A DNA stretch of 64,000 nt from NCBI GenBank assembly GCA_021793235.1, contig JAJYTD010000013.1, positions 1 through 64,000 on the forward strand. Direction: 5' to 3'. Source of the stretch: Actinomycetes bacterium. GTDB taxonomy: Bacteria > Actinomycetota > Actinomycetes > Streptosporangiales > Streptosporangiaceae. The notes beneath the pieces are model-generated. The model was not told the DNA's origin, did no database searches, and worked only from the letters and a program-made list of their open reading frames with translations. The translations under genes were made by a program, and so were the position numbers. This document shows positions 1 through 64,000 of this stretch, piece by piece (the first letter of the stretch is position 1; the number at the start of each line of letters is the position of its first letter).

Positions 1-1
1 C

Positions 2-91
2 CAGCGGCTGCTGGCCCTGGCTGCGGCGATCTGGCACAACTGGGAGACTGACGCACCCGTCAAGCGGTCCCTGATCGCCTATGACCACTGA
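2..91 (+). pseudogene. IS982-type transposase, C-terminal end only
   Basis: An open frame entering from the left edge ends in AIWHN, then PVKRSLIAYDH and a stop at 89-91. That ending is familiar from actinobacterial IS982-family transposases. Only about 29 codons lie in the window, so whether the element is intact upstream cannot be seen. It ends 15 bp before the stop of the DUF2637 gene on the other strand, so its insertion may have cut that gene's 3' end. Confidence 0.6.
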
Positions 92-106
92 AGACATCGG
101 ACTCAA

Positions 107-754
107 TCATCTAGGCAGGGAACCATCCTCTCTACGGTTGACCAGTGCCCAACGCCAGGCCTCCACCTGGATCTGCGGCAACGTTTCGGATCGCTCGGCA
201 AGCTCCGTGGCAACCGCTGAAGTCGCCTCGTCGGCTGCCTGGACCACGTGCAGATGACGGCGTTCGTGGGACTGCGAAACCTTCTCCAACTTCGCGGCGG
301 ACGGCGTCTCCTTGGCTTCGGTGGCTTCCTCCGGGGTGTGCGTAAGCCCGGCGTACTCCTGGCGTACGCCAACCGCATTCGCCCGGAAGTGGCGCATAAG
401 CAGCTCGTAGGCGCCGATCAGCGCGAAGCTCGGCCAGGCGTGGATGACCCGCGACCACAGCGTGGGGTCGGCCACCGCGATGTTCGCGGCGAGGCTGGCG
501 ACGCTTCCCAGGATTAGCAGCGTCCACGGCAGCAGGCCGCCGCGCCGGCCGTGCCTTGCGTCGGCCAGCAGAGCCATGGAGGAGGCGACGATCATGCCGT
601 CGACCGAGAGCGGGAACAGCGCCGCGCGCCAGGCGGGTTCGCCGTGGCGTTGGGCCAGCTCGTACATATGCGAGTAGGAGACCACGGCCGCGATCACGGC
701 CAGCATCAGCACGGCGACGATGGTCGTCCAACGGGACCAGCGGGAAGAATCCAT
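107..754 (-). CDS. DUF2637 membrane protein (mobile-element type), copy 1
   Basis: 215 aa. Four hydrophobic segments are visible at about residues 11-28, 45-63, 75-95 and 107-121, followed by a polar, Glu-rich tail. The motifs SVDGMIVASSMALL and SFALIGAYELLMRHFRAN are typical of DUF2637 proteins, which are common in actinomycete integrative conjugative elements and plasmids and are thought to serve transfer or spread functions. The tail ends abruptly beside the IS982 remnant, so the C-terminus may be clipped. The ATG at 752-754 has upstream DNA that recurs at two other DUF2637 remnants in this window (6660-6737 and 19631-19730). This is the only copy with an undisrupted frame. Family assignment is firm; the role is inferred. 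Confidence 0.75.
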   Translation of the reverse strand: MDSSRWSRWTTIVAVLMLAVIAAVVSYSHMYELAQRHGEPAWRAALFPLSVDGMIVASSMALLADARHGRRGGLLPWTLLILGSVASLAANIAVADPTLWSRVIHAWPSFALIGAYELLMRHFRANAVGVRQEYAGLTHTPEEATEAKETPSAAKLEKVSQSHERRHLHVVQAADEATSAVATELAERSETLPQIQVEAWRWALVNRREDGSLPR

Positions 755-835
755 TTCAGGTCACCGCCCGTCCAGCGCAAGGGACGTAGACAGGGCGAAG
801 GCATGTGCCAGAGGTTGGTCTCCCCCTCGGACACA
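752..835 (-). repeat. Upstream repeat of DUF2637 cassette, copy 1
   Basis: About 84 bp directly upstream of the DUF2637 start, including the runs GGTTGGTCTCCCCCTCGGAC and TCCAGCGCAA on the plus strand. It is almost identical at 6660-6737 and partly conserved at 19631-19730, always in the same position relative to a DUF2637 gene or remnant. On the minus strand it stays open as a short frame starting GTG-TCC-GAG (VSEGETNLWHM), which could be the end of an upstream mobile-element gene or a leader. Confidence 0.75.
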
Positions 836-912
836 GATAGCCGGTTGAACCGAAGATCAGAGACCGGTCAACGGGATCGCGGCAGATGGTCGCAGTTAGC
901 CAGTACACATGG

Positions 913-1185
913 TTAGCGGCGGCCGTCTTTTTCGTCACCTCCTTCGCACTTGCTCAGCGCCTCGATACGGCGCGCGCCTATTACGTCGGCCACTTCGTCG
1001 AGCAGGTTCGGCCATAGGTGCCCGCAGACGCCGAGCGCCACGGACGGCTTCGCGTGTCCGGGCATCTTCTGCACCACATAGACATCCGCACCGGCGGCGA
1101 TCGCCAGTGAGGCGGCCGTGTGCCTCAGCTTGGGCGGGGTCAACCCGAGGCCGTCGAGTCCGGCCGCGGTGGCGGTGCCGAGCGG
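913..1185 (-). pseudogene. Tyrosine recombinase (integrase) C-terminal remnant
   Basis: The minus-strand frame ending at 913 reads KLRHTAASLAIAAGADVYVV, then MPGHAKPSVALGVCGHLWP. These are the HxxR-type and GH boxes of a phage/ICE integrase. The position of the catalytic tyrosine (normally VYGHLW) is cysteine (TGC), so even the surviving part would be inactive. Everything upstream of about 1185 is replaced by DNA of the opposite-strand hsdR gene, although the frame stays open through it by chance. Together with the DUF2637 gene 160 bp away this marks the ruins of an integrative element. Confidence 0.8.
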
Positions 1186-4100
1186 GCAGGGGGCTCGGCT
1201 GCGGCGCCTGGAGAAAGTGGGGCGCCGCGGTCCGCCGACCCGCTCCAGGAGAACCGCACCGTCCACGCCTACCTCACCAAGGGCGTCCGGCTGACCTACG
1301 CCGACGAGTACGGCGCCGAGCACGCCCCCACCGTGCGGCTGATGGACTTCCACGACCCGAGAGCCAACGCCTTCCGTGCCGTCAGCCAGGTCCGGCTCCT
1401 CGACGGCGACCGCGAGCGCCGGTTCGACGTCGTGCTCTACGTCAACGGCCTCCCCCTCGCGGCCGTCGAGCTGAAGAACGCCTCCGACGAGCGCGCCACC
1501 ATCGAGAACGCGCACGCTCAACTGCGCACCTACGCCGACGAGTTCCCCGCCGCATTCCGCTACAACGTGCTGTGCCTGGTCTCCGACGGCATCACCGCCA
1601 AGTACGGCACCATGTTCACCCCCTACGAGCACTTCGCGCCGTGGAACGTGGACGGCGAGGGCACCCCCGTCGACACCGCCTCCCCCACCTACGACGGTCC
1701 CGAGTCCCTCGTCCTCGCCCTGCACGGCCTGTTCGACCAGGCACGGTTCCTCGACCTCGCCCGCAACTTCGTCAACTTCGCCGGCGACGGCAAGCGCATC
1801 TCCAAGCCCCACCAGTACTTCGCGGTGCGCGCCGCGCTGGACGCCGTTGTGGAGGCGTCCCGCACCAACGGGCAGGCCGGCGTCGTCTGGCACACCCAGG
1901 GCTCGGGCAAGTCCGAGGAGATGGTGTGCCTGAGCGGCCTGGTCGTGCGCGAGCCGGCGCTGAACAACCCCACCATCGTGGTCGTCACCGACCGAACCGA
2001 CCTCGACGACCAGCTCCTTGACACGTTCAAGGCCAGCCACGAGCTCCTCGGCGACCAGCCCTTCCAGGTGGAGAGCAGGCGGCAACTGCGCGAGACGCTC
2101 ACCAACACCACCACCGGCGGCATCGTCTTCACCACCCTGCAGAAGTTCGGGCGCACCGGCGCCGAGCGCGACTCCGGCGCCGACCACCCGCTGCTGTCCG
2201 AGCGGCGCAACATCCTGCTCATCGTCGACGAGGCGCACCGCAGCCACTACGACAGCCTCGACGGCTACGCCCGCCACCTGCGCGACGCCCTCCCCCACGC
2301 CACGCTGCTTGCCTTCACCGGCACCCCGCTGTCGCGGGCAGATGCCAACACTCGTGAGGTTTTCGGCGCCGGCAAGGGCTACATCAGCGTCTACGACTTC
2401 AAGCGGGCGGTGGACGACGGCGCGACGGTGCGCGTCTACCACGAACCGCGGCTCATCCCCGTCTCCCTGCCCGACGACGTGGACCCCGAGGCGATCGATC
2501 GGCAGGCCGAGACCCTGACCGCCGGCATGGACGACGCTCAGCGCCGCCGGGCGATGCGGGCGGCCATCCAGATGAACAACGTCTACGGCGCCCCCGACCG
2601 GGTCCGGGAACTGGCCGAGGACCTGGTGCGGCACTGGGAAGAGCGCTCCCAGCGGGTGCGGCCGTTCCTCGGCGGGCCCGGCAAGGCGATGCTGGTGTGC
2701 GTCAGCCGCGAGGTGTGCGTGCGGATGTTCGACGCTATCGCCGAGCTGCGGCCGGAGTGGGTGGGCGAGGGGCCGGATAAGGGCGTGATGAAGGTCGTCT
2801 TCCACAGCGCCCCGAGCGACCCGCTGGAGCTGCGCAAGCACGCGCTGCGCCCCTCCGAGCACAAGAAGGTCCAGGCTCGCGCCAAGGATCCCGACGACGA
2901 ACTGCAACTGCTCATCGTGCACTCGATGCTGCTCACCGGCTACGACGCGCCGCCGATCCACACCATGTACATGGACCGGCCGATGCGCGGCGCCGGTCTG
3001 ATGCAGGCGCTGGCGCGCGTCAACCGGCGCTTCCGCGGCAAGCAGGACGGGCTGCTGGTGGGCTACGCGCCGCTGACCGACAACCTCAAGAACGCGCTGG
3101 AGGAGTACACCGGGTCGGGCGACGGCGGCGACTCCGGCGACCAGACGCTGGGGCTGGACGTTGAGTGGGCCATCACCGAGGTCCGCAACGAGTACGACAC
3201 CATCTGCGGCATCCTGTCGGGCATCGACTGGCGGAGGCTGCTGGCCGCCGGAGGGCGGGACGCGCGCGTGCGCGCCCGCCGGCTGGTGTCCAACCACCTG
3301 CTCGATCCGCAGGTCAACCGGGCCGGGGACACGGGCGATGGGTCGGGGCCGTCGTTGGCCGACCGGTTCCGCGACAGCGCGAGCCGCCTGGAGCGCTTCT
3401 ACCAACTGTGCGCGATGAGCAGGGAGATCTCCGAGCGGTTCACCGACCTGCAGGACTGGCGCCGCGACATCGCCTTCTTCATCGAGGTGCGGGCCTGGAT
3501 CGTGAAGCGGGAGGCCGCCAACCGCGAGGCGCGCGGCGAGCCGCTGTCGGCCGAGGTCAACCACTACCTCTCACAACTGGCGGCCTCCGCTGTGGACGCC
3601 GAGGAGATCACCGATCTCTACGCCGAGGCGGGGCTGGGGCAGTTGGACCTGACCCGGCTCAACGAAGCGCAGCTACGGCGCATGCAGGGGTCGGAGACCC
3701 CGCACCTGGCCGCCGAGGCGATGCGCAGACTCGTGGAGCAGAAGCTGCGTGAAGTGACCCGGCACAACGTCATCAGCCGGGAGCGGTTCACCGAACGGCT
3801 GGAGAACCTCATGCTGCGCTACATGCGCGAACAGCTCAGCAGCGCCGAGGCCCTGGCCGCGCTGTTCGCCATGGCCGAGGAGGTCATGGCCGAAGCCCGG
3901 CGCGGCGAGCGGTTCGACCCGCCGCTCAACGACGCGGAACTGGCCTTCTACGACGCGGTGTCCCAGCACGGCTCAGCACAAGAGCTGATGGGTGATGAGG
4001 TCCTCGCCGCGATCGCCCGCGCCCTGGTCAAAGACATCCGCAAGAACCTGAGCACCGACTGGCTGTCCCGGGAACCGGTGCGCGCCAAACTCCGCAACCG

Positions 4101-4227
4101 CGTGCGCCGCCTGCTCGCGAAGTTCGACTACCCGCCCGACCAGGAGGAGGACGCCATCAAGTCCGTCATCAAGCAGATGGAGACCTTCGCTAACGAGTGG
4201 GCGCCCACAGCGGACGATGACATCTGA
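1120..4227 (+). CDS. hsdR: Type I restriction endonuclease subunit R, N-terminus clipped
   Basis: The frame gives 1035 aa, but family similarity starts only near residue 34 (nt ~1220), at APRSADPLQENRTVHAYL. The first ~35 residues are antisense to the integrase remnant, and about 60-70 native N-terminal residues are missing. The nuclease core is present (FDVVLYVNGLPLAAVELK, carrying the ELK of PD-ExK), as are the translocase motifs: GSGKS, VVVTDRTDLDDQL, DEAH, and LLAFTGTPL. A typical HsdR C-terminal helical region follows. HsdR cuts DNA when complexed with HsdM and HsdS, but neither is in this window. Start codon uncertain: ATG 1120 is the first available, and later in-frame starts would remove more of the domain. 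It could be active, crippled or a pseudogene. Confidence 0.85.
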   Translation: MPQLGRGQPEAVESGRGGGAERAGGSAAAPGESGAPRSADPLQENRTVHAYLTKGVRLTYADEYGAEHAPTVRLMDFHDPRANAFRAVSQVRLLDGDRERRFDVVLYVNGLPLAAVELKNASDERATIENAHAQLRTYADEFPAAFRYNVLCLVSDGITAKYGTMFTPYEHFAPWNVDGEGTPVDTASPTYDGPESLVLALHGLFDQARFLDLARNFVNFAGDGKRISKPHQYFAVRAALDAVVEASRTNGQAGVVWHTQGSGKSEEMVCLSGLVVREPALNNPTIVVVTDRTDLDDQLLDTFKASHELLGDQPFQVESRRQLRETLTNTTTGGIVFTTLQKFGRTGAERDSGADHPLLSERRNILLIVDEAHRSHYDSLDGYARHLRDALPHATLLAFTGTPLSRADANTREVFGAGKGYISVYDFKRAVDDGATVRVYHEPRLIPVSLPDDVDPEAIDRQAETLTAGMDDAQRRRAMRAAIQMNNVYGAPDRVRELAEDLVRHWEERSQRVRPFLGGPGKAMLVCVSREVCVRMFDAIAELRPEWVGEGPDKGVMKVVFHSAPSDPLELRKHALRPSEHKKVQARAKDPDDELQLLIVHSMLLTGYDAPPIHTMYMDRPMRGAGLMQALARVNRRFRGKQDGLLVGYAPLTDNLKNALEEYTGSGDGGDSGDQTLGLDVEWAITEVRNEYDTICGILSGIDWRRLLAAGGRDARVRARRLVSNHLLDPQVNRAGDTGDGSGPSLADRFRDSASRLERFYQLCAMSREISERFTDLQDWRRDIAFFIEVRAWIVKREAANREARGEPLSAEVNHYLSQLAASAVDAEEITDLYAEAGLGQLDLTRLNEAQLRRMQGSETPHLAAEAMRRLVEQKLREVTRHNVISRERFTERLENLMLRYMREQLSSAEALAALFAMAEEVMAEARRGERFDPPLNDAELAFYDAVSQHGSAQELMGDEVLAAIARALVKDIRKNLSTDWLSREPVRAKLRNRVRRLLAKFDYPPDQEEDAIKSVIKQMETFANEWAPTADDDI

Positions 4228-4276
4228 AATATAGGACTATTAGATCTCTTAGACCTCTTAGTGCTGGGATCCGTGC

Positions 4277-4651
4277 ATGCCGAGCATCGACGTCAGCTCC
4301 GAGACCTACGCCAAGCTCTCCGCCATCGCGACATGGGAGGGCATCTCCGAAGGAGAGGTAGTCGCCCGCCTACTCGACCGGAAACCCCAACGGAAGCACC
4401 GAGATGACGACCGCGTCCCGGTGCACGCCGTCTACAGGCAGGTGCGCGTCGAAGGGGCGTACGACCCGCACACCCAGACGGTGACGATCAAGTCGGACCC
4501 GTGGAACGGCGAGGGGTTCAGCAAGCCCAGCGCGGCCGCGACCGCGGTCGTCATGAGGTACAGCCCGGAGCGCAAGGCCAACACCAACGGCTGGCGATTC
4601 TGGCGGGTGAGCGCCACCGGACGGTTTCTGGACTCACTCCGCAGCGCCTAG
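4277..4651 (+). CDS. Small RHH-like protein with RAMA/DUF4357-like C-terminus
   Basis: 124 aa. The N-terminal part (residues 1-36, IDVSSETYAKL, then EGEVVARLLDR) resembles a ribbon-helix-helix or helical DNA-binding segment. Residues ~60-120 carry a beta-rich stretch, then KPSAAATAVV and NGWRFWRV, the signature of RAMA/DUF4357 domains, which occur with restriction and modification enzymes. It lies 49 bp downstream of hsdR on the same strand, so a link to restriction is reasonable but inferred. The ATG at 4277 is preceded by a weak Shine-Dalgarno. Domain assignment is by eye. Confidence 0.6.
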   Translation: MPSIDVSSETYAKLSAIATWEGISEGEVVARLLDRKPQRKHRDDDRVPVHAVYRQVRVEGAYDPHTQTVTIKSDPWNGEGFSKPSAAATAVVMRYSPERKANTNGWRFWRVSATGRFLDSLRSA

Positions 4652-5261
4652 AAACACCGATATCGGCTATTGGCGCCGTCGAAGGAGAATGCAGGGGTGG
4701 ACCGACCGCACAAGCAGGCGGTCCGCCCCACACCCGGAACCGTCCACGCCGCCATCGAGCGACGACCGGCCCATACCTCTGCCCCACCATCTTCACCTCC
4801 GGCCGCCCCTTGCCACCCGGACCTTCGTCGGCGGTGAAGCGCAGTCACTATCGCGAACGAAGATCGAAGACAGCGGTTCAACCGAACAGGGCCCGGCCGA
4901 ATCCGGCCATACACACGAATACCGCTCTCCGACTTCCAGGGCGATGATTGCAGGTGCGGCCGACGCTCGGACCAGAATGGAAACCCTCACCTAGCGGGCT
5001 CCGTTGCTTGTATGTGTGGGATTCCGCTGGATCGCTACAGGTCTGTGATCAGCGGTGATGCCGGCCGTTCCCGACTTTGCAGCAGCCCTGCCCTGAAGGA
5101 ACTGCTTCCGCGCCTCACGTTGGCGTTCGTCGCCGTGAACACTTCGTGGTTCCTCATACGAGCCACCCTTCGGTCAGAGGGAAGACGCTGCTAGACAACG
5201 TCCGCTATCGCCACTCAGTGGCGATCCAGCAGGTGTTGCGTACAGCATGTGGTCGATCGCG
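4652..5261. other. Gene-poor stretch, 610 bp
   Basis: No frame here has convincing protein character. Short plus-strand frames around 5012-5260 may be decayed coding DNA, but nothing is recognisable. No tRNA-like fold was spotted that could have served as the attachment site of the dead integrase. Confidence 0.4.
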
Positions 5262-6110
5262 TCAGGAGCGGGAGTCGAGACGAGCACGCACGATTCGCGC
5301 CACCCTCATGGGCGTCAATGCGTCGTTTCTAGGCCAGAAGCCACTGGGGGCGGCATCAGCCTCAGCCACATCCGAGATGACTGTCCAACCTGCTTCCGTA
5401 AGCCAGGTTTCGACTGTTCCAGGGTCGGGTGTAGTCCGCCACGGCTCACCAGCGCCTCCGGCAACTTTTGTCAGTTCAAGTGCGTATATTTTTCCTTGCT
5501 CATCACGCCACTCAGGTGGCGCCATATAATCAAAAATGATTTCCGATCCGGACGGAAGTTTGGCGAGTTCCGTGAGCATGGCTTCATTGGAAGATGTGTC
5601 CAGATACATGCTTACGCCAAGCCAGGAGACCAGCACTGGCTGATTGAAATCCAGCCCGCTGGATCGAAGCTCTGCAAACGGTATTCCTGCCGATAGATCC
5701 CCAGGAACGTATGTCCCGACATCCTTCTTTCCTGCTTGCTCGAAAAGACCGGATCGCCAATCCAGTACACCTGGAAGATCGACAAGCCACGTCAGCGCGG
5801 TAGACGTGACAAAGTTGTGCGCCGATGTGTCCAAACCTGCACCGAGAACGAGGTATTGGGAGAAATCGGAGGCCCTCATGACTTGTTCGGCGACGTGGCT
5901 ACGCATGCAAGCAGAAAGGCGGGCTGCTGCCAGAATCGGCTCTGAAGGTCGATACAACTGGTAGTCAAGAGGTGAAGGCGTTTGAACCCTGCACAGCGCC
6001 AATGCAACAGTGTCTTCGATCAGATGCGGTGCATCGTCAACCAAGGGATGAGCGGCGCGGGCTGCTGCTGAGAAGAACGCGGTCAGACTGGGAGCATTTT
6101 CATCTCTCAT
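5262..6110 (-). CDS. LCMT-family (PPM1/leucine carboxyl methyltransferase-like) SAM-dependent O-methyltransferase
   Basis: 282 aa, usual family length. Motifs: YLVLGAGLDTSAH (SAM-binding motif I), LVDLPGVLDWRS, SWLGVSMYLD (motif with the catalytic-pocket Tyr) and DYM. Actinobacteria have many such proteins of unknown substrate, often beside natural-product genes. The coding DNA is clearly AT-richer than its neighbours, with codons ending in A or T, suggesting recent acquisition. It begins within 2 bp of the 3' edge of DUF2637 copy 2, so it may have come in with the mobile cassette. Substrate unknown. A complete LCMT fold is likely because no key motif is missing. Confidence 0.8.
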   Translation of the reverse strand: MRDENAPSLTAFFSAAARAAHPLVDDAPHLIEDTVALALCRVQTPSPLDYQLYRPSEPILAAARLSACMRSHVAEQVMRASDFSQYLVLGAGLDTSAHNFVTSTALTWLVDLPGVLDWRSGLFEQAGKKDVGTYVPGDLSAGIPFAELRSSGLDFNQPVLVSWLGVSMYLDTSSNEAMLTELAKLPSGSEIIFDYMAPPEWRDEQGKIYALELTKVAGGAGEPWRTTPDPGTVETWLTEAGWTVISDVAEADAAPSGFWPRNDALTPMRVARIVRARLDSRS

Positions 6111-6111
6111 C

Positions 6112-6656
6112 TCAACTAACTATCACTGATGAGCCACCGCCGGTAGGAGGCGCGCCGCGAGGTGCCCGGGTTGGGGTGGAACACGCTCCCTTCCCTTCTG
6201 GTGCCCCAGAGGGACGGTCACGCGTGGCATCCTCAGCTTCTTCGCCTTCGCCGGGCGTATGCTCGGCGTGAGCACTGCGGACGCCAGCAGCGTTCGCACG
6301 GAACTCGCGCATCAGCAGCCATAGGCGCCCATCAAGGCGAAGCCGGGCCAGGCGTGGACCACCCGCGACCACAGCGTGGGATCGGCCACCGCCACATTGG
6401 CAGCCAACGAGGCGAGGCCGCCCAGGATCAGCAGGCTCCACGGCAGCGGCCCGCCGCGACGGCCCCGGTGGGCATCGGCCAGCAGCGTCATCGAGGACGC
6501 GACGATCATCCCGTCCACGGAGAGGGGAAACAGCGCCGCGCGCCAGTCCGGTTCGCCGTGGCGCCGGGCCAGCTCGAACATGTGCGAATAGGAGATCACG
6601 GCCGGCATCAGCACGGCGGCGATGGTCGTCCACCGGGACCGGCGGGAAGACTCCAT
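6112..6656 (-). pseudogene. DUF2637 membrane protein, copy 2, frameshifted
   Basis: The first 114 codons (ATG 6654-6656) closely match copy 1 (ALFPLSVDGMIVASSMTLLA and AANVAVADPTLWSRV) but lack four residues in the first membrane segment. At GAYE a 1-bp deletion near 6320 shifts the frame into an early stop. The matching sequence continues in another frame (LLMREFRANAAGVRSAH) down to about 6112. Its upstream DNA (6660-6737) is nearly the same as at copy 1. Confidence 0.8.
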
Positions 6657-6659
6657 CGC

Positions 6660-6737
6660 AGGTCACCACCCGTCCAGCGCAAAGGGCGTAGACAGGGCGA
6701 AGGCATGTGCCAGAGGTTGGTCTCCCCCTCGGACACC
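6660..6737 (-). repeat. Upstream repeat of DUF2637 cassette, copy 2
   Basis: It matches 752-835 almost base for base, including the TCCAGCGCAA and GGTCTCCCCCTCGGACAC stretches. Beyond it, to 6968, I see no supported gene. Confidence 0.75.
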
Positions 6738-6968
6738 AACGAGGGCTCTGTTCGCAGGGCCTTTTTTGTTGCCCGGGCCGCAGGAGTCGATCGAGAGCGA
6801 GGTGGACGCGCCGATCCTCGCCGTCGAAGGACCGGCCGCCCCGGGGCCCGGAGGGCCGCCGACGCCGACGCGCCTACCCCGTCCCAGCCCTGGAGACGCC
6901 ATCGGTCCCTGAGGACGCGTTTCGCCTCTGGCGAGGGTGTCCTGCGGTGTGGTGCTACCTCTTCGCTG

Positions 6969-8060
6969 TCAGGGAGAAAAGCTCTCGTTCTCCTGCTGGA
7001 ACGAGGCCAGGACACTGTTGACTTCGGTGGGGAGCCCGTGGGAAGGCGCCCAGGGGGTCGGCACCTGGAGCGGAATGAGCTGTGACGGCTGCGGGCGCTG
7101 AGAGGAACCGCTGCGCACCATGTGTTCGATGCGGTCGGGATAGCCGGTGAACCCCTGCGATTCGTGCCATGTGTACCACGCGCCCCGCGTCGTCAGCGGG
7201 TCGAACCCCCACTTGGCGATCCTTGCCGCGGTCTCGTTCTCCACGGTCGGGTCGGCCATCGCCGCTCGCTGCTTGACCTTGCGCATGACGAAGAACGTGA
7301 TCCCCAGTCCGGCGAACAGCACCAGTGGTACAGCTCGTCGGATGATCGGTCCGGTGGGGTTGGGGTTGATGGCTTCGCAGTCGGACTCGTTCATGATGAA
7401 GTTGTCCGGGTCGTTGAGGATCTCAAGGCATTCCGCGTAGGTGAGGTGGTCGCTGCCCTCGGCTTGTGAGAGGGACTCCGAAACCGCCCCATTTACGATC
7501 TGAAGGAGCATCATGAGTGCGAACAGGCCGGAGATGGCAAAACTGATGAGGAAAGCGGCTTTGAGCCCGGCCTGCCGCAATCGCGCCGGGTGACTCGTGA
7601 AGCGCTGCTTCTCGTCAGGGGGGGTCTCGTCCTGCGCTCGCCTGATCGCGTCCGCCCACGCGGCGTTCCAGACTCGTTCGCGGTTGCGCAGGAACGGTAT
7701 GAGGACAGCAGCACGTCGCTGCCAGTCGACGAACGCCGCGCCCTCCGGTGTCTGCCGCCACATCGAGAACTCATGCCGGGCGGTCTGTTCGGCTATGGCG
7801 TGCTGAAGCGCGTGCTGCTCCTGTTGGAGTGCGAATTGTTGCTCTTGTGTCCTCGCCATTCGTGCGGTGTTCGCGGCAGTGATGCCGTTAAAGACCATGC
7901 TGGCACTACTGGTGAACGCGATGCCCTTCAAGAGCTTCGTGTTCTGGGCCGCCGACTGGTCGGTGCTCGCGGCTGACCGATCAATGTTTCTCAGATGCTC
8001 TGCGCTTTTCGCGGTCGAATTATCAATATTCCGCAGATGATCTTTCGGAGATTTAAACAT
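6969..8060 (-). CDS. Unknown protein with N-terminal HLRNID repeats, coiled coil and two membrane helices
   Basis: 363 aa, not recognised. Residues 8-30 contain an imperfect tandem (HLRNIDNSTAKSAE / HLRNIDRSAASTDQ). A Gln/Ala-rich helical stretch follows at ~65-95 (QEQQFALQQEQHALQHAIAE). One strong membrane segment lies at ~165-190 (KAAFLISFAISGLFALMMLL) and a second at ~240-260 (AVPLVLFAGLGITFFVM), with an acidic loop containing two cysteines between them. The C-terminal ~90 residues look soluble and end in a Gln/Pro-rich tail. Codon use is normal for a high-GC actinomycete. The preceding 100 bp is AT-richer and could hold its promoter. Its place between mobile-element remnants suggests accessory DNA. 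Function unknown. Confidence 0.6.
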   Translation of the reverse strand: MFKSPKDHLRNIDNSTAKSAEHLRNIDRSAASTDQSAAQNTKLLKGIAFTSSASMVFNGITAANTARMARTQEQQFALQQEQHALQHAIAEQTARHEFSMWRQTPEGAAFVDWQRRAAVLIPFLRNRERVWNAAWADAIRRAQDETPPDEKQRFTSHPARLRQAGLKAAFLISFAISGLFALMMLLQIVNGAVSESLSQAEGSDHLTYAECLEILNDPDNFIMNESDCEAINPNPTGPIIRRAVPLVLFAGLGITFFVMRKVKQRAAMADPTVENETAARIAKWGFDPLTTRGAWYTWHESQGFTGYPDRIEHMVRSGSSQRPQPSQLIPLQVPTPWAPSHGLPTEVNSVLASFQQENESFSP

Positions 8061-8148
8061 GCCGCCATCTGCCCTTTCTGCTCATACGTGAATGAGATCC
8101 TCATGTGAAGCAGTCAATTACACAGAGCGGCGAGCACCCCTCGACTGA

Positions 8149-8171
8149 TGGACCACCAGAATTCCGGACAG
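8149..8171. repeat. Possible outer end of the decayed IS3 element
   Basis: A 23-bp stretch just 3' of the broken transposase has the look of an IS3-family terminal repeat (starting TGGACCACCAGAATTC on the plus strand). No partner was found near 9240, so the left end is probably lost. Inference only. Confidence 0.3.
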
Positions 8172-8187
8172 CTTTATTTGTGAGCTA

Positions 8188-9205
8188 TCAAGCGGCGACC
8201 CGATACCCTAGATGCTCATCCTCGACTTCCTGAGGAATCCTATACCCGAGCGAGGAATGAAGTCGGCGCTTATTATAGAAGACCTCGATGTGCTTGACAA
8301 ACTCACGCCGCGCCTTCGCTCTGCTGGTGAACTCGAAACGTTTGAGCCACTCGTTCTTCAACGACCCGAAGAACGATTCGGACATGGAATTGTCCTAACA
8401 CACGCCGGTGCGCCCTACCGACTGGCGCACCCCCAGCCCCCGCAGCTTCCTCGCGAACTCCCGCGTGTAGTTCGATCCCCGTCCGGAATGGAACACCGCC
8501 CCTTCCTCGATACCGAGATTCGACGCGGCCATGCCCATTGCCGGCTCCAGAAAAGATGTCCGACAATGATCGGCCATCGACCGCCCCACGACCTTCTTCG
8601 TGCAGCAGTCGATCACCGTCACCAGATAGGCGAACCCCTCCCACGTCGGGATATCAGGTCACGTCCCCGGCGAATTCTTTGCCCGGCGCTCCGGCAGAGA
8701 AATCTTAGCCCACCAGGTCGGGGATGCGGTGGCGCCGGTCGGCGTCGGTGGTCACCGGCCGCCAGGGCCGGGGCTGGCAGGCCCGCAGCCCCAACCCGCG
8801 CATAAGGCGACGCGCCAGCTCGGCCCCAGCGCGCTCCCCCGAGCACCGCGTGCACACGCCGGTACCGGCAGGTCTCGTGGTTGGCGTTGAAGACCGCAGC
8901 CGCAGCCGCCCGAAGCCGGCAGCGCCGACGCTCGGACTCTGAGACGGGGCGGCGGCGCCACTCGTAATAGCCCGACCGCGCCACCTCCAGCCAGGCACAC
9001 ATATCCGAGATCGCGTGGTTGTCCTTCTCCGCCTCGATCCGCGCGTACCTGCCGGATACGGATTCTCGTTCGCGAAGAAGGCCGCTGCTTTTTTAGAAAG
9101 GTGACCTGTGTTCTCGGACACGGCCCGCCGAGGACCATGCGGATCGCTTCGTCCTTGAATTCCTGCGAATAAGTTTTCTTACGAGCCGGCGATCTTCCTT
9201 TCCAG
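8188..9205 (-). pseudogene. Decayed IS3-family insertion sequence (orfA + orfB fragments)
   Basis: Reading the minus strand from ~9205: orfA start (KKTYSQEFKDEAIRMVL), an internal deletion, then LKK plus a charged stretch. OrfB follows: MCAWLEVARSGYYEWRRRP, ARRLMRGLGLRACQPRPWRP, VTVIDCCTKKVVGRSMADH, FHSGRGSNYTREFARKLRGL, GLGVRQSVGRTGVC, then a stop where a Tyr/Trp codon is expected, and MSESFFGSLKNEWLKRFEF. At least three frameshifts and one nonsense codon (TAG near 8396) separate the pieces. The core integrase residues are recognisable but no active transposase can be made. Confidence 0.85.
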
Positions 9206-9558
9206 ACGCGCCCCAAGCGTAGTTGGAGGCACTGCCCGGAACCTTCGAGGCACCTCTCACTTGCGCGCCATGCCACTACTGGCTTCGTCGGGAAGGCAGG
9301 TAGCTTTGACCTGCGTTCTCCGCCTTCGTTACACGCTGCCAACCCCCTGGATGAGTGCGTCCGCAGCATCATTGGCGTACGAGCTCCGTGGCCTCGGCCT
9401 GCGCTGGACCGGATTTACCAACGAGCTCCGCATATGAGACCGGAACAACCGCGAGGGGCAGGCACCGATCTCGGGCGGAATTCCCTCTCCCAGGGGGTTG
9501 CGCGGGAAGTCCACCCGAGATCAGCGGGGACGGTGTGGGCGGGATGGGCCGGGTGTTC
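9206..9558. other. Gene-free stretch between IS3 and methyltransferase remnants
   Basis: About 350 bp. I see no coding signal and no clear hairpin or operator here. It is probably filler left by deletions. Confidence 0.35.
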
Positions 9559-9864
9559 TTAGGCCGCTCCCACGGCGCGCGCCTGGGCCGCGGCGTTCAG
9601 GTCGTACTCGATGGAGGACACCGCCGAACTTCCCAGACGGTGGCACAGCAGCGCAGTGGAGTAACCGGTTCCGGTGCCGATCTCCAGCACGCGGTCCCCG
9701 TCGCCGATCTGTGCGGCCTGAAGCATGGCGACCACGAGCCCGGGCAGCGTCGAGGAGCAGGTCGGCTCCCCCTGAAGCGGCGCGGCCACCACGCCCGCCG
9801 CGCCGCCCTCATCGGAGCGCACCGCGCCGAGCCAGAGGTCCGGACGGTGTTCGTGTTCCCCGGC
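9559..9864 (-). pseudogene. Protein-L-isoaspartate methyltransferase-like fragment
   Basis: An open stretch of about 100 codons reads HRPDLWLGAVRSDEGG, then TCSSTLPGLVVAMLQAAQI and VLEIGTGTGYSTALLCHRLG (SAM motif I) and stops after SSIEYDL. It corresponds to the middle of a PCMT-type methyltransferase. It begins after an in-frame stop and ends early, so both ends are missing. In actinomycetes such proteins often belong to ATP-grasp peptide-modifying clusters, but no partner remains here. Confidence 0.65.
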
Positions 9865-9967
9865 TCAGGTCGTTTTCCATTGCTGGCTGAGGCTGGCATT
9901 TCGGTACTTTTTTAGATTGGACTGGTGGTGTTTGTTATACTTTTTCGGTATTCGACTGCCGCCAGCC

Positions 9968-11140
9968 CTACTTGGTGTTTCGTTTTCTCGCTTTGAGGAC
10001 GGCAAGGGCCGCGCCGGCGACTATGGCGGTCCCGGCCCAGGTGAAAGCGTCGCCGACACCGATGGCAAGAATCAGGGGCTGGACGGCCAGCGGCGAGAGG
10101 AACTGGCCGAGGAAGATCCCGGCGACGAGTCCACTGAGGACGCGGCCGCGCCAGACGGGTGGGGCGAGCTCGGACAGGCGCAGGGTGAGGTTGGGGACGA
10201 CGACCCCGACACCGGCGCCGCCGACGAGCAGGCCGGCCGCAGTACCGAAGGCCGTTCCGGTGCCGCCGACCAGCAGCCAGCCGGCGCCGAGCAGCGCGAG
10301 GCTGACCGTCGTGATCGCAGCGGAGTTCAGGCGCCTGCGCAGCGCCGGGAACCCTACCGCGCCGAGCGTGCTGGTCAGCGTGCTCCCGGCGACGACGGCC
10401 CCTACGAGGGCGGGCCCGATGCCGAGCCTCTCCAGCAGGAACGGAACCTGTGTCGGCGCCATGTAGAACACCATGGTCGCGCCCAGCGCCAGGGCGTAGA
10501 TGCCGAGCACGTGACCGGTCACCGCTCGGCCACGGTCGGCGGCCACCGCGGGCGTGTCCCGTGGCCTGTCCCGCACGGCGAGGAACGCGAACAGCGCGAC
10601 CGCGGCCGCCAGGCCGTAGAGCCAGAACGGCACCCGCCAGCCGATCGTCGCGAGCACTCCGGCCAGCGGCAGGAATACCACGCCGCCGAGACTCGCGAAC
10701 GCCTGCTGCAGTCCGAGGAAGGACGCCCGCCTCGGCCCGTCGAACCAGTCGGTGATCGTCGCGCTGACCGCCGTCATGACCCCGCCGACGGCGATTCCGA
10801 GCAGTGCTCTGGTCGCCAGCAACAGGAAGAGGTCCGTCACGAAGTACCCAGCGGTGCCGCTGGCCGCGTACAGCACGAGACAGGCCACGAGCAGCGGGCG
10901 GCGCCCGACGCGGTCGGCGATCATGCCGGACACCGGGGCGCTGACGGCGATCATGAGTGAGGTGATGGTCATCGCGAGGCGAACCAGCAGGGACGCTGCG
11001 GGCTGGTCGCCGAAGACCTGCTCCATCGTCGGAAGGCTGGGGGCGATGATGGCCGGCGCCATGATGGTCAAGGCCGCCGAGGCGAGGATCGTGCCGCGTG
11101 CGAGGCGGTTCGGCGCCGTACGGTCGGCTGTTGTCGTCAT
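9968..11140 (-). CDS. MFS transporter (drug-efflux type)
   Basis: 390 aa from ATG 11138-11140. About 12 hydrophobic segments are visible, with the MFS signature between helices 2 and 3 (GMIADRVGRRPLLVACL). Helix 4-5 reads ALLGIAVGGVMTAVSATITD. It probably exports a small molecule with proton antiport; the substrate is unknown. The start is chosen because the repeated leader element (11138-11195) ends exactly here and residues MTTTADRTAP are echoed in the deleted copy at 14898. It is transcribed leftwards, separately from the GMC oxidoreductase, behind its own copy of the leader element. Confidence 0.85.
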   Translation of the reverse strand: MTTTADRTAPNRLARGTILASAALTIMAPAIIAPSLPTMEQVFGDQPAASLLVRLAMTITSLMIAVSAPVSGMIADRVGRRPLLVACLVLYAASGTAGYFVTDLFLLLATRALLGIAVGGVMTAVSATITDWFDGPRRASFLGLQQAFASLGGVVFLPLAGVLATIGWRVPFWLYGLAAAVALFAFLAVRDRPRDTPAVAADRGRAVTGHVLGIYALALGATMVFYMAPTQVPFLLERLGIGPALVGAVVAGSTLTSTLGAVGFPALRRRLNSAAITTVSLALLGAGWLLVGGTGTAFGTAAGLLVGGAGVGVVVPNLTLRLSELAPPVWRGRVLSGLVAGIFLGQFLSPLAVQPLILAIGVGDAFTWAGTAIVAGAALAVLKARKRNTK

Positions 11141-11195
11141 GCGGCAACAATCGCGTGGACACGCGCGTATTCGCGTCGGTGACAGACACCTACGT
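11138..11195 (-). promoter_or_regulatory. Conserved promoter/leader element, copy A (upstream of MFS)
   Basis: On the plus strand it contains TTCGCGTCGGTGACA, then CACCTACGT. Copies B (13834-13895) and C (14898-14956) share the same ~58-bp layout and the same distance to the start codon. On the minus strand it carries GGTG-5-CACC symmetry. A TAGGTG near the upstream edge could be a -10. In all three copies the frame SPTR-R--PRD leads without a stop into the gene, so an N-terminal extension cannot be excluded. Confidence 0.6.
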
Positions 11196-11497
11196 GCAGC
11201 CGGTGCCGTGTCGGCGACGTCCGGTATGGACATCGGTGGTCGGCCCATGATTCCCATGGCCGCGATGACGGCACCGGTCGAGATCGGCCGGACTGCCCTG
11301 GCGACGGCCGCCGAGGCGCTAGGCACCACGACGCGGAAGGACACGGTGCACGCCGCTCTTCGTGAGGTGGGGCAGTGGCTGGTGAGGACGCGCGCGTCGG
11401 CTGGGAACGTTGTGAGATGGCCGGTCACGGCGAGACTGCGATCTCGAAACCGTTGCCGACGTGACCGGGTGATCGGTCAGGTCAGTGACCGGTGCGA

Positions 11498-11542
11498 TGA
11501 ACGGCCCTTCCACTGTGCTGAGCACAGTGGAAGGGCCGTTCA
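11498..11542. terminator. Perfect 22-bp hairpin, terminator of the GMC gene
   Basis: Two perfectly complementary 22-base arms surround a single G (effective loop around GCTGAGC). The arms begin TGAACGGCCCTTCCACTG. It lies 100 bp past the stop of the leftward GMC oxidoreductase gene and before the MFS promoter. No U-run is evident, as is common in actinomycete terminators. Confidence 0.7.
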
Positions 11543-11645
11543 CTCCGCGGAGGTGCCAATGGCCAGTTCGATCTACTGGCCGCTGTCACGGAGGCCGGGT
11601 TCCCGAACCGGCGACGACGCGCGTCCTGTTCGTGGAGCGTGACGT

Positions 11646-13790
11646 TCATCGCCGCAGAGCGGAGGTGACGAAGAAGGACGCGAAACGGGCGATCGAACGC
11701 AGACGGCGCGCACGGGTGAACCCCACACCGGTGAGTGACGTTCCCAGCCGCACCAGGTCACGGGCACCGATCGAGAGTACGAAACGCTCGCCCTCACCGG
11801 ATGCGGCATTGGCCGGGGAAATCTCGGTGCGGAGGTTGGTCAGTCCGGTCAGGAGCGCCACCGGAGTGCGGGAACGCACTGTCTTCGTACCCGCCAGTCG
11901 CCACCTGCGTCCATCATCGCCGTCGAATCGCAGTGTGTACGACATCGCCTCGTGTCCACCCTCGGGAAACAGCGAAAGCGTTCCCGTGATGTCGGCCCGC
12001 GAGGCGATGCCCTCGGCCTCGATCACGCCCCTCATCGGTACCGTATGTGCCGCATCGACGAGGAACCGGTCCATGCTGGGGATCTCCGCCCGCACGGACA
12101 TGACCACCCGCGGGTGCTCTGGGCGGCGCGTCGTCATTCGCTCTTGGAAGACAAGGCCGTCGCCCTTGGTCGAGGCGTGACGCTCGGACATGAACGCGAA
12201 CGCGGCGTCCTCGGGAACCTCGGTGGGCGCCACCGAGTTCCACTCGGGGGCGCGCCACCCGGGATGTCCCGAGCGGCGGATCACCAGTTCGATCGACCGT
12301 TCCGCGGCAGCGAGGATCGTGGCGGAGGGATTCACCCCGGTCGCCGCGGGAAGCACCGAACCGTCCATGACGTACAGGCCCGGGTAGCCGTGCACCTCTC
12401 CGGCCTCGTCGACGACACCGGTGGTGGTGTCAGGGCCGGGACGTACCCCGCCCAGCGCGTGGACGGTGATGGTACGGCGCAGCAGAGACCAGGTGAAAGG
12501 GTTGTACAGCCGCGCATCGAGGAATCGCGCGAGCAGCGGTCCCAAGCGGATCTGAGACCGGTAGAGGTGTCTCTGCCAGCGGTTGCGCCAGGACAAGGTG
12601 GCCCTTCCAGAGCTGTCCAGCCGTAGTTTCCCGTTGCCGGAGTCCATTCCCATCGTGAGCACGGCGAAGACGTGACGCGGGGCCGTGTCCCTGACTTTGC
12701 GCCGCCACCATCCGCGCACCCTCGGAGCCGGCAGGAGGGTGTCGAGCAGGGCGTTCAGTGGCGGGGGGAAGGCACCGTCCTGCACCTGGTACCACACCGA
12801 CCGCCGCCCTTCGGGCACGTCCAGCACGGTGTTGGTCGTGATGGTGGGCCCGGTGGTCATGTCCTCCTGTGTCCCGCGGAGCTCGGCCAGGGTGAGGAAG
12901 TCACCATTGCCCGAGAACCCCTGACCGAGCCGCTGTGAGAGGTCGGGCAGGGTACCGTGCACGTCTCGGCACCGCAGCAGGAGCTCATTGGTCGCCACCG
13001 CCCCGGCGGCCAACACGACCCGGGGAGCTGCCCACTCACGTAGGGGGGCGTCGGGTTTGGAGGGGGTCGAGGCGATCACCGCGTAACCGCCGTCCCGCGG
13101 CTCGATGCGTTGGACCTCCGCGTCGGTGACGGCATGGGCACCGGAGCTCTCCGCCACGGCGAGATAGGTGTGATCCAGCGTGTTCTTCGCTCCGTGGTTG
13201 CAGCCGATAACGCATTCACCGACGAACGCGCAACCTCGGCGTGGTACCCCGTGCGCGTTCGGTCGCCATGTGTCCGGGTCCCCGAATGTCACCGCCAGGT
13301 TGGGCCGCACGGTGGCGTCGGAGATGCTCATCTCTTGGGTGAGTCGTTCGATGAGCGCCGTGCGGGGCGAGGGCTTTCCGGTGCGAGGATCATCGCCCGC
13401 CGGTGCGACACCCATCATGGTCGCCGCCAGTTCGTAGTACGGGTCCAGCTCCTCGCGCCGCAGATGGGCCGGCCAGCGCTCGTCCAGCGCTTCCTCGAAC
13501 GGCCGGGCGAACACGTTCGCGTACGCGAGTGATCCACCTCCCCAGCCGGCGGCGTGCACACTACCCATGGGGCCGAGCCAGCGGATGTCATAGAGCCCTT
13601 GGTCGACCTCCCACAACCAGCCGTCATCCAGACTGGGTCGGCGGGGAAACCCGCCGGGTTCCCATCGCCGGCCACGTTCGAGGACGATGACTGAGAAACC
13701 CGCTTGCGCGAGGCGGGCCGCGGCGACCGCACCGCCGAACCCGCTACCGATGACGAGGGCATCGGCGTCGAATCGGTCAATCAAGGACAT
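11646..13790 (-). CDS. GMC-family FAD oxidoreductase (cholesterol oxidase-like) with C-terminal extension
   Basis: 714 aa. The N-terminal FAD-binding motif is ALVIGSGFGGAVAAARL (residues ~12-28), with GWGGGSLAYANVFARP for the isoalloxazine region. Further motifs include VVLAAGAVATNELLLRC and the C-terminal GMC block YVMDGSVLPAATGVNPSATI. The core ends near residue 530. The remaining ~180 residues are a beta-rich extension seen in long actinobacterial GMC/cholesterol-oxidase relatives. ATG 13788-13790 has a strong Shine-Dalgarno (TTGGAGGGG) 3 bp upstream, which favours it over longer frames. Likely a sterol or alcohol oxidase; the substrate is not readable. It shares the leader element (copy B) with the MFS transporter, suggesting co-regulation. 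Confidence 0.85.
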   Translation of the reverse strand: MSLIDRFDADALVIGSGFGGAVAAARLAQAGFSVIVLERGRRWEPGGFPRRPSLDDGWLWEVDQGLYDIRWLGPMGSVHAAGWGGGSLAYANVFARPFEEALDERWPAHLRREELDPYYELAATMMGVAPAGDDPRTGKPSPRTALIERLTQEMSISDATVRPNLAVTFGDPDTWRPNAHGVPRRGCAFVGECVIGCNHGAKNTLDHTYLAVAESSGAHAVTDAEVQRIEPRDGGYAVIASTPSKPDAPLREWAAPRVVLAAGAVATNELLLRCRDVHGTLPDLSQRLGQGFSGNGDFLTLAELRGTQEDMTTGPTITTNTVLDVPEGRRSVWYQVQDGAFPPPLNALLDTLLPAPRVRGWWRRKVRDTAPRHVFAVLTMGMDSGNGKLRLDSSGRATLSWRNRWQRHLYRSQIRLGPLLARFLDARLYNPFTWSLLRRTITVHALGGVRPGPDTTTGVVDEAGEVHGYPGLYVMDGSVLPAATGVNPSATILAAAERSIELVIRRSGHPGWRAPEWNSVAPTEVPEDAAFAFMSERHASTKGDGLVFQERMTTRRPEHPRVVMSVRAEIPSMDRFLVDAAHTVPMRGVIEAEGIASRADITGTLSLFPEGGHEAMSYTLRFDGDDGRRWRLAGTKTVRSRTPVALLTGLTNLRTEISPANAASGEGERFVLSIGARDLVRLGTSLTGVGFTRARRLRSIARFASFFVTSALRR

Positions 13791-13833
13791 CCCCTCCAAG
13801 GCGGGTTCGCAGCGGTACTGAGCGGCTGCTGCC

Positions 13834-13895
13834 GTCACGCGGCAACGATCGCGCGGACACCTTCGCGTTCGCGTCGGTGACAATCACCTATGTGT
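13834..13895 (-). promoter_or_regulatory. Conserved promoter/leader element, copy B (upstream of GMC gene)
   Basis: It contains GATCGCGCGGACAC, then TTCGCGTCGGTGACAATCAC and CTATGT on the plus strand. The core GGTGATTGTCACC on the minus strand is a perfect 5-3-5 inverted repeat. It is identical to copy C through the core and differs at a few positions from copy A. Confidence 0.6.
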
Positions 13896-13924
13896 CCGGA
13901 CCCCCTCGTCGCCCGCCTGCCCTG

Positions 13925-13954
13925 GTGCGGTGAACGGCCCCGTTCACCGCACCG
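13925..13954. terminator. 14-bp hairpin, terminator of the Dabb unit
   Basis: GGTGCGGTGAACGG, a 2-bp centre and the exact complement. It lies 40 bp past the stop of the leftward Dabb gene. The following bases repeat CAGTGGAAGGGCCGTT from the hairpin at 11498-11542, so the two terminators share ancestry. Confidence 0.6.
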
Positions 13955-13994
13955 GGGCCAGTGGAAGGGCCGTTGACCGGATTCGCCGCGGTTG

Positions 13995-14411
13995 TCAGTT
14001 GCCGTGTTCGCCGGGTGCGGCGCTGCCGGTGTACTCGCCGAGGTTGGAGACCAACTCGGCGATGTCGGGCGTGGTGTCGTACCGGCGCTGGTGGATTTCG
14101 GAGATCTTTGTGCCCTGGTCGGGGTCCGGGTCGTCGGTGATGTCGAAGGACACGAACTTGTCGACCAGCGGCAGCCCGATCCGGTCGGTGTGGAGGTGCG
14201 CCGGGTGGTTCATGTACTCCTCGTAGCCTTCGAGGTTCTCGAGCACGTAGACGGCGCCGTACTCGTACTCTCCGCCGAAGTCGGGGCCGACGACGAACGA
14301 TGTGACGGACGGGATGACGCGGCCCTGGTTGCGCAGGCTCTCGAGCGCGGCCTCCTTGTCCTCTACTGAGGTGCCGGGCTTCACGGTCAACCGGACGACG
14401 TGGTAGATCAT
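13995..14411 (-). CDS. Dabb (stress-responsive A/B barrel) domain protein
   Basis: 138 aa, ATG 14409-14411 with Shine-Dalgarno AAGGAGAG 5 bp upstream. It begins MIYHVVRLTVKPG, then SFVVGPDFGGEYEYGAVYVL and YMNHPAHLHTDRIGLPLV, a pattern typical of Dabb dimeric alpha-beta barrels: small cyclases, dehydratases or stress proteins. The C-terminal ~35 residues are a variable polar tail. It directly follows the clipped NAD(P)-binding gene and may form the remainder of a biosynthetic or detoxifying unit with the GMC enzyme and MFS pump. The catalytic role is unknown. Confidence 0.75.
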   Translation of the reverse strand: MIYHVVRLTVKPGTSVEDKEAALESLRNQGRVIPSVTSFVVGPDFGGEYEYGAVYVLENLEGYEEYMNHPAHLHTDRIGLPLVDKFVSFDITDDPDPDQGTKISEIHQRRYDTTPDIAELVSNLGEYTGSAAPGEHGN

Positions 14412-14437
14412 CGAATCTCTCCTTTCGATCGGGGTGG

Positions 14438-14689
14438 TTACGCCGCGGTGAACGCGGCGGTGTCCTCTGCCGAAGGGCTGTTGAGGAAAGCCGCGTCGAC
14501 GCCCTTCAACGCGGCGGTGACCGATTCTGGATTCCGCAGGTCGGCGACGGCGTTCTCGACGCTGGGGACCGAGCGGTCGGGGTCGCGGGTCATGGCGCGG
14601 ACGGCGGCGCCGCGTGCTCGCAGCGCGGGAACCAGTGCGGATCCCACGGTTCCGGTTGCACCGGTCACGAGCACAGTGGGGGTGTTCAT
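14438..14689 (-). pseudogene. NAD(P)H-binding (NmrA/SDR-like) protein, N-terminal fragment
   Basis: 83 codons: TPTVLVTGATGTVGSALVPAL (Rossmann GxxGxxG), RAMTRDPDR, VTAALKGVDAAFLNSPS. Normal relatives are about 280 aa; this one stops after EDTAAFTAA, 26 bp before the Dabb start, so about 200 residues have been deleted. It may still be translated as a short peptide, but it could not bind substrate. Confidence 0.75.
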
Positions 14690-14744
14690 CACTATGTGTC
14701 CCTTTCCTGGTGTCGCCGGGGCCTGTTCCTCGACGGGAGGTGGT

Positions 14745-14900
14745 CACCGCGTTCCGACGGTGGCGAGGGCCGCGCCGGCTGCCAAGGCGATCCCGTGGCG
14801 GGCCCACTGAGGGTGGAGCCGCACCACGCGGGTGGGGCGAGCGTGGAATCGCGCCGGTGGTGAACCGGTGAGGAGCCATGCCGTCGGCCCGTGCCGTCAT
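14745..14900 (-). pseudogene. Ghost MFS gene: start and end fused by internal deletion
   Basis: Behind leader copy C an ATG (14898-14900) begins MTARADGMAPHRFTTGAI, echoing MTTTADRTAPNRLARGTI of the MFS at 11140. In another frame the segment ends ARHGIALAAGAALATVG plus a stop, echoing the MFS C-terminus AGTAIVAGAALAVLKARK. On the plus strand GAGGGCCGCGCCGGC here pairs with AAGGGCCGCGCCGGC at the 3' end of the MFS gene. The ~1 kb middle is gone. Reading by eye; alignment would settle it. Confidence 0.5.
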
Positions 14901-14956
14901 GCCACGACGATCGCGGGGACTCGTTCGCGTTCGCGTCGGTGACAATCACCTATGTC
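14898..14956 (-). promoter_or_regulatory. Conserved promoter/leader element, copy C
   Basis: The core TTCGCGTCGGTGACAATCAC on the plus strand matches copy B exactly. It precedes the ghost MFS and, further on, the NAD(P)-binding fragment and Dabb gene. It lies ~100 bp from the divergent LuxR-family regulator start, so it could also be part of that gene's control region. Confidence 0.6.
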
Positions 14957-15051
14957 GGCGGTGGTACGCCGACCGCTCGTCACTTAGGCGGGTCAGGATC
15001 CGCTTCCGGCGGTGTCTCGGAGTCGCGGCTACCCCACATAGGGTTGGCGCC

Positions 15052-17727
15052 ATGCCCACGACGTCCCCCCGCTCGCTCGTTGGCCGACACGCCGAGAACG
15101 ACCGCCTCCTTGCCCTCATCGGCGCCGCGGAACAGGGCGAGGGTGGCGTGCTCGTCCTCCGCGGCGAGCCGGGCATTGGCAAGAGCGCGCTGCTGGACCA
15201 CGTCGACCATGCAGCGTCGGAGAAGTTCCAGATCATCCGGGCGTCCGGGGCGGAGTTCGAGGGTGAGCTGCCCTTCGCCGCACTGCACCAGCTGTGCGTT
15301 CCGGTGCTGGCGCACCTCGACGCGCTGTCGGCCCCTTATCGCGACTCCCTCCTGGCCGCGTTCGGGTTGGCCGACGGGACGCCAGACCTGTTCCGCGTCG
15401 GACTCGCCGCGCTCGAACTGCTCGCGACCGCCGCGGCGGAACGTCCGCTGCTGTGCATTGTCGATGACGCGCATTGGATAGACGCTGCCTCGGCAAGGGC
15501 GCTGACGTTCCTGGCGAGGCGCATCGCGGCAGAACCGATCGCGATGCTGTTCGCGGCCCGCGAGCAGGACGCCGCCCGCGGGCTGGAGGAGCTGCCCGGG
15601 CTGGCGGTCGGCGGCCTGAGCGACGCGCACGCACGCGCGTTGCTGGCCGAGGAGAAGACCGTGACGCTCGATGAGCGGGTGCGTGATCGCATCCTCGCCG
15701 AGGCGCGCGGAAACCCGCTGGCCCTGATCGAGCTGCCAAAGGCCGGTGGCTTCGCGCTGCCGGCTCCGTCACCGGTCGCGAGCCGGATCGAGCGGAGCTT
15801 CCAGGCCAGGCTGGCTGCCCTGCCTCCGAGCGCACGGCTGTTGCTGATCCTCGCGAGCGCCGATCCTACCGGCGACCCAGGTCTACTGTGGACGGCAGCG
15901 CAACGGTCGGGCATCGACGTGCCCGCCGCGAGTACGGCCGCCGAGGCGTCCGGGCTGGTGCGGTTTGATACGCGCGCGCGATTCTGCCATCCGCTGGCGC
16001 GCTCGGCCGTCTACCGTGCGGCCGAACCGGAACACCGCCACGCGACCCATCGGGCGCTGGCCGATGCCATCGACCCGGACGCCGCACCGGACCGGCGAGC
16101 ATGGCACCGCGCGCAGGCCACCACCGGGCCGGACGAACGGGTCGCAGCCGATCTGGAGTCGTCGGCGTCGCGTGCTCAGGCACGCGGGGGCGTCGCGGCC
16201 GCCGCCGCGTTCCTCGAACGCGCGGCGGCGCTGTCGCTCGACTCCGGCAAGCGGACCGAGCGTGCGCTCGCGGCCGCGCGGGCCACGCTTGACGCGGGCG
16301 AGACGGACGCGGCGAAGGACCTGCTGGCCAGCATCGACATCGAGACGCTGGATGATGTCCAGCACGCCTCCGTCGACCTGCTGCGTGGCCAAATCGCGCT
16401 CGTCTCAGGTGCGGACGGGGCCGCCAGCGGGCCGGACCTCATCTTGCGGGCAGCGCGGCAACTCGCTGCCAGTGATCCGGAACGGTCGCGCGACTGTTTC
16501 GTGACCGCGCTGGAGATGGGGCTCGTCGTCAGCAGGGCCGCCGGGGTAATGGACCGGGTGCTCGACGCGGCCCGCTCAGCGCCGCCGGCGTCGGGGCCGG
16601 ACCTCCTCGACGCGCTGGTGCTGTTGAAGACCGAGGGGCACCACGCAGGTGTGCCGGCGCTGCGGCGGGTGCTCACTGGCGACGACGCCGGCTGGACCCG
16701 GGTGCCGGCGTTGGCCACGATGGTCGCGGGAGAACTGTGGGACGTGAATCTGCATGCGGCGATCGTGGAGTGGCTGGTGCGGACCGGGCGAAGCTCGGGA
16801 TCACCGATCACCATCCGGCTCGGCCTGTCGCAGGTGGCGGTGTCCGCGGTACTCACCGGTGACTTCGGGCGGGCGATGGCCGCGATCGCCGAGGAGGAAG
16901 CGATCGCCGACGCCCTCGGCGATGTGCCGCAGCTGTACCCGAGAGTGCACTTGGCGGCGATGCGTGGCCGCCGCCAGGAAGCGCTCGACTTGTTCGCCGA
17001 GGTGACGAGCCGGGGCACCGGTCAACTGGCCGCGAACTCCTCCTGGTCCGCGGCCATGCTGTACAACGGCCTGGCCGAGTACCCGGCCGCACTGGACGCG
17101 GCCACGCGCGCCGTGGCGGGCGGCGACCTCTTCATCGCCGGTATCGGACTGCCCGAGTTGGTGGAGGCCGCGGTCCGGTGCGGCGAGACCGCCGTCGCGG
17201 AGTCGGCGCTGGAGTCCCTGGTCGAGCGCACCGAGCCCGCGGGAACCAGCTACGCCCTCGGCGTCGTGGCAGGTGCGCGGGCGCTGGTCAGCGACGTGGA
17301 AGACGACTATCGGGAGGCCCTTGAGCACCTGACGGGCAGCACGCTGGCGCCGGATCTCGCGCGGGTGCACCTGCGGTACGGGGAGTGGCTGCGCCGTGCG
17401 GGCCGCCGTCGCGACGCACGCGAGCACCTGCGTACCGCGCACGGACAACTGTCGGAGATCGGGATGGAGGCGTTCGCCCGGCGGGCCGCGGACGAGCTGC
17501 GCGCGACCGGGGAAGTGGTCCGCGCCCGCTCCGAACACTCCTATGACCGCCTGACCATGCAGGAGATGCATATCGCACGGCAGGTCGCGGCGGGCGCGAC
17601 GTCGAAGGAAGTGGCCGTGCGCCTGTTCCTCAGCCCGCGTACGATCGACGCCCATCTCCGCAGCATCTTCCGCAAGCTCGGTATCACCTCGCGCAGGCAG
17701 CTCAGGGACATGCCCGACCTTGAGTGA
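15052..17727 (+). CDS. Large ATP-binding LuxR-family transcriptional regulator (LAL-type)
   Basis: 891 aa. The N-terminal AAA/STAND ATPase has Walker A GEPGIGKS (residues 38-45) and Walker B LLCIVDDAHWID (~130). A long helical, TPR-like middle (~350-800) is followed by a C-terminal LuxR HTH (~830-890: RLTMQEMHIARQVAAGATSK, then LSPRTIDAHLRSIFRKLGI). Such proteins integrate a ligand and ATP to activate cluster genes. ATG 15052 is chosen because it starts at the conserved PRSLVGRHAEND; longer frames run into the shared leader element. It is divergent from the GMC/MFS/Dabb genes and is the obvious candidate for their control. Confidence 0.85.
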   Translation: MPTTSPRSLVGRHAENDRLLALIGAAEQGEGGVLVLRGEPGIGKSALLDHVDHAASEKFQIIRASGAEFEGELPFAALHQLCVPVLAHLDALSAPYRDSLLAAFGLADGTPDLFRVGLAALELLATAAAERPLLCIVDDAHWIDAASARALTFLARRIAAEPIAMLFAAREQDAARGLEELPGLAVGGLSDAHARALLAEEKTVTLDERVRDRILAEARGNPLALIELPKAGGFALPAPSPVASRIERSFQARLAALPPSARLLLILASADPTGDPGLLWTAAQRSGIDVPAASTAAEASGLVRFDTRARFCHPLARSAVYRAAEPEHRHATHRALADAIDPDAAPDRRAWHRAQATTGPDERVAADLESSASRAQARGGVAAAAAFLERAAALSLDSGKRTERALAAARATLDAGETDAAKDLLASIDIETLDDVQHASVDLLRGQIALVSGADGAASGPDLILRAARQLAASDPERSRDCFVTALEMGLVVSRAAGVMDRVLDAARSAPPASGPDLLDALVLLKTEGHHAGVPALRRVLTGDDAGWTRVPALATMVAGELWDVNLHAAIVEWLVRTGRSSGSPITIRLGLSQVAVSAVLTGDFGRAMAAIAEEEAIADALGDVPQLYPRVHLAAMRGRRQEALDLFAEVTSRGTGQLAANSSWSAAMLYNGLAEYPAALDAATRAVAGGDLFIAGIGLPELVEAAVRCGETAVAESALESLVERTEPAGTSYALGVVAGARALVSDVEDDYREALEHLTGSTLAPDLARVHLRYGEWLRRAGRRRDAREHLRTAHGQLSEIGMEAFARRAADELRATGEVVRARSEHSYDRLTMQEMHIARQVAAGATSKEVAVRLFLSPRTIDAHLRSIFRKLGITSRRQLRDMPDLE

Positions 17728-17729
17728 CG

Positions 17730-18200
17730 CGCACAATCCAGGTGTACTTGGCCATCAGGTTGTTGACAGTCGGCTGATGGGTGGCCGGCCACTGAGTGCG
17801 GTGTGGGCCCGCGTGGTGTTGTAGGTCTTCAGCCAGGGCGCCAAGGCCTGGCGCGCTGGTCGTTGGAGGTGAACACCTGCTGGTAGGCCCATTCGGCGGC
17901 CAGGGTTCGGGCGAACTGTTCGGCCTTGCCGTTCTGCCAAGGGCCGTGGGGCTTGGTGGGCTTGTGGCGTGCGCGGAGCGCGACCACCGCATCAGCGGAG
18001 TCGTGGCTGTTGCGGTAGGCCCAGGCGTTGTCGGTGAGCGCCCGCTCGATGCGTTCGATCCCCGCCGCTGCGAAGTAGGCGGCGGCCCGGATCAGGAACT
18101 TCGCGCAGGTGGCTCCTTTCTCGTCGGGCAGGATCTCGGCGTAGGTCGGCCGGGAGTGGTCGTGCGCGGCTACGTGCACGTAGTCGTAGCCGGTCCCGCG
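17730..18200 (-). pseudogene. IS481-family transposase remnant
   Basis: The minus strand reads GYDYVHVAAHDHSRPTYAEIL, LPDEKGATCAKFL, IERIERALTDNAWAYRNS, KPHGPWQNGKAEQFARTLAA and, after a frameshift near 17865, LAPWLKTYNTTRAHTALSGR and NLMAKYT. These are the DDE core and tail of IS481. The N-terminal HTH half is absent. The end abuts the regulator gene's stop at 17727. Confidence 0.8.
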
Positions 18201-18387
18201 GCCCCGGGCGGCCCGCTGGCGTCGGTGACGAGCCGCACCGACCGGACGGCGAGCCCATGCACGGGCCGCAGCGAGCAACGCAACGACCCGGGCCATGCCT
18301 GCTCGGAGCCGAACCGTGGCGGGTTGGGCCCGGCGTTCCATTCGGACCACGTGTCGCCTTCAGCGCGCCCGTCAGCGCAGCGGGCTG

Positions 18388-18490
18388 TCGAGGAGCTGTC
18401 GCGGGTGCGACGCTCGACGTCGTCGCGGATGCGGCGGATGCGCTCCTTGGGGCCGCCTTCGGGGGTGGGGACGTCCCTGCGCCGCCTGGC
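18388..18490 (-). pseudogene. Possible LMW phosphatase/arsenate reductase tail
   Basis: A short minus-strand stretch DVPTPEGGPKERIRRIRDDV plus ERRTRD resembles the last ~30 residues of low-molecular-weight protein tyrosine phosphatase/arsenate reductase proteins (aspartate-proline loop then a charged helix). Nothing of the catalytic P-loop is present. Tentative. Confidence 0.35.
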
Positions 18491-18506
18491 CCGGGGACCG
18501 GCGTGC

Positions 18507-18719
18507 TCAGCCGTCAAGGAGCCACTTCCAGCCCTTGCTCCGAACCACCAGGAGCAGCCCGGCCGCGAGCATCGCCGCGTGCCCCACGACGCGGAGCGCA
18601 TCGGGCATCTCGATGTAGTTGAGGACAAACCAGCTGTTGGAGTCGGTGAACAGGTTGTTGATCAGTCCCCCTCCTCCCTGAACCATCAGCAGGAGGCCGA
18701 TGAGCAGGACGGTCGTCAT
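18507..18719 (-). CDS. Small two-helix membrane protein
   Basis: 70 aa from ATG 18717-18719, with Shine-Dalgarno GGGGAGAG 6 bp upstream. Two hydrophobic segments (TVLLIGLLLMVQGGGGLINNL and VGHAAMLAAGLLLVV) flank a Trp/Phe-containing loop. Family not recognised; many actinomycetes have such proteins beside TetR genes. It is divergent from the TetR gene at 18844 and shares a 125-bp intergenic region holding a CAATAC/GTATTG palindrome, so it is probably the repressor's target. Confidence 0.7.
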   Translation of the reverse strand: MTTVLLIGLLLMVQGGGGLINNLFTDSNSWFVLNYIEMPDALRVVGHAAMLAAGLLLVVRSKGWKWLLDG

Positions 18720-18746
18720 TGCTTCTCTCCCCTTCACCCACTTGAG

Positions 18747-18762
18747 CAATACATTCGTATTG
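18747..18762. promoter_or_regulatory. TetR-type operator palindrome
   Basis: CAATAC-ATTC-GTATTG is a perfect 6-4-6 inverted repeat in an AT-rich spot between the 70-aa membrane protein and the TetR gene. A second half-like site (CCAATACAATTG) lies at ~18804. Likely binding site of the adjacent regulator. Confidence 0.6.
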
Positions 18763-18843
18763 ATTTAATGTGAAGGCTACAAGGCCACGACCGCCCGGTC
18801 AAACCAATACAATTGACCTGATCCGGGAGGGGTGGATGACACG

Positions 18844-19494
18844 GTGAGTACGGTCCGCGGTCCGGGGGCCGCGCACGACGAACGGCGCCGCGAGGTCCTC
18901 GAAGCGGTCTTCACGATCGTCGACACAGAGGGGACAGACCACGTCAGCATCAGGCGCGTCGCCGACACCGCGGGGGTCTCCGTCGGCCGAGTGCAGCACT
19001 ACTTCCCCACCAAGGAGGAGCTGCTGTCGGCGGCCTTCACCGCGATCAACGACCGCGGCACCGCCCGCGTGCACCAACGACTCCCCATGGGCGAGGGTGA
19101 GGAGGACGCCGGCGATCCCCGTACCGTCCTGCAGGTGGTCCTGGGCGAGCTCATCCCTCGTGACGACGATGACCGTCGGTTTTTCCGCATCGCCCAAGCC
19201 TTCGAGACCTATGCGCAGTCGCGGCCCCACCTCAGGTCCCGACTCACCCAGGGCTACGACGAACTCGCATCCCTCCTGGCGCTCCTGCTGCGCCTGAGCG
19301 TACGCCCACACGCCGGTGACGAGCCCGAATCTGACTCCTCGCCCTTCCGTACCGAGGCGTATGGGCTCCTGGCTCTGACCATCGGCCTCGCCGGCCTTGT
19401 CGTCACCGAAAACCTCGGCTCGTTCGAAGCCCAGAGCATCGTTTCTACACGCCTTGACGAGACCCTCGGCACGCTACGCGCAAACGGCTCCTAG
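18844..19494 (+). CDS. TetR/AcrR family transcriptional regulator
   Basis: 216 aa if started at GTG 18844; the GTG at 18832 lies on top of the GGGAGGGG Shine-Dalgarno (18825-18832) and is less likely. The HTH spans ~residues 15-55: VFTIVDTEGTDHVSIRRVAD then AGVSVGRVQHYFPTKEELL. The ligand domain is helical and variable. It is likely autoregulated and represses the divergent small membrane protein through the palindrome at 18747-18762. Confidence 0.85.
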   Translation: MSTVRGPGAAHDERRREVLEAVFTIVDTEGTDHVSIRRVADTAGVSVGRVQHYFPTKEELLSAAFTAINDRGTARVHQRLPMGEGEEDAGDPRTVLQVVLGELIPRDDDDRRFFRIAQAFETYAQSRPHLRSRLTQGYDELASLLALLLRLSVRPHAGDEPESDSSPFRTEAYGLLALTIGLAGLVVTENLGSFEAQSIVSTRLDETLGTLRANGS

Positions 19495-19497
19495 CCC

Positions 19498-19633
19498 GGG
19501 GCGTCCGCCACGCGGGTTCGCCGTGGCGCTGGGCCGGCTCGAACATGTGCGAGTAGGAGACCACGGCCGCGATCACGGCCGGCGTCAGCACGGCGGCGAT
19601 GGTCGCCCAGCAGGACCAGCGGGAAGAATCCGT
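19498..19633 (-). pseudogene. DUF2637 remnant, copy 3
   Basis: About 45 codons: DSSRWSCWATIAAVLTPAVI, AAVVSYSHMFEPAQRHGEPA, then a break exactly at the end of the TetR gene. The start ATG of copy 1 has become ACG here. It is followed upstream by a diverged form of the cassette repeat (19631-19730). Confidence 0.75.
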
Positions 19634-19730
19634 GCCAGGTCACCGCCCGTCCAGCGCAAAAGATGTGGACAGTACCAGGGGCTCTGTCTGGCCGGTATGT
19701 GGGAATGGTCGTCTCCCCCTCGGACACCAA
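19631..19730 (-). repeat. Upstream repeat of DUF2637 cassette, copy 3
   Basis: It shares CACCGCCCGTCCAGCGCAAA at one end and GTCTCCCCCTCGGACACCAA at the other with the copies at 752 and 6660, but carries about 20 extra bases between them. The extra bases shift the minus-strand frame to PTYRPDRAPGTVHIF. A run of ten Gs follows at 19787-19796. Confidence 0.65.
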
Positions 19731-19830
19731 CCTTTGGTACATGCTGTGGAAGTCTGGCTGAACGCTGGCCTCCACGATCCGCGTCTGGGGGGGGGGAGGT
19801 GAGCCGCAGCCCCGTCCGCCCGTCGAGGTT

Positions 19831-21102
19831 TCAGGGATTTCCTGCCACCGGCGCGGGTGCGGTCGATACCCGGCCGCGGATCCAGCATCGGTAGCCGCGC
19901 AACTGCCTCCCGCGGCGGATGCGGTCGGCCAGAAGCGCCCTTAGGGGTGTATCACCGGAGCGGTCGGGGTGGCCTGCGGCCATGCGGTGTATACGGGCGG
20001 TGGTCGCAGCCTGGACGGCCGCCGCGCGCAGTGCCTTGGAACACAGGGACGATCGCGGCACGGAGGCTTCTTCTTCATCCCCGTCGAGCCAGCGCCGAGC
20101 GAGGCCGGGATCGGTCGCGAACGCCGTGGCGACCCCGACGAGGTCGAACCCCCCGTCCAGGACCCGTTGTGCCACGGAACGCCGCCTGATGCCGCCGGTG
20201 AGCATCAGGGGTACCTCGGCCGTATCGACCAGGTCTGCGGCCAGATCCAGGAAGTAGGCCTCTCGCGCCAGCGTACGCCCGTCGGCCGGTGTCCCCGAGG
20301 TGGCCAGGCTCTCCACGCTGCCCCCCGAGAGCTCGACGAGGTCGACCCCTTCGTTCGCCAGCATGCCGATGACCTCGCCGGCATCCCCCAGGTCGAAGCC
20401 ACCGCGTTGGAAGTCCGCCGAGTTGAGCTTGACCGCGACCGCGAATCCGGGACGCGTCGCCGACCGGATGCGCCGGACCACCTCGACGAGCAGGCGGGCC
20501 CGGTTGCGCAGGCTCCCGCCCCAGCGGCCGGTGCGGTGGTTGACCAGGGGGGAGAGGAACTGCGACAGCAGGTAGCCGTGGGCCGCGTGCACCTCCACCC
20601 CGTCGAACCCGGCGCGGTCGGCTGCACGGGCGGTCGCCGCGAAGCGCACGATGGTCTCCTCGATCTGCCCCTGGGTCATCGCCACGGGCGGCGCGAAGAA
20701 GCGGGAGAAGAGGCCTGCCCGGACCGGCACGGCCGAAGGCGCCCATGACACTCCCCGGGTGTCAGCCAGGACGACGCGTCCCGGGTGGTTGATCTGCATC
20801 CAGATCCGCGCGCCCCCGCTCTTGGCCGCCGCCGCCCAGCGCACGAAACCGTCAAGGGGGGTGTCCTCCTCCAGGACGATGTCGCCGGGCTGGGCGACCG
20901 CGCGCCGGTCGACCATGACGTGTCCGGTGATGAGCAGACCGGCACCGCTCTGGGCCCAGCGCTCGTACAGCCGTCGGATCCCGGGGCCCGGGAGCTGGCC
21001 GACGTCGGCGAGCTGCTCCTCCATGGCGGCCTTGACGATCCGGTTGGGGAGCGCGGTACCGCTGCGCGGTGTGAACGGCGTGTCCAGGCCGATGGTGCCC
21101 AC
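19831..21102 (-). CDS. NADH:flavin oxidoreductase, Old Yellow Enzyme family
   Basis: 423 aa. It begins DTPFTPRSGTALPNRIVKAA (FMN-binding strand). The OYE block FDGVEVHAAHGYLLSQFLSP holds the His-His substrate pair, followed by GGSLRNRARLLVEVVRRIR and the phosphate-binding LMLTGGIRRRSVAQRVL. It reduces activated C=C bonds with FMN and NAD(P)H. It ends with an Arg-rich tail of ~50 residues. It is divergent from the MarR gene with an 82-bp intergenic operator region, the usual arrangement of electrophile-induced OYE reductases. Confidence 0.9.
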   Translation of the reverse strand: MGTIGLDTPFTPRSGTALPNRIVKAAMEEQLADVGQLPGPGIRRLYERWAQSGAGLLITGHVMVDRRAVAQPGDIVLEEDTPLDGFVRWAAAAKSGGARIWMQINHPGRVVLADTRGVSWAPSAVPVRAGLFSRFFAPPVAMTQGQIEETIVRFAATARAADRAGFDGVEVHAAHGYLLSQFLSPLVNHRTGRWGGSLRNRARLLVEVVRRIRSATRPGFAVAVKLNSADFQRGGFDLGDAGEVIGMLANEGVDLVELSGGSVESLATSGTPADGRTLAREAYFLDLAADLVDTAEVPLMLTGGIRRRSVAQRVLDGGFDLVGVATAFATDPGLARRWLDGDEEEASVPRSSLCSKALRAAAVQAATTARIHRMAAGHPDRSGDTPLRALLADRIRRGRQLRGYRCWIRGRVSTAPAPVAGNP

Positions 21103-21125
21103 GAGTCCTCCGAAGTTTTAGTTCG

Positions 21126-21138
21126 ATACTCGAAGTAT
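21126..21138. promoter_or_regulatory. MarR-type operator
   Basis: ATACT-CGA-AGTAT, a perfect inverted repeat extended to CGATACT...AGTATTG with one mismatch. It sits in the AT-rich gap between the OYE and MarR genes. A second TTCGA-containing stretch follows at ~21151. Confidence 0.6.
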
Positions 21139-21184
21139 TGCCGAATTTACTTCGACTCTCAAACCAAACGCTAGAATTTCGACC

Positions 21185-21625
21185 ATGGACGACGAACTGC
21201 TCGAACGCGCGGTGCGCGCCAACCATGAGCTGTTCCTGTTGACCGGCGACCGTACCGAGGCGGCCTTGGCGGACCTGGGACTCACCCACGCGACGGCCGC
21301 GGCCCTGGCCGAGATCGACCCGGCGGACGACCCGCCGACCATGAAGGCGCTTGCCGAGCGGCTGTACTGCAACGCCCCGAACCTCACCTTCCTCATCGAC
21401 CAAATGGCCGCCCGGGGCCTGGTCGAACGCGCGGTGGCCGCGAGCGACCGCCGCCAACGCGCAGTCCTGCTCACCGAGAAGGGCGAAAGCACGCGCAGGG
21501 CTGTGCTGGACATCACGCTCGCAACCTCCCCCCTGAGGTATCTGAACGAGGAGGAGCGGCTCTCTGTGGCGACCGCTCTGGAACGCGCGCTCGCGAGGGC
21601 CAAGGAGGAGTCCCGGCGAACGTGA
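21185..21625 (+). CDS. MarR family transcriptional regulator
   Basis: 146 aa, ATG 21185. The winged-helix domain is at ~45-110: PPTMKALAERLYCNAPNLTF, LIDQMAARGLVERAVAASDR, RQRAVLLTEKG (wing). N- and C-terminal helices make the dimer interface. It probably represses itself and the divergent OYE reductase and releases on binding a phenolic or electrophilic compound. Confidence 0.9.
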   Translation: MDDELLERAVRANHELFLLTGDRTEAALADLGLTHATAAALAEIDPADDPPTMKALAERLYCNAPNLTFLIDQMAARGLVERAVAASDRRQRAVLLTEKGESTRRAVLDITLATSPLRYLNEEERLSVATALERALARAKEESRRT

Positions 21626-21940
21626 TCCCCCGGTGCGGAACACGCCACGGCATGGGATCGCCGCTGGTCGGCCGGATGACGCGCGGTGTCCGCTCGCAGG
21701 TCGGCGACCAGCGCGGTGTGCAGGGTGTGACGTGGCCGCGGAGTATGTCGTACCCGATCGGTCAGGCCGAGGAGGGGTGCGCCATACCGTGTTGCGCACG
21801 TGGCCGTTCCAGCCGGACGGGTCGCTACCGCCTCGGCGGCCGCGTGTGCGGTCCGGCATGCGCCATGTTCTCCCCTTTTCCTAAACCAATGTAAATCTGC
21901 CCAAGCTCTTCAGGCTTAGGCAGAATCGAGCAGAGCATAG
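21626..21940. other. Gene-free stretch after MarR
   Basis: About 315 bp without a convincing gene; the end (21880-21940) is AT-richer. Confidence 0.35.
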
Positions 21941-21974
21941 GGCTGGTCGGACGGCCCGTTCCGTCCGACCAGCC
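21941..21974. terminator. Strong 14-bp hairpin
   Basis: GGCTGGTCGGACGG, loop CCCGTT, exact complement. It lies just past the stop of the minus-strand coding remnant at 21986 and could also serve the MarR transcript from the other side. Confidence 0.7.
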
Positions 21975-21985
21975 CTGGTGTGCCC

Positions 21986-22260
21986 TCAGTGCTGTTGCTT
22001 GCTCAGGTCCGGGCCATGGGAGAACCAATGGGCCGATCGGGTACGGCGGCGCGACCACTCATGCGCTCTCCATCGGGCGATCTCGGCCTCGCCCAGGATC
22101 TGGGCGACGGTGGCCTCATCCAGACGGCCTGTGGGGGCTTGGAGCCGCTTCAGGCGGGTTCGGGCGGCTTGGCGTTGACCGTGGAAGGAGGCCGCGGGTG
22201 TCGTGCGTGCGCATGCCCGCCGGCGTGGAACGCGAAGGCCGCGTCCTCGCCGGGCTCGCC
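21986..22260 (-). pseudogene. Unrecognised C-terminal coding remnant (helical, Arg-rich)
   Basis: A minus-strand frame without a start reads GQRQAARTRLKRLQAPTGRL, DEATVAQILGEAEIARWRAH, EWSRRRTRSAHWFSHGPDL, then KQQH and a stop at 21986. It has amphipathic helices and strong codon bias, unlike a chance frame. It ends neatly before the hairpin at 21941-21974. I cannot name the family. The absence of a start suggests a truncated gene. Confidence 0.45.
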
Positions 22261-22323
22261 GCCCGCCGGCTTCTCATCATCGGCATCCCCGCCCTGACCC
22301 GATCTCTTCGGGGGGTTCAGTGG

Positions 22324-23163
22324 TCACCACTGGTGTTCGGCTGTGATGGTGGTGATCCAGTCGGAGTGGGCCACCGGGTCGGTCAGCACCATCGGGCCCA
22401 CACAGGAGGGGTCGACATCGAAGTCGCCGTCGCGACTGACGATACCGACCAGCTCCCAGTCACCGTCCTCACCGCGCACTATGGGACCACCGGAGTCAGC
22501 CGCGCACATCTGGGCCTCGTCGGTGGGGTGCTCGGAGCACAGGTCACTGTCGGCATTCGCCTCCGCGCACCCGTCCAGAGCCACGATCTCGGTATCCAGC
22601 TGCTGCAGGGTGGCCGGTTTGTCCTCCTCACCGAACTCGTCGACCATCCCCCAGCCCATGCCGCGCACCGCAGTGCCCGGTTCGGCCGAGGCGGTGGCGA
22701 TCTCGATGGGGGTCTGCTCCACCGGGGCATCCAGCTTCAGCAGAGCGAGGTCGTTGCGCAGCAGGTACTGCGAGAGCGGGTAGTCGGGGTCGTCGCTGAC
22801 ATCGATGACCTCGAAGTCGGGGTGGGTGAGGACCTCGCTCACCTCGCGCTCGCTACCTCCCTCGAACCGGTCGGTGCTGCCGATGCGCACGCTGATCTCC
22901 TCCGGTTCGGTGCAGTGCCCGGCGGTGAGCACCCACTGCTCGTCGACGAGCGCACCCCCGCAGTAGTGCTCGCCCTCGTCGTTGTACAGGGCCGCCATGA
23001 AGGAGTACTCCTCGGTGGCGTCGGAGCCGTTGATGATCGCGCCGGCCGGGGCTGCCACCGCGGTCGCGGCGAGGAAGGCCCCGACACCGACCGCTCCCGC
23101 GACAGCCGTATTCCGCATGTATCGCGGTGCCCTCGTCTTCCGATCCTTGCGGCTGTGGTGCAT
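22324..23163 (-). CDS. Secreted trypsin-like serine protease (S1 family)
   Basis: 279 aa from ATG 23161-23163, Shine-Dalgarno AAGGATGGA. A signal peptide (TAVAGAVGVGAFLAATAVAA, then PAGA) leads into the mature enzyme at IINGSDATEEYSF. The catalytic triad is visible: His in VLTAGHC, Asp in RNDLALLKLD, Ser in AADSGGPIV. Four or more cysteines suggest disulfides. The usual GDSGGP is here AADSGGP, a small change next to the nucleophile. Very acidic, as in secreted proteins of halotolerant actinomycetes. Monocistronic. Confidence 0.9.
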   Translation of the reverse strand: MHHSRKDRKTRAPRYMRNTAVAGAVGVGAFLAATAVAAPAGAIINGSDATEEYSFMAALYNDEGEHYCGGALVDEQWVLTAGHCTEPEEISVRIGSTDRFEGGSEREVSEVLTHPDFEVIDVSDDPDYPLSQYLLRNDLALLKLDAPVEQTPIEIATASAEPGTAVRGMGWGMVDEFGEEDKPATLQQLDTEIVALDGCAEANADSDLCSEHPTDEAQMCAADSGGPIVRGEDGDWELVGIVSRDGDFDVDPSCVGPMVLTDPVAHSDWITTITAEHQW

Positions 23164-23551
23164 GCTCCATCCTTCCAATCTCGCGGTCTTTCCGTTGCAC
23201 GGTGCGAGAATGAAATTAGCGACCAGAACCCCGGTGGGGCATCGACCGCGAGGACCAATGCCATCCTCGACGAAGGGCAAACCCATAGGAAGGCAGGGGC
23301 TACGAAAGTGGGTTCTCACCGCTCTCGTTGGTTCTGGACCCCATCCGCGGTTTCCGGGATGCGCACGAAAAGCACGAAACGCCGCCGACCAAACCCGAGC
23401 GCGGCCGATTGGCTTCCTCCCCACGGCTGAAGCCGGGGTCCGCGCCGTTGGAAAGCCAGATCAGCCTGCGCCCCCGGCCGTCGGCCGGCACGATGTCGTC
23501 GATGCCGAAGCGCCACAGGTACATCGGCTTCTAGGACTGTGTCGCTCGTGG
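23164..23551. other. Upstream region of protease; no gene recognised
   Basis: It contains the protease promoter region (AT-richer at 23200-23220) and a minus-strand frame with MYLWRFGIDDIVPADG near 23530 that ends without recognisable domains. Nothing here is called. Confidence 0.35.
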
Positions 23552-24433
23552 TCAGCCGACGGTGTGGTCGGCGACGGCCCGCAGAGCCGTGCGGGCGGCA
23601 CAGATCGCCGGGTTGGTCTGACTTCCCCGGCGGAAGCCGAGGTGGATCGTGCGATGGCTTCCGCTGGGTGCCAGAGTGCAGCCGGTGGCGTGGGTGGAGG
23701 CGAGAGCAGGCAGGAAGGCGACGGCGTGGGCCTGGGCGACGAGGCGGGCGTGGAGGAGGACGTCGATGGATTCACAAGCGATGTTCGGTTCGAACCCGGC
23801 GGCGCGGCAGGTGGCGACGGCCCAGTCACGTGATCGTGTTCCGGGCGGCTCCATGGCCCAGCGCGCCTGGGCGAGCTTGGTGAGCACGACCGGGGATGTG
23901 CCGGTGGGAGTGGCGATGAGCATGGGGTCATCGATGAGGTGCTCGGTGATGATGTTGGCGATCGGCGCCACGGGTGCTCCGGGGTACTGCTCGTAGAGGA
24001 CCAGGTCGACCTCGCGCGCGAGCAGAGCGGGCAGGGCATGCTCGGCGTGGACGTGCCGGAAGGTGACCTTGACGTGGGGGCGGTCGCGGGCGAGTAGGTC
24101 CAGGGCGGTGGGGATGAGGGTGTGCGCGGCGCTTTGGAAGGTGGCGATGCGGACGTGTCCGGAGATCTCTGCGCTGGTGAGGGCGATCGCCGCTTCGGCT
24201 TGTTCGAGTTCGAGCAGGATGCGTTCGGTGTGGTCGACGAGGATGGTGGCGGCATCGGTGAGTCGGACACGTCGACCGACCGGTTCGAGCAGCGGCGCGC
24301 CGACCTCGCGTTCCAGGAGCGAGAGCTGGTGCGAGATGGCCGAGGGGCTGTAGCCCAGGGCTTCGGCGACGGCCGCCAGGGTGCCGCGGTGCTTCAGCTC
24401 ACGCAACAGGCGTAGGCGATGCAGATCGTACAC
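23552..24433 (-). CDS. LysR family transcriptional regulator
   Basis: 293 aa. The N-terminal winged HTH reads LHRLRLLRELKHRGTLAAVA, EALGYSPSAISHQLSLLE. The effector domain begins near residue 90 (GHVRIATFQSAAHTLIPTAL). It is divergent from the catabolic operon at 24550, with a TATCGAT inverted repeat between them, so it is the likely substrate-responsive activator of that operon. Confidence 0.9.
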   Translation of the reverse strand: MYDLHRLRLLRELKHRGTLAAVAEALGYSPSAISHQLSLLEREVGAPLLEPVGRRVRLTDAATILVDHTERILLELEQAEAAIALTSAEISGHVRIATFQSAAHTLIPTALDLLARDRPHVKVTFRHVHAEHALPALLAREVDLVLYEQYPGAPVAPIANIITEHLIDDPMLIATPTGTSPVVLTKLAQARWAMEPPGTRSRDWAVATCRAAGFEPNIACESIDVLLHARLVAQAHAVAFLPALASTHATGCTLAPSGSHRTIHLGFRRGSQTNPAICAARTALRAVADHTVG

Positions 24434-24464
24434 ACCCCACCAACCGTTCGATTCTTTTCATGAG

Positions 24465-24490
24465 TATCGATGAGAAGCATGCTATCGATA
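24465..24490. promoter_or_regulatory. Inverted repeat between LysR gene and catabolic operon
   Basis: TATCGAT at 24465-24471 and ATCGATA at 24484-24490, perfect 7-base arms separated by 12 bp. The spacing and position fit a LysR binding site. Confidence 0.55.
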
Positions 24491-24549
24491 AAAGGGTTGC
24501 CCACCCGTAGCGTCGAGGCGCCAGAACCCTTGGATTTGTGGAGCGTGCG

Positions 24550-25845
24550 ATGGCCGACACCCTGTCTGTTGGTTCCACGAGCTTGACGCTGAGTATTGAC
24601 GCCGATCGGTTGTGGTCCTCGCTGATGGAGTTAGCGCGCATCGGCGCCTACGAGGACGCCGCGACCGGTCTGGTCGGGGTGAATCGACAGTCGTTGACCG
24701 ATGCGGACGCCGAAGGGCGGCGCTCGCTCATTCGGTGGATGCGCCAGGCCGGGCTGGAGGTCACGGTCGATGAGATGGGCACGATCTTCGGCCGCCGCGA
24801 GGGGAGCGACCCCGAGCTCGCCCCGGTGATGGCCGCTTCCCACATCGACAGCGTGGCCACCGCCGGTGCCTTCGACGGGTGCCTGGGCGTACTCGGTGCC
24901 CTGGAGGTCGTCCGCAGTCTCAATGACGCGGGTATCACGACACGACGCCCGCTGGTGATCGCCGCGTTCACCGAGGAGGAGGGGGTACGGTTCGGCACCG
25001 ACATGCTCGGCTCCGCCGTGGCGGCCGGTCGTTTGACCTTGGAGTATGCCTACGACCTGACCGACGCGGACGGGCTTCGGTTCGGTGACGAACTGGTGCG
25101 GATCGGGTTCAAGGGGGGCCGTCCGGCGCGACTCGCCCCACCGCATGCCTACGTGGAATGCCACATCGAGCAGGGCCCTGTGCTCGCCCAACAGGGGTAC
25201 GCCATCGGTGTGGTCACCGGTGTACAGGCGATCTCGTGGCAGAAGATCACGCTGCACGGCAGGTCCGCGCATGCCGGCACCACCCCGACCGAACTGCGCA
25301 TCGACGCCGCTTTGGCGGCGGCACAGATCGTCATGCACGTGCGCCAGATGGTGGATTCCGGACGGTATGGGCGGCTACGTGCGACCGTGGGGCACATCGA
25401 CACCTTCCCTGGCCTGCCCAGTGTCGTATCCGAACGTGCGGAGCTGACTGTGGACCTGCGCAACCCTGACGATGGGCACATGGCCGCCGCCGAGGCCGAC
25501 CTGGCCGCCTTCCTCGCACGGCTCCCCGAATATCAACCGGGCCTGTGTGTGCAAACCGACAGGATGGCCCAGACGGACTCGGTGCCTTTCGACCACTCTC
25601 TCCAGGACACCATCGCCGCCGCGGCCAAGGACCTCGGCCATGCGACCACGCGCCTGATGTCCGGGGCCGGGCATGACGCCCAGGAGATCGCCGCGATCGC
25701 CCCGAGCGCGATGATCTTCGTGCGCGGGCAGTTCGACGGGATCAGCCACAATCCCCGCGAGTACTCCACGCCTGAGGACTGTGCCGCCGGTATCGCCGTG
25801 CTGGGCACTACGCTGCTGCGCCTGGCCATGGAGGTTCCGACATGA
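24550..25845 (+). CDS. M20 Zn-hydrolase, N-carbamoyl-L-amino acid hydrolase/allantoate amidohydrolase type
   Basis: 431 aa from ATG 24550 (GGAG 7 bp upstream); a GTG 12 bp earlier overlaps the ribosome site. Metal ligands are visible: AASHIDSV, GAFDGCLGVLGALEV (Asp), FTEEEGVRFG (Glu pair), YVECHIEQGP (His). The dimerisation domain contains LHGRSAHAGTTPT, and a late His occurs in ISHNPREYS. The enzyme removes a carbamoyl (ureido) group from an amino acid, releasing CO2 and ammonia. First gene of a three-gene coupled operon; its stop overlaps the next start by 4 bp (ATGA). Confidence 0.85.
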   Translation: MADTLSVGSTSLTLSIDADRLWSSLMELARIGAYEDAATGLVGVNRQSLTDADAEGRRSLIRWMRQAGLEVTVDEMGTIFGRREGSDPELAPVMAASHIDSVATAGAFDGCLGVLGALEVVRSLNDAGITTRRPLVIAAFTEEEGVRFGTDMLGSAVAAGRLTLEYAYDLTDADGLRFGDELVRIGFKGGRPARLAPPHAYVECHIEQGPVLAQQGYAIGVVTGVQAISWQKITLHGRSAHAGTTPTELRIDAALAAAQIVMHVRQMVDSGRYGRLRATVGHIDTFPGLPSVVSERAELTVDLRNPDDGHMAAAEADLAAFLARLPEYQPGLCVQTDRMAQTDSVPFDHSLQDTIAAAAKDLGHATTRLMSGAGHDAQEIAAIAPSAMIFVRGQFDGISHNPREYSTPEDCAAGIAVLGTTLLRLAMEVPT

Positions 25846-26963
25846 GCGCTCCGTTCTGGAACTCCGCAGCGCGCGGTTGGCGCACCGACCGGATCCGCGG
25901 GGTGTCCGCGTTCCATGAGAACCTGCCGGGCTATCAGCGCACGCGCCTGGTCGAGGTGCCCGCCCTAGCGGCCGAACTCGGGGTGGGCCGGGTGGTGGTC
26001 AAGGAGGAGAGTTCCCGCCTGGGCCTGCCGGCGTTCAAGATGCTGGGGGCAGTGTATGCGATCTCACGCGCGCTCTCGGCACGGTTCGGTGAACCCGATC
26101 GTGCCCTGTCGCTGGAGGAGCTGCGTCGAGCCATCGCCGCGCACGGTCCGGTCGAGTTGTTCGCCGCCACCGACGGCAATCACGGACGCGCCGTCGCGCA
26201 CACCGCCCGTCTGCTCGGCCTGCCCGCACGAATCTGGTTCCCCGACACCCTCACCGGCGAAGCCAAGGACGCGATCGCCGGTGAGAACGCTCAGACGGTG
26301 GAGCTCGCGCTTGCCTACGACGAGGTTGTGGCCGCAGCGGCCCGCGCCGCGCACGAGGCCGGTGAGAGCGCCCTTCTCATCCAAGACACCGCCTGGCCGG
26401 GATACCAGGACATACCGCAGTGGATCGTGGACGGCTATTCGACTCTCTTCGTAGAGGCCGATGCGCAATTGGCCGAACTCGGTATCGACAGAGTGGATCT
26501 GGTGGCCGTTCCGGTCGGCGTGGGCTCTCTCGCTCAGGCCGCGGTGCGCCACTACCGGTCGACCGCAGCCCCCCGGAAGGTGCCTCCCGTCGTGCTCAGC
26601 GTCGAAGCCGCCGCGGCCCCCGCGATCGTCACCTCCCTGCACGCCGACCGACCCGTCAGCGTGCCCACCGGTCGAACGGTGATGTCCGGACTGAACTGCG
26701 GAACACCCTCAGAGATCGCCTGGCCGATCCTCCACGCGGGTCTGGACGCGGCCGTCACGGTCGAGGAGGACGAGGCGATCAACGCCGCACATGCCCTGCA
26801 ATCCGCGGGCATCGATTCCGGCCCCTGCGGTGCCGCCACCCTGCCCGGTGTACGCGCCCTGCTCACTCGCACCCCCGCCCGCGACGCGTTGGAACAAGAC
26901 TCAACGGTCCTGCTGCTGTCCACCGAAGGCCGAGCCGCCAACCCCCTCTCGGAGACACGATGA
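25842..26963 (+). CDS. dpaL: Diaminopropionate ammonia-lyase
   Basis: 373 aa. PLP fold-type II enzyme: LPAFKMLGAVYAISRAL with the Schiff-base lysine at residue 66, the phosphate-side ATDGNHGRAVAHTARLLG, and the C-terminal CGAATLPGVRALL. Beta-replacement relatives such as threonine dehydratase have SxxK-N; the FKMLGA form and the QDTAWPGYQDIPQWIVDGYS block are diagnostic of diaminopropionate ammonia-lyase. It converts 2,3-diaminopropionate to pyruvate and two ammonia. Overlapping starts on both sides imply coupled translation with the hydrolase and the peptidase. Confidence 0.85.
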   Translation: MSAPFWNSAARGWRTDRIRGVSAFHENLPGYQRTRLVEVPALAAELGVGRVVVKEESSRLGLPAFKMLGAVYAISRALSARFGEPDRALSLEELRRAIAAHGPVELFAATDGNHGRAVAHTARLLGLPARIWFPDTLTGEAKDAIAGENAQTVELALAYDEVVAAAARAAHEAGESALLIQDTAWPGYQDIPQWIVDGYSTLFVEADAQLAELGIDRVDLVAVPVGVGSLAQAAVRHYRSTAAPRKVPPVVLSVEAAAAPAIVTSLHADRPVSVPTGRTVMSGLNCGTPSEIAWPILHAGLDAAVTVEEDEAINAAHALQSAGIDSGPCGAATLPGVRALLTRTPARDALEQDSTVLLLSTEGRAANPLSETR

Positions 26964-28123
26964 ACACCACACTCCCGACCACGGACCTCGACGAGGTGGT
27001 CGACCTTACGTGCCGCCTCATCGCCATCGACTCGGTCAACCCCGCACTCGTCTCCGGCGGGGCCGGTGAGGCGCAGATCGCCACGGCCGTCTGTGAGTGG
27101 CTCACCGACCGCGGATTCACCTGCCGGCGTCTGGAAGCCACCCCAGGAAGACCATCGGTGCTCGCCACAGCGTCGGGAACCGGCGGCGGGTCCAGCCTCA
27201 TGCTCAACGGGCACCTCGACACCGTCTCCCTGGCCAGCTACCACGGTGATGGGCTCCAGCCCACGGTCCACGACGGGCGGTTGCACGGGCGCGGCGCCTA
27301 CGACATGAAATCCGGTCTGGCGGCGATGATGGTAGCGGCCGCACGAGCACACCAGAGCCCGCACCGCGGCGACATCGTGCTCGCCCTGGTGGCCGACGAA
27401 GAACACGTCAGCCTCGGCACCGAGGAAGTCCTCCGGCACCGGACCACCGACGCGGCCATCGTCGTCGAACCCACCGGACTCGATCTGGTCACCGCCCACC
27501 GCGGCTTCGTTTGGGCGACCGTGACCGTTCACGGTCGCGCCGCCCACGGCTCCCGCCCCGACCTCGGCCTCGACGCGATCGCCAAGGCCGGACGATTCCT
27601 GACCGCGCTCGACAAGCACGCCGAGCACCTGACGGCCAGGTCCCCGCACCCGAGACTGGGAACGGGAAACCTGCACGCTGGAACGATCACCGGTGGAGCC
27701 GAGATATCCAGCTATCCCGCCAGTTGTGTCATCACCCTGGAACGGCGCACCCTCCCCGGTGAAGGCCCCGCCACGTTCGAACGCGAACTCACCGACCTGC
27801 ACGACAACATCACCCGCACCGACCCGGGCCTGGCCGCCGACATCGAGATCACCACACACCGCCCATCGTTCGAAGCCGCCCCCGACTCGCGGATCGCCAC
27901 CACCCTCTCCAAGGCCTTCCACACGGTGGCAGGACGTGCGCCCACCCGCCGCGGCGAGGCGTTCTGGACCGACTGCGCCCTGCTCGATGAGCGAGGCATC
28001 GACACCGTCATGTTCGGTGTCGACGGGGGCGGCGCGCACGCCGCCGAGGAGTGGGTCGCCATTGACTCACTCCAGACGACCACCACCGTCCTGCACCACA
28101 CCATCGGACAGTACGTCTCCTGA
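26960..28123 (+). CDS. M20 family metallopeptidase (ArgE/DapE/YgeY-like)
   Basis: 387 aa from ATG 26960, which overlaps the lyase stop (ATGA). Zinc-site motifs: LNGHLDTV, GRGAYDMKSGLAAMM, LVADEEHVSLGTE, with dimerisation domain VTVHGRAAHGSRPDLGLDAI and a late His in GGGAHAAEEWV. It deacylates an N-acyl amino acid or small peptide. In E. coli a YgeY-type M20 enzyme sits next to the ammonia-lyase YgeX; the same pairing is seen here, supporting a shared pathway. Substrate not known. Confidence 0.85.
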   Translation: MNTTLPTTDLDEVVDLTCRLIAIDSVNPALVSGGAGEAQIATAVCEWLTDRGFTCRRLEATPGRPSVLATASGTGGGSSLMLNGHLDTVSLASYHGDGLQPTVHDGRLHGRGAYDMKSGLAAMMVAAARAHQSPHRGDIVLALVADEEHVSLGTEEVLRHRTTDAAIVVEPTGLDLVTAHRGFVWATVTVHGRAAHGSRPDLGLDAIAKAGRFLTALDKHAEHLTARSPHPRLGTGNLHAGTITGGAEISSYPASCVITLERRTLPGEGPATFERELTDLHDNITRTDPGLAADIEITTHRPSFEAAPDSRIATTLSKAFHTVAGRAPTRRGEAFWTDCALLDERGIDTVMFGVDGGGAHAAEEWVAIDSLQTTTTVLHHTIGQYVS

Positions 28124-28824
28124 CCGCACTGAAGGGTGCAGCGCACCTTCTTGCCGATCACCACTTTGATGGTCGGCGCGCACGGGGGGTGGGACGCGTT
28201 GTTCAGGCCGTCCCCATCCCCGTGCGTGTCGGTGTTTCGTCACCGAACGGCTGCGGCGAGCCGGTCGACGGCCTCGGCGAACCTTCGCGGCCTTCACGAC
28301 TCCTTCGCGTGAGCTTCTCGACCTTCACCCTGTGCAGCCTTTCTCTCCTCGAAGCGGGGGCTGGTCGACTGGTGAACGGCGAAACCAGCCGATCGAGGCC
28401 GTGGTCTCGTGCGGCGGTGTTCCGGCTTCCTCTCCTCTCGGACTGGAGTACCGCCGCCCCTGAATGCGCCGTAGCCGATGTGGAGTCTGCTGATGTCCGA
28501 GATGCCATCCATCGCCATCAACGACGTACTGAAGGTGGGTGGGCCGGTAGCCAGAAGAATTCGTTCTCGTTCAGCTCTGACAATGCCGAACGTGCGGCTG
28601 CCGGAGAGGGCCAAACATGCGCCAGAGATGGCCTCCACCACGTTGGAAATGGCCGCCGACCCCATCCCATCTCCAATACGGCATGCGCCTTCCTTGGCCA
28701 AAGAGCGTGTGACCTCCGGATAGGTACCACCGAGACGCTCCTCGGTGAGCCGGCTTCCTGTGCCGGTGACACTGCCGCGAACGCGGACACCTGGATCGCC
28801 TCGGTGGCAAGGAAGGCAGTACTC
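28124..28824. other. Gene-poor, scrambled stretch
   Basis: A minus-strand frame at 28294-28701 (135 codons, with GACRIGDGMGSAAISNVVEA) looks partly protein-like but has a poor Arg-rich end and no recognised family. It could be a decayed gene. A nearby minus-strand piece IKVVIGKKVRCTLQ at ~28135 is too short to name. Confidence 0.3.
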
Positions 28825-28920
28825 ATGAGTGCCCGCGCCCAGACGTTTGCCGACGATCCCGACAGCATCGCCTTGGCCCGTCGATGGACGGTCGATGTCC
28901 TACGTAGTGCGGGCTGTGGC
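28825..28920 (+). pseudogene. Possible anti-sigma/HATPase N-terminal fragment
   Basis: ATG 28825 begins SARAQTFADDPDSIALARRW, TVDVLRSAGC, which resembles the opening helix of RsbW-like ATP-binding proteins common in Nocardiopsaceae. The frame then degenerates. Tentative. Confidence 0.35.
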
Positions 28921-28959
28921 ACTGAGAGGACCTCGACCTCGGCTTGCGGCTGTACAAAC

Positions 28960-29229
28960 GCGGTGTGCGGCTCCGGCCGGGTCGTGCGTCGCCGTGTTCG
29001 GGCGCGGCACGTCGCTGCCCGCGACACTGCCTCCCGGCGCTGTCCTCATCGGCTTCGATGCCGACGTCCTCGCCGAGTTGGCCGGCGACCTGCCGCACAG
29101 CCTCCATCACGCGCTCGGGGAGCGTACTGTACTGCCGAACGAGTCGGTCGATCTGGCGATCATCACCAGCCGCCTACGAGGACTTTGGGAGCGATTCGAC
29201 ACGCAGATCCTTGCTGAGGCTCATGGGTA
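28960..29229 (+). pseudogene. Possible SAM-methyltransferase fragment
   Basis: The plus-strand frame VLIGFDADVLAELAGDLP, then TVLPNESVDLAIITSRL and TQILAEAHG has the spacing of motifs II-IV of a class I methyltransferase; it breaks off where LRPGG would follow. Motif I is not seen. The IS3 tail starts 35 bp later. Confidence 0.35.
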
Positions 29230-29264
29230 GAAAAAGCGGTCCACCACTGCGATCAGGCCCCACC

Positions 29265-29425
29265 ACCCGTGGAAGACGCTGAGCGGAGTCGAGATCGCCA
29301 CCGCCGAGTGGGTGGACTGGTACAACAACACCTGGCTCCACGGTGAGACCGGCCATGTCCCACCGGTCGAGTACGAGGCCGCCCACTACACCCAGAACAC
29401 CCGAAAACCGCAAGTCACAGCATAG
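29265..29425 (+). pseudogene. IS3-family transposase tail
   Basis: The frame KTLSGVEIATAEWVDWYNNT, WLHGETGHVPPVEYEAAHYT, ending KPQVTA and a stop at 423-425, is the classic C-terminus of an IS3-family orfB. Only ~53 codons remain. It belongs to a different IS3 lineage from the copy at 8188. Confidence 0.75.
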
Positions 29426-29454
29426 ATAGAGAGTCTCTAAACAACCCGGGGAGG

Positions 29455-29535
29455 TTCAGACCTGGCAGGTCTGGCACCTTCATCTGACGCTGGTCAGTGC
29501 TGCTCAGGCGTTCCTGACGCTGCGAAGACCCGCTC
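29455..29535 (+). pseudogene. Possible IS701/IS4-type transposase scrap
   Basis: QTWQVWHLHLTLVSAAQAFL resembles the C-terminal WxxWHRHITLxMxAHAFL block of actinobacterial IS701-type transposases. Only ~25 codons are recognisable; the rest to 29660 is unreadable. Confidence 0.4.
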
Positions 29536-29677
29536 CAAGACCGCAGACGCCGGTCTGAGTCTGTATGAGGTGCTGGGGCCCTCCAGGAGGTACTGCTGTG
29601 CTGGACCGGCGTGTGTCACGCCTGTCACCGGACCTTTGCCCAGCAGCACCCTCCCGATACGGGTTACCGAAGTACTT

Positions 29678-30862
29678 CTAGAACACGCGGTCGGCGCGGG
29701 GCAGCGAGCGCAGCAGGCAGGCCGCGCCCCAGCACAGCGGTAGCGCGAACGCGCCCACCACGGCGAACTTGGCGATTGCCGGAGCCTCCCACCAGGAGAA
29801 AGCGTAGCCCAGGCCGATCACCACCAGCGGATGCAGGAAGTAGACCGCGTAGGCCTGCTCGGAAAGGAACGTCCCAACGGCCGAGCGGCGGTTGAACCGT
29901 CGCTGGAACAGGGCCAGCAGTGCCAGCACGGCGCCCACGGCCAGGATGTTCTCCGCGGCCGCCAGCCCCAGCGACTGCCAACTGCCGGGCGGGAGGACCG
30001 TGCCGTCCAAAGCGGCCAACAGGAGCACGTAAACCGGCGCCGTGAGTATTGCGGCGCTCGCTCCGCCCCAGCCCGCCCAGCGCGGGACGGCGTTCAACCA
30101 GCCTTTGCCGAAGGCCAGCACACCCGCGGCGAACATCAGGACGTACTGCGGCATGAAGGCGGGGGTGGGCAGCCCGATGATCGGCCAGGTGGTGCCGCTG
30201 GGCACCACGATGCGCCACAGGTAGGTGACCGCCACCAGGACAGCCACGAAGCCGGTGACAGCCAGCGGTCCGGGCACGGGAGCCGTCCCGGCCGAGCGGA
30301 CTGCCGCCGCAGGCGTGGTCTCACGTGCGCCCCGGAACCGCCTGATCAGCACGTATGCCAGGGCGAACACCAGCAGCGTCTCGACGAACCACATGGGCCC
30401 CGGCTCCCACGTCACCACGTAGAAGAGCCAGTAGGGCGTCCTATCGGGATCGGTCAGGTAGATCCCCAGGTAGACCACGGGACGCATCAGCACCAGGTAG
30501 ATCAGCAGCGGCACCCCCAGCCGTATCAGCCTGCCGCGCAGGAAGCCGCGGGCGCCCTTGTGGTCGTGGGAGCCGGGCGTGAAGAACCCGGAGATCAAGA
30601 AGAAGAACCCCATGAAGAATGCCTGGTTGACGACGAGGAAGACGTCCAGCAGGGCGCTGCTGGGGTCGTCGGCGGGGTCGATGTAGTACCAGGCCGGGAC
30701 GTTGCTGTAGGCGAGGGAGGCGTGGTGCAGCACCACCAGCACCGTCAATGCGACGCGCAGGTGGTCGAGGTAGTACAGCCGCGGGCGGGTCGGTGCGGCA
30801 GCCTCGGCCGGGGAAGCGGCGCCGACGTGCGGCGGGGAGGCGGTGGGCCGGTCCGATGCCAT
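29678..30862 (-). CDS. Acyltransferase family 3 membrane protein
   Basis: 394 aa from ATG 30860-30862. About ten membrane segments. It begins RLYYLDHLRVALTVLVVLHH, with the conserved HH-type block and FFLISGFFTPGSHDHKG, then FLRGRLIRLGVPLLIYL. Such enzymes transfer acyl groups to sugars or cell-wall glycans across the membrane. A longer frame exists, but the N-terminal extension is not family-like and contains the operator region. The TetR gene at 31107 lies upstream on the same strand; the gap has a CGGAC/GTCCG inverted repeat, suggesting control by that repressor. Confidence 0.85.
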   Translation of the reverse strand: MASDRPTASPPHVGAASPAEAAAPTRPRLYYLDHLRVALTVLVVLHHASLAYSNVPAWYYIDPADDPSSALLDVFLVVNQAFFMGFFFLISGFFTPGSHDHKGARGFLRGRLIRLGVPLLIYLVLMRPVVYLGIYLTDPDRTPYWLFYVVTWEPGPMWFVETLLVFALAYVLIRRFRGARETTPAAAVRSAGTAPVPGPLAVTGFVAVLVAVTYLWRIVVPSGTTWPIIGLPTPAFMPQYVLMFAAGVLAFGKGWLNAVPRWAGWGGASAAILTAPVYVLLLAALDGTVLPPGSWQSLGLAAAENILAVGAVLALLALFQRRFNRRSAVGTFLSEQAYAVYFLHPLVVIGLGYAFSWWEAPAIAKFAVVGAFALPLCWGAACLLRSLPRADRVF

Positions 30863-30935
30863 GGTTCTCCGATCCGGGTCGGGTGTGCTGCGGTACGAGA
30901 GAGCCGACCGGTCCAGCGACCGGATTTTGTTTTCC

Positions 30936-30953
30936 CGGACTATTTTTTGTCCG
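30936..30953. promoter_or_regulatory. Candidate operator upstream of acyltransferase
   Basis: CGGAC-TATTTTTT-GTCCG, 5-base arms in an unusually T-rich 60-bp island between the TetR and acyltransferase genes. Plausible TetR site. Short arms, so moderate confidence. Confidence 0.4.
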
Positions 30954-31106
30954 CCTGGCCAGTTTTCTAGCCACACGGACAGAAGGCAAATCGGTGCTCT
31001 CCCCACGAGTCCCTGAGCCGCCCTGAGGCAGGTCAGAGACAGCGGGTCGCGGCGGCGCAGCGGTGCGGCCGAAGCGCGGGCCGACGGGGCGGGGCAGGCG
31101 GGAGAG

Positions 31107-31727
31107 TCAACGCGCGGAGCGGTCGATGAGCTCGGCCAGTTCGGCGGCGTGGGCTTCCAAGTCGTGGTCCGGATGGGTCACCCAGTACGCGAACATGCCG
31201 TCGATCGAGGCCTGGAGGGTTACCGCCATGACGCGCACGTCGAAGTCACGGAAGACGCCCCGCTCTTGCCCGGTGCGCAGGCGCTCCTCAATCCCCTGGT
31301 AGACCGGCTCAGCCACCATAGGGCGGTGGCGCGGGGACGTTCCCTCAGGGCTCTGCATGCCGTTGAAGATGCCGGCCAGGGCCATCAGCTTCTCACGGTG
31401 CCCGCGCATGTACTCGGCCACAGTCAGGATATGGGCCCGCAGAGCGGCACGCTCGTCGGGAGCCTCTACTATGCGCGGCAGCACAAACTCCGCGATCTCC
31501 GAGTAGACCTGCTCGACGACCTGGTCCATCAGTTCGTCCTTACCGGAGAAGTGGTAGGAGATGACACCTTTGCTGATACCGGCCCGCTGTGCGATGCGCG
31601 ACAACGAGGCGTGAGCAAAGCCCACCTCGGCGACGGTGTCGATGGCCGCGGAGACGATCTGCGCGCGCCGGGCCTCCTCGATGAAAGTGCGCTTGCGCTG
31701 GCCGTGCGGGCGAGAACTTGGCCCCAT
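31107..31727 (-). CDS. TetR/AcrR family transcriptional regulator
   Basis: 206 aa. HTH at ~residues 18-65: AQIVSAAIDTVAEVGFAHAS, LSRIAQRAGISKGVISYHFS, GKDELMDQVV. The C-terminal ligand domain resembles the TetR_C_6/BetI-like group. It lies upstream of and parallel to the acyltransferase gene and probably controls it. The Arg/Lys-rich N-terminus is a usual extension. Confidence 0.9.
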   Translation of the reverse strand: MGPSSRPHGQRKRTFIEEARRAQIVSAAIDTVAEVGFAHASLSRIAQRAGISKGVISYHFSGKDELMDQVVEQVYSEIAEFVLPRIVEAPDERAALRAHILTVAEYMRGHREKLMALAGIFNGMQSPEGTSPRHRPMVAEPVYQGIEERLRTGQERGVFRDFDVRVMAVTLQASIDGMFAYWVTHPDHDLEAHAAELAELIDRSAR

Positions 31728-32204
31728 AGACAGCGAAGATACCAGTCGGCCGAATGAGTCCGTGGGGCCCGTGCCCTCCCTTGGCTCGTACTCGTGCGCG
31801 ACGGTCGGGCGTGCGCCTTCGCGCCTTGTGTTCGGGAGTGCCGCACGCGCGTCCGTGCCTACGACGGGTGATGTGTGAGGCCGTGCGGTCGCGGTGCATA
31901 CTCCCGAGCGTCCATGCGGAACTGCGCATCAGCAGCTCATCGGCGCCCACCAGGTCGAACGGTGGCCAGGCGGGGATGATCTATGACCCAGAGCCGGCTC
32001 GGCTACCGCGCTGAGCAGCATGATCGACGCGAAGACGGCGAGGGTGCTGCGGTCGACCCGGTGACCGACGGCCAGACCGTGTTCATCGGTCATCCAGTGG
32101 ACCCGAAAGGTTCACCGGCCCGGCCCTGTTCGCGGTGAAACCTCCTGGGCGGCTTCAGGTGCGCGGTTTCCTCCCGCCCGTGTGCGCCAGAGCCGTGTGA
32201 CGTG
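31728..32204. other. Remnant-bearing stretch between two TetR genes
   Basis: It contains the DUF2637 copy 4 remnant; the rest shows no gene. It ends at the palindrome of the second TetR gene. Confidence 0.4.
31912..31985 (-). pseudogene. DUF2637 remnant, copy 4 (highly decayed)
   Basis: The minus strand reads IIPAWPPFDLVGADELLMRS, SAW, which aligns with VIHAWPSFALIGAYELLMRH of copy 1 (about half identical). No start and no upstream repeat survive. Because only ~22 codons match, this is less sure than copies 1-3. Confidence 0.5.
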
Positions 32205-32236
32205 CTGCACTCAGTGCGTCGTTGCACTGAGTGCAG
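32205..32236. promoter_or_regulatory. Operator: perfect 13-bp inverted repeat
   Basis: CTGCACTCAGTGC, six bases, GCACTGAGTGCAG. Each arm is itself a near-palindrome (GCACT-C-AGTGC), so two stacked dimer sites are possible. It sits 22 bp before the TetR start and is very likely its binding site. Confidence 0.75.
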
Positions 32237-32258
32237 TAACTTCTCTAGTCTGGCGGGC

Positions 32259-32966
32259 ATGGCAGAGCGGCACCGACCTCCCGTGTCCGACCGGCGCGAG
32301 GCCCTCAAGGCACGGCACCGGCGCGCCATCATCGACGCCGCGGCGGCGCTGATGGCCGAGATCGGCGGCACCGACTTCACCGTCGACCAGCTCGCGGCAC
32401 GGGCCGACGTCTCCCGTCGGACCGTGTTCAACCACTTCACGACGGTGGACGACATCACCGTCGAGGTGTTCCGCGAGATGCTCGGGGCGGTCCTCGCCAA
32501 CGTCGACGCCAACCTGTCCGCGTCGGCCTGGGAGCATCCCGGCGGAACCTCGATGTTCGACCAGGTCACATCCGCCCTGCGCGCCACCGACCTGGTCACG
32601 CCGATCACCGAGCTCACCCGGATCTTCCAACCCGAGGGCGGCGGACTCCCCCGGATCCTCAGCGCCAAAGACAGGGAGCTCAATCCCCGCCAGGCCGTAC
32701 TCTTTGAGCGCGCCATCACCGACCTGGGCACCCGGATCGCGGCCACCACCATGCGCCACCACCCCTCGGCCGACCCCCTGGAGGTCGACCTGATGTGCGG
32801 TGCGCTCGTGGGCGGGGCCCTGGTCGTGGTCCGGCACTGGGCACAGGCCACCGGCGGGGTCGACACCCCGGAGTCACGTCGGGTCTGGGACGAGCTTCTC
32901 GACCGCATGATCACTGTCAACCGCGGCGGTTTCAAAGCCCTGCCCTCCGGTATCGGCGCTTCCTGA
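32259..32966 (+). CDS. TetR family transcriptional regulator of the MMPL transporter
   Basis: 235 aa from ATG 32259. HTH at ~25-70: IIDAAAALMAEIGGTDFTVD, QLAARADVSRRTVFNHFTTV. Directly upstream of the MMPL gene (40 bp) on the same strand. Behind the strong palindrome at 32205-32236, so both genes probably form one autoregulated unit induced by the transporter's substrate. Confidence 0.9.
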   Translation: MAERHRPPVSDRREALKARHRRAIIDAAAALMAEIGGTDFTVDQLAARADVSRRTVFNHFTTVDDITVEVFREMLGAVLANVDANLSASAWEHPGGTSMFDQVTSALRATDLVTPITELTRIFQPEGGGLPRILSAKDRELNPRQAVLFERAITDLGTRIAATTMRHHPSADPLEVDLMCGALVGGALVVVRHWAQATGGVDTPESRRVWDELLDRMITVNRGGFKALPSGIGAS

Positions 32967-33006
32967 GCGCACGCGCTCACCTCACCCACCTCGTTTGCGG
33001 GAAACC

Positions 33007-35493
33007 ATGGCTGAATTTCTCTACAGACTCGGGCGTGCCTCAGCACGGCGTGCCCGAACCGTCATCGCGATCTGGCTGGCACTCCTGGTGTCGGCCGGTA
33101 CCGCCTTCTTCCTTTTCTCCGGTGATTTGGAGGACAGCTTCTCCATCCCCGGCACCCCGACCGACCAGGTGAACCAGCGTCTCAAGACGGAGTTCCCCGG
33201 TATGGGCGGCGGTGCGGGCACCGTCGTCTACCAGAGCGAGGACGGGTCGCCCCTCACCGAGGAGCAGCAGGAGGGGATCGGCGAGCGCATCGAGAGGGCC
33301 TCCGAGATCGCCGGGGTCGAGGACGTCATCGACCCGTTCGCGACCGAGGAGGAGCGCTCCGATCAGCGGGCGGAACTTCAGGACGGGCGTGAGCAGATCG
33401 ACGACGCCCGCGCTGATCTCGAGGCGGACCAGGGGCAGTCCGGAGGGGGGTCAGACGACCAGCAGGCCATGATCGACTTCGGCCTGGAAACCCTGGACGA
33501 AGAGGAGGAACGGCTCGAACAGGGTGAGGCCCTGCTGGAGATGGCCTCCGGGATCCGCACGGTCTCCGAGGACGGCAGCACCGCCCTGGTCAACGTCGCC
33601 TTCACCGACAGCCAGGAGGAGGTCTCCCAGGAGACCAAGGACGCCGTGATCGCGGTCTTCGAGGACGACCCGGTCGCCGGGACCACTGTCGACTTCGGCG
33701 ACGACATCGCCATGGCCCTGCCCAGCCTCGTCAGCGCCGCCGAGGTGATCGGCGTGATCGTGGCGGGCGTCGTGCTGGTGGTCATGCTCGGCACCCTCGT
33801 GGGCGCCGGCCTGCCCCTCCTCACCGCCCTGGTCGGTGTCGGTATCGCAACCCTGACGGCGATGTCGCTGTCCAGCGTGCTCCAGATCGCCACGGTGACG
33901 CCGATCCTCGGCCTGATGCTCGGCCTGGCGGTCGGCATCGACTACGCGCTGTTCATCGTCAACCGGCACCGCCACCAGCTCAAACAGCGCGTCGACCGCA
34001 CCGAGTCCATCGGCCTGGCCAACGGCACCGCGGGCAACGCCGTGGTCTTCGCCGGCACCACCGTGCTCATCGCCCTTTTGGGCCTGAACCTGACCGGCAT
34101 CGGCTTCCTCGGCCTCATGGGCAGCGTGGGCGCCATCGCCATCATGCTGGCCGTGCTGATCGCCGTGACGCTCGTCCCGGCCCTACTGTCGCTGGTGGGC
34201 ATGCGCATCCTGTCCCGCCGCGAGCGCGACCGTCTCGCCGCCGTCGCCGGCAACGGGCAGGCCCCCGGCGGCAGGGGCGGGGCCGCCAGGATCAAGCCGA
34301 TGTCGCACGGCGCGGCGCTCGGCCGCGCCGTGCTCGCCATCCTGCTGCTCGGCGTCATCGCCCTGCCCGCCCTGGACCTGCGCATGGGGATGCCCGACGG
34401 TTCCTCACAGCCCGCCGACTCCACCCAGAACCGCGCCTACACCGCCATCTCCGAGAACTTCGGCGACGGACAGAACGGACCCCTCCTGGTCACCGCCGAC
34501 CTGCCCGGCGGCCCCGACGAGGAGACGGCCAAGGCCAACGCGGAGCGGTACCAGTACGAGGTCGCCGAGGCGATCTACTCCCACGACGACGTCGCCGCGG
34601 TGGCACCGATCGATGTCTCCGACGACCAGACTCTGGCCATCTTCCAGGTCCTCCCGGTGGAGGGGCCGGCCGGCGAGTCGACCGAGGAGCTGGTGCACAC
34701 CCTCCGCGACATGGAGCCCATCCACGGCACCGGGACGCTCGGGGTCGCCGGTATGGCCAGCGGCAACATCGACATCTCCGATACCCTCAGCGACGCCCTG
34801 CCGACCTACCTCGCGGTGGTCGTGGGCCTGTCACTGGTCATCCTGCTGCTGGTGTTCCGGTCGCTCTTCGTGCCGGTCGTGGCCACGCTCGGGTTCATCC
34901 TGTCCTACTTCGCCGCGCTCGGCGGTGTGGTCGCCGTCTACCAGTGGGGATGGCTCGCCGGGGTCATCGGCCTGGAGACCCCGGGGCCGATCCTGAACTT
35001 CCTGCCCACACTCCTGGTGGGCATCCTGTTCGGCCTGGCCATGGACTACATGCTCTTCATCGGTACGGGCATGCGCGAGGCCTACGTACACGGCACGCCC
35101 GCCCGGCTCGCCGTCGTGCGGGGCTTCCGGGCCGGACGCGCGGTGGTCACCGCGGCGGCGATCATCATGATCTCGGTGTTCGGCGGGTTCATCTTCTCCG
35201 AGACGATGATGATCAGCTCGGTCGGTTTCGCACTGGCCTTCGGTGTCCTCGTCGACGCGTTCGTGGTCCGCATGCTGCTGATTCCGGCGGTCATGCACCT
35301 GGCGGGGGACGCGGCCTGGTGGCTGCCCCGGTGGCTCGACCGGATCCTGCCCGACATCGACGTGGAGGGGTCGGCCCTGGAGCAAAGCCGCACACAGCAG
35401 ACGGTCAGCCCCGAGGAGGGCACCGCCGCCGGTGACATCGGCACGGAGGAGTCGCCCGCGGACAAGAGCGGGGTCGGCTCCGGGCGGCGCTGA
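33007..35493 (+). CDS. MMPL/RND family transporter
   Basis: 828 aa from ATG 33007. Two MMPL halves, each with one N-terminal helix, a large extracytoplasmic loop and a five-helix bundle. The first loop has an acidic, coiled-coil-like insert (DDARADLEADQ to EEEERLEQGEALL, ~residues 115-185). Motifs GLAVGIDYALFIVNRHRH (half 1) and LFGLAMDYMLFIGTGMREAY (half 2) hold the proton-relay Asp-Tyr pairs. The family exports lipids or drugs. The tail is acidic and disordered. Controlled by the upstream TetR. Confidence 0.9.
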   Translation: MAEFLYRLGRASARRARTVIAIWLALLVSAGTAFFLFSGDLEDSFSIPGTPTDQVNQRLKTEFPGMGGGAGTVVYQSEDGSPLTEEQQEGIGERIERASEIAGVEDVIDPFATEEERSDQRAELQDGREQIDDARADLEADQGQSGGGSDDQQAMIDFGLETLDEEEERLEQGEALLEMASGIRTVSEDGSTALVNVAFTDSQEEVSQETKDAVIAVFEDDPVAGTTVDFGDDIAMALPSLVSAAEVIGVIVAGVVLVVMLGTLVGAGLPLLTALVGVGIATLTAMSLSSVLQIATVTPILGLMLGLAVGIDYALFIVNRHRHQLKQRVDRTESIGLANGTAGNAVVFAGTTVLIALLGLNLTGIGFLGLMGSVGAIAIMLAVLIAVTLVPALLSLVGMRILSRRERDRLAAVAGNGQAPGGRGGAARIKPMSHGAALGRAVLAILLLGVIALPALDLRMGMPDGSSQPADSTQNRAYTAISENFGDGQNGPLLVTADLPGGPDEETAKANAERYQYEVAEAIYSHDDVAAVAPIDVSDDQTLAIFQVLPVEGPAGESTEELVHTLRDMEPIHGTGTLGVAGMASGNIDISDTLSDALPTYLAVVVGLSLVILLLVFRSLFVPVVATLGFILSYFAALGGVVAVYQWGWLAGVIGLETPGPILNFLPTLLVGILFGLAMDYMLFIGTGMREAYVHGTPARLAVVRGFRAGRAVVTAAAIIMISVFGGFIFSETMMISSVGFALAFGVLVDAFVVRMLLIPAVMHLAGDAAWWLPRWLDRILPDIDVEGSALEQSRTQQTVSPEEGTAAGDIGTEESPADKSGVGSGRR

Positions 35494-35727
35494 ACCACTG
35501 GACGCACGCTGAACAGCGGGGCCCGGCGGGGTCGCCTCGGCCATGACCGGGGCGCACCGCCGGGTCCCGCTGCCGTAGGTCGCGCATCCCCGGGCCCGGG
35601 GGCGGATTCGGCGGCCGCCTCCCCTAGGAAGGTCGGGAGGAACACCGTGCAGCAGATCGCTGCCAGCGGACTCGGGATCAAGCGCGCCGCTGTTAACGGC
35701 TGCCTGGGATGGCGAGGCAGACCTTCC

Positions 35728-36762
35728 TCAGTCGTTGAGGAGCCGCCATGCGGTCAGGGCGAGCCTGGCCCGTATCAGTCCGGTGGGTTCGGTGAGCTCG
35801 ATACCCAGAGCCTTTGCGATCTGTTCGAGTCTGCGGGCGATGCTGCTGTGGTGCAGGTGGAGCAGGTCAGCAGCCTGGCGTAGGGAGCCGGTGGCACAGT
35901 AGGCGTCCAGAGTCTCCAGATCTTCTGGATTTTCGGCCATTCGGGCGATTGCAGCCACGTCGGCGTTGTCTCGCACGGCGCCCTGGGGTACCTGTGCGAG
36001 CAGCGCCAACGCTCCCAGATCGTCGTGGTGGACGACCGGCTGGCGTGCGGTGGTGAAGCGGAGGGCGGTGCGGGCTTGCTGCCAGGACAGATCGGGGCTT
36101 TCGGCGGCGCCGATACCCGCGCGTACGCCTGCCGGAAATCGGGTCCGGTCCAGGGTGGTGGCCAGGATGACGCCCACGTCAGCGAGTGGTGCCGCCTTCA
36201 CCGGGCGGGCCGGGCAGATGAGGCCGCCGACCTGATCGAGCGGAAGCTGCGACCGTAGGGCGAGGACGCGGACCGGCAGGTCGGCGGCGAAACCCAGGAG
36301 TCGTAGCGCCCGGGCTCTGGCCGCCTCGTCGCTGCCGGAGCTGATCACCAGTTCGATCAGGGCGGGGTCGGCCATGGTGGTGCGGGCCGGGCCGTACCGC
36401 TCGACGACCGCCGCGGCGGTGATGGCGAGCCGGTCCAGCAGCACGTCGTCGAGTGGGATGGGCGGGCCGGGGCGTTCCAGCCACACCGTGCCGATCTCCT
36501 CCTCGTCGAGGGTGATCGGCTTCGTGCTGGACGCGGGTGACAGCGGGGCGGACGCCTGTCTGCCATCGGGCGCTATGCGGATCTCCCGTCCCGCGCCGGA
36601 CAGCCGAATCCCGACCACGCATTCGGCCAGGCCCGCCGAGGCCCGGGCGAGCGCCGGGAGATCCACTCGTCGGCGCATCAGCGTGTCGTAGAACATGACT
36701 ACGCGGATCGCACCTTCGACGTGCGAATCCAGTTGCGACAGGCGTACGGCCAGTGCCTCCAT
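35728..36762 (-). CDS. PucR-type helix-turn-helix regulator
   Basis: 344 aa from ATG 36760-36762. The N-terminal part is GAF-like. The C-terminal PucR HTH_30 domain reads LETLDAYCATGSLRQAADLL, HLHHSSIARRLEQIAKALGI, typical of CdaR/PucR regulators. Divergent from the esterase at 36849 (87-bp gap), which may be its target. Its effector is unknown. Confidence 0.85.
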   Translation of the reverse strand: MEALAVRLSQLDSHVEGAIRVVMFYDTLMRRRVDLPALARASAGLAECVVGIRLSGAGREIRIAPDGRQASAPLSPASSTKPITLDEEEIGTVWLERPGPPIPLDDVLLDRLAITAAAVVERYGPARTTMADPALIELVISSGSDEAARARALRLLGFAADLPVRVLALRSQLPLDQVGGLICPARPVKAAPLADVGVILATTLDRTRFPAGVRAGIGAAESPDLSWQQARTALRFTTARQPVVHHDDLGALALLAQVPQGAVRDNADVAAIARMAENPEDLETLDAYCATGSLRQAADLLHLHHSSIARRLEQIAKALGIELTEPTGLIRARLALTAWRLLND

Positions 36763-36848
36763 GGCAGCAGGATAGGCGCCGATCGGTGCGTGATTTACAC
36801 GGGATGCCCGACGAATGGCGGATGACCTCGAGGGTGGCAACCGCGAGG

Positions 36849-37754
36849 ATGGCCGACATGGATCCCGAATTGGAAGCCTTCATCCCATTGTTCCCCCGGG
36901 CCGACCTGACCGACCCGGTCACCGAGCGCAAGAACTTCGCCGACTTGGCCGCGGCGGTGCCGGCACCGGACACCACAGGAATAGAGATCGAGGACCGCAC
37001 GGTACCCGCCGACCCCGACGTGGCGGTGCGGATCTACCGCCCGCACCAGGCACAAGGCGCCATCGTCTGGCTGCACGGCGGCGGATTCGTCATGGGTGAC
37101 CTGGACACCGAGCACCCGTGGGCTACCCGGCTCGCTGATCTCTCCGGTGCGGTGGTGATCTCGGTGGGTTACCGTCTGGCCCCCGAGCACCGGTTCCCGG
37201 CCGCCCTGGACGACGCCTACGCCGTGCTGACGTGGACGGCCGAGCACGCCGCCGAACTCGGCATCGACCCGGAGCGGATTGCGGTCGGCGGTCACAGCGC
37301 CGGCGGGGGGCTCGCAGCCGCCGTGGCGTTGCGGGCGCGTGACCAGCAGGGGCCGCCGATCCGCTTCCAGCTGCTCAACCAGCCCGGGCTCGACGACCGG
37401 CAGGAGACGTGGTCGCAGCGGAACTTCACCGATACGCCCTGGATGAACCGCGACAAAGCCACCGCAGCATGGCGGCACTACCTCGGCTCCGCGCCCGCCA
37501 CGCCCTACGCCGCCCCGGCGCGGGCCGCCGACCTGTCCGGCCTGCCACCCGCCTACATCGCCACCGCCGAGCTCTGCCCGAGCCGCGACGAAGAGATCGA
37601 CTACGCGCTGCGCCTGCTGCAGGCTGGCGTATCGGTCGAGCTGCACCAGTGGCCCGGCACGTTCCACGGGTCACAGGCGATCCTGTCCGCTGAGGTGTCG
37701 CAGCGGCAGATCGCCGAACTCGGCGCAGCCCTGCGCCGTGCCCTGGCCGAGTGA
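36849..37754 (+). CDS. Alpha/beta hydrolase, hormone-sensitive-lipase family
   Basis: 301 aa from ATG 36849 (an ATG at 36858 is also possible). HGGGF at 76-80 forms the oxyanion hole; the nucleophile is Ser150 in VGGHSAGGGLAAAVAL; the catalytic Asp is in the AELCPSRDEEIDYALRL region and the His in WPGTFHGSQ. A typical short-chain esterase/lipase. Divergent from the PucR regulator. Confidence 0.9.
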   Translation: MADMDPELEAFIPLFPRADLTDPVTERKNFADLAAAVPAPDTTGIEIEDRTVPADPDVAVRIYRPHQAQGAIVWLHGGGFVMGDLDTEHPWATRLADLSGAVVISVGYRLAPEHRFPAALDDAYAVLTWTAEHAAELGIDPERIAVGGHSAGGGLAAAVALRARDQQGPPIRFQLLNQPGLDDRQETWSQRNFTDTPWMNRDKATAAWRHYLGSAPATPYAAPARAADLSGLPPAYIATAELCPSRDEEIDYALRLLQAGVSVELHQWPGTFHGSQAILSAEVSQRQIAELGAALRRALAE

Positions 37755-37829
37755 GGCGGTCGCCGGCTCCGTGCTCGCTGCCAAGCCCGGGTACCGACCC
37801 GCACCGCGAACGCTACTGGTCACCGTGGA

Positions 37830-38040
37830 TTGCTGACGGCGGCCGGGTTCTCCTGGTCCGGGCCGACCAGCCCGGACGGCGGACTCCCCACCGACATCCG
37901 GGGCCGTCGCTCCTTGCCGGCGTCGGCTTCGGGCTCTGCCTCGGACCGGTCGTCTCCACCGCCACCATCGGCATCGACACCCATGAGACCGGCACCGCCT
38001 CGGATCTGCCCAACAGCGCCGGTGGAGCAGACCGAACCAG
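37830..38040 (+). pseudogene. MFS transporter C-terminal scrap
   Basis: LLAGVGFGLCLGPVVSTATI, GIDTHETGTASDLPNSAGGA matches the helix 11 region of DHA2-type drug-efflux MFS proteins (usually HExGxASGLLNT). It is in frame with the next gene but has no membrane protein around it. Leftover of a deleted transporter. Confidence 0.5.
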
Positions 38041-38056
38041 AAAGGATCACGGTCCG

Positions 38057-38500
38057 ATGACCACAACACAGCACAAGCGAACAGCCATCTGGGTAATGTA
38101 CGCGGGCCTCGGGCTCACCGTCGTCGCGATGGTCGTCCCGTTCACCGCCAACGTACTGGCCGACCACATCTGGGCCGGCTATCCCGACTACACCCAGGCA
38201 CAAGTCGACTCGGCCGTCACCACCTGGCTGGTCTTGCTGTCCGTCGTCGGAGCGCTCGGCATCAGCTGCTGGCTCTGGACGATATGGGCCGTCACGGCGG
38301 GCAAGTGGTGGGCCCGCCTGGCGGCGACCGCAATGTTCGCGCTCGGCACCGGCACCGCCTTGACCGCGCTGCTGGTCAAGGACACGTCCGGTGACACCGG
38401 CCTACCGCTGTTGCTGGGTGGGGTCGGAATGCTTCCGTGCTTGGCCGGGCTCATAGCGGTCACGCTGCTGTGGCGCGGATCGTGGCCGGTACGCCGCTAG
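38057..38500 (+). CDS. Small four-helix membrane protein
   Basis: 147 aa from ATG 38057 with AAAGGA upstream. Four hydrophobic segments: IWVMYAGLGLTVVAMVVPFT, WLVLLSVVGALGISCWLWTI, LAATAMFALGTGTALTALLV, LLLGGVGMLPCLAGLIAVTL. Family not recognised; similar proteins are seen next to siderophore or exporter ABC pairs. The ABC gene follows after 35 bp on the same strand, so they are probably co-transcribed. Confidence 0.7.
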   Translation: MTTTQHKRTAIWVMYAGLGLTVVAMVVPFTANVLADHIWAGYPDYTQAQVDSAVTTWLVLLSVVGALGISCWLWTIWAVTAGKWWARLAATAMFALGTGTALTALLVKDTSGDTGLPLLLGGVGMLPCLAGLIAVTLLWRGSWPVRR

Positions 38501-38535
38501 ATCGGCCGGCGGAGGGTGACGAAGACGGGAGAGCG

Positions 38536-40371
38536 ATGGCAACCGCTGACCTTGCCGAGGCGAGCGAGCAATCCACGCCACCGGGTGCCAATCCCGCGGC
38601 GGAACAGAGCATGGCGCGGCTACTGCGCCCGTATTTCGGGAGTTTCGCGGCCGTTGTAATCCTGCAGGTGATCGGCGCTATCGCGGGTCTGGCGCCGCTG
38701 CTGGCGGTCGCCGAAGTGGGGCGTAGGCTGCTGTCTCCCGGACCGATCGACCACGGCCATGTCTGGACCGTAGTGATCGCGGGTGCGGTCGGCCTGTTCG
38801 CCCGACTGCTGTTCACGGCTGCGTCATCCGGAATCGGGCACATTCTGGACGGCCAGGTGCAACTGTCGTTTCGTCGGCAACTAGCCGCGCGACTGGGGCG
38901 CGTACCGATCGGCTGGTTCTCCCGGCGCCGGACCGGCGAGCTGGCAAAGGTGGTCGGGGAGGACGTGAGTGCGGTACACCCGTTCATCGCCCACGCTCCC
39001 GGCGAGCTCGTCTCCGCGTTCGTGGTGCCGCTGGTGTCACTGATCTACTTGTTCACCATCGATTGGCGGCTCACGCTGATCACGCTGATACCGGTGGTGC
39101 TGGCAGTGGCGCTGGTCCCACTGATGATGACCCCGGCCCGGGAGCGCGAACAGAAAGAATTCGATGCGGCCATGGGTCGGATTTCGAGTTCGGTCGTCGA
39201 GTTCGTCCAGGGCATCTCGGTGGTCAAGGCGTTCGGCGAAGGCGAGCGCGCCCACCGTAGATTCCTCGCGGCGGTAGACGATTTCGTCAGCACCTTTTAC
39301 CGGTGGGTGCGCGGTATGTCCGGGATCGCCGCGGGGATGCAGCTGGCGCTGTCGCCGCCGTTCGTGCTGCTGGCCGTGCTGATCGGCGGTGCAGCTCTGA
39401 TCACGAGCGGTGGCATGGCCCCGGCCGACCTGCTGCCCTTCCTGTTGCTGGGACTGGGATTGACCGCCCCAGTGGCGGCGCTCGGTCACGGATTCGACGA
39501 TCTGCAGGCCGCCCGGCGCGCGGTCGGTCGGATCCGGGACGTGCTCGCGGTGCAGGCGCTGCCGGAGCCTGTGCACCCGGTCGCACCACAGGGTCACCGG
39601 GTGGAACTGCGTGGCGTTCGATTCGGCTACGAGCCCGGTCACGAGGTGCTGTGCGGGATCGACCTGGTGCTTGAGCCGGGGACGGTCACCGCGATCGTCG
39701 GGCCGTCGGGAAGCGGAAAGTCCACGCTGGTTCAGCTGCTGCCGCGGTTCTTCGACCCGACCCGCGGCTCGGTCACCCTTGGCGGTGTCGATCTGCGCGA
39801 ACTCGGCAGCCGGAAGCTTTACCAGATGGTCTCCTTCGTCTTCCAGGAGGTTCGGCTGCTGCGCGCGTCGGTCGCGGACAACATCGCGCTGGCGGTACCG
39901 CATGCCGGCCTCGACGACGTGATCCGCGCCGCCCGGCTGGCGAACATTCATGATCGAATCCTCGATCTGCCGCGCGGATACGAAACGGTGCTCGGTGAAG
40001 ACGTCGGATTGTCGGGCGGCGAGGCACAGCGGATCTCGCTCGCACGCGCACTGCTCGCCGACGCGCCCATTCTGGTGCTCGACGAAGCGACCGCCTTCGT
40101 CGACCCGCAGACCGAACAGGCGGTGCGCCGAGCCCTGGCGACGCTGGAGGGCGATCCGACGATCCTGGTCATCGCCCATCGTCTGGAGACAATCGCCGAC
40201 GCCGACACCGTCGTGGTGCTGGAGAACGGGTCGATCGTCGAGCACGGCAGGCCCGCCGAGCTGCTGGCACAGGACGGGAGGTTCGCCGCGTTCTGGCGAT
40301 CCCACCGATCGGCGGTCGCCGACGAGACCGAAGCCCACGGTGGCGTACTGCAAGGAGACGAGCCCCGATGA
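38536..40371 (+). CDS. ABC transporter, membrane domain-ATPase fusion (first half of a pair)
   Basis: 611 aa from ATG 38536, Shine-Dalgarno GGGAGAG. Six membrane helices at ~35-330, then the ATPase: Walker A GPSGSGKSTL, Q-loop VFQEVRLL, signature LSGGEAQRISLARALL, Walker B PILVLDEATAFVD, His-switch IAHRLETI. It forms a heterodimer with the next gene (4-bp ATGA overlap). Resembles the IrtA/YbtP group of exporter-fold transporters that move siderophores; the substrate is unproven here because no siderophore gene lies beside it. Confidence 0.85.
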   Translation: MATADLAEASEQSTPPGANPAAEQSMARLLRPYFGSFAAVVILQVIGAIAGLAPLLAVAEVGRRLLSPGPIDHGHVWTVVIAGAVGLFARLLFTAASSGIGHILDGQVQLSFRRQLAARLGRVPIGWFSRRRTGELAKVVGEDVSAVHPFIAHAPGELVSAFVVPLVSLIYLFTIDWRLTLITLIPVVLAVALVPLMMTPAREREQKEFDAAMGRISSSVVEFVQGISVVKAFGEGERAHRRFLAAVDDFVSTFYRWVRGMSGIAAGMQLALSPPFVLLAVLIGGAALITSGGMAPADLLPFLLLGLGLTAPVAALGHGFDDLQAARRAVGRIRDVLAVQALPEPVHPVAPQGHRVELRGVRFGYEPGHEVLCGIDLVLEPGTVTAIVGPSGSGKSTLVQLLPRFFDPTRGSVTLGGVDLRELGSRKLYQMVSFVFQEVRLLRASVADNIALAVPHAGLDDVIRAARLANIHDRILDLPRGYETVLGEDVGLSGGEAQRISLARALLADAPILVLDEATAFVDPQTEQAVRRALATLEGDPTILVIAHRLETIADADTVVVLENGSIVEHGRPAELLAQDGRFAAFWRSHRSAVADETEAHGGVLQGDEPR

Positions 40372-42086
40372 TTCGAATGCTGCTGCGCGTGCTGGGGCAC
40401 GAGTACGCCCCGCCGGTGCGTCGCACCGTGGCGCTGATGGCGACGACCGCGATAGTCGAGGGGTTGTCCTACGCGCTGCTGGTTCCCGTGTTGCGGGCAC
40501 TGTTCGGGAGCACGCCCAAAGATGCCTGGCCCTGGCTGACCGCGTTCGGGGCCGCTGTCGCGGTCTACGCGGTACTGCGTTATGCCAGTGATCTGTCCGG
40601 TTTCCGTGCCGGGACCACGCTGTTGCACGGTATGTACCACCGGCTCGGCGACCATCTGGCCCGATTGCCCATCGGCTGGTACGGCGCAGGCCGCGTCGGG
40701 GAGGTGTCCGTCCTGGCCAGCCGCGGCGTCCTACAGGCGATGAGCGTGATCGCGCATCTGCTGGCACCGTTCATCTCCGCCTGTGTGACTCCCCTGACGA
40801 TCGTCGCCGTGATACTCGCCGTCAATTGGCGAATGGGGCTGGCCGCGTTGGTCGCCGTACCGGTCGTGGCGGCGATCCAGATCTGGACCGGGCGCTCGAT
40901 GGCCGCCACTGACGCGGAGCGCGCCGAACGCGACCATGAGGCTACCGGGCGAGTCATCGAATATCTCCAGGCCCAGCCGGTGCTGCGCGCCGGCGGCCGG
41001 ACCGCCGAACGCTTCCGGCTGCTCGACGACTCGCTGCATGAACTCCAGCGCGCGTCCCGCCGTTCCACGCTGTCGGCGCTGCCCGGCGCATTGGGCCTGA
41101 CGCTCACGGTGCAGACGATGTTTACCGCGCTGTTGGTCCTGGGCGCCTACCTCGCGCTCGGCGGGAGTATCGGCGCAGCGGAGGTTCTGGCGATCCTGGT
41201 GCTGGCCGCCCGCTGCGCAGATCCGTTACTGTCGCTGTCGGACATCGGTGGCAAGCTGCGCGGTGCACGTTCCGAGCTGGCCAGACTCGACACGGTGTTG
41301 CGCACCGAGCCGCTACCGGAACCTCGCGAACCGGTCCAGCCGGTGGGCCATGACCTGGAGTTCGAGTCCGTCGCCTTCCAGCATGACGGCCGCACGGTGA
41401 TCGACGACCTGTCGTTGTCCGTGCCCGAGGGACAACGGCTTGCCGTCGTCGGACCGTCGGGTGCGGGGAAGAGCACACTGCTGCAGTTGCTCGCGCGGTT
41501 CTACGACGTGGACGCGGGAGCGGTGCGCGTGGGAGGTGCGGACGTGCGCGCGATCAGCACTGAGGTGTTGATGGCGCAGATCGCCATCGTCTTCCAGGAT
41601 GTCTACCTCTTCGACGGCACGATCGAGGAGAATGTGCGTCTCGGCCGCCCCGATGCCGACGAAGCAGAGCTGCGGGCGGCCGCGTCCGCGGCGCGGTTGG
41701 ACGAGGTGATCGAGCGGCTGCCCGGCGGATGGTCGGCTCACGTCGGCGAGGGCGGCGCGCTGCTGTCGGGCGGTGAGCGCCAGCGTGTCTCGATCGCGCG
41801 AGCGCTGCTGAAGAACGCGCCCATCGTGCTGCTGGACGAGGTGACCTCCGCGCTGGACCCGGTGAACGAGACGGCCGTCCACGAGGGTGTCGAGCGCCTG
41901 ATGGCGGGCCGGACAGTGGTGATGGTGGCGCACCGGCTGCGGACCGTCCGACGCGCCGATCGCGTCGTCTTTCTGGACGGCGGCCGGATCGTGGAGGAAG
42001 GCGGCCACGACGAGCTGCTGCGCCGCGGCGGCCGGTACGCCGATCTCTGGGAGATTTCCGCTGATCTTGACGTTGTGCACCCCTGA
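40368..42086 (+). CDS. ABC transporter, membrane domain-ATPase fusion (second half of a pair)
   Basis: 572 aa. Same architecture: helices at ~20-300, then ATPase with GPSGAGKSTLL, VFQDVYLFDGTI, LSGGERQRVSIARALL, PIVLLDEVTSALD, VAHRLRTV. The VFQDVYLF Q-loop is typical of IrtB/YbtQ-like halves. The last seven codons lie within the left arm of the hairpin at 42063-42117, an unusual overlap of stop codon and terminator. Confidence 0.85.
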   Translation: MIRMLLRVLGHEYAPPVRRTVALMATTAIVEGLSYALLVPVLRALFGSTPKDAWPWLTAFGAAVAVYAVLRYASDLSGFRAGTTLLHGMYHRLGDHLARLPIGWYGAGRVGEVSVLASRGVLQAMSVIAHLLAPFISACVTPLTIVAVILAVNWRMGLAALVAVPVVAAIQIWTGRSMAATDAERAERDHEATGRVIEYLQAQPVLRAGGRTAERFRLLDDSLHELQRASRRSTLSALPGALGLTLTVQTMFTALLVLGAYLALGGSIGAAEVLAILVLAARCADPLLSLSDIGGKLRGARSELARLDTVLRTEPLPEPREPVQPVGHDLEFESVAFQHDGRTVIDDLSLSVPEGQRLAVVGPSGAGKSTLLQLLARFYDVDAGAVRVGGADVRAISTEVLMAQIAIVFQDVYLFDGTIEENVRLGRPDADEAELRAAASAARLDEVIERLPGGWSAHVGEGGALLSGGERQRVSIARALLKNAPIVLLDEVTSALDPVNETAVHEGVERLMAGRTVVMVAHRLRTVRRADRVVFLDGGRIVEEGGHDELLRRGGRYADLWEISADLDVVHP

Positions 42087-42117
42087 AGCGCGCTTGGAGG
42101 TGCACAACGTCAAGATC
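42063..42117. terminator. 19-bp perfect hairpin overlapping the ABC gene's 3' end
   Basis: Left arm starts GATCTTGACGTTGTGCACC and the right arm is its exact complement, with a ~17-base loop that includes the stop codon. Convergent genes end on both sides (42086 and 42165), so it probably terminates both transcripts. Confidence 0.8.
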
Positions 42118-42164
42118 GACGGAACCCCTATCCGGTTCACTACGGAGACGGTGCCGCTTCGGGC

Positions 42165-43133
42165 TTACTTGGATTCGACCCGTCCGAGCGGGTTGGATCC
42201 GGCCGTCAGCTCGTCGCGCGCCGCCTGCCAAGCGGAATCCCCGGGGTAGAACTCGGTGCGGAGGTAGGCCCAGGTGAGCCGCTGGACCGCGGCCACTCGC
42301 TCGGGGTTCTCGTCCGTGGTCTCGGCGACGTCGTATCCAGAGATCCCGCCGAGCCCGTGCTCTGCGTCGAACAGGGTGAGCAGGGTCTTGGGTCCCGGGG
42401 AGAGGAGGTACGGATCGGCGTGCCAGTCCGCGCCGCGAACGGTCAGATGGTCAGAGGTGTCCTTCTCACCGGCGACCACGAGCGCGGGCGTCGTCATCGT
42501 GGAGAAGTCCGTGGTCGAGAAGAAAGGGAAGTTCTGGGCCACGGACTCGGTGAGGGCGTCGCCGCCTCTGCCGGGCGCGGCAAGCAGCACACCCGCCGTG
42601 ATCCGGGGCTCGGCCAGGGTCAATTCCGTTCCATCGTGGGGATCGGTGAACCGCGCGCCCAGCAGCAGGCTCGCGGTGTGCCCGCCCATCGAGTGCCCGG
42701 CCACGGCGACCTTGCTCTGGTCCAGGCGCCCGAGGAGTTGCGGGACGGCGGCCTCGATCTCGTCGAACCGGTCGAGGATGCGCTTCATATCCTCGGCCCG
42801 AGACCGGTAGTACATCGGCGCCTCAGGGTCGTCGGAATTCAGGTTCAGCGTCCTCGAGCTCAGGTGGGTGGGTTGGATCACCACGAAGCCGTGCGCCGCC
42901 CAGAAGTTGGCGAGTGGGGCGTAGCCGTTCAGCGAGGAGAGGTGGTTCGAATAGCCTTGGCCGTGCGAGAGAAGAATGATCGGCAGCTCGCTCCCAGTCA
43001 CGGGCGCGGAGACTCGCACCTGCAGATCCACTGCGCGACCGGGAGTTGGCAGCACTACCGGACTGACAGACAGGACAGGAGTGGGCGCATTGACGGTGTC
43101 GGCTGCGTAAGTCGATTCACTCACGATGGGCAT
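42165..43133 (-). CDS. Alpha/beta hydrolase (chlorophyllase/PAF-acetylhydrolase-like)
   Basis: 322 aa, ATG 43131-43133 with AAAGGGAA upstream. LPIILLSHGQGYSNHLSSL is the oxyanion strand; nucleophile Ser148 in VAVAGHSMGGHTASLLLGA; acid in VVAGEKDTSDH; His in FDAEHGLGG. Loops match the dienelactone-hydrolase/PAF-AH-like group. No signal peptide, so cytoplasmic. It is divergent from a TetR gene with a 48-bp near-perfect palindrome between, so it is probably repressed by it. Confidence 0.85.
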   Translation of the reverse strand: MPIVSESTYAADTVNAPTPVLSVSPVVLPTPGRAVDLQVRVSAPVTGSELPIILLSHGQGYSNHLSSLNGYAPLANFWAAHGFVVIQPTHLSSRTLNLNSDDPEAPMYYRSRAEDMKRILDRFDEIEAAVPQLLGRLDQSKVAVAGHSMGGHTASLLLGARFTDPHDGTELTLAEPRITAGVLLAAPGRGGDALTESVAQNFPFFSTTDFSTMTTPALVVAGEKDTSDHLTVRGADWHADPYLLSPGPKTLLTLFDAEHGLGGISGYDVAETTDENPERVAAVQRLTWAYLRTEFYPGDSAWQAARDELTAGSNPLGRVESK

Positions 43134-43218
43134 TTCCCTTTACGTAGGTTTTACCGCCAGTCTCAATTCGGCTGGCGGCGAGTGAGGCGGGACAGGAGCG
43201 TCCCGCTTCAGCTTCACT

Positions 43219-43266
43219 CAAAGCGGAGCAATGCTCCGGAACGATACGGAGCAATGTTCCGCTTTG
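43219..43266. promoter_or_regulatory. Long operator palindrome between hydrolase and TetR gene
   Basis: Arms of 20 bases (CAAAGCGGAGCAATGCTCCG and its counterpart CGGAGCAATGTTCCGCTTTG, two mismatches) around GAACGATA. Two GGAGCAATG(C/T)TCC dimer sites are nested inside, suggesting cooperative binding by two TetR dimers. Confidence 0.75.
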
Positions 43267-43293
43267 TCAACCGTCGTCCGGAAGGAGAGCGTG

Positions 43294-43890
43294 GTGCCTG
43301 CCACAGGTCAGTCCGAGGGGAGGCCGGCCCGAAGCAAGCGGGCCGACGCACTGCGCAACCAGCAGACGCTGCTTACCGCCGCCGCCGCGGTGTTCGTCAC
43401 CTCCGGCGTCAACGCGCCGATCCGGGAGATCGCGGCCAGGGCCGGCGTCGGGATGGGGACGATCTACCGCCACTTCCCGACTCGTGCGGATCTCGTCGTC
43501 GCCGTCTACCGCCACCAGGTCGAGGCCTGCGCCGAGGCCGGCCCGACCCTGCTGGCCAACGCCGACTCTCCACTCGCCGCACTCCGTCAGTGGGTCGACC
43601 TCTTCATTGATTTCCTGGTCACGAAGCACGGACTCGCTAATGCGATGCAATCGGACAGCAGCGGCTTCGATGCACTGCACACGTACTTCCTCGACCGCTT
43701 GGTGCCCGTCTGCACGCAGTTGCTCGACGCCGCAGTCAACGCCGGCGAGATCAGGCCCGGTATGCACGCCCACGAACTGATGCGCGGCATCGGCAACCTC
43801 TGCATCGGACATGACAGCGACCCGCGCTATGACCCCCGCCGATTGGTCGAACTGCTCCTCCGAGGGCTACAGCGACCGCAGTCGTCCTGA
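43294..43890 (+). CDS. TetR family transcriptional regulator
   Basis: 198 aa from GTG 43294 (or GTG 43291), with AAGGAG at 43282-43287; an ATG at 43231 lies within the operator and is unlikely. HTH: QTLLTAAAAVFVTSGVNAPI, REIAARAGVGMGTIYRHFPT. Belongs to the group that controls divergent hydrolases or reductases. Confidence 0.85.
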   Translation: MPATGQSEGRPARSKRADALRNQQTLLTAAAAVFVTSGVNAPIREIAARAGVGMGTIYRHFPTRADLVVAVYRHQVEACAEAGPTLLANADSPLAALRQWVDLFIDFLVTKHGLANAMQSDSSGFDALHTYFLDRLVPVCTQLLDAAVNAGEIRPGMHAHELMRGIGNLCIGHDSDPRYDPRRLVELLLRGLQRPQSS

Positions 43891-44379
43891 CGTCGACGGT
43901 CAGCCCGTATGCGGCGAAGGACTGGGACGAGGCATCCAAGCCCGCACGAGTTCCGGTAGTCGCACGTTGGAGCCGCTCGCCGTGGGCGATACCGCCCTGA
44001 ACCTAACCGAGCACGAGGAGGAGATTGCTTCCGCGGACAGTCTCGACCGCCGGCTCGACCACATCGCGACCGAGGTCGCCGCGCACCGTCGCCGCATCGG
44101 CTTCGGTGCGCCGGATGGTTTGCGTGGGAGTCCGTTCTGCGAGCTTCGCGCCCGCGTCCTTTGCCTCATGTGAGTGACGGACTGTCACCACACCGCAAGA
44201 TCAGTACCGAAAATCCAGACGCTGCCGTTTCCAGTACCGCAACGCTGTCGCTCAACAGCAGTAGCCGTAGGCCGCGTGATTCCTCCCGCACCAGGTGCCC
44301 GGAAAGCGGGACGGCCGCCCGGGGGGGGTATCCGAGCGGCTGTCGTCCGGCGCATCTGGTCACCGACCGTGTGAGCGGG
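43891..44379. other. Gene-poor stretch
   Basis: A plus-strand frame around 43970-44110 (TALNLTEHEEEIASADSLDR, RLDHIATEVAAHRRRIGFGA) has protein-like composition but no start, family or clear end; perhaps a decayed gene. A run of eight Gs lies near 44321. Confidence 0.3.
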
Positions 44380-45273
44380 TCAGCGATTGCTGCGGGAGCG
44401 CATTCTGAACCTGAAGAGGAACAGCACGGTGAGAACAGTGCAGAGGCCGATGGCGACGAGGCTCGCCTCAGGACCGAAGTCACCACCGGTGAGCAGGTCC
44501 GGACCCGACGTCGTCGCCTCAAGCAGGCTCATCGAATCGCGTTCGACGCCGGAGGTGGTGACACCGAAGACCCCGACCGACGCGAAGTTCCAGCCCAGGT
44601 GCAGGCCGATGGGCAGCCACAGGCTGCGGGTGACGAGGTAGGCCGCGCCGAGCATGAGGCCGGCCTCCACCGCGATGGCGATCGCGCCCCAGACGGTGGC
44701 ACCGGGATTATTGGGTATGTGCATGGCGCCGAAGAGCACGGAAGATATCGCCAATGCCCCCCACACGCCGGTGATCTCCTCCAGGACGCGCAGCAGCACG
44801 CCGCGGAACACCAGCTCTTCGATGACCGCAACCACGCACATCATCCCCAGCACCGCCATCATGCCGTCGACCGAGCCCGAGCCGGTGACCTGGTACCCGT
44901 CGAACAGCGCGATGACCGCGATCACCGCTGTGAACAGCAGGAACCCGAGGATCGTGCCGCCCAGCAATCCGACGGGCAAGGCCCTGATCCGCAGTTCGGT
45001 GACGCTGCGCCGTTCGGTGATCCGTACCGCGGCGACGTAGAGCAGCAGCATGATCGTCGCGAGCCCCACGCCCACGGCCTGGGCCAAGAGCGGGGAGTCC
45101 ATCACCGGGAGCATCGCCAGGGAGGCCAGCCACTGGACCCCCAGGAAGAAGACGACGAACAGCAGTACGAGCCGCACCACCGCCGGGCGCAACCACCGTG
45201 GACCACCGCGGGCCGACGTCGTCCCGCGCTCGTTCGTTCCGGGTGATGTTGTGGGGTTCGTGGTTTCCGGCAT
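44380..45273 (-). CDS. CPBP (CAAX protease/bacteriocin-processing) family membrane metalloprotease
   Basis: 297 aa from ATG 45271-45273. Eight or so membrane segments. The catalytic motifs are EELVFRG (Glu152-Glu153 and Arg157), FGAMHIPNN (His) and HLGWNFASVGVF (His, Asn). It has a disordered N-terminus of ~30 residues. The family cleaves prenylated or small peptides in the membrane and in bacteria may give bacteriocin immunity. No peptide gene was seen next to it. Confidence 0.85.
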   Translation of the reverse strand: MPETTNPTTSPGTNERGTTSARGGPRWLRPAVVRLVLLFVVFFLGVQWLASLAMLPVMDSPLLAQAVGVGLATIMLLLYVAAVRITERRSVTELRIRALPVGLLGGTILGFLLFTAVIAVIALFDGYQVTGSGSVDGMMAVLGMMCVVAVIEELVFRGVLLRVLEEITGVWGALAISSVLFGAMHIPNNPGATVWGAIAIAVEAGLMLGAAYLVTRSLWLPIGLHLGWNFASVGVFGVTTSGVERDSMSLLEATTSGPDLLTGGDFGPEASLVAIGLCTVLTVLFLFRFRMRSRSNR

Positions 45274-45428
45274 GGTCGCTTCTCTTTTTCCTGAGTCCGG
45301 TATACGGCTAATCGCCGCGATTCCGGAGAAAACTACCACGGCCCCCGACATAAGGAATCCGAGATCAATTCGGTGGAATCTGATTCGGTTTCTGTTGAGC
45401 AGTCACACAGCAGGGCCTGATCGCGGAA
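45274..45428. promoter_or_regulatory. Upstream region of the CPBP gene
   Basis: About 155 bp, AT-richer than its surroundings, with the direct repeat GATTCGGT at ~45369 and ~45384. Probably the promoter region. No clear -35/-10 chosen. Confidence 0.3.
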
Positions 45429-45472
45429 ACCTACTGTGAGTGATCGCGACAGGGTGCCACGGTCCTGCCCTA
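45429..45472 (+). repeat. Dispersed 44-bp hairpin-like element, copy 1
   Basis: It reads GGAAACCTACTGTGAGTGAT, then GCCACGGTCC at its end. A related element lies in the other orientation at 55660-55707. This copy has lost much of its self-complementarity. It sits ~170 bp before the group II intron remnant. Confidence 0.55.
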
Positions 45473-45639
45473 CGGTTCAATCTCGTATGGGAAGTGATGT
45501 GCTCTTCCAGCAGCTGCGTGACCTGCTCAGAAGTGGAGATTTCCGTCCCGGCGGAGTACGCCGGGCGGCGGTTCCCGAAACGGGTGGGAAGCTGCGTAAG
45601 CTGGGAGTTCCCGCCGTGTCGATACGGCGGTGCAGGCAT

Positions 45640-46152
45640 CGCTGAAGGCGGTTCTGGCGCCGCTTTCGAAGTGGATTTACTTCCCTGCTCCTATGGTTTC
45701 CGGACCGACCGGCGGGCTCAGGACGCGATCGCCAAGGTCCACAACCTCGCCCGGCCCCCGGAGACCACCATTGGGTTCTGGAGACCGACATCACGGTGTG
45801 CTTCGGCGAGGCCAATCACACATCTCTGCTGGAATGGGGGCGGGCGAGGGCCAAGGACAGGGCGCGGGAGGAAACGAACAGACCGCCCTGGAACGTGGCC
45901 ATTGAGAAGAAGAGCGCAGAGGTGGACGCGCTGCTTCAGGGTTGGGCGAACTATTGCCGCCACGGCGTTTCCAAGAGGACGTTCTCCACGGTGGACTCAT
46001 TTATCCGGTGGAGGCTTTCCGCTTGGATCCGCCGCAGGCATCCCAGCATTGGCTTGCGGGAGTCGCGGCGGCGGTTCACCGACCGTGACCGGCGGCTCGC
46101 CTACCAGGAATCTGCTTTCCGTGACGCTTTCAGCGTCACGGTGATCCGGTAG
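45640..46152 (+). pseudogene. Group II intron reverse transcriptase/maturase remnant
   Basis: The first piece VDLLPCSYGFRTDRRAQDAI, AKVHNLARPPE is RT motif 2-3. After an internal deletion of most of the RT, the frame at 45796 gives the maturase X/C-terminal region: VDALLQGWANYCRHGVSKRT, FSTVDSFIRWRLSAWIRRRH, RFTDRDRRLAYQE. The YADD catalytic motif is missing. No intron RNA domains were recognised. Confidence 0.8.
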
Positions 46153-46224
46153 TGGATCTCGGCTTCGACCGCCCCCTGCCGCTGTTCGTTGTTTTGGCCA
46201 CATGTGGCCCAGGGCCGGATCGCG

Positions 46225-46315
46225 TCACCGGTCGTTGGGGACCATGCCCGCCTCGCGGGCGAGCAGGGCCGCCTGTACCCGGTTACCCACGTCGAGCCGG
46301 GTGTGGAGCTACAGC
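46225..46315 (-). pseudogene. LuxR/NarL-type HTH C-terminal scrap
   Basis: The minus strand reads LHTRLDVGNRVQAALLAREA, GMVPNDR and a stop: the last ~28 residues of a NarL-type response regulator. Its upstream part has been replaced by the serine hydrolase remnant on the other strand. Confidence 0.65.
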
Positions 46316-46815
46316 TCTTACCAGGGCGTCTACCACGAGGGCGAATACGGGGTAGCGGTGCTGAGCAACACCTTCACTCTGCCCGTTGAGACCGCCTACC
46401 CGATCGCCGAAGGGATCATCGACATCGTCGAGGGGACGGCTCCAAAGGACTCCGCTGCCGTCAACGCGATATCCGACTACGTCCTGGCGGCGCTCACCGT
46501 GCTGACCGCGGCGCTTGGCATCCGTCGGCTCGTTCAGTCCCCTGGCTGGGCGCAGCGCCTGAGCGGCCGGTCCGCCCTGCGGCTCGCGGCACGTCTGTCC
46601 CCCGGCTGCATCCCTTCGCGCTTCTCTGCGGGTTTGCCGCGCTGGTGGCCGCGAACGGAGCGGACGCGAGTTACCTCTGGATATGGTTCATCTGGCCCGC
46701 TCTGGGGGTGTGGGCCCTTGTCGCGGTCCTGTTCAACCTGGCGACAGTCGCTGCGCGCGTCGTCTTCCTTCGGCGGAGCCGGTCGCAGCGAACAGCACTG
46801 CCTCACCAACCGTAG
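46313..46815 (+). pseudogene. Serine hydrolase (beta-lactamase family) membrane-anchored C-terminal remnant
   Basis: The frame YSSYQGVYHEGEYGVAVLSN, PVETAYPIAEGIIDIVEGTA, YVLAALTVLTAALGIRRLVQ is the end of a penicillin-binding-protein-like domain and its first helix. Near 46600 it shifts to FALLCGFAALVAANGADASY, LWIWFIWPALGVWALVAVLF, ending PHQP. The catalytic N-terminal part is absent. One frameshift, no start. Confidence 0.75.
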
Positions 46816-47039
46816 TACGCGACAAGGGTGCCCACAGCGACGGCACACGCCGCCAGGGTCACCATGGTACGGGCGAAGTCGCAGCGCAGCCGTCGCCGTG
46901 CCTCTCCGGCGCATGTGCCGCCTTCGGCGGAAACGTTCACCCGGTGAACCCGTTCGCCTGCCAGAGGGAAGGCCGTACCGACAGGACCGACCAAGGTCGA
47001 CATTCGGCCCTGGTCACCGGCGTCGAACGGGGCGAGCAC
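46803..47039 (-). CDS. Hypothetical small protein with one C-terminal membrane helix
   Basis: 78 aa from GTG 47037-47039. It ends CDFARTMVTLAACAVAVGTL, VAYYGW. The first 55 residues are polar with two cysteines. A stop occurs 48 bp upstream, so a longer gene is unlikely unless frameshifted. It overlaps the serine hydrolase remnant's end by a few bases. Not recognised; may be a chance frame. Confidence 0.35.
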   Translation of the reverse strand: MLAPFDAGDQGRMSTLVGPVGTAFPLAGERVHRVNVSAEGGTCAGEARRRLRCDFARTMVTLAACAVAVGTLVAYYGW

Positions 47040-47407
47040 GAGCTGCGCACCGCCCGCCGTGGCCGCTTCGGTGCGTCTGTCGACTCATCGAATCCGCAAG
47101 GTCCGACCGGTGGGGATGTGGCCAGGCTCTCGCGCACAGAACGCGATCATGACCCTCACGTAACCGTAGGCTTGTAGCGCGTCGAGCCCATTGCGGCTTA
47201 CGCCCCTCTTCGCTTCGGCCCTCCCGTCCCGTGGCGCTTCATCCCCTCGGGCAGACGGCAACGGCGCCGCTGACGGACCCGCATCCGGTGCGGCGTCCGC
47301 GGGAGTCGAGGACCCCGATCCATCGGCATCCGCCCACCGCGTGTCGCGGCGTGCCCGGTGAAGGCGCAACGCGCCCTCAGCCGACTACGCAGTACGAGAT
47401 TGGCTTC
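47040..47407. other. Upstream region of sulP, no gene seen
   Basis: About 370 bp of GC-rich DNA. No operator or riboswitch-like fold stands out. Confidence 0.35.
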
Positions 47408-48901
47408 ATGACCGCTCAGCAGACCAGACCCCGTCGGCACCTTCCGATTCCGCGACTCTCCGTCTCCCGGCTGCGTACCGAGGTGCTGGCCGGCCTTGTC
47501 GTCGCCCTCGCCCTGATCCCCGAGGCGATCTCCTTCTCCATCATCGCCGGCGTCGACCCCCGCGTCGGGCTGTTCGCCTCCTTCACCATGGCGGTCTCCA
47601 TCGCCTTCCTCGGCGGGCGGCCGGCCATGATCTCGGCGGCCACCGGGGCGATGGCGCTGGTAGCGGCGCCGCTGGCGCGCGAGCACGGACTCGACCATCT
47701 GCTGGCCGCCACAATTCTGGCGGGCGTCTTCCAGGTGGTGCTGGGCCTGCTCGGGGTCGCCAAGCTGATGCGGTTCGTCCCGCCCAGCGTCATGACCGGA
47801 TTCGTCAACGCCCTGGCCATCCTCATCTTCCTCGCGCAGATTCCGCACTTCGCCGGGGAGGGGTGGCCGGTCTATGCCCTCATCGCAGGCGGACTGGCGA
47901 TCATCTTCCTGCTGCCGCGCCTGACGACGGCGGTGCCGGCGCCGCTGGTGGCCATCATCGTGCTGACCGGCATCACCCTCGTCTCCGGGATCAAGGTGCC
48001 CACTGTCGGCGACATGGGTGACCTGCCCTCCAGCTTCCCGATCCCCTTCCTGCCCGACGTGCCACTGACCATGGACACGCTGGCGACCATCGCCCCCTAC
48101 TCCCTCACCCTCGCGCTGGTAGGGCTGATGGAGTCGCTGATGACCGCCAAACTCGTCGACGACCTCACCGATACCCGCTCGGCCAAGGGCCGCGAGGCCC
48201 GCGGCCAGGGCTGGGCCAACATCGTCACCGGATTCTTCGGCGGTATGGCCGGCTGCGCCATGATCGGCCAGACGATGATCAACGTGCGCTCGGGCGCCCG
48301 CACCCGGCTGTCCACCTTCCTGGCCGGGGCGTTCCTGCTGATCCTCGTGGTGATGCTGGGCGACGTCGTCGCCGTCATCCCCATGGCCGCCCTGGTCGCG
48401 GTGATGATCTTCGTGTCGATCGCCACCATGGACTGGCACAGCATCGTCCCCGCGACGCTGCGGCGGATGCCCTGGACGGAAACGGCCATCATGGTGACCA
48501 CGGTCGCGGTGGTGGTCGCCACCCACAACCTCGCCATCGGCGTGATCGTGGGCGTGCTGGCCTCCACCGCGGTGTTCGCCCGTGGTGTCGCGCATCTCTC
48601 CGGCGTGACCAGCGTGCTCGATCCTGAGGGCGGGGTGCGCGTCTACTCGGTGCGCGGAGACCTGTTCTTCGCCTCCAGCAACGAACTCGTCGCCGAGTTC
48701 GACTACGCCGAGCAGGGGGTGAACAAGGTGATCATCGACCTCTCCCGCGCACACATGTGGGACTCCTCGGCGGTAGCCGCCCTCGACCACGCCGTCGACA
48801 AGTTCGCCAAGCACGGCATCGACGCCGAGATCACCGGCCTCAACATCCCCAGCGAGGAACTGCACAAGGACCTCTCGGGCACCCTCAACAGCGCCGACTG
48901 A
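47408..48901 (+). CDS. SulP/SLC26-type anion transporter with STAS domain
   Basis: 497 aa from ATG 47408. Membrane domain of ~12-14 segments starting [20 protein letters not shown], with SulP motifs [35 protein letters not shown] and [20 protein letters not shown]. The C-terminal STAS domain (~400-497) reads [40 protein letters not shown]. Moves sulfate or bicarbonate. The tail is short and no carbonic anhydrase is fused or adjacent. Confidence 0.9.
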
Positions 48902-48905
48902 AGCC

Positions 48906-49082
48906 GTGTCCGGTGGTCCCGGCGAGCGGGCCCCCGCGTTGCCCGCCCTCGCCGCCTACGCGGTGGCGGTCGGCGATACCGCCGCCACCAGACAGCACCT
49001 GACAGCGAACAGGGTTCCGTTCACGGACCGAGGCAACGGCGATATCCAGGTCCCCGCCGGGCCGCCCTGGGCACCGCGGTGA
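48906..49082 (+). pseudogene. Glyoxalase/VOC-type C-terminal fragment
   Basis: 58 codons: AYAVAVGDTAATRQHLTANR, VPFTDRGNGDIQVPAG resembles the second half of a glyoxalase-like domain. It starts 4 bp past the SulP stop, has no ribosome site of its own and ends in the hairpin at 49081-49105. Tentative. Confidence 0.4.
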
Positions 49083-49105
49083 CCTACCGGCCGGGCCGGT
49101 AGGTC
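49081..49105. terminator. 10-bp hairpin after sulP
   Basis: GACCTACCGG-CCGGG-CCGGTAGGTC, perfect stem, overlapping the stop of the VOC-like fragment. Likely terminator of the sulP transcript. Confidence 0.7.
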
Positions 49106-49275
49106 TGCTGATCGCCCACGGGCGGCACATCCCACAGCGCGAGGCCGGCGGACGCCGTTCTCTGAAGGGCGGCGTGTCGGCATGCCGCTTTGCTGCTGAG
49201 TCACCCCGGAGCCTTGACACGCCGAACGTGGGAACGCGATCGTGTGCCGGACGGGCCGGGCGGTTGGAGGGGTTT

Positions 49276-51018
49276 GTGGTGTGGGCGTCCGAGCGGTGGC
49301 TGGACCTGGGGCCGGAGCAGCGGCGGGCCCTCCCGAGGACGCTGGCCTACGTGTTCGGCCTGTTCCTGGCGAGCCTGGTGCTGCTGGGGGCGCTCGTGTG
49401 GGCGCTGCGGGCCTTCGGGGACGGTGGGCTGTCGACCGTGCTGGGGATGGGAACGCTCCTGGCCGTGATCGCGTGCGTGGCGATGCTGGGCGTGCTGGCC
49501 ACGGTCATGCAGTGGCTCCCCAGGTTCCTGACTCGGCAGGGGGTGGCGTTCGACGGCCACGGGCTGCGCCTGGTCCAAGAGCCCCTCTGGTGGTTCCGGG
49601 GGCGCGAGGTGGACCTGCCGTGGGAGCACGTGCGGTCCTTGGCCCCCGGCGAAGGCAGGAGTCCGCGAGGCTGGACGTGGCTGGTGCTGGGCCTGCGCGA
49701 CGTCGCGCCTCAGGCGCGGCCTCCGCACTGGGCGTTCCTGGCCCTCGCTGATTACGAGCCGCCGCGCGGGGAGGCCCGGTCCGCCACGCCCCGCCTGTTC
49801 TTCCAGGTCCGCGAGGGCAGCGCGGAGGAGTTCGCCCGATTGCTGGAATCGCACCGGCCGCAAGGACGGCCCGCGCCCCGACCCGCCAGGGCGGCCGAGG
49901 AATGGCTGCCGCTGCGGCGGACCCACCGGCTGGTGTGGCTGGTCATGTGCCTGTCCGCGCTCACGTTCCCCGTACTGACCCTCGGCCCTCTGGTGTATCA
50001 GGACGGCCTCGCGGCGCTGGACCCCCGCAACCCGGCGGTGGTGCTGTTCTCCGTAATAGGAGCGGCCGGTGTGCTCGCCGTGCTGGTCGCAGCCCCCTGG
50101 CAGTGGGCGGAGCAGGGAATGGTCGTCAACGAACAGGGCGTGGGCTTCGAGCGGCGGCGCCTGTGGTGGGCGCCGGAGCGGCGCGGATTCGTCCGCTGGG
50201 ACGACGTCCTCGGCACCGCCGTGCGCGCGGTGGCCCGGGAGTCGTCCGAGGACCAGGACCATCCGATCCTCGAGGTGTACCTCACCGGCCTGGACGAGTC
50301 AGCGCCCTTCCCGGGCTGGGTACGGCGGGTGCGCGCGGGCGAGGCGCTGTGGGGCGAGGCGACCGACGTCGCCCGGCTGGTCGTCCCTGTGGTCGATCCA
50401 CGGGACCGGAGCAAGGCGTCGCTCCTTCTCGACCAGGCCCGTCCAGGGCCGTCTGGCCACGCCCCGACCGTCTTCGCCGGGCCCCGCAGCACCTACTGGA
50501 TTCCGGTGCGCCGCCGCTGGGTCCTTCCCGCGCTCATGGCGGCGGTGGCCCCGATCGCCGTCTCGGCCGGCCTGGTGGCCTCCGCGATAATGATCGGCCC
50601 CGCCGCCCCGGGTGAGTGGACCTGGACGCTGGGCCTCGCGGTGGCCGGGCTCGCGCTGGGCGCCTGGCTGTTGCCGCCCCTGTGTGCGCGCCAGGGGATC
50701 GGAGCAGACGACGACGGCCTGCACCTGGTGCAGGAGCCGCTGCTGTGGTTCCGGGGGCGGAGCGTGCGGGTGCGCTGGAAGCACGTGCGCACCGTCCGCC
50801 AAGGGACCGCGCTGTCCCTGAGCAGCCTGGTGGACCGGCGCGGCGGTGTCACCGCACCGGTCACGGACCTGGTGGTGGACCGGGCGCACGCGCCCGCGCG
50901 CACCCCCCGATGGGCGCGGGTAAGCGGTACAGAGCCGGACACAGTGCGGATTCGGCTCTGTCCGGGCGCCGAGCAGCACGCCCTGCTGGTCCAGGCCACC
51001 CGGGGCCGCGTCGGCTGA
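49276..51018 (+). CDS. Membrane protein with three tandem helix-pair/PH-like modules
   Basis: 580 aa from GTG 49276 (GTG 49279 equally possible; TTGGAGGGG at 49264-49272). The same module occurs three times: two membrane helices followed by a soluble domain with GLRLVQEPLWWFRGREVDLP, then WEHVRSL (1); GVGFERRRLWWAPERRGFVR, WDDVLGT (2); GLHLVQEPLLWFRGRSVRVR, WKHVRTV (3). Modules 1 and 3 are closer to each other than to 2. The soluble parts resemble bacterial PH-like domains. Function unknown. Stands alone. Confidence 0.7.
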   Translation: MVWASERWLDLGPEQRRALPRTLAYVFGLFLASLVLLGALVWALRAFGDGGLSTVLGMGTLLAVIACVAMLGVLATVMQWLPRFLTRQGVAFDGHGLRLVQEPLWWFRGREVDLPWEHVRSLAPGEGRSPRGWTWLVLGLRDVAPQARPPHWAFLALADYEPPRGEARSATPRLFFQVREGSAEEFARLLESHRPQGRPAPRPARAAEEWLPLRRTHRLVWLVMCLSALTFPVLTLGPLVYQDGLAALDPRNPAVVLFSVIGAAGVLAVLVAAPWQWAEQGMVVNEQGVGFERRRLWWAPERRGFVRWDDVLGTAVRAVARESSEDQDHPILEVYLTGLDESAPFPGWVRRVRAGEALWGEATDVARLVVPVVDPRDRSKASLLLDQARPGPSGHAPTVFAGPRSTYWIPVRRRWVLPALMAAVAPIAVSAGLVASAIMIGPAAPGEWTWTLGLAVAGLALGAWLLPPLCARQGIGADDDGLHLVQEPLLWFRGRSVRVRWKHVRTVRQGTALSLSSLVDRRGGVTAPVTDLVVDRAHAPARTPRWARVSGTEPDTVRIRLCPGAEQHALLVQATRGRVG

Positions 51019-51080
51019 GGGCTTGGCCGAGCGTGCGCACCCGCCCGGCACGGCGGTGCTTCGTGTACGGGTCCGCGGGG

Positions 51081-51425
51081 TCAGGGCACCCAGACATTCC
51101 CGGGAGTGCAGCCTTCCCAGCCGGGAGCATAGGAGGCGTAGTACACCAAACCGTCCTTATTCGTGTGGTTGTCCAGGTCGGTGATGCCGGGGCCAACGCA
51201 GTAGAGGGACGAGGGGAAGAACGGGTTCCATTGGTCGACGTCGACCGCCACTGTGCCGGATCCGCAGTGGTTGTATCTGCCCGAGCCCAGGTAGCCGCAC
51301 GCAGCGGACGAAGAGGGCGCTGATTCCGCTTGCGCCGCTGGGGCACCGATGCCGATCAGCGCGAGGCCGGCGATCGCTCCGGCAACTGTCCCAGCAGCCA
51401 GCCGACGAGGGTTCAGTGCACGCAA
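51081..51425 (-). CDS. DUF6355-type secreted small protein
   Basis: 114 aa from TTG 51423-51425, preceded by GGAGAAAGAGAAG; the nearest ATG (51505-51507) has no ribosome site and gives an unsuitable N-terminus. The signal peptide NPRRLAAGTVAGAIAGLALI ends near APAAQAE. The mature part is ~75 residues with CGYLGSGRYNHCGSGTVAVD, VDQWNPFFPSSLYCVGPGIT and a last Cys in WEGCTPGNVWVP; four cysteines suggest two disulfides. DUF6355 proteins are often annotated near natural-product genes; their role is unknown. Confidence 0.65.
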   Translation of the reverse strand: MRALNPRRLAAGTVAGAIAGLALIGIGAPAAQAESAPSSSAACGYLGSGRYNHCGSGTVAVDVDQWNPFFPSSLYCVGPGITDLDNHTNKDGLVYYASYAPGWEGCTPGNVWVP

Positions 51426-51927
51426 TGACTTCTCTTTCTCCGTCAGAGGAATTGGCTCAACTTCAGGTGCAGCCCTATTGACTTCAGGCCCCCACCTTTG
51501 CCCCATTTGAGCACACAAATCATTAGTTTGACAAATTTTCACGGACCCCGGAACCCCTCTCACGATCGGCGTACCACCAAGGGATTCCACCCCCACAGAG
51601 CTTTTATCCTGGTATGCACCGAGAAAGCACCGCAGTATCCAGCCAGGTACACACGCCACCACACAGAAAATACGAACCATCCACACACATACTCATATTC
51701 ACGAACCCAAACAGCGCACCGCAAGGGGCTCATGCAACCACCACAGTGGAATCCGAATATTTTTCCATTCACTTCATGTTCATATAAACCGAGCAGTACA
51801 CGGATCTATAAGGGCACTTCCGCGCAATGAATACGAAGTTTCTCGCACACCATTTCACGTCCATAGGGAGCCAAGCCGCCATTCGGATGGCGACGCGTGG
51901 ACGGCCTCCCCTTTTCCGCTGGCCCGC
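51426..51927. promoter_or_regulatory. AT-rich intergenic region
   Basis: Some 500 bp, clearly AT-rich (roughly 50% GC) between 51480 and 51850, without convincing genes. For the leftward DUF6355 gene a TTGTCA at ~51530 could be a -35 with a loosely spaced TA-rich -10. Low GC here may reflect regulatory or acquired DNA. Confidence 0.4.
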
Positions 51928-52992
51928 TCAGCGGCGCAGGCGCAGTTCGAGCACGCAACCGTCACCGGCCGGTCCTGGTGAACGCACGGTGAGGTCGCCG
52001 CCGTGGGCCAGCGCGATCTGACGGGCGATCGGCAGTCCGAGCCCCGTGCCGTGCGTACCCCGCCGACCGCTCCAGAAGCGCTCGAAGATGCGGTCCCGCT
52101 CGCTGTCGGCGATGCCGGGACCGTGATCGGTCACCATGACCCGCGCTGCGGACTCGGTGACCGCGATGTCGATCCGCACCGTTGAGCCGTCCGGCGCGTA
52201 GCGGACCGCGTTGTCGACGAGGTTGGCGACCGCGCGCCGTACGGTGGGCTCGTCAAGCGAGCACGCGGCGGTCGGCGGAGCGGCCACCGCCACATCGATC
52301 TCACGCTGCGCGGCGAGCACCCGCACCCCCTCGGCGACACCGCGGACGATGGCCACCAGGTCGGCGGGCCGCCGGTCGATCGTACGTGCCCGCCCTCGGG
52401 CGTCCACGAGCAGCTCGTCAATGGTCGCCCGCAACCGCGCGGCCGCCGCCTTCGAGCGTTCGAGCCCCTGTCGGTAGACCTCTGCGGTCGGGGCCGGATG
52501 CGCGAGGACCACGTCGGCGTTGGCCGCCAACACCGCCAAGGGGGTGCGCAGCTCGTGGCTCGTCTCCTCGATCAGCCTCCGTTGTGTCTCGGCGGAGCGC
52601 TCCAGGCGGTCGAGCATCGCGTCGAAACTCGCCGCGAGCGACACGACCTCTGTTGGGCCGCGGCCGAGCCTGATACGCCGACCGAGATCCGACGCCTCGA
52701 TGTCCTCGGCGACCGCCCGCACCCGTTCGATCGGACGCACGGCCCTTCCGGCCCACCCCCAGGCCAGCCCGGCGGCGACCGGGCCGAGGGCGACGACCGT
52801 CCAGGTCACCCACTGCGACCGGCGGCGGGATACCTCCTCGTGAACATCGGCACCTCCCGTCCTGCCGACCTCGACCGTGGTGTTCTCTTCGGTCACGATG
52901 GTCACCGCGAGCAGGAGGAGCACCGGTGCATAGATCGCGACGAATCCGAGCGCGGCGAGCTGTACCCGCAGCGACCGCCACGCCCGTCTCAC
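51928..52992 (-). CDS. Sensor histidine kinase
   Basis: 354 aa. Two membrane helices at ~10-30 and ~62-82 enclose a very short (~30-residue) outer loop. HAMP: GRAVRPIERVRAVAEDIEAS. H-box ETSHELRTPLAVLA; N-box NLVDNAVRYAPDG; G1 VTDHGPGIADSERDRIF; G2 THGTGLGLPIARQI. Its start overlaps the response regulator's stop by 4 bp. A small sensor loop suggests membrane stress sensing. Confidence 0.9.
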   Translation of the reverse strand: MRRAWRSLRVQLAALGFVAIYAPVLLLLAVTIVTEENTTVEVGRTGGADVHEEVSRRRSQWVTWTVVALGPVAAGLAWGWAGRAVRPIERVRAVAEDIEASDLGRRIRLGRGPTEVVSLAASFDAMLDRLERSAETQRRLIEETSHELRTPLAVLAANADVVLAHPAPTAEVYRQGLERSKAAAARLRATIDELLVDARGRARTIDRRPADLVAIVRGVAEGVRVLAAQREIDVAVAAPPTAACSLDEPTVRRAVANLVDNAVRYAPDGSTVRIDIAVTESAARVMVTDHGPGIADSERDRIFERFWSGRRGTHGTGLGLPIARQIALAHGGDLTVRSPGPAGDGCVLELRLRR

Positions 52993-53660
52993 GGCCCCTC
53001 CTGCAGCCGGTAGCCGACGCTCGGGATGGTGGCGATCGGCGGCGGATCACCGAGCTTGCGGCGCAGCCGACTGAGGATCACCCGCACTGACGACGTGAAC
53101 GGGTCGGCGTTGGCGTCCCACACGTGTTCCAGCAGGTCCTCGGCCGACAGCACAGCACCGGGGTGGTGCATGAAGTAGCGCAGCAGCGAGAACTCGCGCG
53201 GAGTGAGATCGAGTTCGGCATCTGCGCGCCACGCCCGGTGCGCGGCGAGGTCGATCCTGAGCTCACCGACCCGCAGTACCCTCCCGTGTTCGTCACCGCG
53301 CCGCCCCAGCGCCCGCAGCCGGGCGAGCAGCTCCTCGAAGTCGAACGGCTTGACGACATAGTCGTCCGCGCCGGCGTCCAGTCCTGCCACCCGGTCGGCG
53401 ACGGCGTCCCGGGCGGTCAGCACGAGCAACCGCCGCGGCCGACGCAGGGACGGGTCCTCTGCGAGACGCCGCACCAGGCCGAATCCATCGCGGTCTGGCA
53501 GGCCGAGGTCGATGCACGCGACATCGTAGTCGGTGGTTCGGAGCAGCTCCTCAGCCTCGGCGTAGGTTCGGACGGCGTCGACCGCGTAGGCCGCGTTGCG
53601 GAGGCCGAGTGCGAGGATCTCCGCAAGGTCGGTGTCGTCCTCCAGCAGCAGGATGCGCAT
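52989..53660 (-). CDS. OmpR-family response regulator
   Basis: 223 aa. Receiver: MRILLLEDDTDLAEILALGL with phospho-acceptor Asp51 in DVACIDLGLPDRDGFGL and the Lys in YVVKPFDFEELLARLRAL. The C-terminal winged helix reads LTPREFSLLRYFMHHPGAVL, SSVRVILSRLRRKLGDPPPI. Partner of the following kinase. The serine-hydrolase lipoprotein ends 27 bp upstream on the same strand, so the three may be co-transcribed. Confidence 0.92.
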   Translation of the reverse strand: MRILLLEDDTDLAEILALGLRNAAYAVDAVRTYAEAEELLRTTDYDVACIDLGLPDRDGFGLVRRLAEDPSLRRPRRLLVLTARDAVADRVAGLDAGADDYVVKPFDFEELLARLRALGRRGDEHGRVLRVGELRIDLAAHRAWRADAELDLTPREFSLLRYFMHHPGAVLSAEDLLEHVWDANADPFTSSVRVILSRLRRKLGDPPPIATIPSVGYRLQEGP

Positions 53661-53687
53661 GGGTCAAGTCTCGCAGCGGGACGCCGG

Positions 53688-55379
53688 TCAATCCGTCGAC
53701 CGGGCCTTGGCGGAGCCGTTCGGCCCGGTGACGGTCATGTGGCCGTCGCGGAAGTCCACCGTCACATCGGGTCCGGTACCGGTGGGGTCGGCCGGACGGT
53801 AGCCGCCGCTGGGGGAAGGAACGAGCTGGAGTGTGGGGGGCTCTGCCGGGCCGTGGACCGCCGCGATACCGCCGTGCTCGTCGAGCGCGTACCAGAGGGT
53901 CGTCGACTCCGCGCCTGTTGTGAGGGTGACGTAGGTGTGCAGCTCGCCGTCCTCGGCGATGGTGCCGATGGGCTCGATAGCGTCGATCGGCCCGAGGTCG
54001 GCTTCCAGGAGTTCGCGTTCCTCCCGCCCCTCCTTGGTCTTCCCCGCGAGCAGCGCCAGCACGCGGTCCTGGTGGTCGGTGACATCGCCGGCCGTGAAGC
54101 CGCCCGCGGGTGGGAACAGGGCCGCGACGGCACCCGCCCCGTGTGCGGCGACCGCCAGCCCGCCCTCGTCGGCGGTCACCACAAAGGAGTCCCCCGTCTC
54201 AAGCTCATACGTTCCGGCGTCCTTTGCCAGCTCGTCCGGGTCGACGTCGCCGGCCGGCTCCTCAGGGGGCGGTATCGGCTCGTCGGCGGCAAGCGCCGCG
54301 CCCACCGCCCGCAGCAGGTCCTCGGCCGTCACATCAGGGGTGTTCGACGCTATCGCGATGACCCGCTCGCTGTCGGGGAGCCAGGCCAGGGCGGTGGTGT
54401 GGCCGATGTCGCCACCACCGCCCGTGGTCACCAGGACCGGCTCACCGTAGGCCGAGGCGTCGAGCCGCATCCACCCCGGTGTCTCCGCCCCGCCGTCACC
54501 GAGGTCGAAACCGGGGCTGCTGAGCGTCTCCACTGCCTCCGGCGACACGATCTCTCCGGTGAACAGGGCGTGTGTCCAGGCTGCCAGGTCCCGTACCGTC
54601 ATGGCGAGATCGCCGTTGCCGCTGAGCGCCCAGTGCGGCCCGTGGAAATCACCCGTCTCGGCGGCCGCCGTCCCGTCCTTGTCGTAGCCGACGGCGCGCG
54701 GTCCCGGCGCGGCCGGGTCGCCGTCCCAGAAGCCGCCGGCCGCCTCACCGTCAGGGAGCGGCAGGACCTCAGCCGCCATATGGTCCCGGTAGCTTCCCGT
54801 CACCTCGTCGATGACGAGCGCCAGCAGCGTGTAGCCGGCGTTGGAGTACAGGTAGTCGGTGCCTGGCTCGAACTCCTGCTCCAACCCGCTGATCGCCGTC
54901 AGGGCGGCAGCGCGTTCGAGGGGCTCGTGGTCGCTGCCGTGCGCACCGGTCAGTCCGCTGGTGTGCAGCAGGAGTTGTTCGATGGTCGCCTCGGCCGCCG
55001 GGCCGCCGAGTTCCGGAAGGATCTCGCCGGCCTGGTCGTCGAGTGCCAGTTCACCGTCGTCGACGAGGCCGAGGACGGCTGCCGCGGTGAACGCTTTGGC
55101 GACCGACCCGATGCTGAACACGGTCTTTGCCGTGTTCGGCGTTTCGGTGGCCGTGTCCGCCCATCCATAGCCGGCCAGGCAGTCGAACTCGCCTTCGGCC
55201 GAGATGGCGATCGAACCGCTGAAGCCGGCCTCTCCCCACGGGCGGAACCCGTCCTCGAGTCCGGGATCGCACTCCAGCACAGTGGCGGGTGGTTCCGCCG
55301 GCAGGGACGGGGCGGCGGTGCACGCCGTCACCAGACTCGGCCCCACCACCAGTACTGCGAGAGCTCTGCGCACGTTCAT
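53688..55379 (-). CDS. Beta-lactamase-family serine hydrolase, lipoprotein
   Basis: 563 aa from ATG 55377-55379. A lipobox LVTAC places the lipidated Cys at residue 20. Class C-like motifs: SVAK (Ser92, Lys95), YSN (178-180) and TTGGGGDIGH in the place of the KTG/HxG box. A C-terminal beta-rich domain (~390-563) looks like those of esterase EstB-type or D-aminopeptidase proteins. It sits outside the cell at the membrane and probably acts on cell-wall or D-amino-acid peptides. The downstream two-component genes might respond to it. Confidence 0.85.
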   Translation of the reverse strand: MNVRRALAVLVVGPSLVTACTAAPSLPAEPPATVLECDPGLEDGFRPWGEAGFSGSIAISAEGEFDCLAGYGWADTATETPNTAKTVFSIGSVAKAFTAAAVLGLVDDGELALDDQAGEILPELGGPAAEATIEQLLLHTSGLTGAHGSDHEPLERAAALTAISGLEQEFEPGTDYLYSNAGYTLLALVIDEVTGSYRDHMAAEVLPLPDGEAAGGFWDGDPAAPGPRAVGYDKDGTAAAETGDFHGPHWALSGNGDLAMTVRDLAAWTHALFTGEIVSPEAVETLSSPGFDLGDGGAETPGWMRLDASAYGEPVLVTTGGGGDIGHTTALAWLPDSERVIAIASNTPDVTAEDLLRAVGAALAADEPIPPPEEPAGDVDPDELAKDAGTYELETGDSFVVTADEGGLAVAAHGAGAVAALFPPAGGFTAGDVTDHQDRVLALLAGKTKEGREERELLEADLGPIDAIEPIGTIAEDGELHTYVTLTTGAESTTLWYALDEHGGIAAVHGPAEPPTLQLVPSPSGGYRPADPTGTGPDVTVDFRDGHMTVTGPNGSAKARSTD

Positions 55380-55444
55380 GGGGCGAACGTAGAAAACCCG
55401 CTGTGAACCAGGTGTGAACAGGGTCGCCGGCGATCGCTCCCCAA

Positions 55445-55620
55445 AGCGGCCGCACGGGCGTCCCCGCCGCCGACGCTGCTCCCTCCGCTGCTGCCGGAGG
55501 AGTTCGCGGATCTGACGGCGGGATCCAGGTCCTTGCCCCAGCACCGCAGGTGGTCCTCATCGTCCAGATAGATCCTGTCCGCGATGTCGGGGACCCTCGC
55601 GGGCATGTTCTGGCGTGGGC
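55445..55620 (-). pseudogene. Duplicate of the DUF2207 gene's 3' end
   Basis: The minus strand reads RVPDIADRIYLDDEDHLRCW, then LDPAVRSANSSGSSGGSSVG. The C-terminus of the DUF2207 protein at 60592 reads RVPDIADRIYLNDEDYLRRW, then LNPAVRSANSSGSSGGGSVG. The DNA is ~90% alike over ~160 bp in the same orientation. No start, so not a gene. With the intact copy it brackets the iron operon as direct repeats. Confidence 0.85.
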
Positions 55621-55659
55621 CGGGGTGCCCTGGGCAAAGCGCCGCTACTCGGCAGGGTC

Positions 55660-55707
55660 GGACCATGGAACCTTGCCGTGATCACTCACGGTAGGTTTCC
55701 ACGGTCC
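55660..55707. terminator. Imperfect 22-bp hairpin after the iron operon (dispersed element copy 2)
   Basis: GGACCATGGAACCTTGCCGT pairs with ACGGTAGGTTTCCACGGTCC around GATCACTC; only a few mismatches. It lies 23 bp past the stop of the last operon gene (minus strand). It is related in sequence to 45429-45472 read in the other direction. Confidence 0.65.
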
Positions 55708-55729
55708 GCCCCCGCTACTGGAGGGGGGA

Positions 55730-56422
55730 TCACCCGCGGGCGGTGTTCGGCGTTGAGGTGCCGTGATCGGGTGCGTCGGGGGACGCATCGGCGGCAAGCC
55801 ATTCGACCGCACCGCGCAAGAGCAGGCTCGCGCCCGGCATGAAGCGGCTGCCGTGGTGGTAGACGGGGTCCATCGTGGTCACCGCGAGCACCCCCGCGGT
55901 GGTCTGGCGGTCCACGGCCAGCAGTGCTCCGGCGGACCACTCGGGTCCCTGGTCCCGATGTTCGGTGAGGATGGCTGCGTGCGGGGGCGTGTGGAGAACC
56001 CCGTGGAAGTGCCAGCGCTGGGCTCGTGGGGTGAGGTACTGCTGTAGCGGGTCAGAGGAGTCGTTGATGACGATCCCCGGGTCCTCGCCGCTGACCCACC
56101 ACCAGAAGTTGGTCGCGGTCGGGGTGAGGGTGAATCCTGGCACGGCCTCCAGGCTGTTCTCCCCACTCAGGAAGACAGTCCCGCCGCGCCGGGCCACATC
56201 GACGCAGGCGGGGCCCGCACTGGCCCACAGTCGAGGGTGCAGCCGGTCGGCTACCAGGAGCCGTTCGACACCGTCGAGGCTCTCCCGCCCTTCCAGCAGA
56301 TCGGGCAGGTACACGGGCCGGATCGGGTATCCCTCGCTGAGTAGATCCTCGATGCTCGCAAGCTGGTAGAAGGCGCCGTCGTGCAGGAAGGCGACTTCGC
56401 GTCTGTTGAAGCTCTCGGTCAT
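55730..56422 (-). CDS. Conserved unknown, class I amidotransferase/ThuA-like fold, last gene of iron operon
   Basis: 230 aa from ATG 56420-56422, overlapping the previous stop by 4 bp (ATGA). An alpha-beta start VAFLHDGAFYQLASIEDLLS, then LLVADRLHPRLWASAGPACV, DVARRGGTVFLSGENS recalls the flavodoxin-like core of ThuA/class I glutamine amidotransferase relatives. A Trp-rich stretch (FWWWVSGED) and His-rich segments (WHFHGVLHTPPHAAILTEHR) follow, possible metal or siderophore contacts. It lacks the GCxG nucleophile elbow of true amidotransferases. Distantly similar to the neighbouring 188-aa protein, as if the two form a pair. Function unknown. Confidence 0.6.
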   Translation of the reverse strand: MTESFNRREVAFLHDGAFYQLASIEDLLSEGYPIRPVYLPDLLEGRESLDGVERLLVADRLHPRLWASAGPACVDVARRGGTVFLSGENSLEAVPGFTLTPTATNFWWWVSGEDPGIVINDSSDPLQQYLTPRAQRWHFHGVLHTPPHAAILTEHRDQGPEWSAGALLAVDRQTTAGVLAVTTMDPVYHHGSRFMPGASLLLRGAVEWLAADASPDAPDHGTSTPNTARG

Positions 56423-56985
56423 ACCCAGTCCTCCGTTCCCCAGCGCAACAACTGTGGCAGGATGCGTTCTGCGGAATTGCCTTCGGCGCGGTATCCCCAC
56501 AGGTCGTTGCCGCCGTGCAGCAGCACCCGACCGCCGTTTCTGCGCAGCTCCACGTCCACCGCGGCGTCGTGGACGCGATTGATGACCACAGAGCCGGCCG
56601 GTAGTTCGGGGTAGCCGCCGCGGCCGTAGAAGCCGGAGACGCCCCGCCGGGAGGAGATGTCGCGCGGGTCCACGCCTTCCCACACCGGGTGCGGGGTCAC
56701 CGGGGTTACCCCGAGATCCGTCTGAGAGGTGCTGGCGGCCACCCGCCACATGGGGGCGCCGGTGAAGATCGGCCGCACAATGTGGCCGCATACGACAAGC
56801 GTGCCGCCTCGGGCGAGGAACCCGTCGATGACATCGCGGTTGCGGTCCAGGTGGATCTGGTCGGTGTGCATGCCGATGAGCAGCAGTCGGCACTCCGGTT
56901 CCAGTCCGGCCAGGTCGTAGACGTCCCGCTGCCGGACGTCGGAACGCAGGGACACCGGTTCGCCTGCGGTGAGTAGTGTGATCAT
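56419..56985 (-). CDS. Conserved unknown, ThuA/amidotransferase-like fold, fourth gene of iron operon
   Basis: 188 aa from ATG 56983-56985, which overlaps the ATPase stop (ATGA). The core reads CRLLLIGMHTDQIHLDRNRD, VIDGFLARGGTLVVCGHIVR, a beta-alpha-beta layout like that of its 230-aa neighbour (VERLLVADRLHPRL, CVDVARRGGTVFLSGE). A late block reads RRNGGRVLLHGGNDLWGYRA. Three His residues and no active-site Cys are visible. Strict coupling to the ABC ATPase implies a function in handling the imported metal chelate; inferred only. Confidence 0.6.
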   Translation of the reverse strand: MITLLTAGEPVSLRSDVRQRDVYDLAGLEPECRLLLIGMHTDQIHLDRNRDVIDGFLARGGTLVVCGHIVRPIFTGAPMWRVAASTSQTDLGVTPVTPHPVWEGVDPRDISSRRGVSGFYGRGGYPELPAGSVVINRVHDAAVDVELRRNGGRVLLHGGNDLWGYRAEGNSAERILPQLLRWGTEDWV

Positions 56986-57722
56986 GCTTCGTAGTGGGGT
57001 GCCACGAGAGTCCGGGTCCCCCCTCCTTCCGAGACGAGGTGGGTGCTGACGGGCAAGGCGAATAGTTCGCTGAGTTGGTCGCCGCACAGCAGGTCACGCG
57101 CGTCGCCGATCACCACGCGGTCGGCATGCATCAGGACCGCTTGGTCGGCCAGCCAGGCGGCATGGTCGGGATGGTGCGTGCTCATCAGCACCGCATAGCC
57201 GTCCGCGGCGAGCTCCCGGCAGATTCGCAGCAGCGCCCCTTGGTTGCGGAGGTCCAAGGCGGCCGCCGGTTCGTCCAACAGCAGGGTGCGGTACCCGGAG
57301 CACAGTGCGCGGGCCAGCAGCACCAGCTGTCGTTCTCCGCCGGAAAGGGTGGGAAAGGACCGGTCGGAGAGATGACGCAGGCCTACCCGGTCCAGGGCCT
57401 CCTCGGCCTTGTCGATATCGCGGCGGCGCGGTTGGGAGAAGAGGCTGATCGCGCGGGCACGCCCCATGAGCACCATTTCACGTACCGAGAAGTCGAAGGA
57501 TCCGGGTGTTGTTTGCGGCACGTAGGCCGCGGGCTCATCGTGATGCACGGTGCCTTCCGTCGGTTGCAGGAGCCCGAGGAGGCACCGCAGCAACGTGGTC
57601 TTGCCGCGCCCGTTCGGTCCCATCACACAGGTCACCGCGCCGGCGGCCACGGTGAGGTCGACGCCGCGGAACAGCCAGTCGCCCCCGCGGTACCGGAATC
57701 CGAGCCCTTGGGTCTCAAGCAC
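56982..57722 (-). CDS. Iron-siderophore ABC transporter ATPase
   Basis: 246 aa from GTG 57720-57722, overlapping the permease stop by 8 bp. Walker A GPNGRGKTTLLRC, Q-loop AYVPQTTPGS, signature LSGGERQLVLLARALC, Walker B TLLLDEPAAALD, His-switch STHHPDHAAWLA. FecE/FhuC-type, and shorter than usual (~260-280 aa). Confidence 0.9.
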   Translation of the reverse strand: MLETQGLGFRYRGGDWLFRGVDLTVAAGAVTCVMGPNGRGKTTLLRCLLGLLQPTEGTVHHDEPAAYVPQTTPGSFDFSVREMVLMGRARAISLFSQPRRRDIDKAEEALDRVGLRHLSDRSFPTLSGGERQLVLLARALCSGYRTLLLDEPAAALDLRNQGALLRICRELAADGYAVLMSTHHPDHAAWLADQAVLMHADRVVIGDARDLLCGDQLSELFALPVSTHLVSEGGGTRTLVAPHYEA

Positions 57723-58815
57723 CTGACCACAACCTCGTCTTATTGGTGTGCAGCAAAAGGAAGAACACGGGTGCGCCGATGAGAGCCGTGAGCGCGCCGA
57801 GGGGGATCTCCCCGGCCGTGATCGTCCGGGCGAGGGTGTCGATGATCAACAGATAGGTTCCCCCGAGCAGCGCCGCGGTGGGAATGAGCACGCGGTGGTC
57901 CGAACCGACCAGTAACCGGGCCGCATGCGGGATCACCAGTCCGATCCAGCCGATGACACCGGAGACTGCGACTGCTCCCGCCACCATGAGTGCGGTCGCG
58001 GCGAGCACCCCCCAGCGCATGGCCGCGATCGGCACCCCGAGGCTGCGCGCTTCCTCGTCCTGCAGGGTGAGCAGGTTCAGCCGCCACCGCAGCGGCACGA
58101 TGACGAGCAGCCCAATGGCGGTGGTCAGGGCGACCATGCCGGTGGAGGGCCATCCGGCCGACGCAAGGGACCCCATCAGCCAGAAGACGATGCTGGGCAG
58201 GCTGTCGTAGGGGTCGGCCAGGTAGGTCGCGATGGACACCAGCGCGGAGAAGAACGCGCCGACGATCACTCCTGAAAGGACAACGGTGAGTGCACCACCA
58301 CCGTGCCGTTGGGAGAACGCCCAGACCAGGACGATCACAGCGATACCGCCTGCGAGGGCTGAGGAGATGAGCAGGGTGGAGGACCACCCCAGAGCGATGG
58401 CGAGCACGCCGCCGAAAGAAGCGCCCGAAGAGACGCCGAGGATCTGCGGGTTGACCAAGGGGTTGCGGAATGCCGCCTGCATGGCCGCACCCGAGACGGC
58501 CAGACAGGCGCCGATGAGCACGGCCGAGGCCACCCGCGGTCCGCGGACGAGCTGCACCACACGCTCGTCGGAGGTGCTCCAATCCCCCGCGAACACACCG
58601 CCGAGGCCCGGGATGGACGCGCCGAGGATTTCGGCGACCTGGCGAACGCCGACGCTATAGCGCCCCAGGGCAAGGCACAGGACAACCGTTCCCGCCAGCA
58701 GCGCCGCAAGGATGAGGAGGACCACCGCGCCGCGGGACCAGCGCATGGTGGGGAAAGGCTCCCCGGCCGGGCCCTCCTGCCGCGGCCGGGTGCTCTTACT
58801 CGGTGAAAGCGTCAT
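57715..58815 (-). CDS. FecCD-family iron-siderophore permease
   Basis: 366 aa from ATG 58813-58815, overlapping the end of the binding-protein gene by 20 bp. About ten helices. Hallmarks: VRGPRVASAVLIGACLAVSG, AAMQAAFRNPLVNPQILGVS, SGASFGGVLAI and the late VSGVIGWIGLVIPHAARLLV (coupling loop). A single permease gene, so it should act as a homodimer. Confidence 0.92.
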   Translation of the reverse strand: MTLSPSKSTRPRQEGPAGEPFPTMRWSRGAVVLLILAALLAGTVVLCLALGRYSVGVRQVAEILGASIPGLGGVFAGDWSTSDERVVQLVRGPRVASAVLIGACLAVSGAAMQAAFRNPLVNPQILGVSSGASFGGVLAIALGWSSTLLISSALAGGIAVIVLVWAFSQRHGGGALTVVLSGVIVGAFFSALVSIATYLADPYDSLPSIVFWLMGSLASAGWPSTGMVALTTAIGLLVIVPLRWRLNLLTLQDEEARSLGVPIAAMRWGVLAATALMVAGAVAVSGVIGWIGLVIPHAARLLVGSDHRVLIPTAALLGGTYLLIIDTLARTITAGEIPLGALTALIGAPVFFLLLHTNKTRLWSGA

Positions 58816-59932
58816 AGCCCTGAGAATCCGCGTTCTCGCTCGACCACAGGATCTCGTCCACCTGCTCGGCGGTCGGGACCTGCCCATAGAGGTATTCCGC
58901 GGAGGACTCGATGCGCGGCCGCAATGGGTCCAGGTCCGCGTCGGGATGGGCGATCTGGGCGAGCCAGTGCCACATCAGGTTCGACTCCTGATTGGGCGGA
59001 TCCCAGCGGTATCCCCCCAGCGGAACACGGTAGACACGCTTGTCGCGCACCGCGGACACGTCCTGCCACAGTTCATCGGCGTAGATATCCTCCGGCATGG
59101 TGGTGTCGAAGTTGCTGAGCAGCACGATCTCCGGATCCCGATCCAGGATCTGCTCGATCCCGACCTCCTCGGCGCTACCGGTCAATTCAGCCGCGGCGTT
59201 CTCAGCGCCGACAAGGTCGATAGAGAAGTCCATGTAGGACTCCGTGCCACTCGCGATGTATCCGCCGCTGGACTGGTTCAGGTAGAGAATGCTCGGGGAC
59301 TCCTCCTCCTGAGCGACAGCATTGCCTATCATGTCCAGGTCGTCCTGGTGCTTCTGAATGATCTCCTCGGCTCGGTCGTCCTTACCGAGAATGGCCCCGA
59401 AGATCTCGATCCAGGTCTCCAGGTCCTCCTGGCTGCCATAGCTCAGCCCGATGACCGGGATTCCCGCGTCCTCCAACGGGCCGGTGATCTGCTCCGAGCG
59501 GTCTCCCCACTGGATGACGACGTCCGGGTCGGCTGCCAGGATGCTTTCCACGTTGGGAACGAAGTCGGTGCCGGCCACGTCGGCGGGGATGTCGGCTGCT
59601 TCGGGATAGAACTCACCCAGCACCCCCTCAGTGATGGCGTCCAGCGACGCCGGGTTCATGCCGACCAGGTGGTCGACGCCCCCGTCGACCGCCACGAACA
59701 TCGACGCGGCCGGCATCGGGATGGTCACCACACGTTCCACCGGACCATCGAACTCCAGCGTCACGCCACGCTGGTCGGTCACTGTGATCTTCTCGGCATC
59801 GGCGGACACCGCCGCGTCCTCAGCAGCCGAACACGAGGTGACCAAAGCGGCGGCTGTCGCAACCGCGGCGATACGGGCAGCCCGTTGCGGGACAGCCCTC
59901 CCGCGCCCGGCAAGAAAGGTAAGCCTATCCAT
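58796..59932 (-). CDS. Iron-siderophore ABC transporter substrate-binding lipoprotein
   Basis: 378 aa from ATG 59930-59932. Lipobox ALVTSC with Cys34. FecB/FhuD fold: VERVVTIPMPAASMFVAVDG in lobe 1, VESILAADPDVVIQW, the long backbone helix near GKDDRAEEIIQKHQDDLDMI, then lobe 2 with IEQILDRDPEIVLLSN. Strongly acidic. First gene of the five-gene operon. An iron-box match lies just upstream, and a second overlaps codons 2-6. Confidence 0.92.
   Translation of the reverse strand: MDRLTFLAGRGRAVPQRAARIAAVATAAALVTSCSAAEDAAVSADAEKITVTDQRGVTLEFDGPVERVVTIPMPAASMFVAVDGGVDHLVGMNPASLDAITEGVLGEFYPEAADIPADVAGTDFVPNVESILAADPDVVIQWGDRSEQITGPLEDAGIPVIGLSYGSQEDLETWIEIFGAILGKDDRAEEIIQKHQDDLDMIGNAVAQEEESPSILYLNQSSGGYIASGTESYMDFSIDLVGAENAAAELTGSAEEVGIEQILDRDPEIVLLSNFDTTMPEDIYADELWQDVSAVRDKRVYRVPLGGYRWDPPNQESNLMWHWLAQIAHPDADLDPLRPRIESSAEYLYGQVPTAEQVDEILWSSENADSQGYDAFTE
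59916..59930. promoter_or_regulatory. Second iron-box-like site overlapping the start of the operon
   Basis: GGATAGGCTTACCTT on the minus strand matches 11 of 13 core positions of the DtxR/IdeR/DmdR box (GTTAGSCTAACCT). It covers codons 2-6 of the binding protein, so a bound repressor would block elongation or initiation. Confidence 0.5.
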
Positions 59933-59938
59933 AATCAG

Positions 59939-59957
59939 GGAAGGCTAGCCTAACTGT
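59939..59957. promoter_or_regulatory. Iron box (DtxR/IdeR/DmdR type)
   Basis: The minus strand contains GTTAGGCTAGCCT, matching 12 of 13 positions of the consensus core GTTAGSCTAACCT. It lies 7-25 bp upstream of the binding-protein start. About 25 bp (just over two helical turns) from the second site, as in other double IdeR boxes. It predicts repression by iron. Confidence 0.75.
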
Positions 59958-59981
59958 TTTCTTGTGGGTAGATGGCGAAGA

Positions 59982-60215
59982 TCACTCAAAGGCCCCGTGC
60001 GGTGGTCGTTCTTCCAGGGGGACATGTCGCACCCGCGGCTCGACCCCGCCTGTGCCACCTGGGCGGCCGTACTGAACGAGGTGTGCGGCCTCGCCCGGAC
60101 AGGACTGCCCGGACAGAGGCGGTATGGCGGTCAACCGGCGCAGCGCCGCCGCCTGAACCTGCGCGGCCATAGCCCCCAAATCCGCCAGCGCCTGGTTCGG
60201 GTGGCGGGCGTTCAT
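59982..60215 (-). CDS. Hypothetical small protein
   Basis: 77 aa, ATG 60213-60215. The first half is helical (ARHPNQALADLGAMAAQVQA) and the rest looks poorly structured. The region upstream of the iron operon has no better gene. May be a chance frame or decayed. Confidence 0.3.
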   Translation of the reverse strand: MNARHPNQALADLGAMAAQVQAAALRRLTAIPPLSGQSCPGEAAHLVQYGRPGGTGGVEPRVRHVPLEERPPHGAFE

Positions 60216-60271
60216 CCACCGCCGGGTTCCACGGCCGGCCGCTTTGAGGGCGCCCGCCCGGTAGTCATCGG

Positions 60272-60535
60272 CTACCGTCTTTGCGCCGCGGCCGCCTCGT
60301 CGGCGCCGAAGGCCGCCTCGGCCTCTGTTTCGGCGAACCTATCGCGTGCCGTATCCACATCCGCCTCGCACCCGGCCGCAGCCGCCCACAGACCGAACCC
60401 GGTGCCGGGGCGCAGCCCCAGAAACCGGTGCATGCGGGCGCCCTCAGGCGATAGGGCGCGGAAAAAAGCGTCGATCTCCGCACGGGCGTCCCCGCCGCAC
60501 GGTGCACGCGGAGCGCTTTCCACACCGCTTCGCAT
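60272..60535 (-). CDS. Hypothetical protein downstream of DUF2207 gene, possibly frameshifted
   Basis: 87 aa from ATG 60533-60535: DARAEIDAFFRALSPEGARM, HRFLGLRPGTGFGLWAAAAG, then an Ala/Glu-rich helix. An overlapping frame upstream (DFACHECEAVWKALRVH, from 60558) looks like its true N-terminus, which suggests a frameshift near 60480. Same strand as DUF2207, 57 bp or less downstream. Not recognised. Confidence 0.4.
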   Translation of the reverse strand: MRSGVESAPRAPCGGDARAEIDAFFRALSPEGARMHRFLGLRPGTGFGLWAAAAGCEADVDTARDRFAETEAEAAFGADEAAAAQRR

Positions 60536-60591
60536 TCATGGCAAGCAAAGTCCGCCATGCGGCGGATGGCGACGGGTGGACGGCCGTCGGC

Positions 60592-62271
60592 CTACCGACT
60601 CCCGCCTCTGCTACCGCCCCCGCCGCCGCCGACGCTGCCCCCTCCGCTGCTGCCGGAGGAGTTCGCGGATCTGACGGCGGGATTCAGGCTCTTCTCCCAG
60701 CGCCGCAGGTAGTCCTCATCGTTCAGATAGATCCTGTCCGCGATGTCGGGAACCCTCGCGAGCATGTTCTGGCGCAGGCCCAAGGCGACGGCCAGGGCAG
60801 CGTCCAGCTTTCCGGGGGTCTTTCGGGCCTTGCCCAGCAGCAGCCGGGCATGCTCGCCGTAGCGGGTGTGGTGGAACGGAATAGAAGTGCCGATCCCTAT
60901 GACGACGGCCAGCGCGACAAGGACGATACTGAACGTCTCCAGGCCCGTGGGATTGAACGGCGTGAGATCGCGGATAGCGATGGGGACGACGAGCGTGCCG
61001 ACGAGCATCACGAAGATCAGCAAAGCAGCCGGTCCTCTGAGCCACACCGGCTGGAGCAGACCGGCCGCGGTGACTTCCCGGGTCAGCTCACGGCGGATCT
61101 TCCGCGCATCGCTCCGGCTCATGGCGGATCTGAGACGGGTAAGGTCTCCGTCCGACCCGGCTTGGAACAGCGCGCTGAGCAGACGGCCCTCGGCGCGGGA
61201 GACCCCCGGGCCATACCGCGCGGACGGCCGGAGCACTCTGACAGCCACACCCTTGTCAGCGCGGGGGGCCGCTGAGCCGTGCTGGGCGAAGAGCCGGAAC
61301 AGCCAGTCGTTATTCCGTTTCGGGTGGGGCTCGGAGGTGATGACTCCGCGATCCTCCAGGCTCACCAGCATGGCGAGCAGGTGCTCGGTCTTCAGTCTCT
61401 CCTTTCTGTAGAAGAGACCCGCTGCCGCGGGACTGAGCCGCGGCAGCTCCTTGGGGAAGCGCTTGCGCCCTCTGGCCTTGCGGAGCTCATCCACCTTATA
61501 GACCAGATAGAGGACACCCGATGTCGCCGCGAGCGCCGCCACCAGGCTCGCCACTCCCGACCAGGTGAGCCATCTGGGCAGTGGGCGCAGCACATAGTCG
61601 GCTTCGGGGATCTCGACCGTGCCCGGAGGCAGCTCCACGATGGCGGTGATCCCCGCCCCTTCGGCGAGCCCGTCCTCAGCGAAGCGGACGGTTTCGCCCT
61701 CACGGATCACCGTCTCGCAGGGAGAGTCGTCGTCCTCCTCACCGGCATAGCAGTGCACATCCCCGATCTCGGGGGCGGTGACCTGGACATCGGCGTTATC
61801 GATGTGGACTCCCCAACCGGTGCCGATGAAGTCCCAGTACAGCTCGTCGACGCCGTCCTCGGTGGTGAGCGCGCCGCTCAGGGTGTAGGAGACGACGTAG
61901 GTCTGTTCGCCCGTGACGGGATCGTCCTCGTCTCCGATCTCCAGGCTGATCCACCCGTGGCTCTCCGAGCGGCCCTCGATCTCGGCGGGTGCCCCGCTGG
62001 GGCTCGCCACATCCAGGTCGGTCAGTTCGACCGCGCGGTGCCGCAGGAAGGACTCGGGAACAGTGAGCGGCAATTCCCACAGCAGGCCCGCGCTCGGTTC
62101 GGGACCGAAATCGTAGGTGATCGACTCGCTCATGGTGAGTGTGCCGTCCTGGTGAATCTCAGCCTCGACACGGAAATCGGTGATGGTCTCCTCGTGCACC
62201 GGCCCGCACGCGCTCAGCGGCAGCACGGCTAGGAGCAGGGATGTCCAGACGAGCTGCGGGGGGATTCGCAT
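60592..62271 (-). CDS. DUF2207 family membrane lipoprotein
   Basis: 559 aa. The signal LLLAVLPLSACGP has a lipobox-like Cys22. The DUF2207 extracellular domain (~25-210) is rich in acidic beta strands (TITDFRVEAEIHQDGTLTMS). A membrane helix at ~225-250, a cytoplasmic segment (LFYRKERLKTEHLLAMLVSL), two helices at ~425-445 and ~455-475, and a Gly/Ser-rich tail follow. The tail's DNA is duplicated at 55445-55620. Function of the family is unknown. Confidence 0.85.
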   Translation of the reverse strand: MRIPPQLVWTSLLLAVLPLSACGPVHEETITDFRVEAEIHQDGTLTMSESITYDFGPEPSAGLLWELPLTVPESFLRHRAVELTDLDVASPSGAPAEIEGRSESHGWISLEIGDEDDPVTGEQTYVVSYTLSGALTTEDGVDELYWDFIGTGWGVHIDNADVQVTAPEIGDVHCYAGEEDDDSPCETVIREGETVRFAEDGLAEGAGITAIVELPPGTVEIPEADYVLRPLPRWLTWSGVASLVAALAATSGVLYLVYKVDELRKARGRKRFPKELPRLSPAAAGLFYRKERLKTEHLLAMLVSLEDRGVITSEPHPKRNNDWLFRLFAQHGSAAPRADKGVAVRVLRPSARYGPGVSRAEGRLLSALFQAGSDGDLTRLRSAMSRSDARKIRRELTREVTAAGLLQPVWLRGPAALLIFVMLVGTLVVPIAIRDLTPFNPTGLETFSIVLVALAVVIGIGTSIPFHHTRYGEHARLLLGKARKTPGKLDAALAVALGLRQNMLARVPDIADRIYLNDEDYLRRWEKSLNPAVRSANSSGSSGGGSVGGGGGGSRGGSR

Positions 62272-62648
62272 GGGGGTGATTTTACAGCACGCCGCAAATC
62301 TCGCTTATTAATCGGAATCTCCCCGCCCGTCTGACAATTGCGTTTTCCCTGCTCTTGCTCTCCTGTTTTGCTTTTCCCGGCTTTTGCGCGAAAAGCCGGA
62401 GGTCCCCACGCGCCGACCGTCCCGACTCTGGACGTCGGGGGCCTCGCCGGGTTCCCATCCCGATGTGGACCCTTCCGGACCCACGGGGCCATGAACGCCA
62501 TCGCCGGATCACTCTGGAGCGCCGGCGATGGCGCGTTCTTCGCATCGCGAATCGTTCCCAGGTGGCTGTGGGAGCATCCGGACCGGCGCCGGGCCCGCCC
62601 AGTGCCGGCGAGAACCGGCGCCGCGATCGGCGTGTGCCGAGAGGCGGG
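62272..62648. other. Gene-free upstream region of DUF2207
   Basis: AT-richer at 62280-62400, which may include the promoter. Plus-strand frames at 62490-62670 are not convincing. Confidence 0.4.
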
Positions 62649-62765
62649 TCAGTTCCCGGACGACGCGCTGTAGAGCTGTGCGGGGTCGCCCGAGAGAGCG
62701 GCCTTGACGAAGTGACTGGGATCGACGGCGACCGCGCGCTGAAGATCCTGCGTGCCGATAATCAA
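62649..62765 (-). CDS. Short ORF or gene tail, unrecognised
   Basis: 38 codons starting with TTG: LIIGTQDLQRAVAVDPSHFV, KAALSGDPAQLYSASSGN and a stop. Protein-like composition and good codon bias, but without a ribosome site or known family. It lies 45 bp after the kinase gene's stop, perhaps the tail of a disrupted neighbour. Confidence 0.35.
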   Translation of the reverse strand: MIIGTQDLQRAVAVDPSHFVKAALSGDPAQLYSASSGN

Positions 62766-62810
62766 GACCAATGACCTGACCGGCTATGACGAGGCCGCGC
62801 TGCTCGCGGT

Positions 62811-64000
62811 TCAGGAGAACTCGGCCTCTTCCAGGATCTTTGGGAGTTCAGCGGTGCCCCACTCGTCGAGCACGAAGATCTCCGACTCCGGGAGGTACCA
62901 GTTACGCTGCACATACACCGCGGTATCCGGTTGCTCTACTCCCGGCGGAGCGTAGAAGAAGGGCATGCACGACAGTGCCCACTCCCGGTAATAGGCGTCC
63001 CGGTCCCCGATAGGCGCGAGGTCCTCCTCCTGCATCCCGCCACCGGGGGGTCCGGGAACGGCGCCATCCAGGTACTCCATAGCGGGCAGACACGACGTGA
63101 CGTCGGTGCGGTTCTCCACCGGCCCGGTCTCGGCCAGCCCGCCGACCGGCCCCCAATGCATCTCCTCGGGGCCGACCGCCTGCGAGTCGTAATCGATGCG
63201 CTCGGGGCCGTAAAGGACGACAACGCCGCACGGGCTGTTGGCCACGTTGCGCTCATCATCACTGAGGCCGGCACAATCGGGGGCGCCGGTATCGATCGCG
63301 ATGCTGCCGGGCCCCATGCCTATATCAGCGCCGCCCTCGTCTTCGTCGTAGACCTCCCACTCCTGCGGCACCCAGATGGTCATGGAGCGGAATTCGATCC
63401 GCTGCCCGTCCGGCGAGGGCGAAGGCGATGCCGAGGGAGACGGGGAGGCAGCGACCTCGGGCTCGGTATCGCTGGCCATATGTCCGGCGACATAGCCTCC
63501 CGCGGTGACCGTGGCCACGGCGAGCAGCCCGCCGCTCACCTTCACCGCCAGGCCGGTCGTCGCCGTAGCCCCGCCTACTCCCGCGGTTCCAGATGCCGCC
63601 GCACCACCGGACACCGCGCCGCCGACCGCACCACCGGAGGGGGCCATCCCCGCGCTGATACCGGCCGCCGCTCCGAAACCGGCCGTGGCCGCACCCACGC
63701 CGCCCGTGGCGGCTCGCCACAGTGCCGGGTTGTGCCCCGCGGCGTCCAAACCGATCCATGTCGCGTCGAGCAGGTCACGCAGCAGCCGCGACAGCGGAAC
63801 GCCCCTGCGGTCGGCTTCGGCCACCCCGCTCATGTCCAGCAGTACGTCGACCGCTTCGGCCGCTGTCGGACGGTCGGCGGGCTCTTTGGCCAGTGCCCGC
63901 TGCACCAGCCGGAGCAGCTCGCCGGACAGGCCGACCAGGCCGGGCTCGTCGTGCAGTATCCGCTGCTGGATGTGGCGTGAATCGCCGGTGCCGAACGGGT
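62811..64000 (-). CDS. Ser/Thr protein kinase C-terminal part (continues beyond window)
   Basis: The frame runs off the right edge. Near the edge it shows kinase lobe ends (PFGTGDSRHIQQRILHDEPG, then LVQRALAKEPADRPTAAEAV), matching subdomain XI of Hanks-type kinases. The stretch after is low-complexity (GGA-rich, ~residues 75-120 of the visible part), then a membrane helix VKVSGGLLAVATVTAGGYVA. The SPSPSASPSPSP linker leads to a ~190-residue outer domain with paired cysteines and no repeats, so not a PASTA kinase. The outer domain resembles nothing I recognise. Confidence 0.8.
   Translation of the reverse strand, partial: PFGTGDSRHIQQRILHDEPGLVGLSGELLRLVQRALAKEPADRPTAAEAVDVLLDMSGVAEADRRGVPLSRLLRDLLDATWIGLDAAGHNPALWRAATGGVGAATAGFGAAAGISAGMAPSGGAVGGAVSGGAAASGTAGVGGATATTGLAVKVSGGLLAVATVTAGGYVAGHMASDTEPEVAASPSPSASPSPSPDGQRIEFRSMTIWVPQEWEVYDEDEGGADIGMGPGSIAIDTGAPDCAGLSDDERNVANSPCGVVVLYGPERIDYDSQAVGPEEMHWGPVGGLAETGPVENRTDVTSCLPAMEYLDGAVPGPPGGGMQEEDLAPIGDRDAYYREWALSCMPFFYAPPGVEQPDTAVYVQRNWYLPESEIFVLDEWGTAELPKILEEAEFS

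Follow-up and report, generated by a model that had tools for sequence, protein, structure and literature searches.

We put at roughly 55% the probability that the 64-kb stretch of DNA analysed here (the window, which belongs to contig 37 of a 4.8 Mb host genome of 119 contigs) carries a self-contained catabolic operon, controlled by a LysR-type regulator, for N-substituted 2,3-diaminopropionate (DAP). That a LysR-controlled operon converges on DAP is well supported from the sequence, because the family and catalytic residues of its diaminopropionate ammonia-lyase (DAL), a conserved neighbourhood, a conserved operator, and the linkage of RidA and permease genes in relatives all point to it. 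Two hydrolytic steps likely precede DAL, and the one or two capping groups that they strip off DAP would probably be urea-type carbamoyl groups. In particular, a HyuC-type amidase would remove the N2 (alpha) carbamoyl group from diureido- or N2-carbamoyl-DAP (converting, for example, 2,3-diureidopropionate into albizziin), an M20 hydrolase would take off the N3 substituent, yielding DAP from albizziin or N3-acyl-DAP, and DAL would convert DAP by ammonia elimination into 2-aminoacrylate and then into pyruvate and two NH3. LysR, bound to a 36-bp operator between the divergent genes, would activate the operon in the presence of substrate or DAP. Gene content, intact reading frames, gene overlaps, family membership, the catalytic residues of DAL, the metal ligands of M20, the conserved association and an operator-like conserved site are observed in this scheme, whereas we infer the substrates, which hydrolase acts first, what induces the operon and its activation by LysR. 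The initial annotation had proposed degradation of N-carbamoyl- or N-acyl-DAP; a LysR-controlled catabolic operon converging on DAP is retained from that proposal, and both kinds of substituent are plausible, with carbamoyl favoured.

Gene organization and the candidate operator

The operon and its regulatory region comprise the following features.

23552–24433, minus strand: divergent gene for a LysR-family regulator of 293 aa (Pfam LysR_substrate and HTH_1, both above cutoff)
24458–24493, plus strand: candidate operator, a 36-bp conserved motif with the consensus TGATGATTATCGCTCGGAAACATTCGCTGGACCGAT in relatives (matrix from relatives only)
24465–24471: left arm of the inverted repeat, TATCGAT
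24484–24490: right arm of the inverted repeat, ATCGATA
24538–25845, plus strand: predicted HyuC/AllC-type Zn-dependent N-carbamoyl-amino-acid amidohydrolase (TIGR01879)
25842–25845, plus strand: ATGA stop-start overlap of the HyuC and DAL genes
25842–26963, plus strand: DAL, a PLP enzyme of 373 aa (NF006058)
26960–26963, plus strand: ATGA stop-start overlap of the DAL and M20 genes
26960–28123, plus strand: M20 ArgE/DapE-type metallo-deacylase of 387 aa, of a DAL-associated orthogroup (borderline on TIGR01910; metal ligands)

This layout agrees with the initial annotation, which had described a divergent LysR gene, three open reading frames joined by two ATGA overlaps and a 7-bp inverted repeat, all at the correct coordinates. 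The three enzyme genes are intact, and since both of their junctions are ATGA, translational coupling is likely. The HyuC-type gene starts at GTG 24538 or at ATG 24550; the latter, which gives a protein of 431 aa, is the likelier start because GGAG lies upstream of it. No transporter or substrate-source gene linked to the operon was found within the 64-kb window.

The inverted repeat lies in the 104-bp region between the LysR and HyuC genes, and its right arm sits within an 8-bp palindrome, TATCGATA. To describe the corresponding site in relatives, we built a 36-bp matrix from the LysR-DAL intergenic regions of 30 of them (27 strong sites), leaving the window out. The top match of this matrix on both strands of the window was at 24458(+), directly over the inverted repeat, with 7.3 bits against 3.1 bits for the runner-up. 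Because a matrix built without the window peaks there, the repeat is more than a chance occurrence, and the link between regulator and operon is independently supported; the palindrome pointed out in the initial annotation thus coincides with the motif conserved in relatives. Strong sites in relatives score 40–62 on the same matrix, and the candidate site in the window is, judged by its sequence, a diverged version of their motif. It shares with that motif a T-N11-A LysR-type box, and it lies 24 bp from the LysR start, a spacing that recurs in many relatives. The regulator itself has the helix-turn-helix and effector domains of its family, a divergent gene and T-N11-A in the shared promoter, as a LysR-type regulator of a divergent operon would, and it is predicted to bind the candidate operator.

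In 26 relative genomes the motif core, allowing zero or one mismatch, matched only at the LysR-DAL locus; with two mismatches further sites appeared at about the rate of a reversed-pattern control. The operator 24-mer of the window occurs once in the host genome. Together, these findings indicate that the regulator appears to be local and dedicated, and we therefore rejected a larger LysR regulon. The candidate operator is ready for a reporter assay.

Predicted activities of the three enzymes

The DAL step (EC 4.3.1.15) is, on family and catalytic residues, close to certain. The protein scores 280.1 bits against a cutoff of 276 on NF006058, the curated NCBIfam diaminopropionate ammonia-lyase model, and its best solved relatives are the DALs 4d9g and 5ygr. 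Its K66, D111 and D182 align with K77, D120 and D189 of 4d9g, which we take to be E. coli YgeX, where these residues presumably have roles in the Schiff base with PLP and in proton abstraction; K66 and D182 are present in 69 of 69 aligned rows, and D111 in 63 of 69. The score on TIGR03528, the model of the E. coli-type YgeX subgroup, was below cutoff (228.6 bits versus 532.25). In Salmonella, DAL generates 2-aminoacrylate (PMC9127364).

The HyuC-type amidase scores 361.7 bits on TIGR01879, the hydantoinase/carbamoylase family amidase model (cutoff 204), and its closest relatives in the PDB are N-carbamoyl-beta-alanine and N-carbamoyl-L-amino-acid hydrolases. Alignments indicate that it keeps SHID, FDG, TEEEG, HIEQG and GAGHDA, the metal-ligand motifs of the family, together with the Arg of DLR, the carboxylate Arg. 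The term carbamoyl hydrolase used in the initial annotation therefore matches at the level of the family, where it is a guess at a predicted activity. At residue 291, in the xN[IV][VI]P segment, the window and Paenarthrobacter proteins have Ser and most relatives Asn, a substitution that may give the window enzyme a different specificity. The M20 protein is borderline for the ArgE/DapE subfamily, with 217.1 bits on TIGR01910 against a cutoff of 217.6, and keeps the metal-ligand positions in alignment; on the YgeY hydrolase model NF009555 it reached 100.1 bits, below the cutoff of 321.

Conservation of the gene set and alternative substrates

DAL is found at E ≤ 1e-50 in 106 of 345 genomes of the host's order, a large set of unassigned genes for which the operon offers a testable physiology. 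We compared about 60 DAL neighbourhoods. Among the 38 loci whose DAL is at least 50% identical to that of the window, 32 contain a LysR gene beside DAL (its product 43–55% identical to the window LysR), 15 contain M20 and 4 contain HyuC. All four HyuC loci also contain M20 (a chance of about 0.02 by hand calculation), a nesting that would be expected if each hydrolase adds one upstream step. The search for operon conservation proposed in the initial annotation thus reveals a recurring LysR-DAL unit, with M20 and HyuC as nested additions. Because this sample had been selected by DAL, we also searched with M20 and HyuC separately. Among plasmids, 10 of 11 M20 matches at 48% identity or above directly adjoin DAL, the single exception being a Mesorhizobium gene beside a xanthine-dehydrogenase-type operon. 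In a sample of 396 genomes of the phylum, M20 matches adjoin DAL in 3 of 5 cases; the best HyuC match is DAL-linked in both searches (56% identity in the phylum sample). A search for close relatives among genome contigs returned a single, distant match.

Two relatives (G026 and G066) have the same four genes as the window and the same divergent operator motif, with LysR followed by divergent DAL-HyuC-M20, such that DAL comes first there and HyuC first in the window. A third (G334) has LysR and then DAL-HyuC-M20 with an apparently broken HyuC, and in Streptomyces NBC_01320 a short remnant of HyuC separates DAL from M20; the order in the window is therefore a rearrangement of a recurring set. 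On plasmid pYJN5-2 of Paenarthrobacter sp. YJN-5 (HyuC / LysR / permease / DAL / M20 / RidA), HyuC, DAL and M20 are 75%, 53% and 57% identical to those of the window; unlike in the window, HyuC there forms a transcription unit of its own next to the LysR gene, and a permease and RidA are present. In the Paenarthrobacter and Streptomyces versions the linked genes include RidA, which disposes of 2-aminoacrylate, and the amino-acid permease, for which AnsP and CycA are the nearest named models, both below cutoff. Shinella, Rhizobium beringeri and Acidithiobacillus combine DAL and HyuC with a different M20 subfamily in overlapping genes; the rhizobial and Shinella DAL-HyuC-M20 operons have the same three kinds of enzyme but an Lrp/AsnC regulator and an M20 from another subfamily. 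From their sequences, these proteobacterial sets were assembled independently. In a tree, the HyuC proteins linked to DAL are spread over separate groups; the tree needs three label changes, with rooting unsure, and could reflect one recruitment or several.

The identity of the capping group is where other readings compete. In other DAL clusters, enzymes of the N-decarbamoylase or D-aminoacylase type, with similar chemistry, fill the same slots, namely HyuC with an N-carbamoyl-D-amino-acid hydrolase in Rhizobium ACO-34A, YgeY with a D-aminoacylase in Rhodovastum, and a D-aminoacylase with M20 and HyuC in a further genome (G410), besides the sets with a different M20 subfamily described above. 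This interchange of non-homologous enzymes beside DAL is our chief argument for a ureido-DAP substrate such as 2,3-diureidopropionate or albizziin. The same recurring partners are left unexplained by catabolism of N-acyl DAP (acetyl, oxalyl or peptide-derived), in which M20 would be an N-acyl-DAP deacylase like DoeB2 or ArgE and HyuC an N-acyl/N-carbamoyl amidase in a related role. This rather unlikely reading also leaves unexplained the HyuC enzyme itself, which among solved structures is closest to N-carbamoyl hydrolases. In its favour, 11 of 15 M20 loci have DAL and lack HyuC, and ArgE/DapE and DoeB2-like M20 enzymes do deacylate diamino acids. Moreover, among models with a specific name, DoeB2 scores best for the M20 of Acidithiobacillus (N2-acetyl-diaminobutanoate deacetylase; 317.8 against a cutoff of 550), a sub-cutoff match that would point to N-acetyl instead of carbamoyl. 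Our literature searches on N-oxalyl-DAP degradation and on actinobacterial DAL operons returned nothing specific.

Since LysR-DAL stands alone in many genomes, the basic substrate may be free DAP. It is nevertheless improbable that the operon serves detoxification of free DAP by LysR-DAL, with both hydrolases acting opportunistically on unrelated N-capped amino acids: a majority of the family's loci do consist of LysR-DAL alone amid unrelated chromosomal neighbours, but members of the M20 and HyuC orthogroups occur almost exclusively in DAL neighbourhoods, and in the window the hydrolase genes overlap DAL. Degradation of allantoate, a purine ureide, with HyuC as the allantoate amidohydrolase, is very improbable. 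The best NCBIfam name for HyuC is indeed allantoate amidohydrolase (435.7 bits, below the cutoff of 452), and an allantoinase-like gene lies elsewhere in the host genome (275 versus a cutoff of 357.85). However, HyuC scores 207.2 bits on the true AllC equivalog TIGR03176 (cutoff 597.75), it is linked to DAL and M20 rather than to allantoin or ureidoglycolate genes, and the genome already uses a second AllC-like enzyme, encoded within an apparent histidine-utilisation cluster.

Relation to reductive uric acid degradation

The preferred reading, removal of ureido groups from DAP, makes the operon look like a stand-alone variant of the last steps of the uric acid pathway of gut bacteria. The initial annotation had called the physiology of the E. 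coli ygeW-ygeX-ygeY-hyuA cluster obscure, a view that is outdated, as the cluster is now assigned to reductive uric acid degradation (PMC12507026, PMC12990295). There, urate is reduced to yanthine, which is opened via ureidomethylhydantoin to give 2,3-diureidopropionate; both ureido groups are then removed (by YgeW or UacY, then YgeY) and DAL yields pyruvate (PMC12507026, PMC12990295). The 2-ureido group is cleaved by YgeW or by C. difficile UacY, a D-aminoacylase homologue, and the 3-ureido group by E. coli YgeY, an M20 enzyme (PMC12507026), although the order of removal is disputed (PMC12990295). As in E. coli, DAL would act last in the window, preceded by an M20 and a second ureido-removing enzyme, with pyruvate and ammonia as the proposed products. 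Unlike the E. coli cluster, which has ssnA, ygfK, xdhD and hyuA, the window operon lacks SsnA, YgfK, XdhD and HyuA, its M20 is not YgeY, a HyuC-type amidase stands in place of YgeW/UacY, and control is by LysR.

In the host genome, SsnA, a marker of reductive uric acid degradation, reached 162.8 at best (cutoff 455.5), and no D-hydantoinase, allantoinase or SbnA-family gene scored above its curated cutoff, all four models giving weaker matches. We therefore rejected a full uric acid pathway in the host and, there being no diaminopropionate synthase (SbnA family) above cutoff, host DAP synthesis; the origin from antibiotics suggested earlier likewise finds no support. The substrate is therefore probably external, most likely an intermediate that the cell imports and not urate itself. 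The earlier statement that a carbamoyl hydrolase replaces both the carbamoyltransferase and the hydantoinase is fair for YgeW, whereas the hydantoinase step is simply absent.

A tentative and less than even possibility is that the lower half of the reductive purine pathway is widespread among actinobacteria as a stand-alone unit, which would scavenge 2,3-diureidopropionate or albizziin made by other organisms under its own LysR operator, with separately assembled counterparts in rhizobia and acidithiobacilli. HyuC could then, equally tentatively, be a further solution to ureido removal beside YgeW, UacY and YgeY. The operon would supply alternative enzymes for both of the ureido-cleaving steps whose order is debated in the uric acid pathway.

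Apparent decay of HyuC and a possible trace of mobility

The step catalyzed by HyuC, the N-carbamoyl-amino-acid amidohydrolase-type enzyme, appears to have been lost repeatedly in relatives of the operon, as indicated by a relic in Streptomyces NBC_01320 and by the HyuC gene of genome G334 (locus L100), which is broken across two frames. Just 3' of the window operon, a weak remnant matching rve_3, an integrase-core domain of transposases (16.8 bits, under the cutoff of 26.5), hints at past mobility.

L079 9062-9306: HyuC relic, Streptomyces NBC_01320, between DAL and M20
Window 29279-29425: integrase-core remnant

Related clusters in other genomes

L130 3096-8137: M20 relative, Mesorhizobium WSM4875 plasmid, 54% to the window M20
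L131 4763-13206: DAL, HyuC and N-carbamoyl-D-amino-acid hydrolase, Rhizobium ACO-34A plasmid pRACO34Ab
L156 273-7925: D-aminoacylase, M20, sodium/solute symporter, GntR, DAL and HyuC, genome G410
L200 8850-29978 (plasmid NZ_CP100446 396849-417977): haloarchaeal cluster, Natrinema caseinilyticum

The Mesorhizobium gene, the only close M20 relative without an adjoining DAL gene, follows a three-subunit xanthine-dehydrogenase-type operon. Xanthine-dehydrogenase-type subunits, together with a gene annotated as histidine ammonia-lyase, also neighbor the Rhizobium cluster; the G410 cluster belongs to another actinobacterial family than the window host. The Natrinema cluster, possibly an archaeal F420-dependent reductive purine pathway, encodes an LLM (F420-type) oxidoreductase, two molybdenum hydroxylases and CofC, as well as a D-aminoacylase, a HyuC-type hydrolase (46% to the window HyuC), a 5'-deoxyadenosine-deaminase-type amidohydrolase, a Rid protein, a PLP enzyme resembling threonine synthase and two permeases of the purine type.

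Further loci in the host genome

L135 3051-10330 (contig 27): HutH, HutU, AllC-like, HutF, HutI
L136 2793-18738 (contig 45): catabolic genes

With names in both loci taken from sequence reading, the former reads as histidine utilization with an AllC-like amidase inside, a second use of the HyuC/AllC family within this genome. Proteins of the latter read as an SsnA/guanine-deaminase-like amidohydrolase, a flavoprotein, a cupin, an MFS protein, and MmgE/PrpD-like and dihydropyrimidinase-like proteins.
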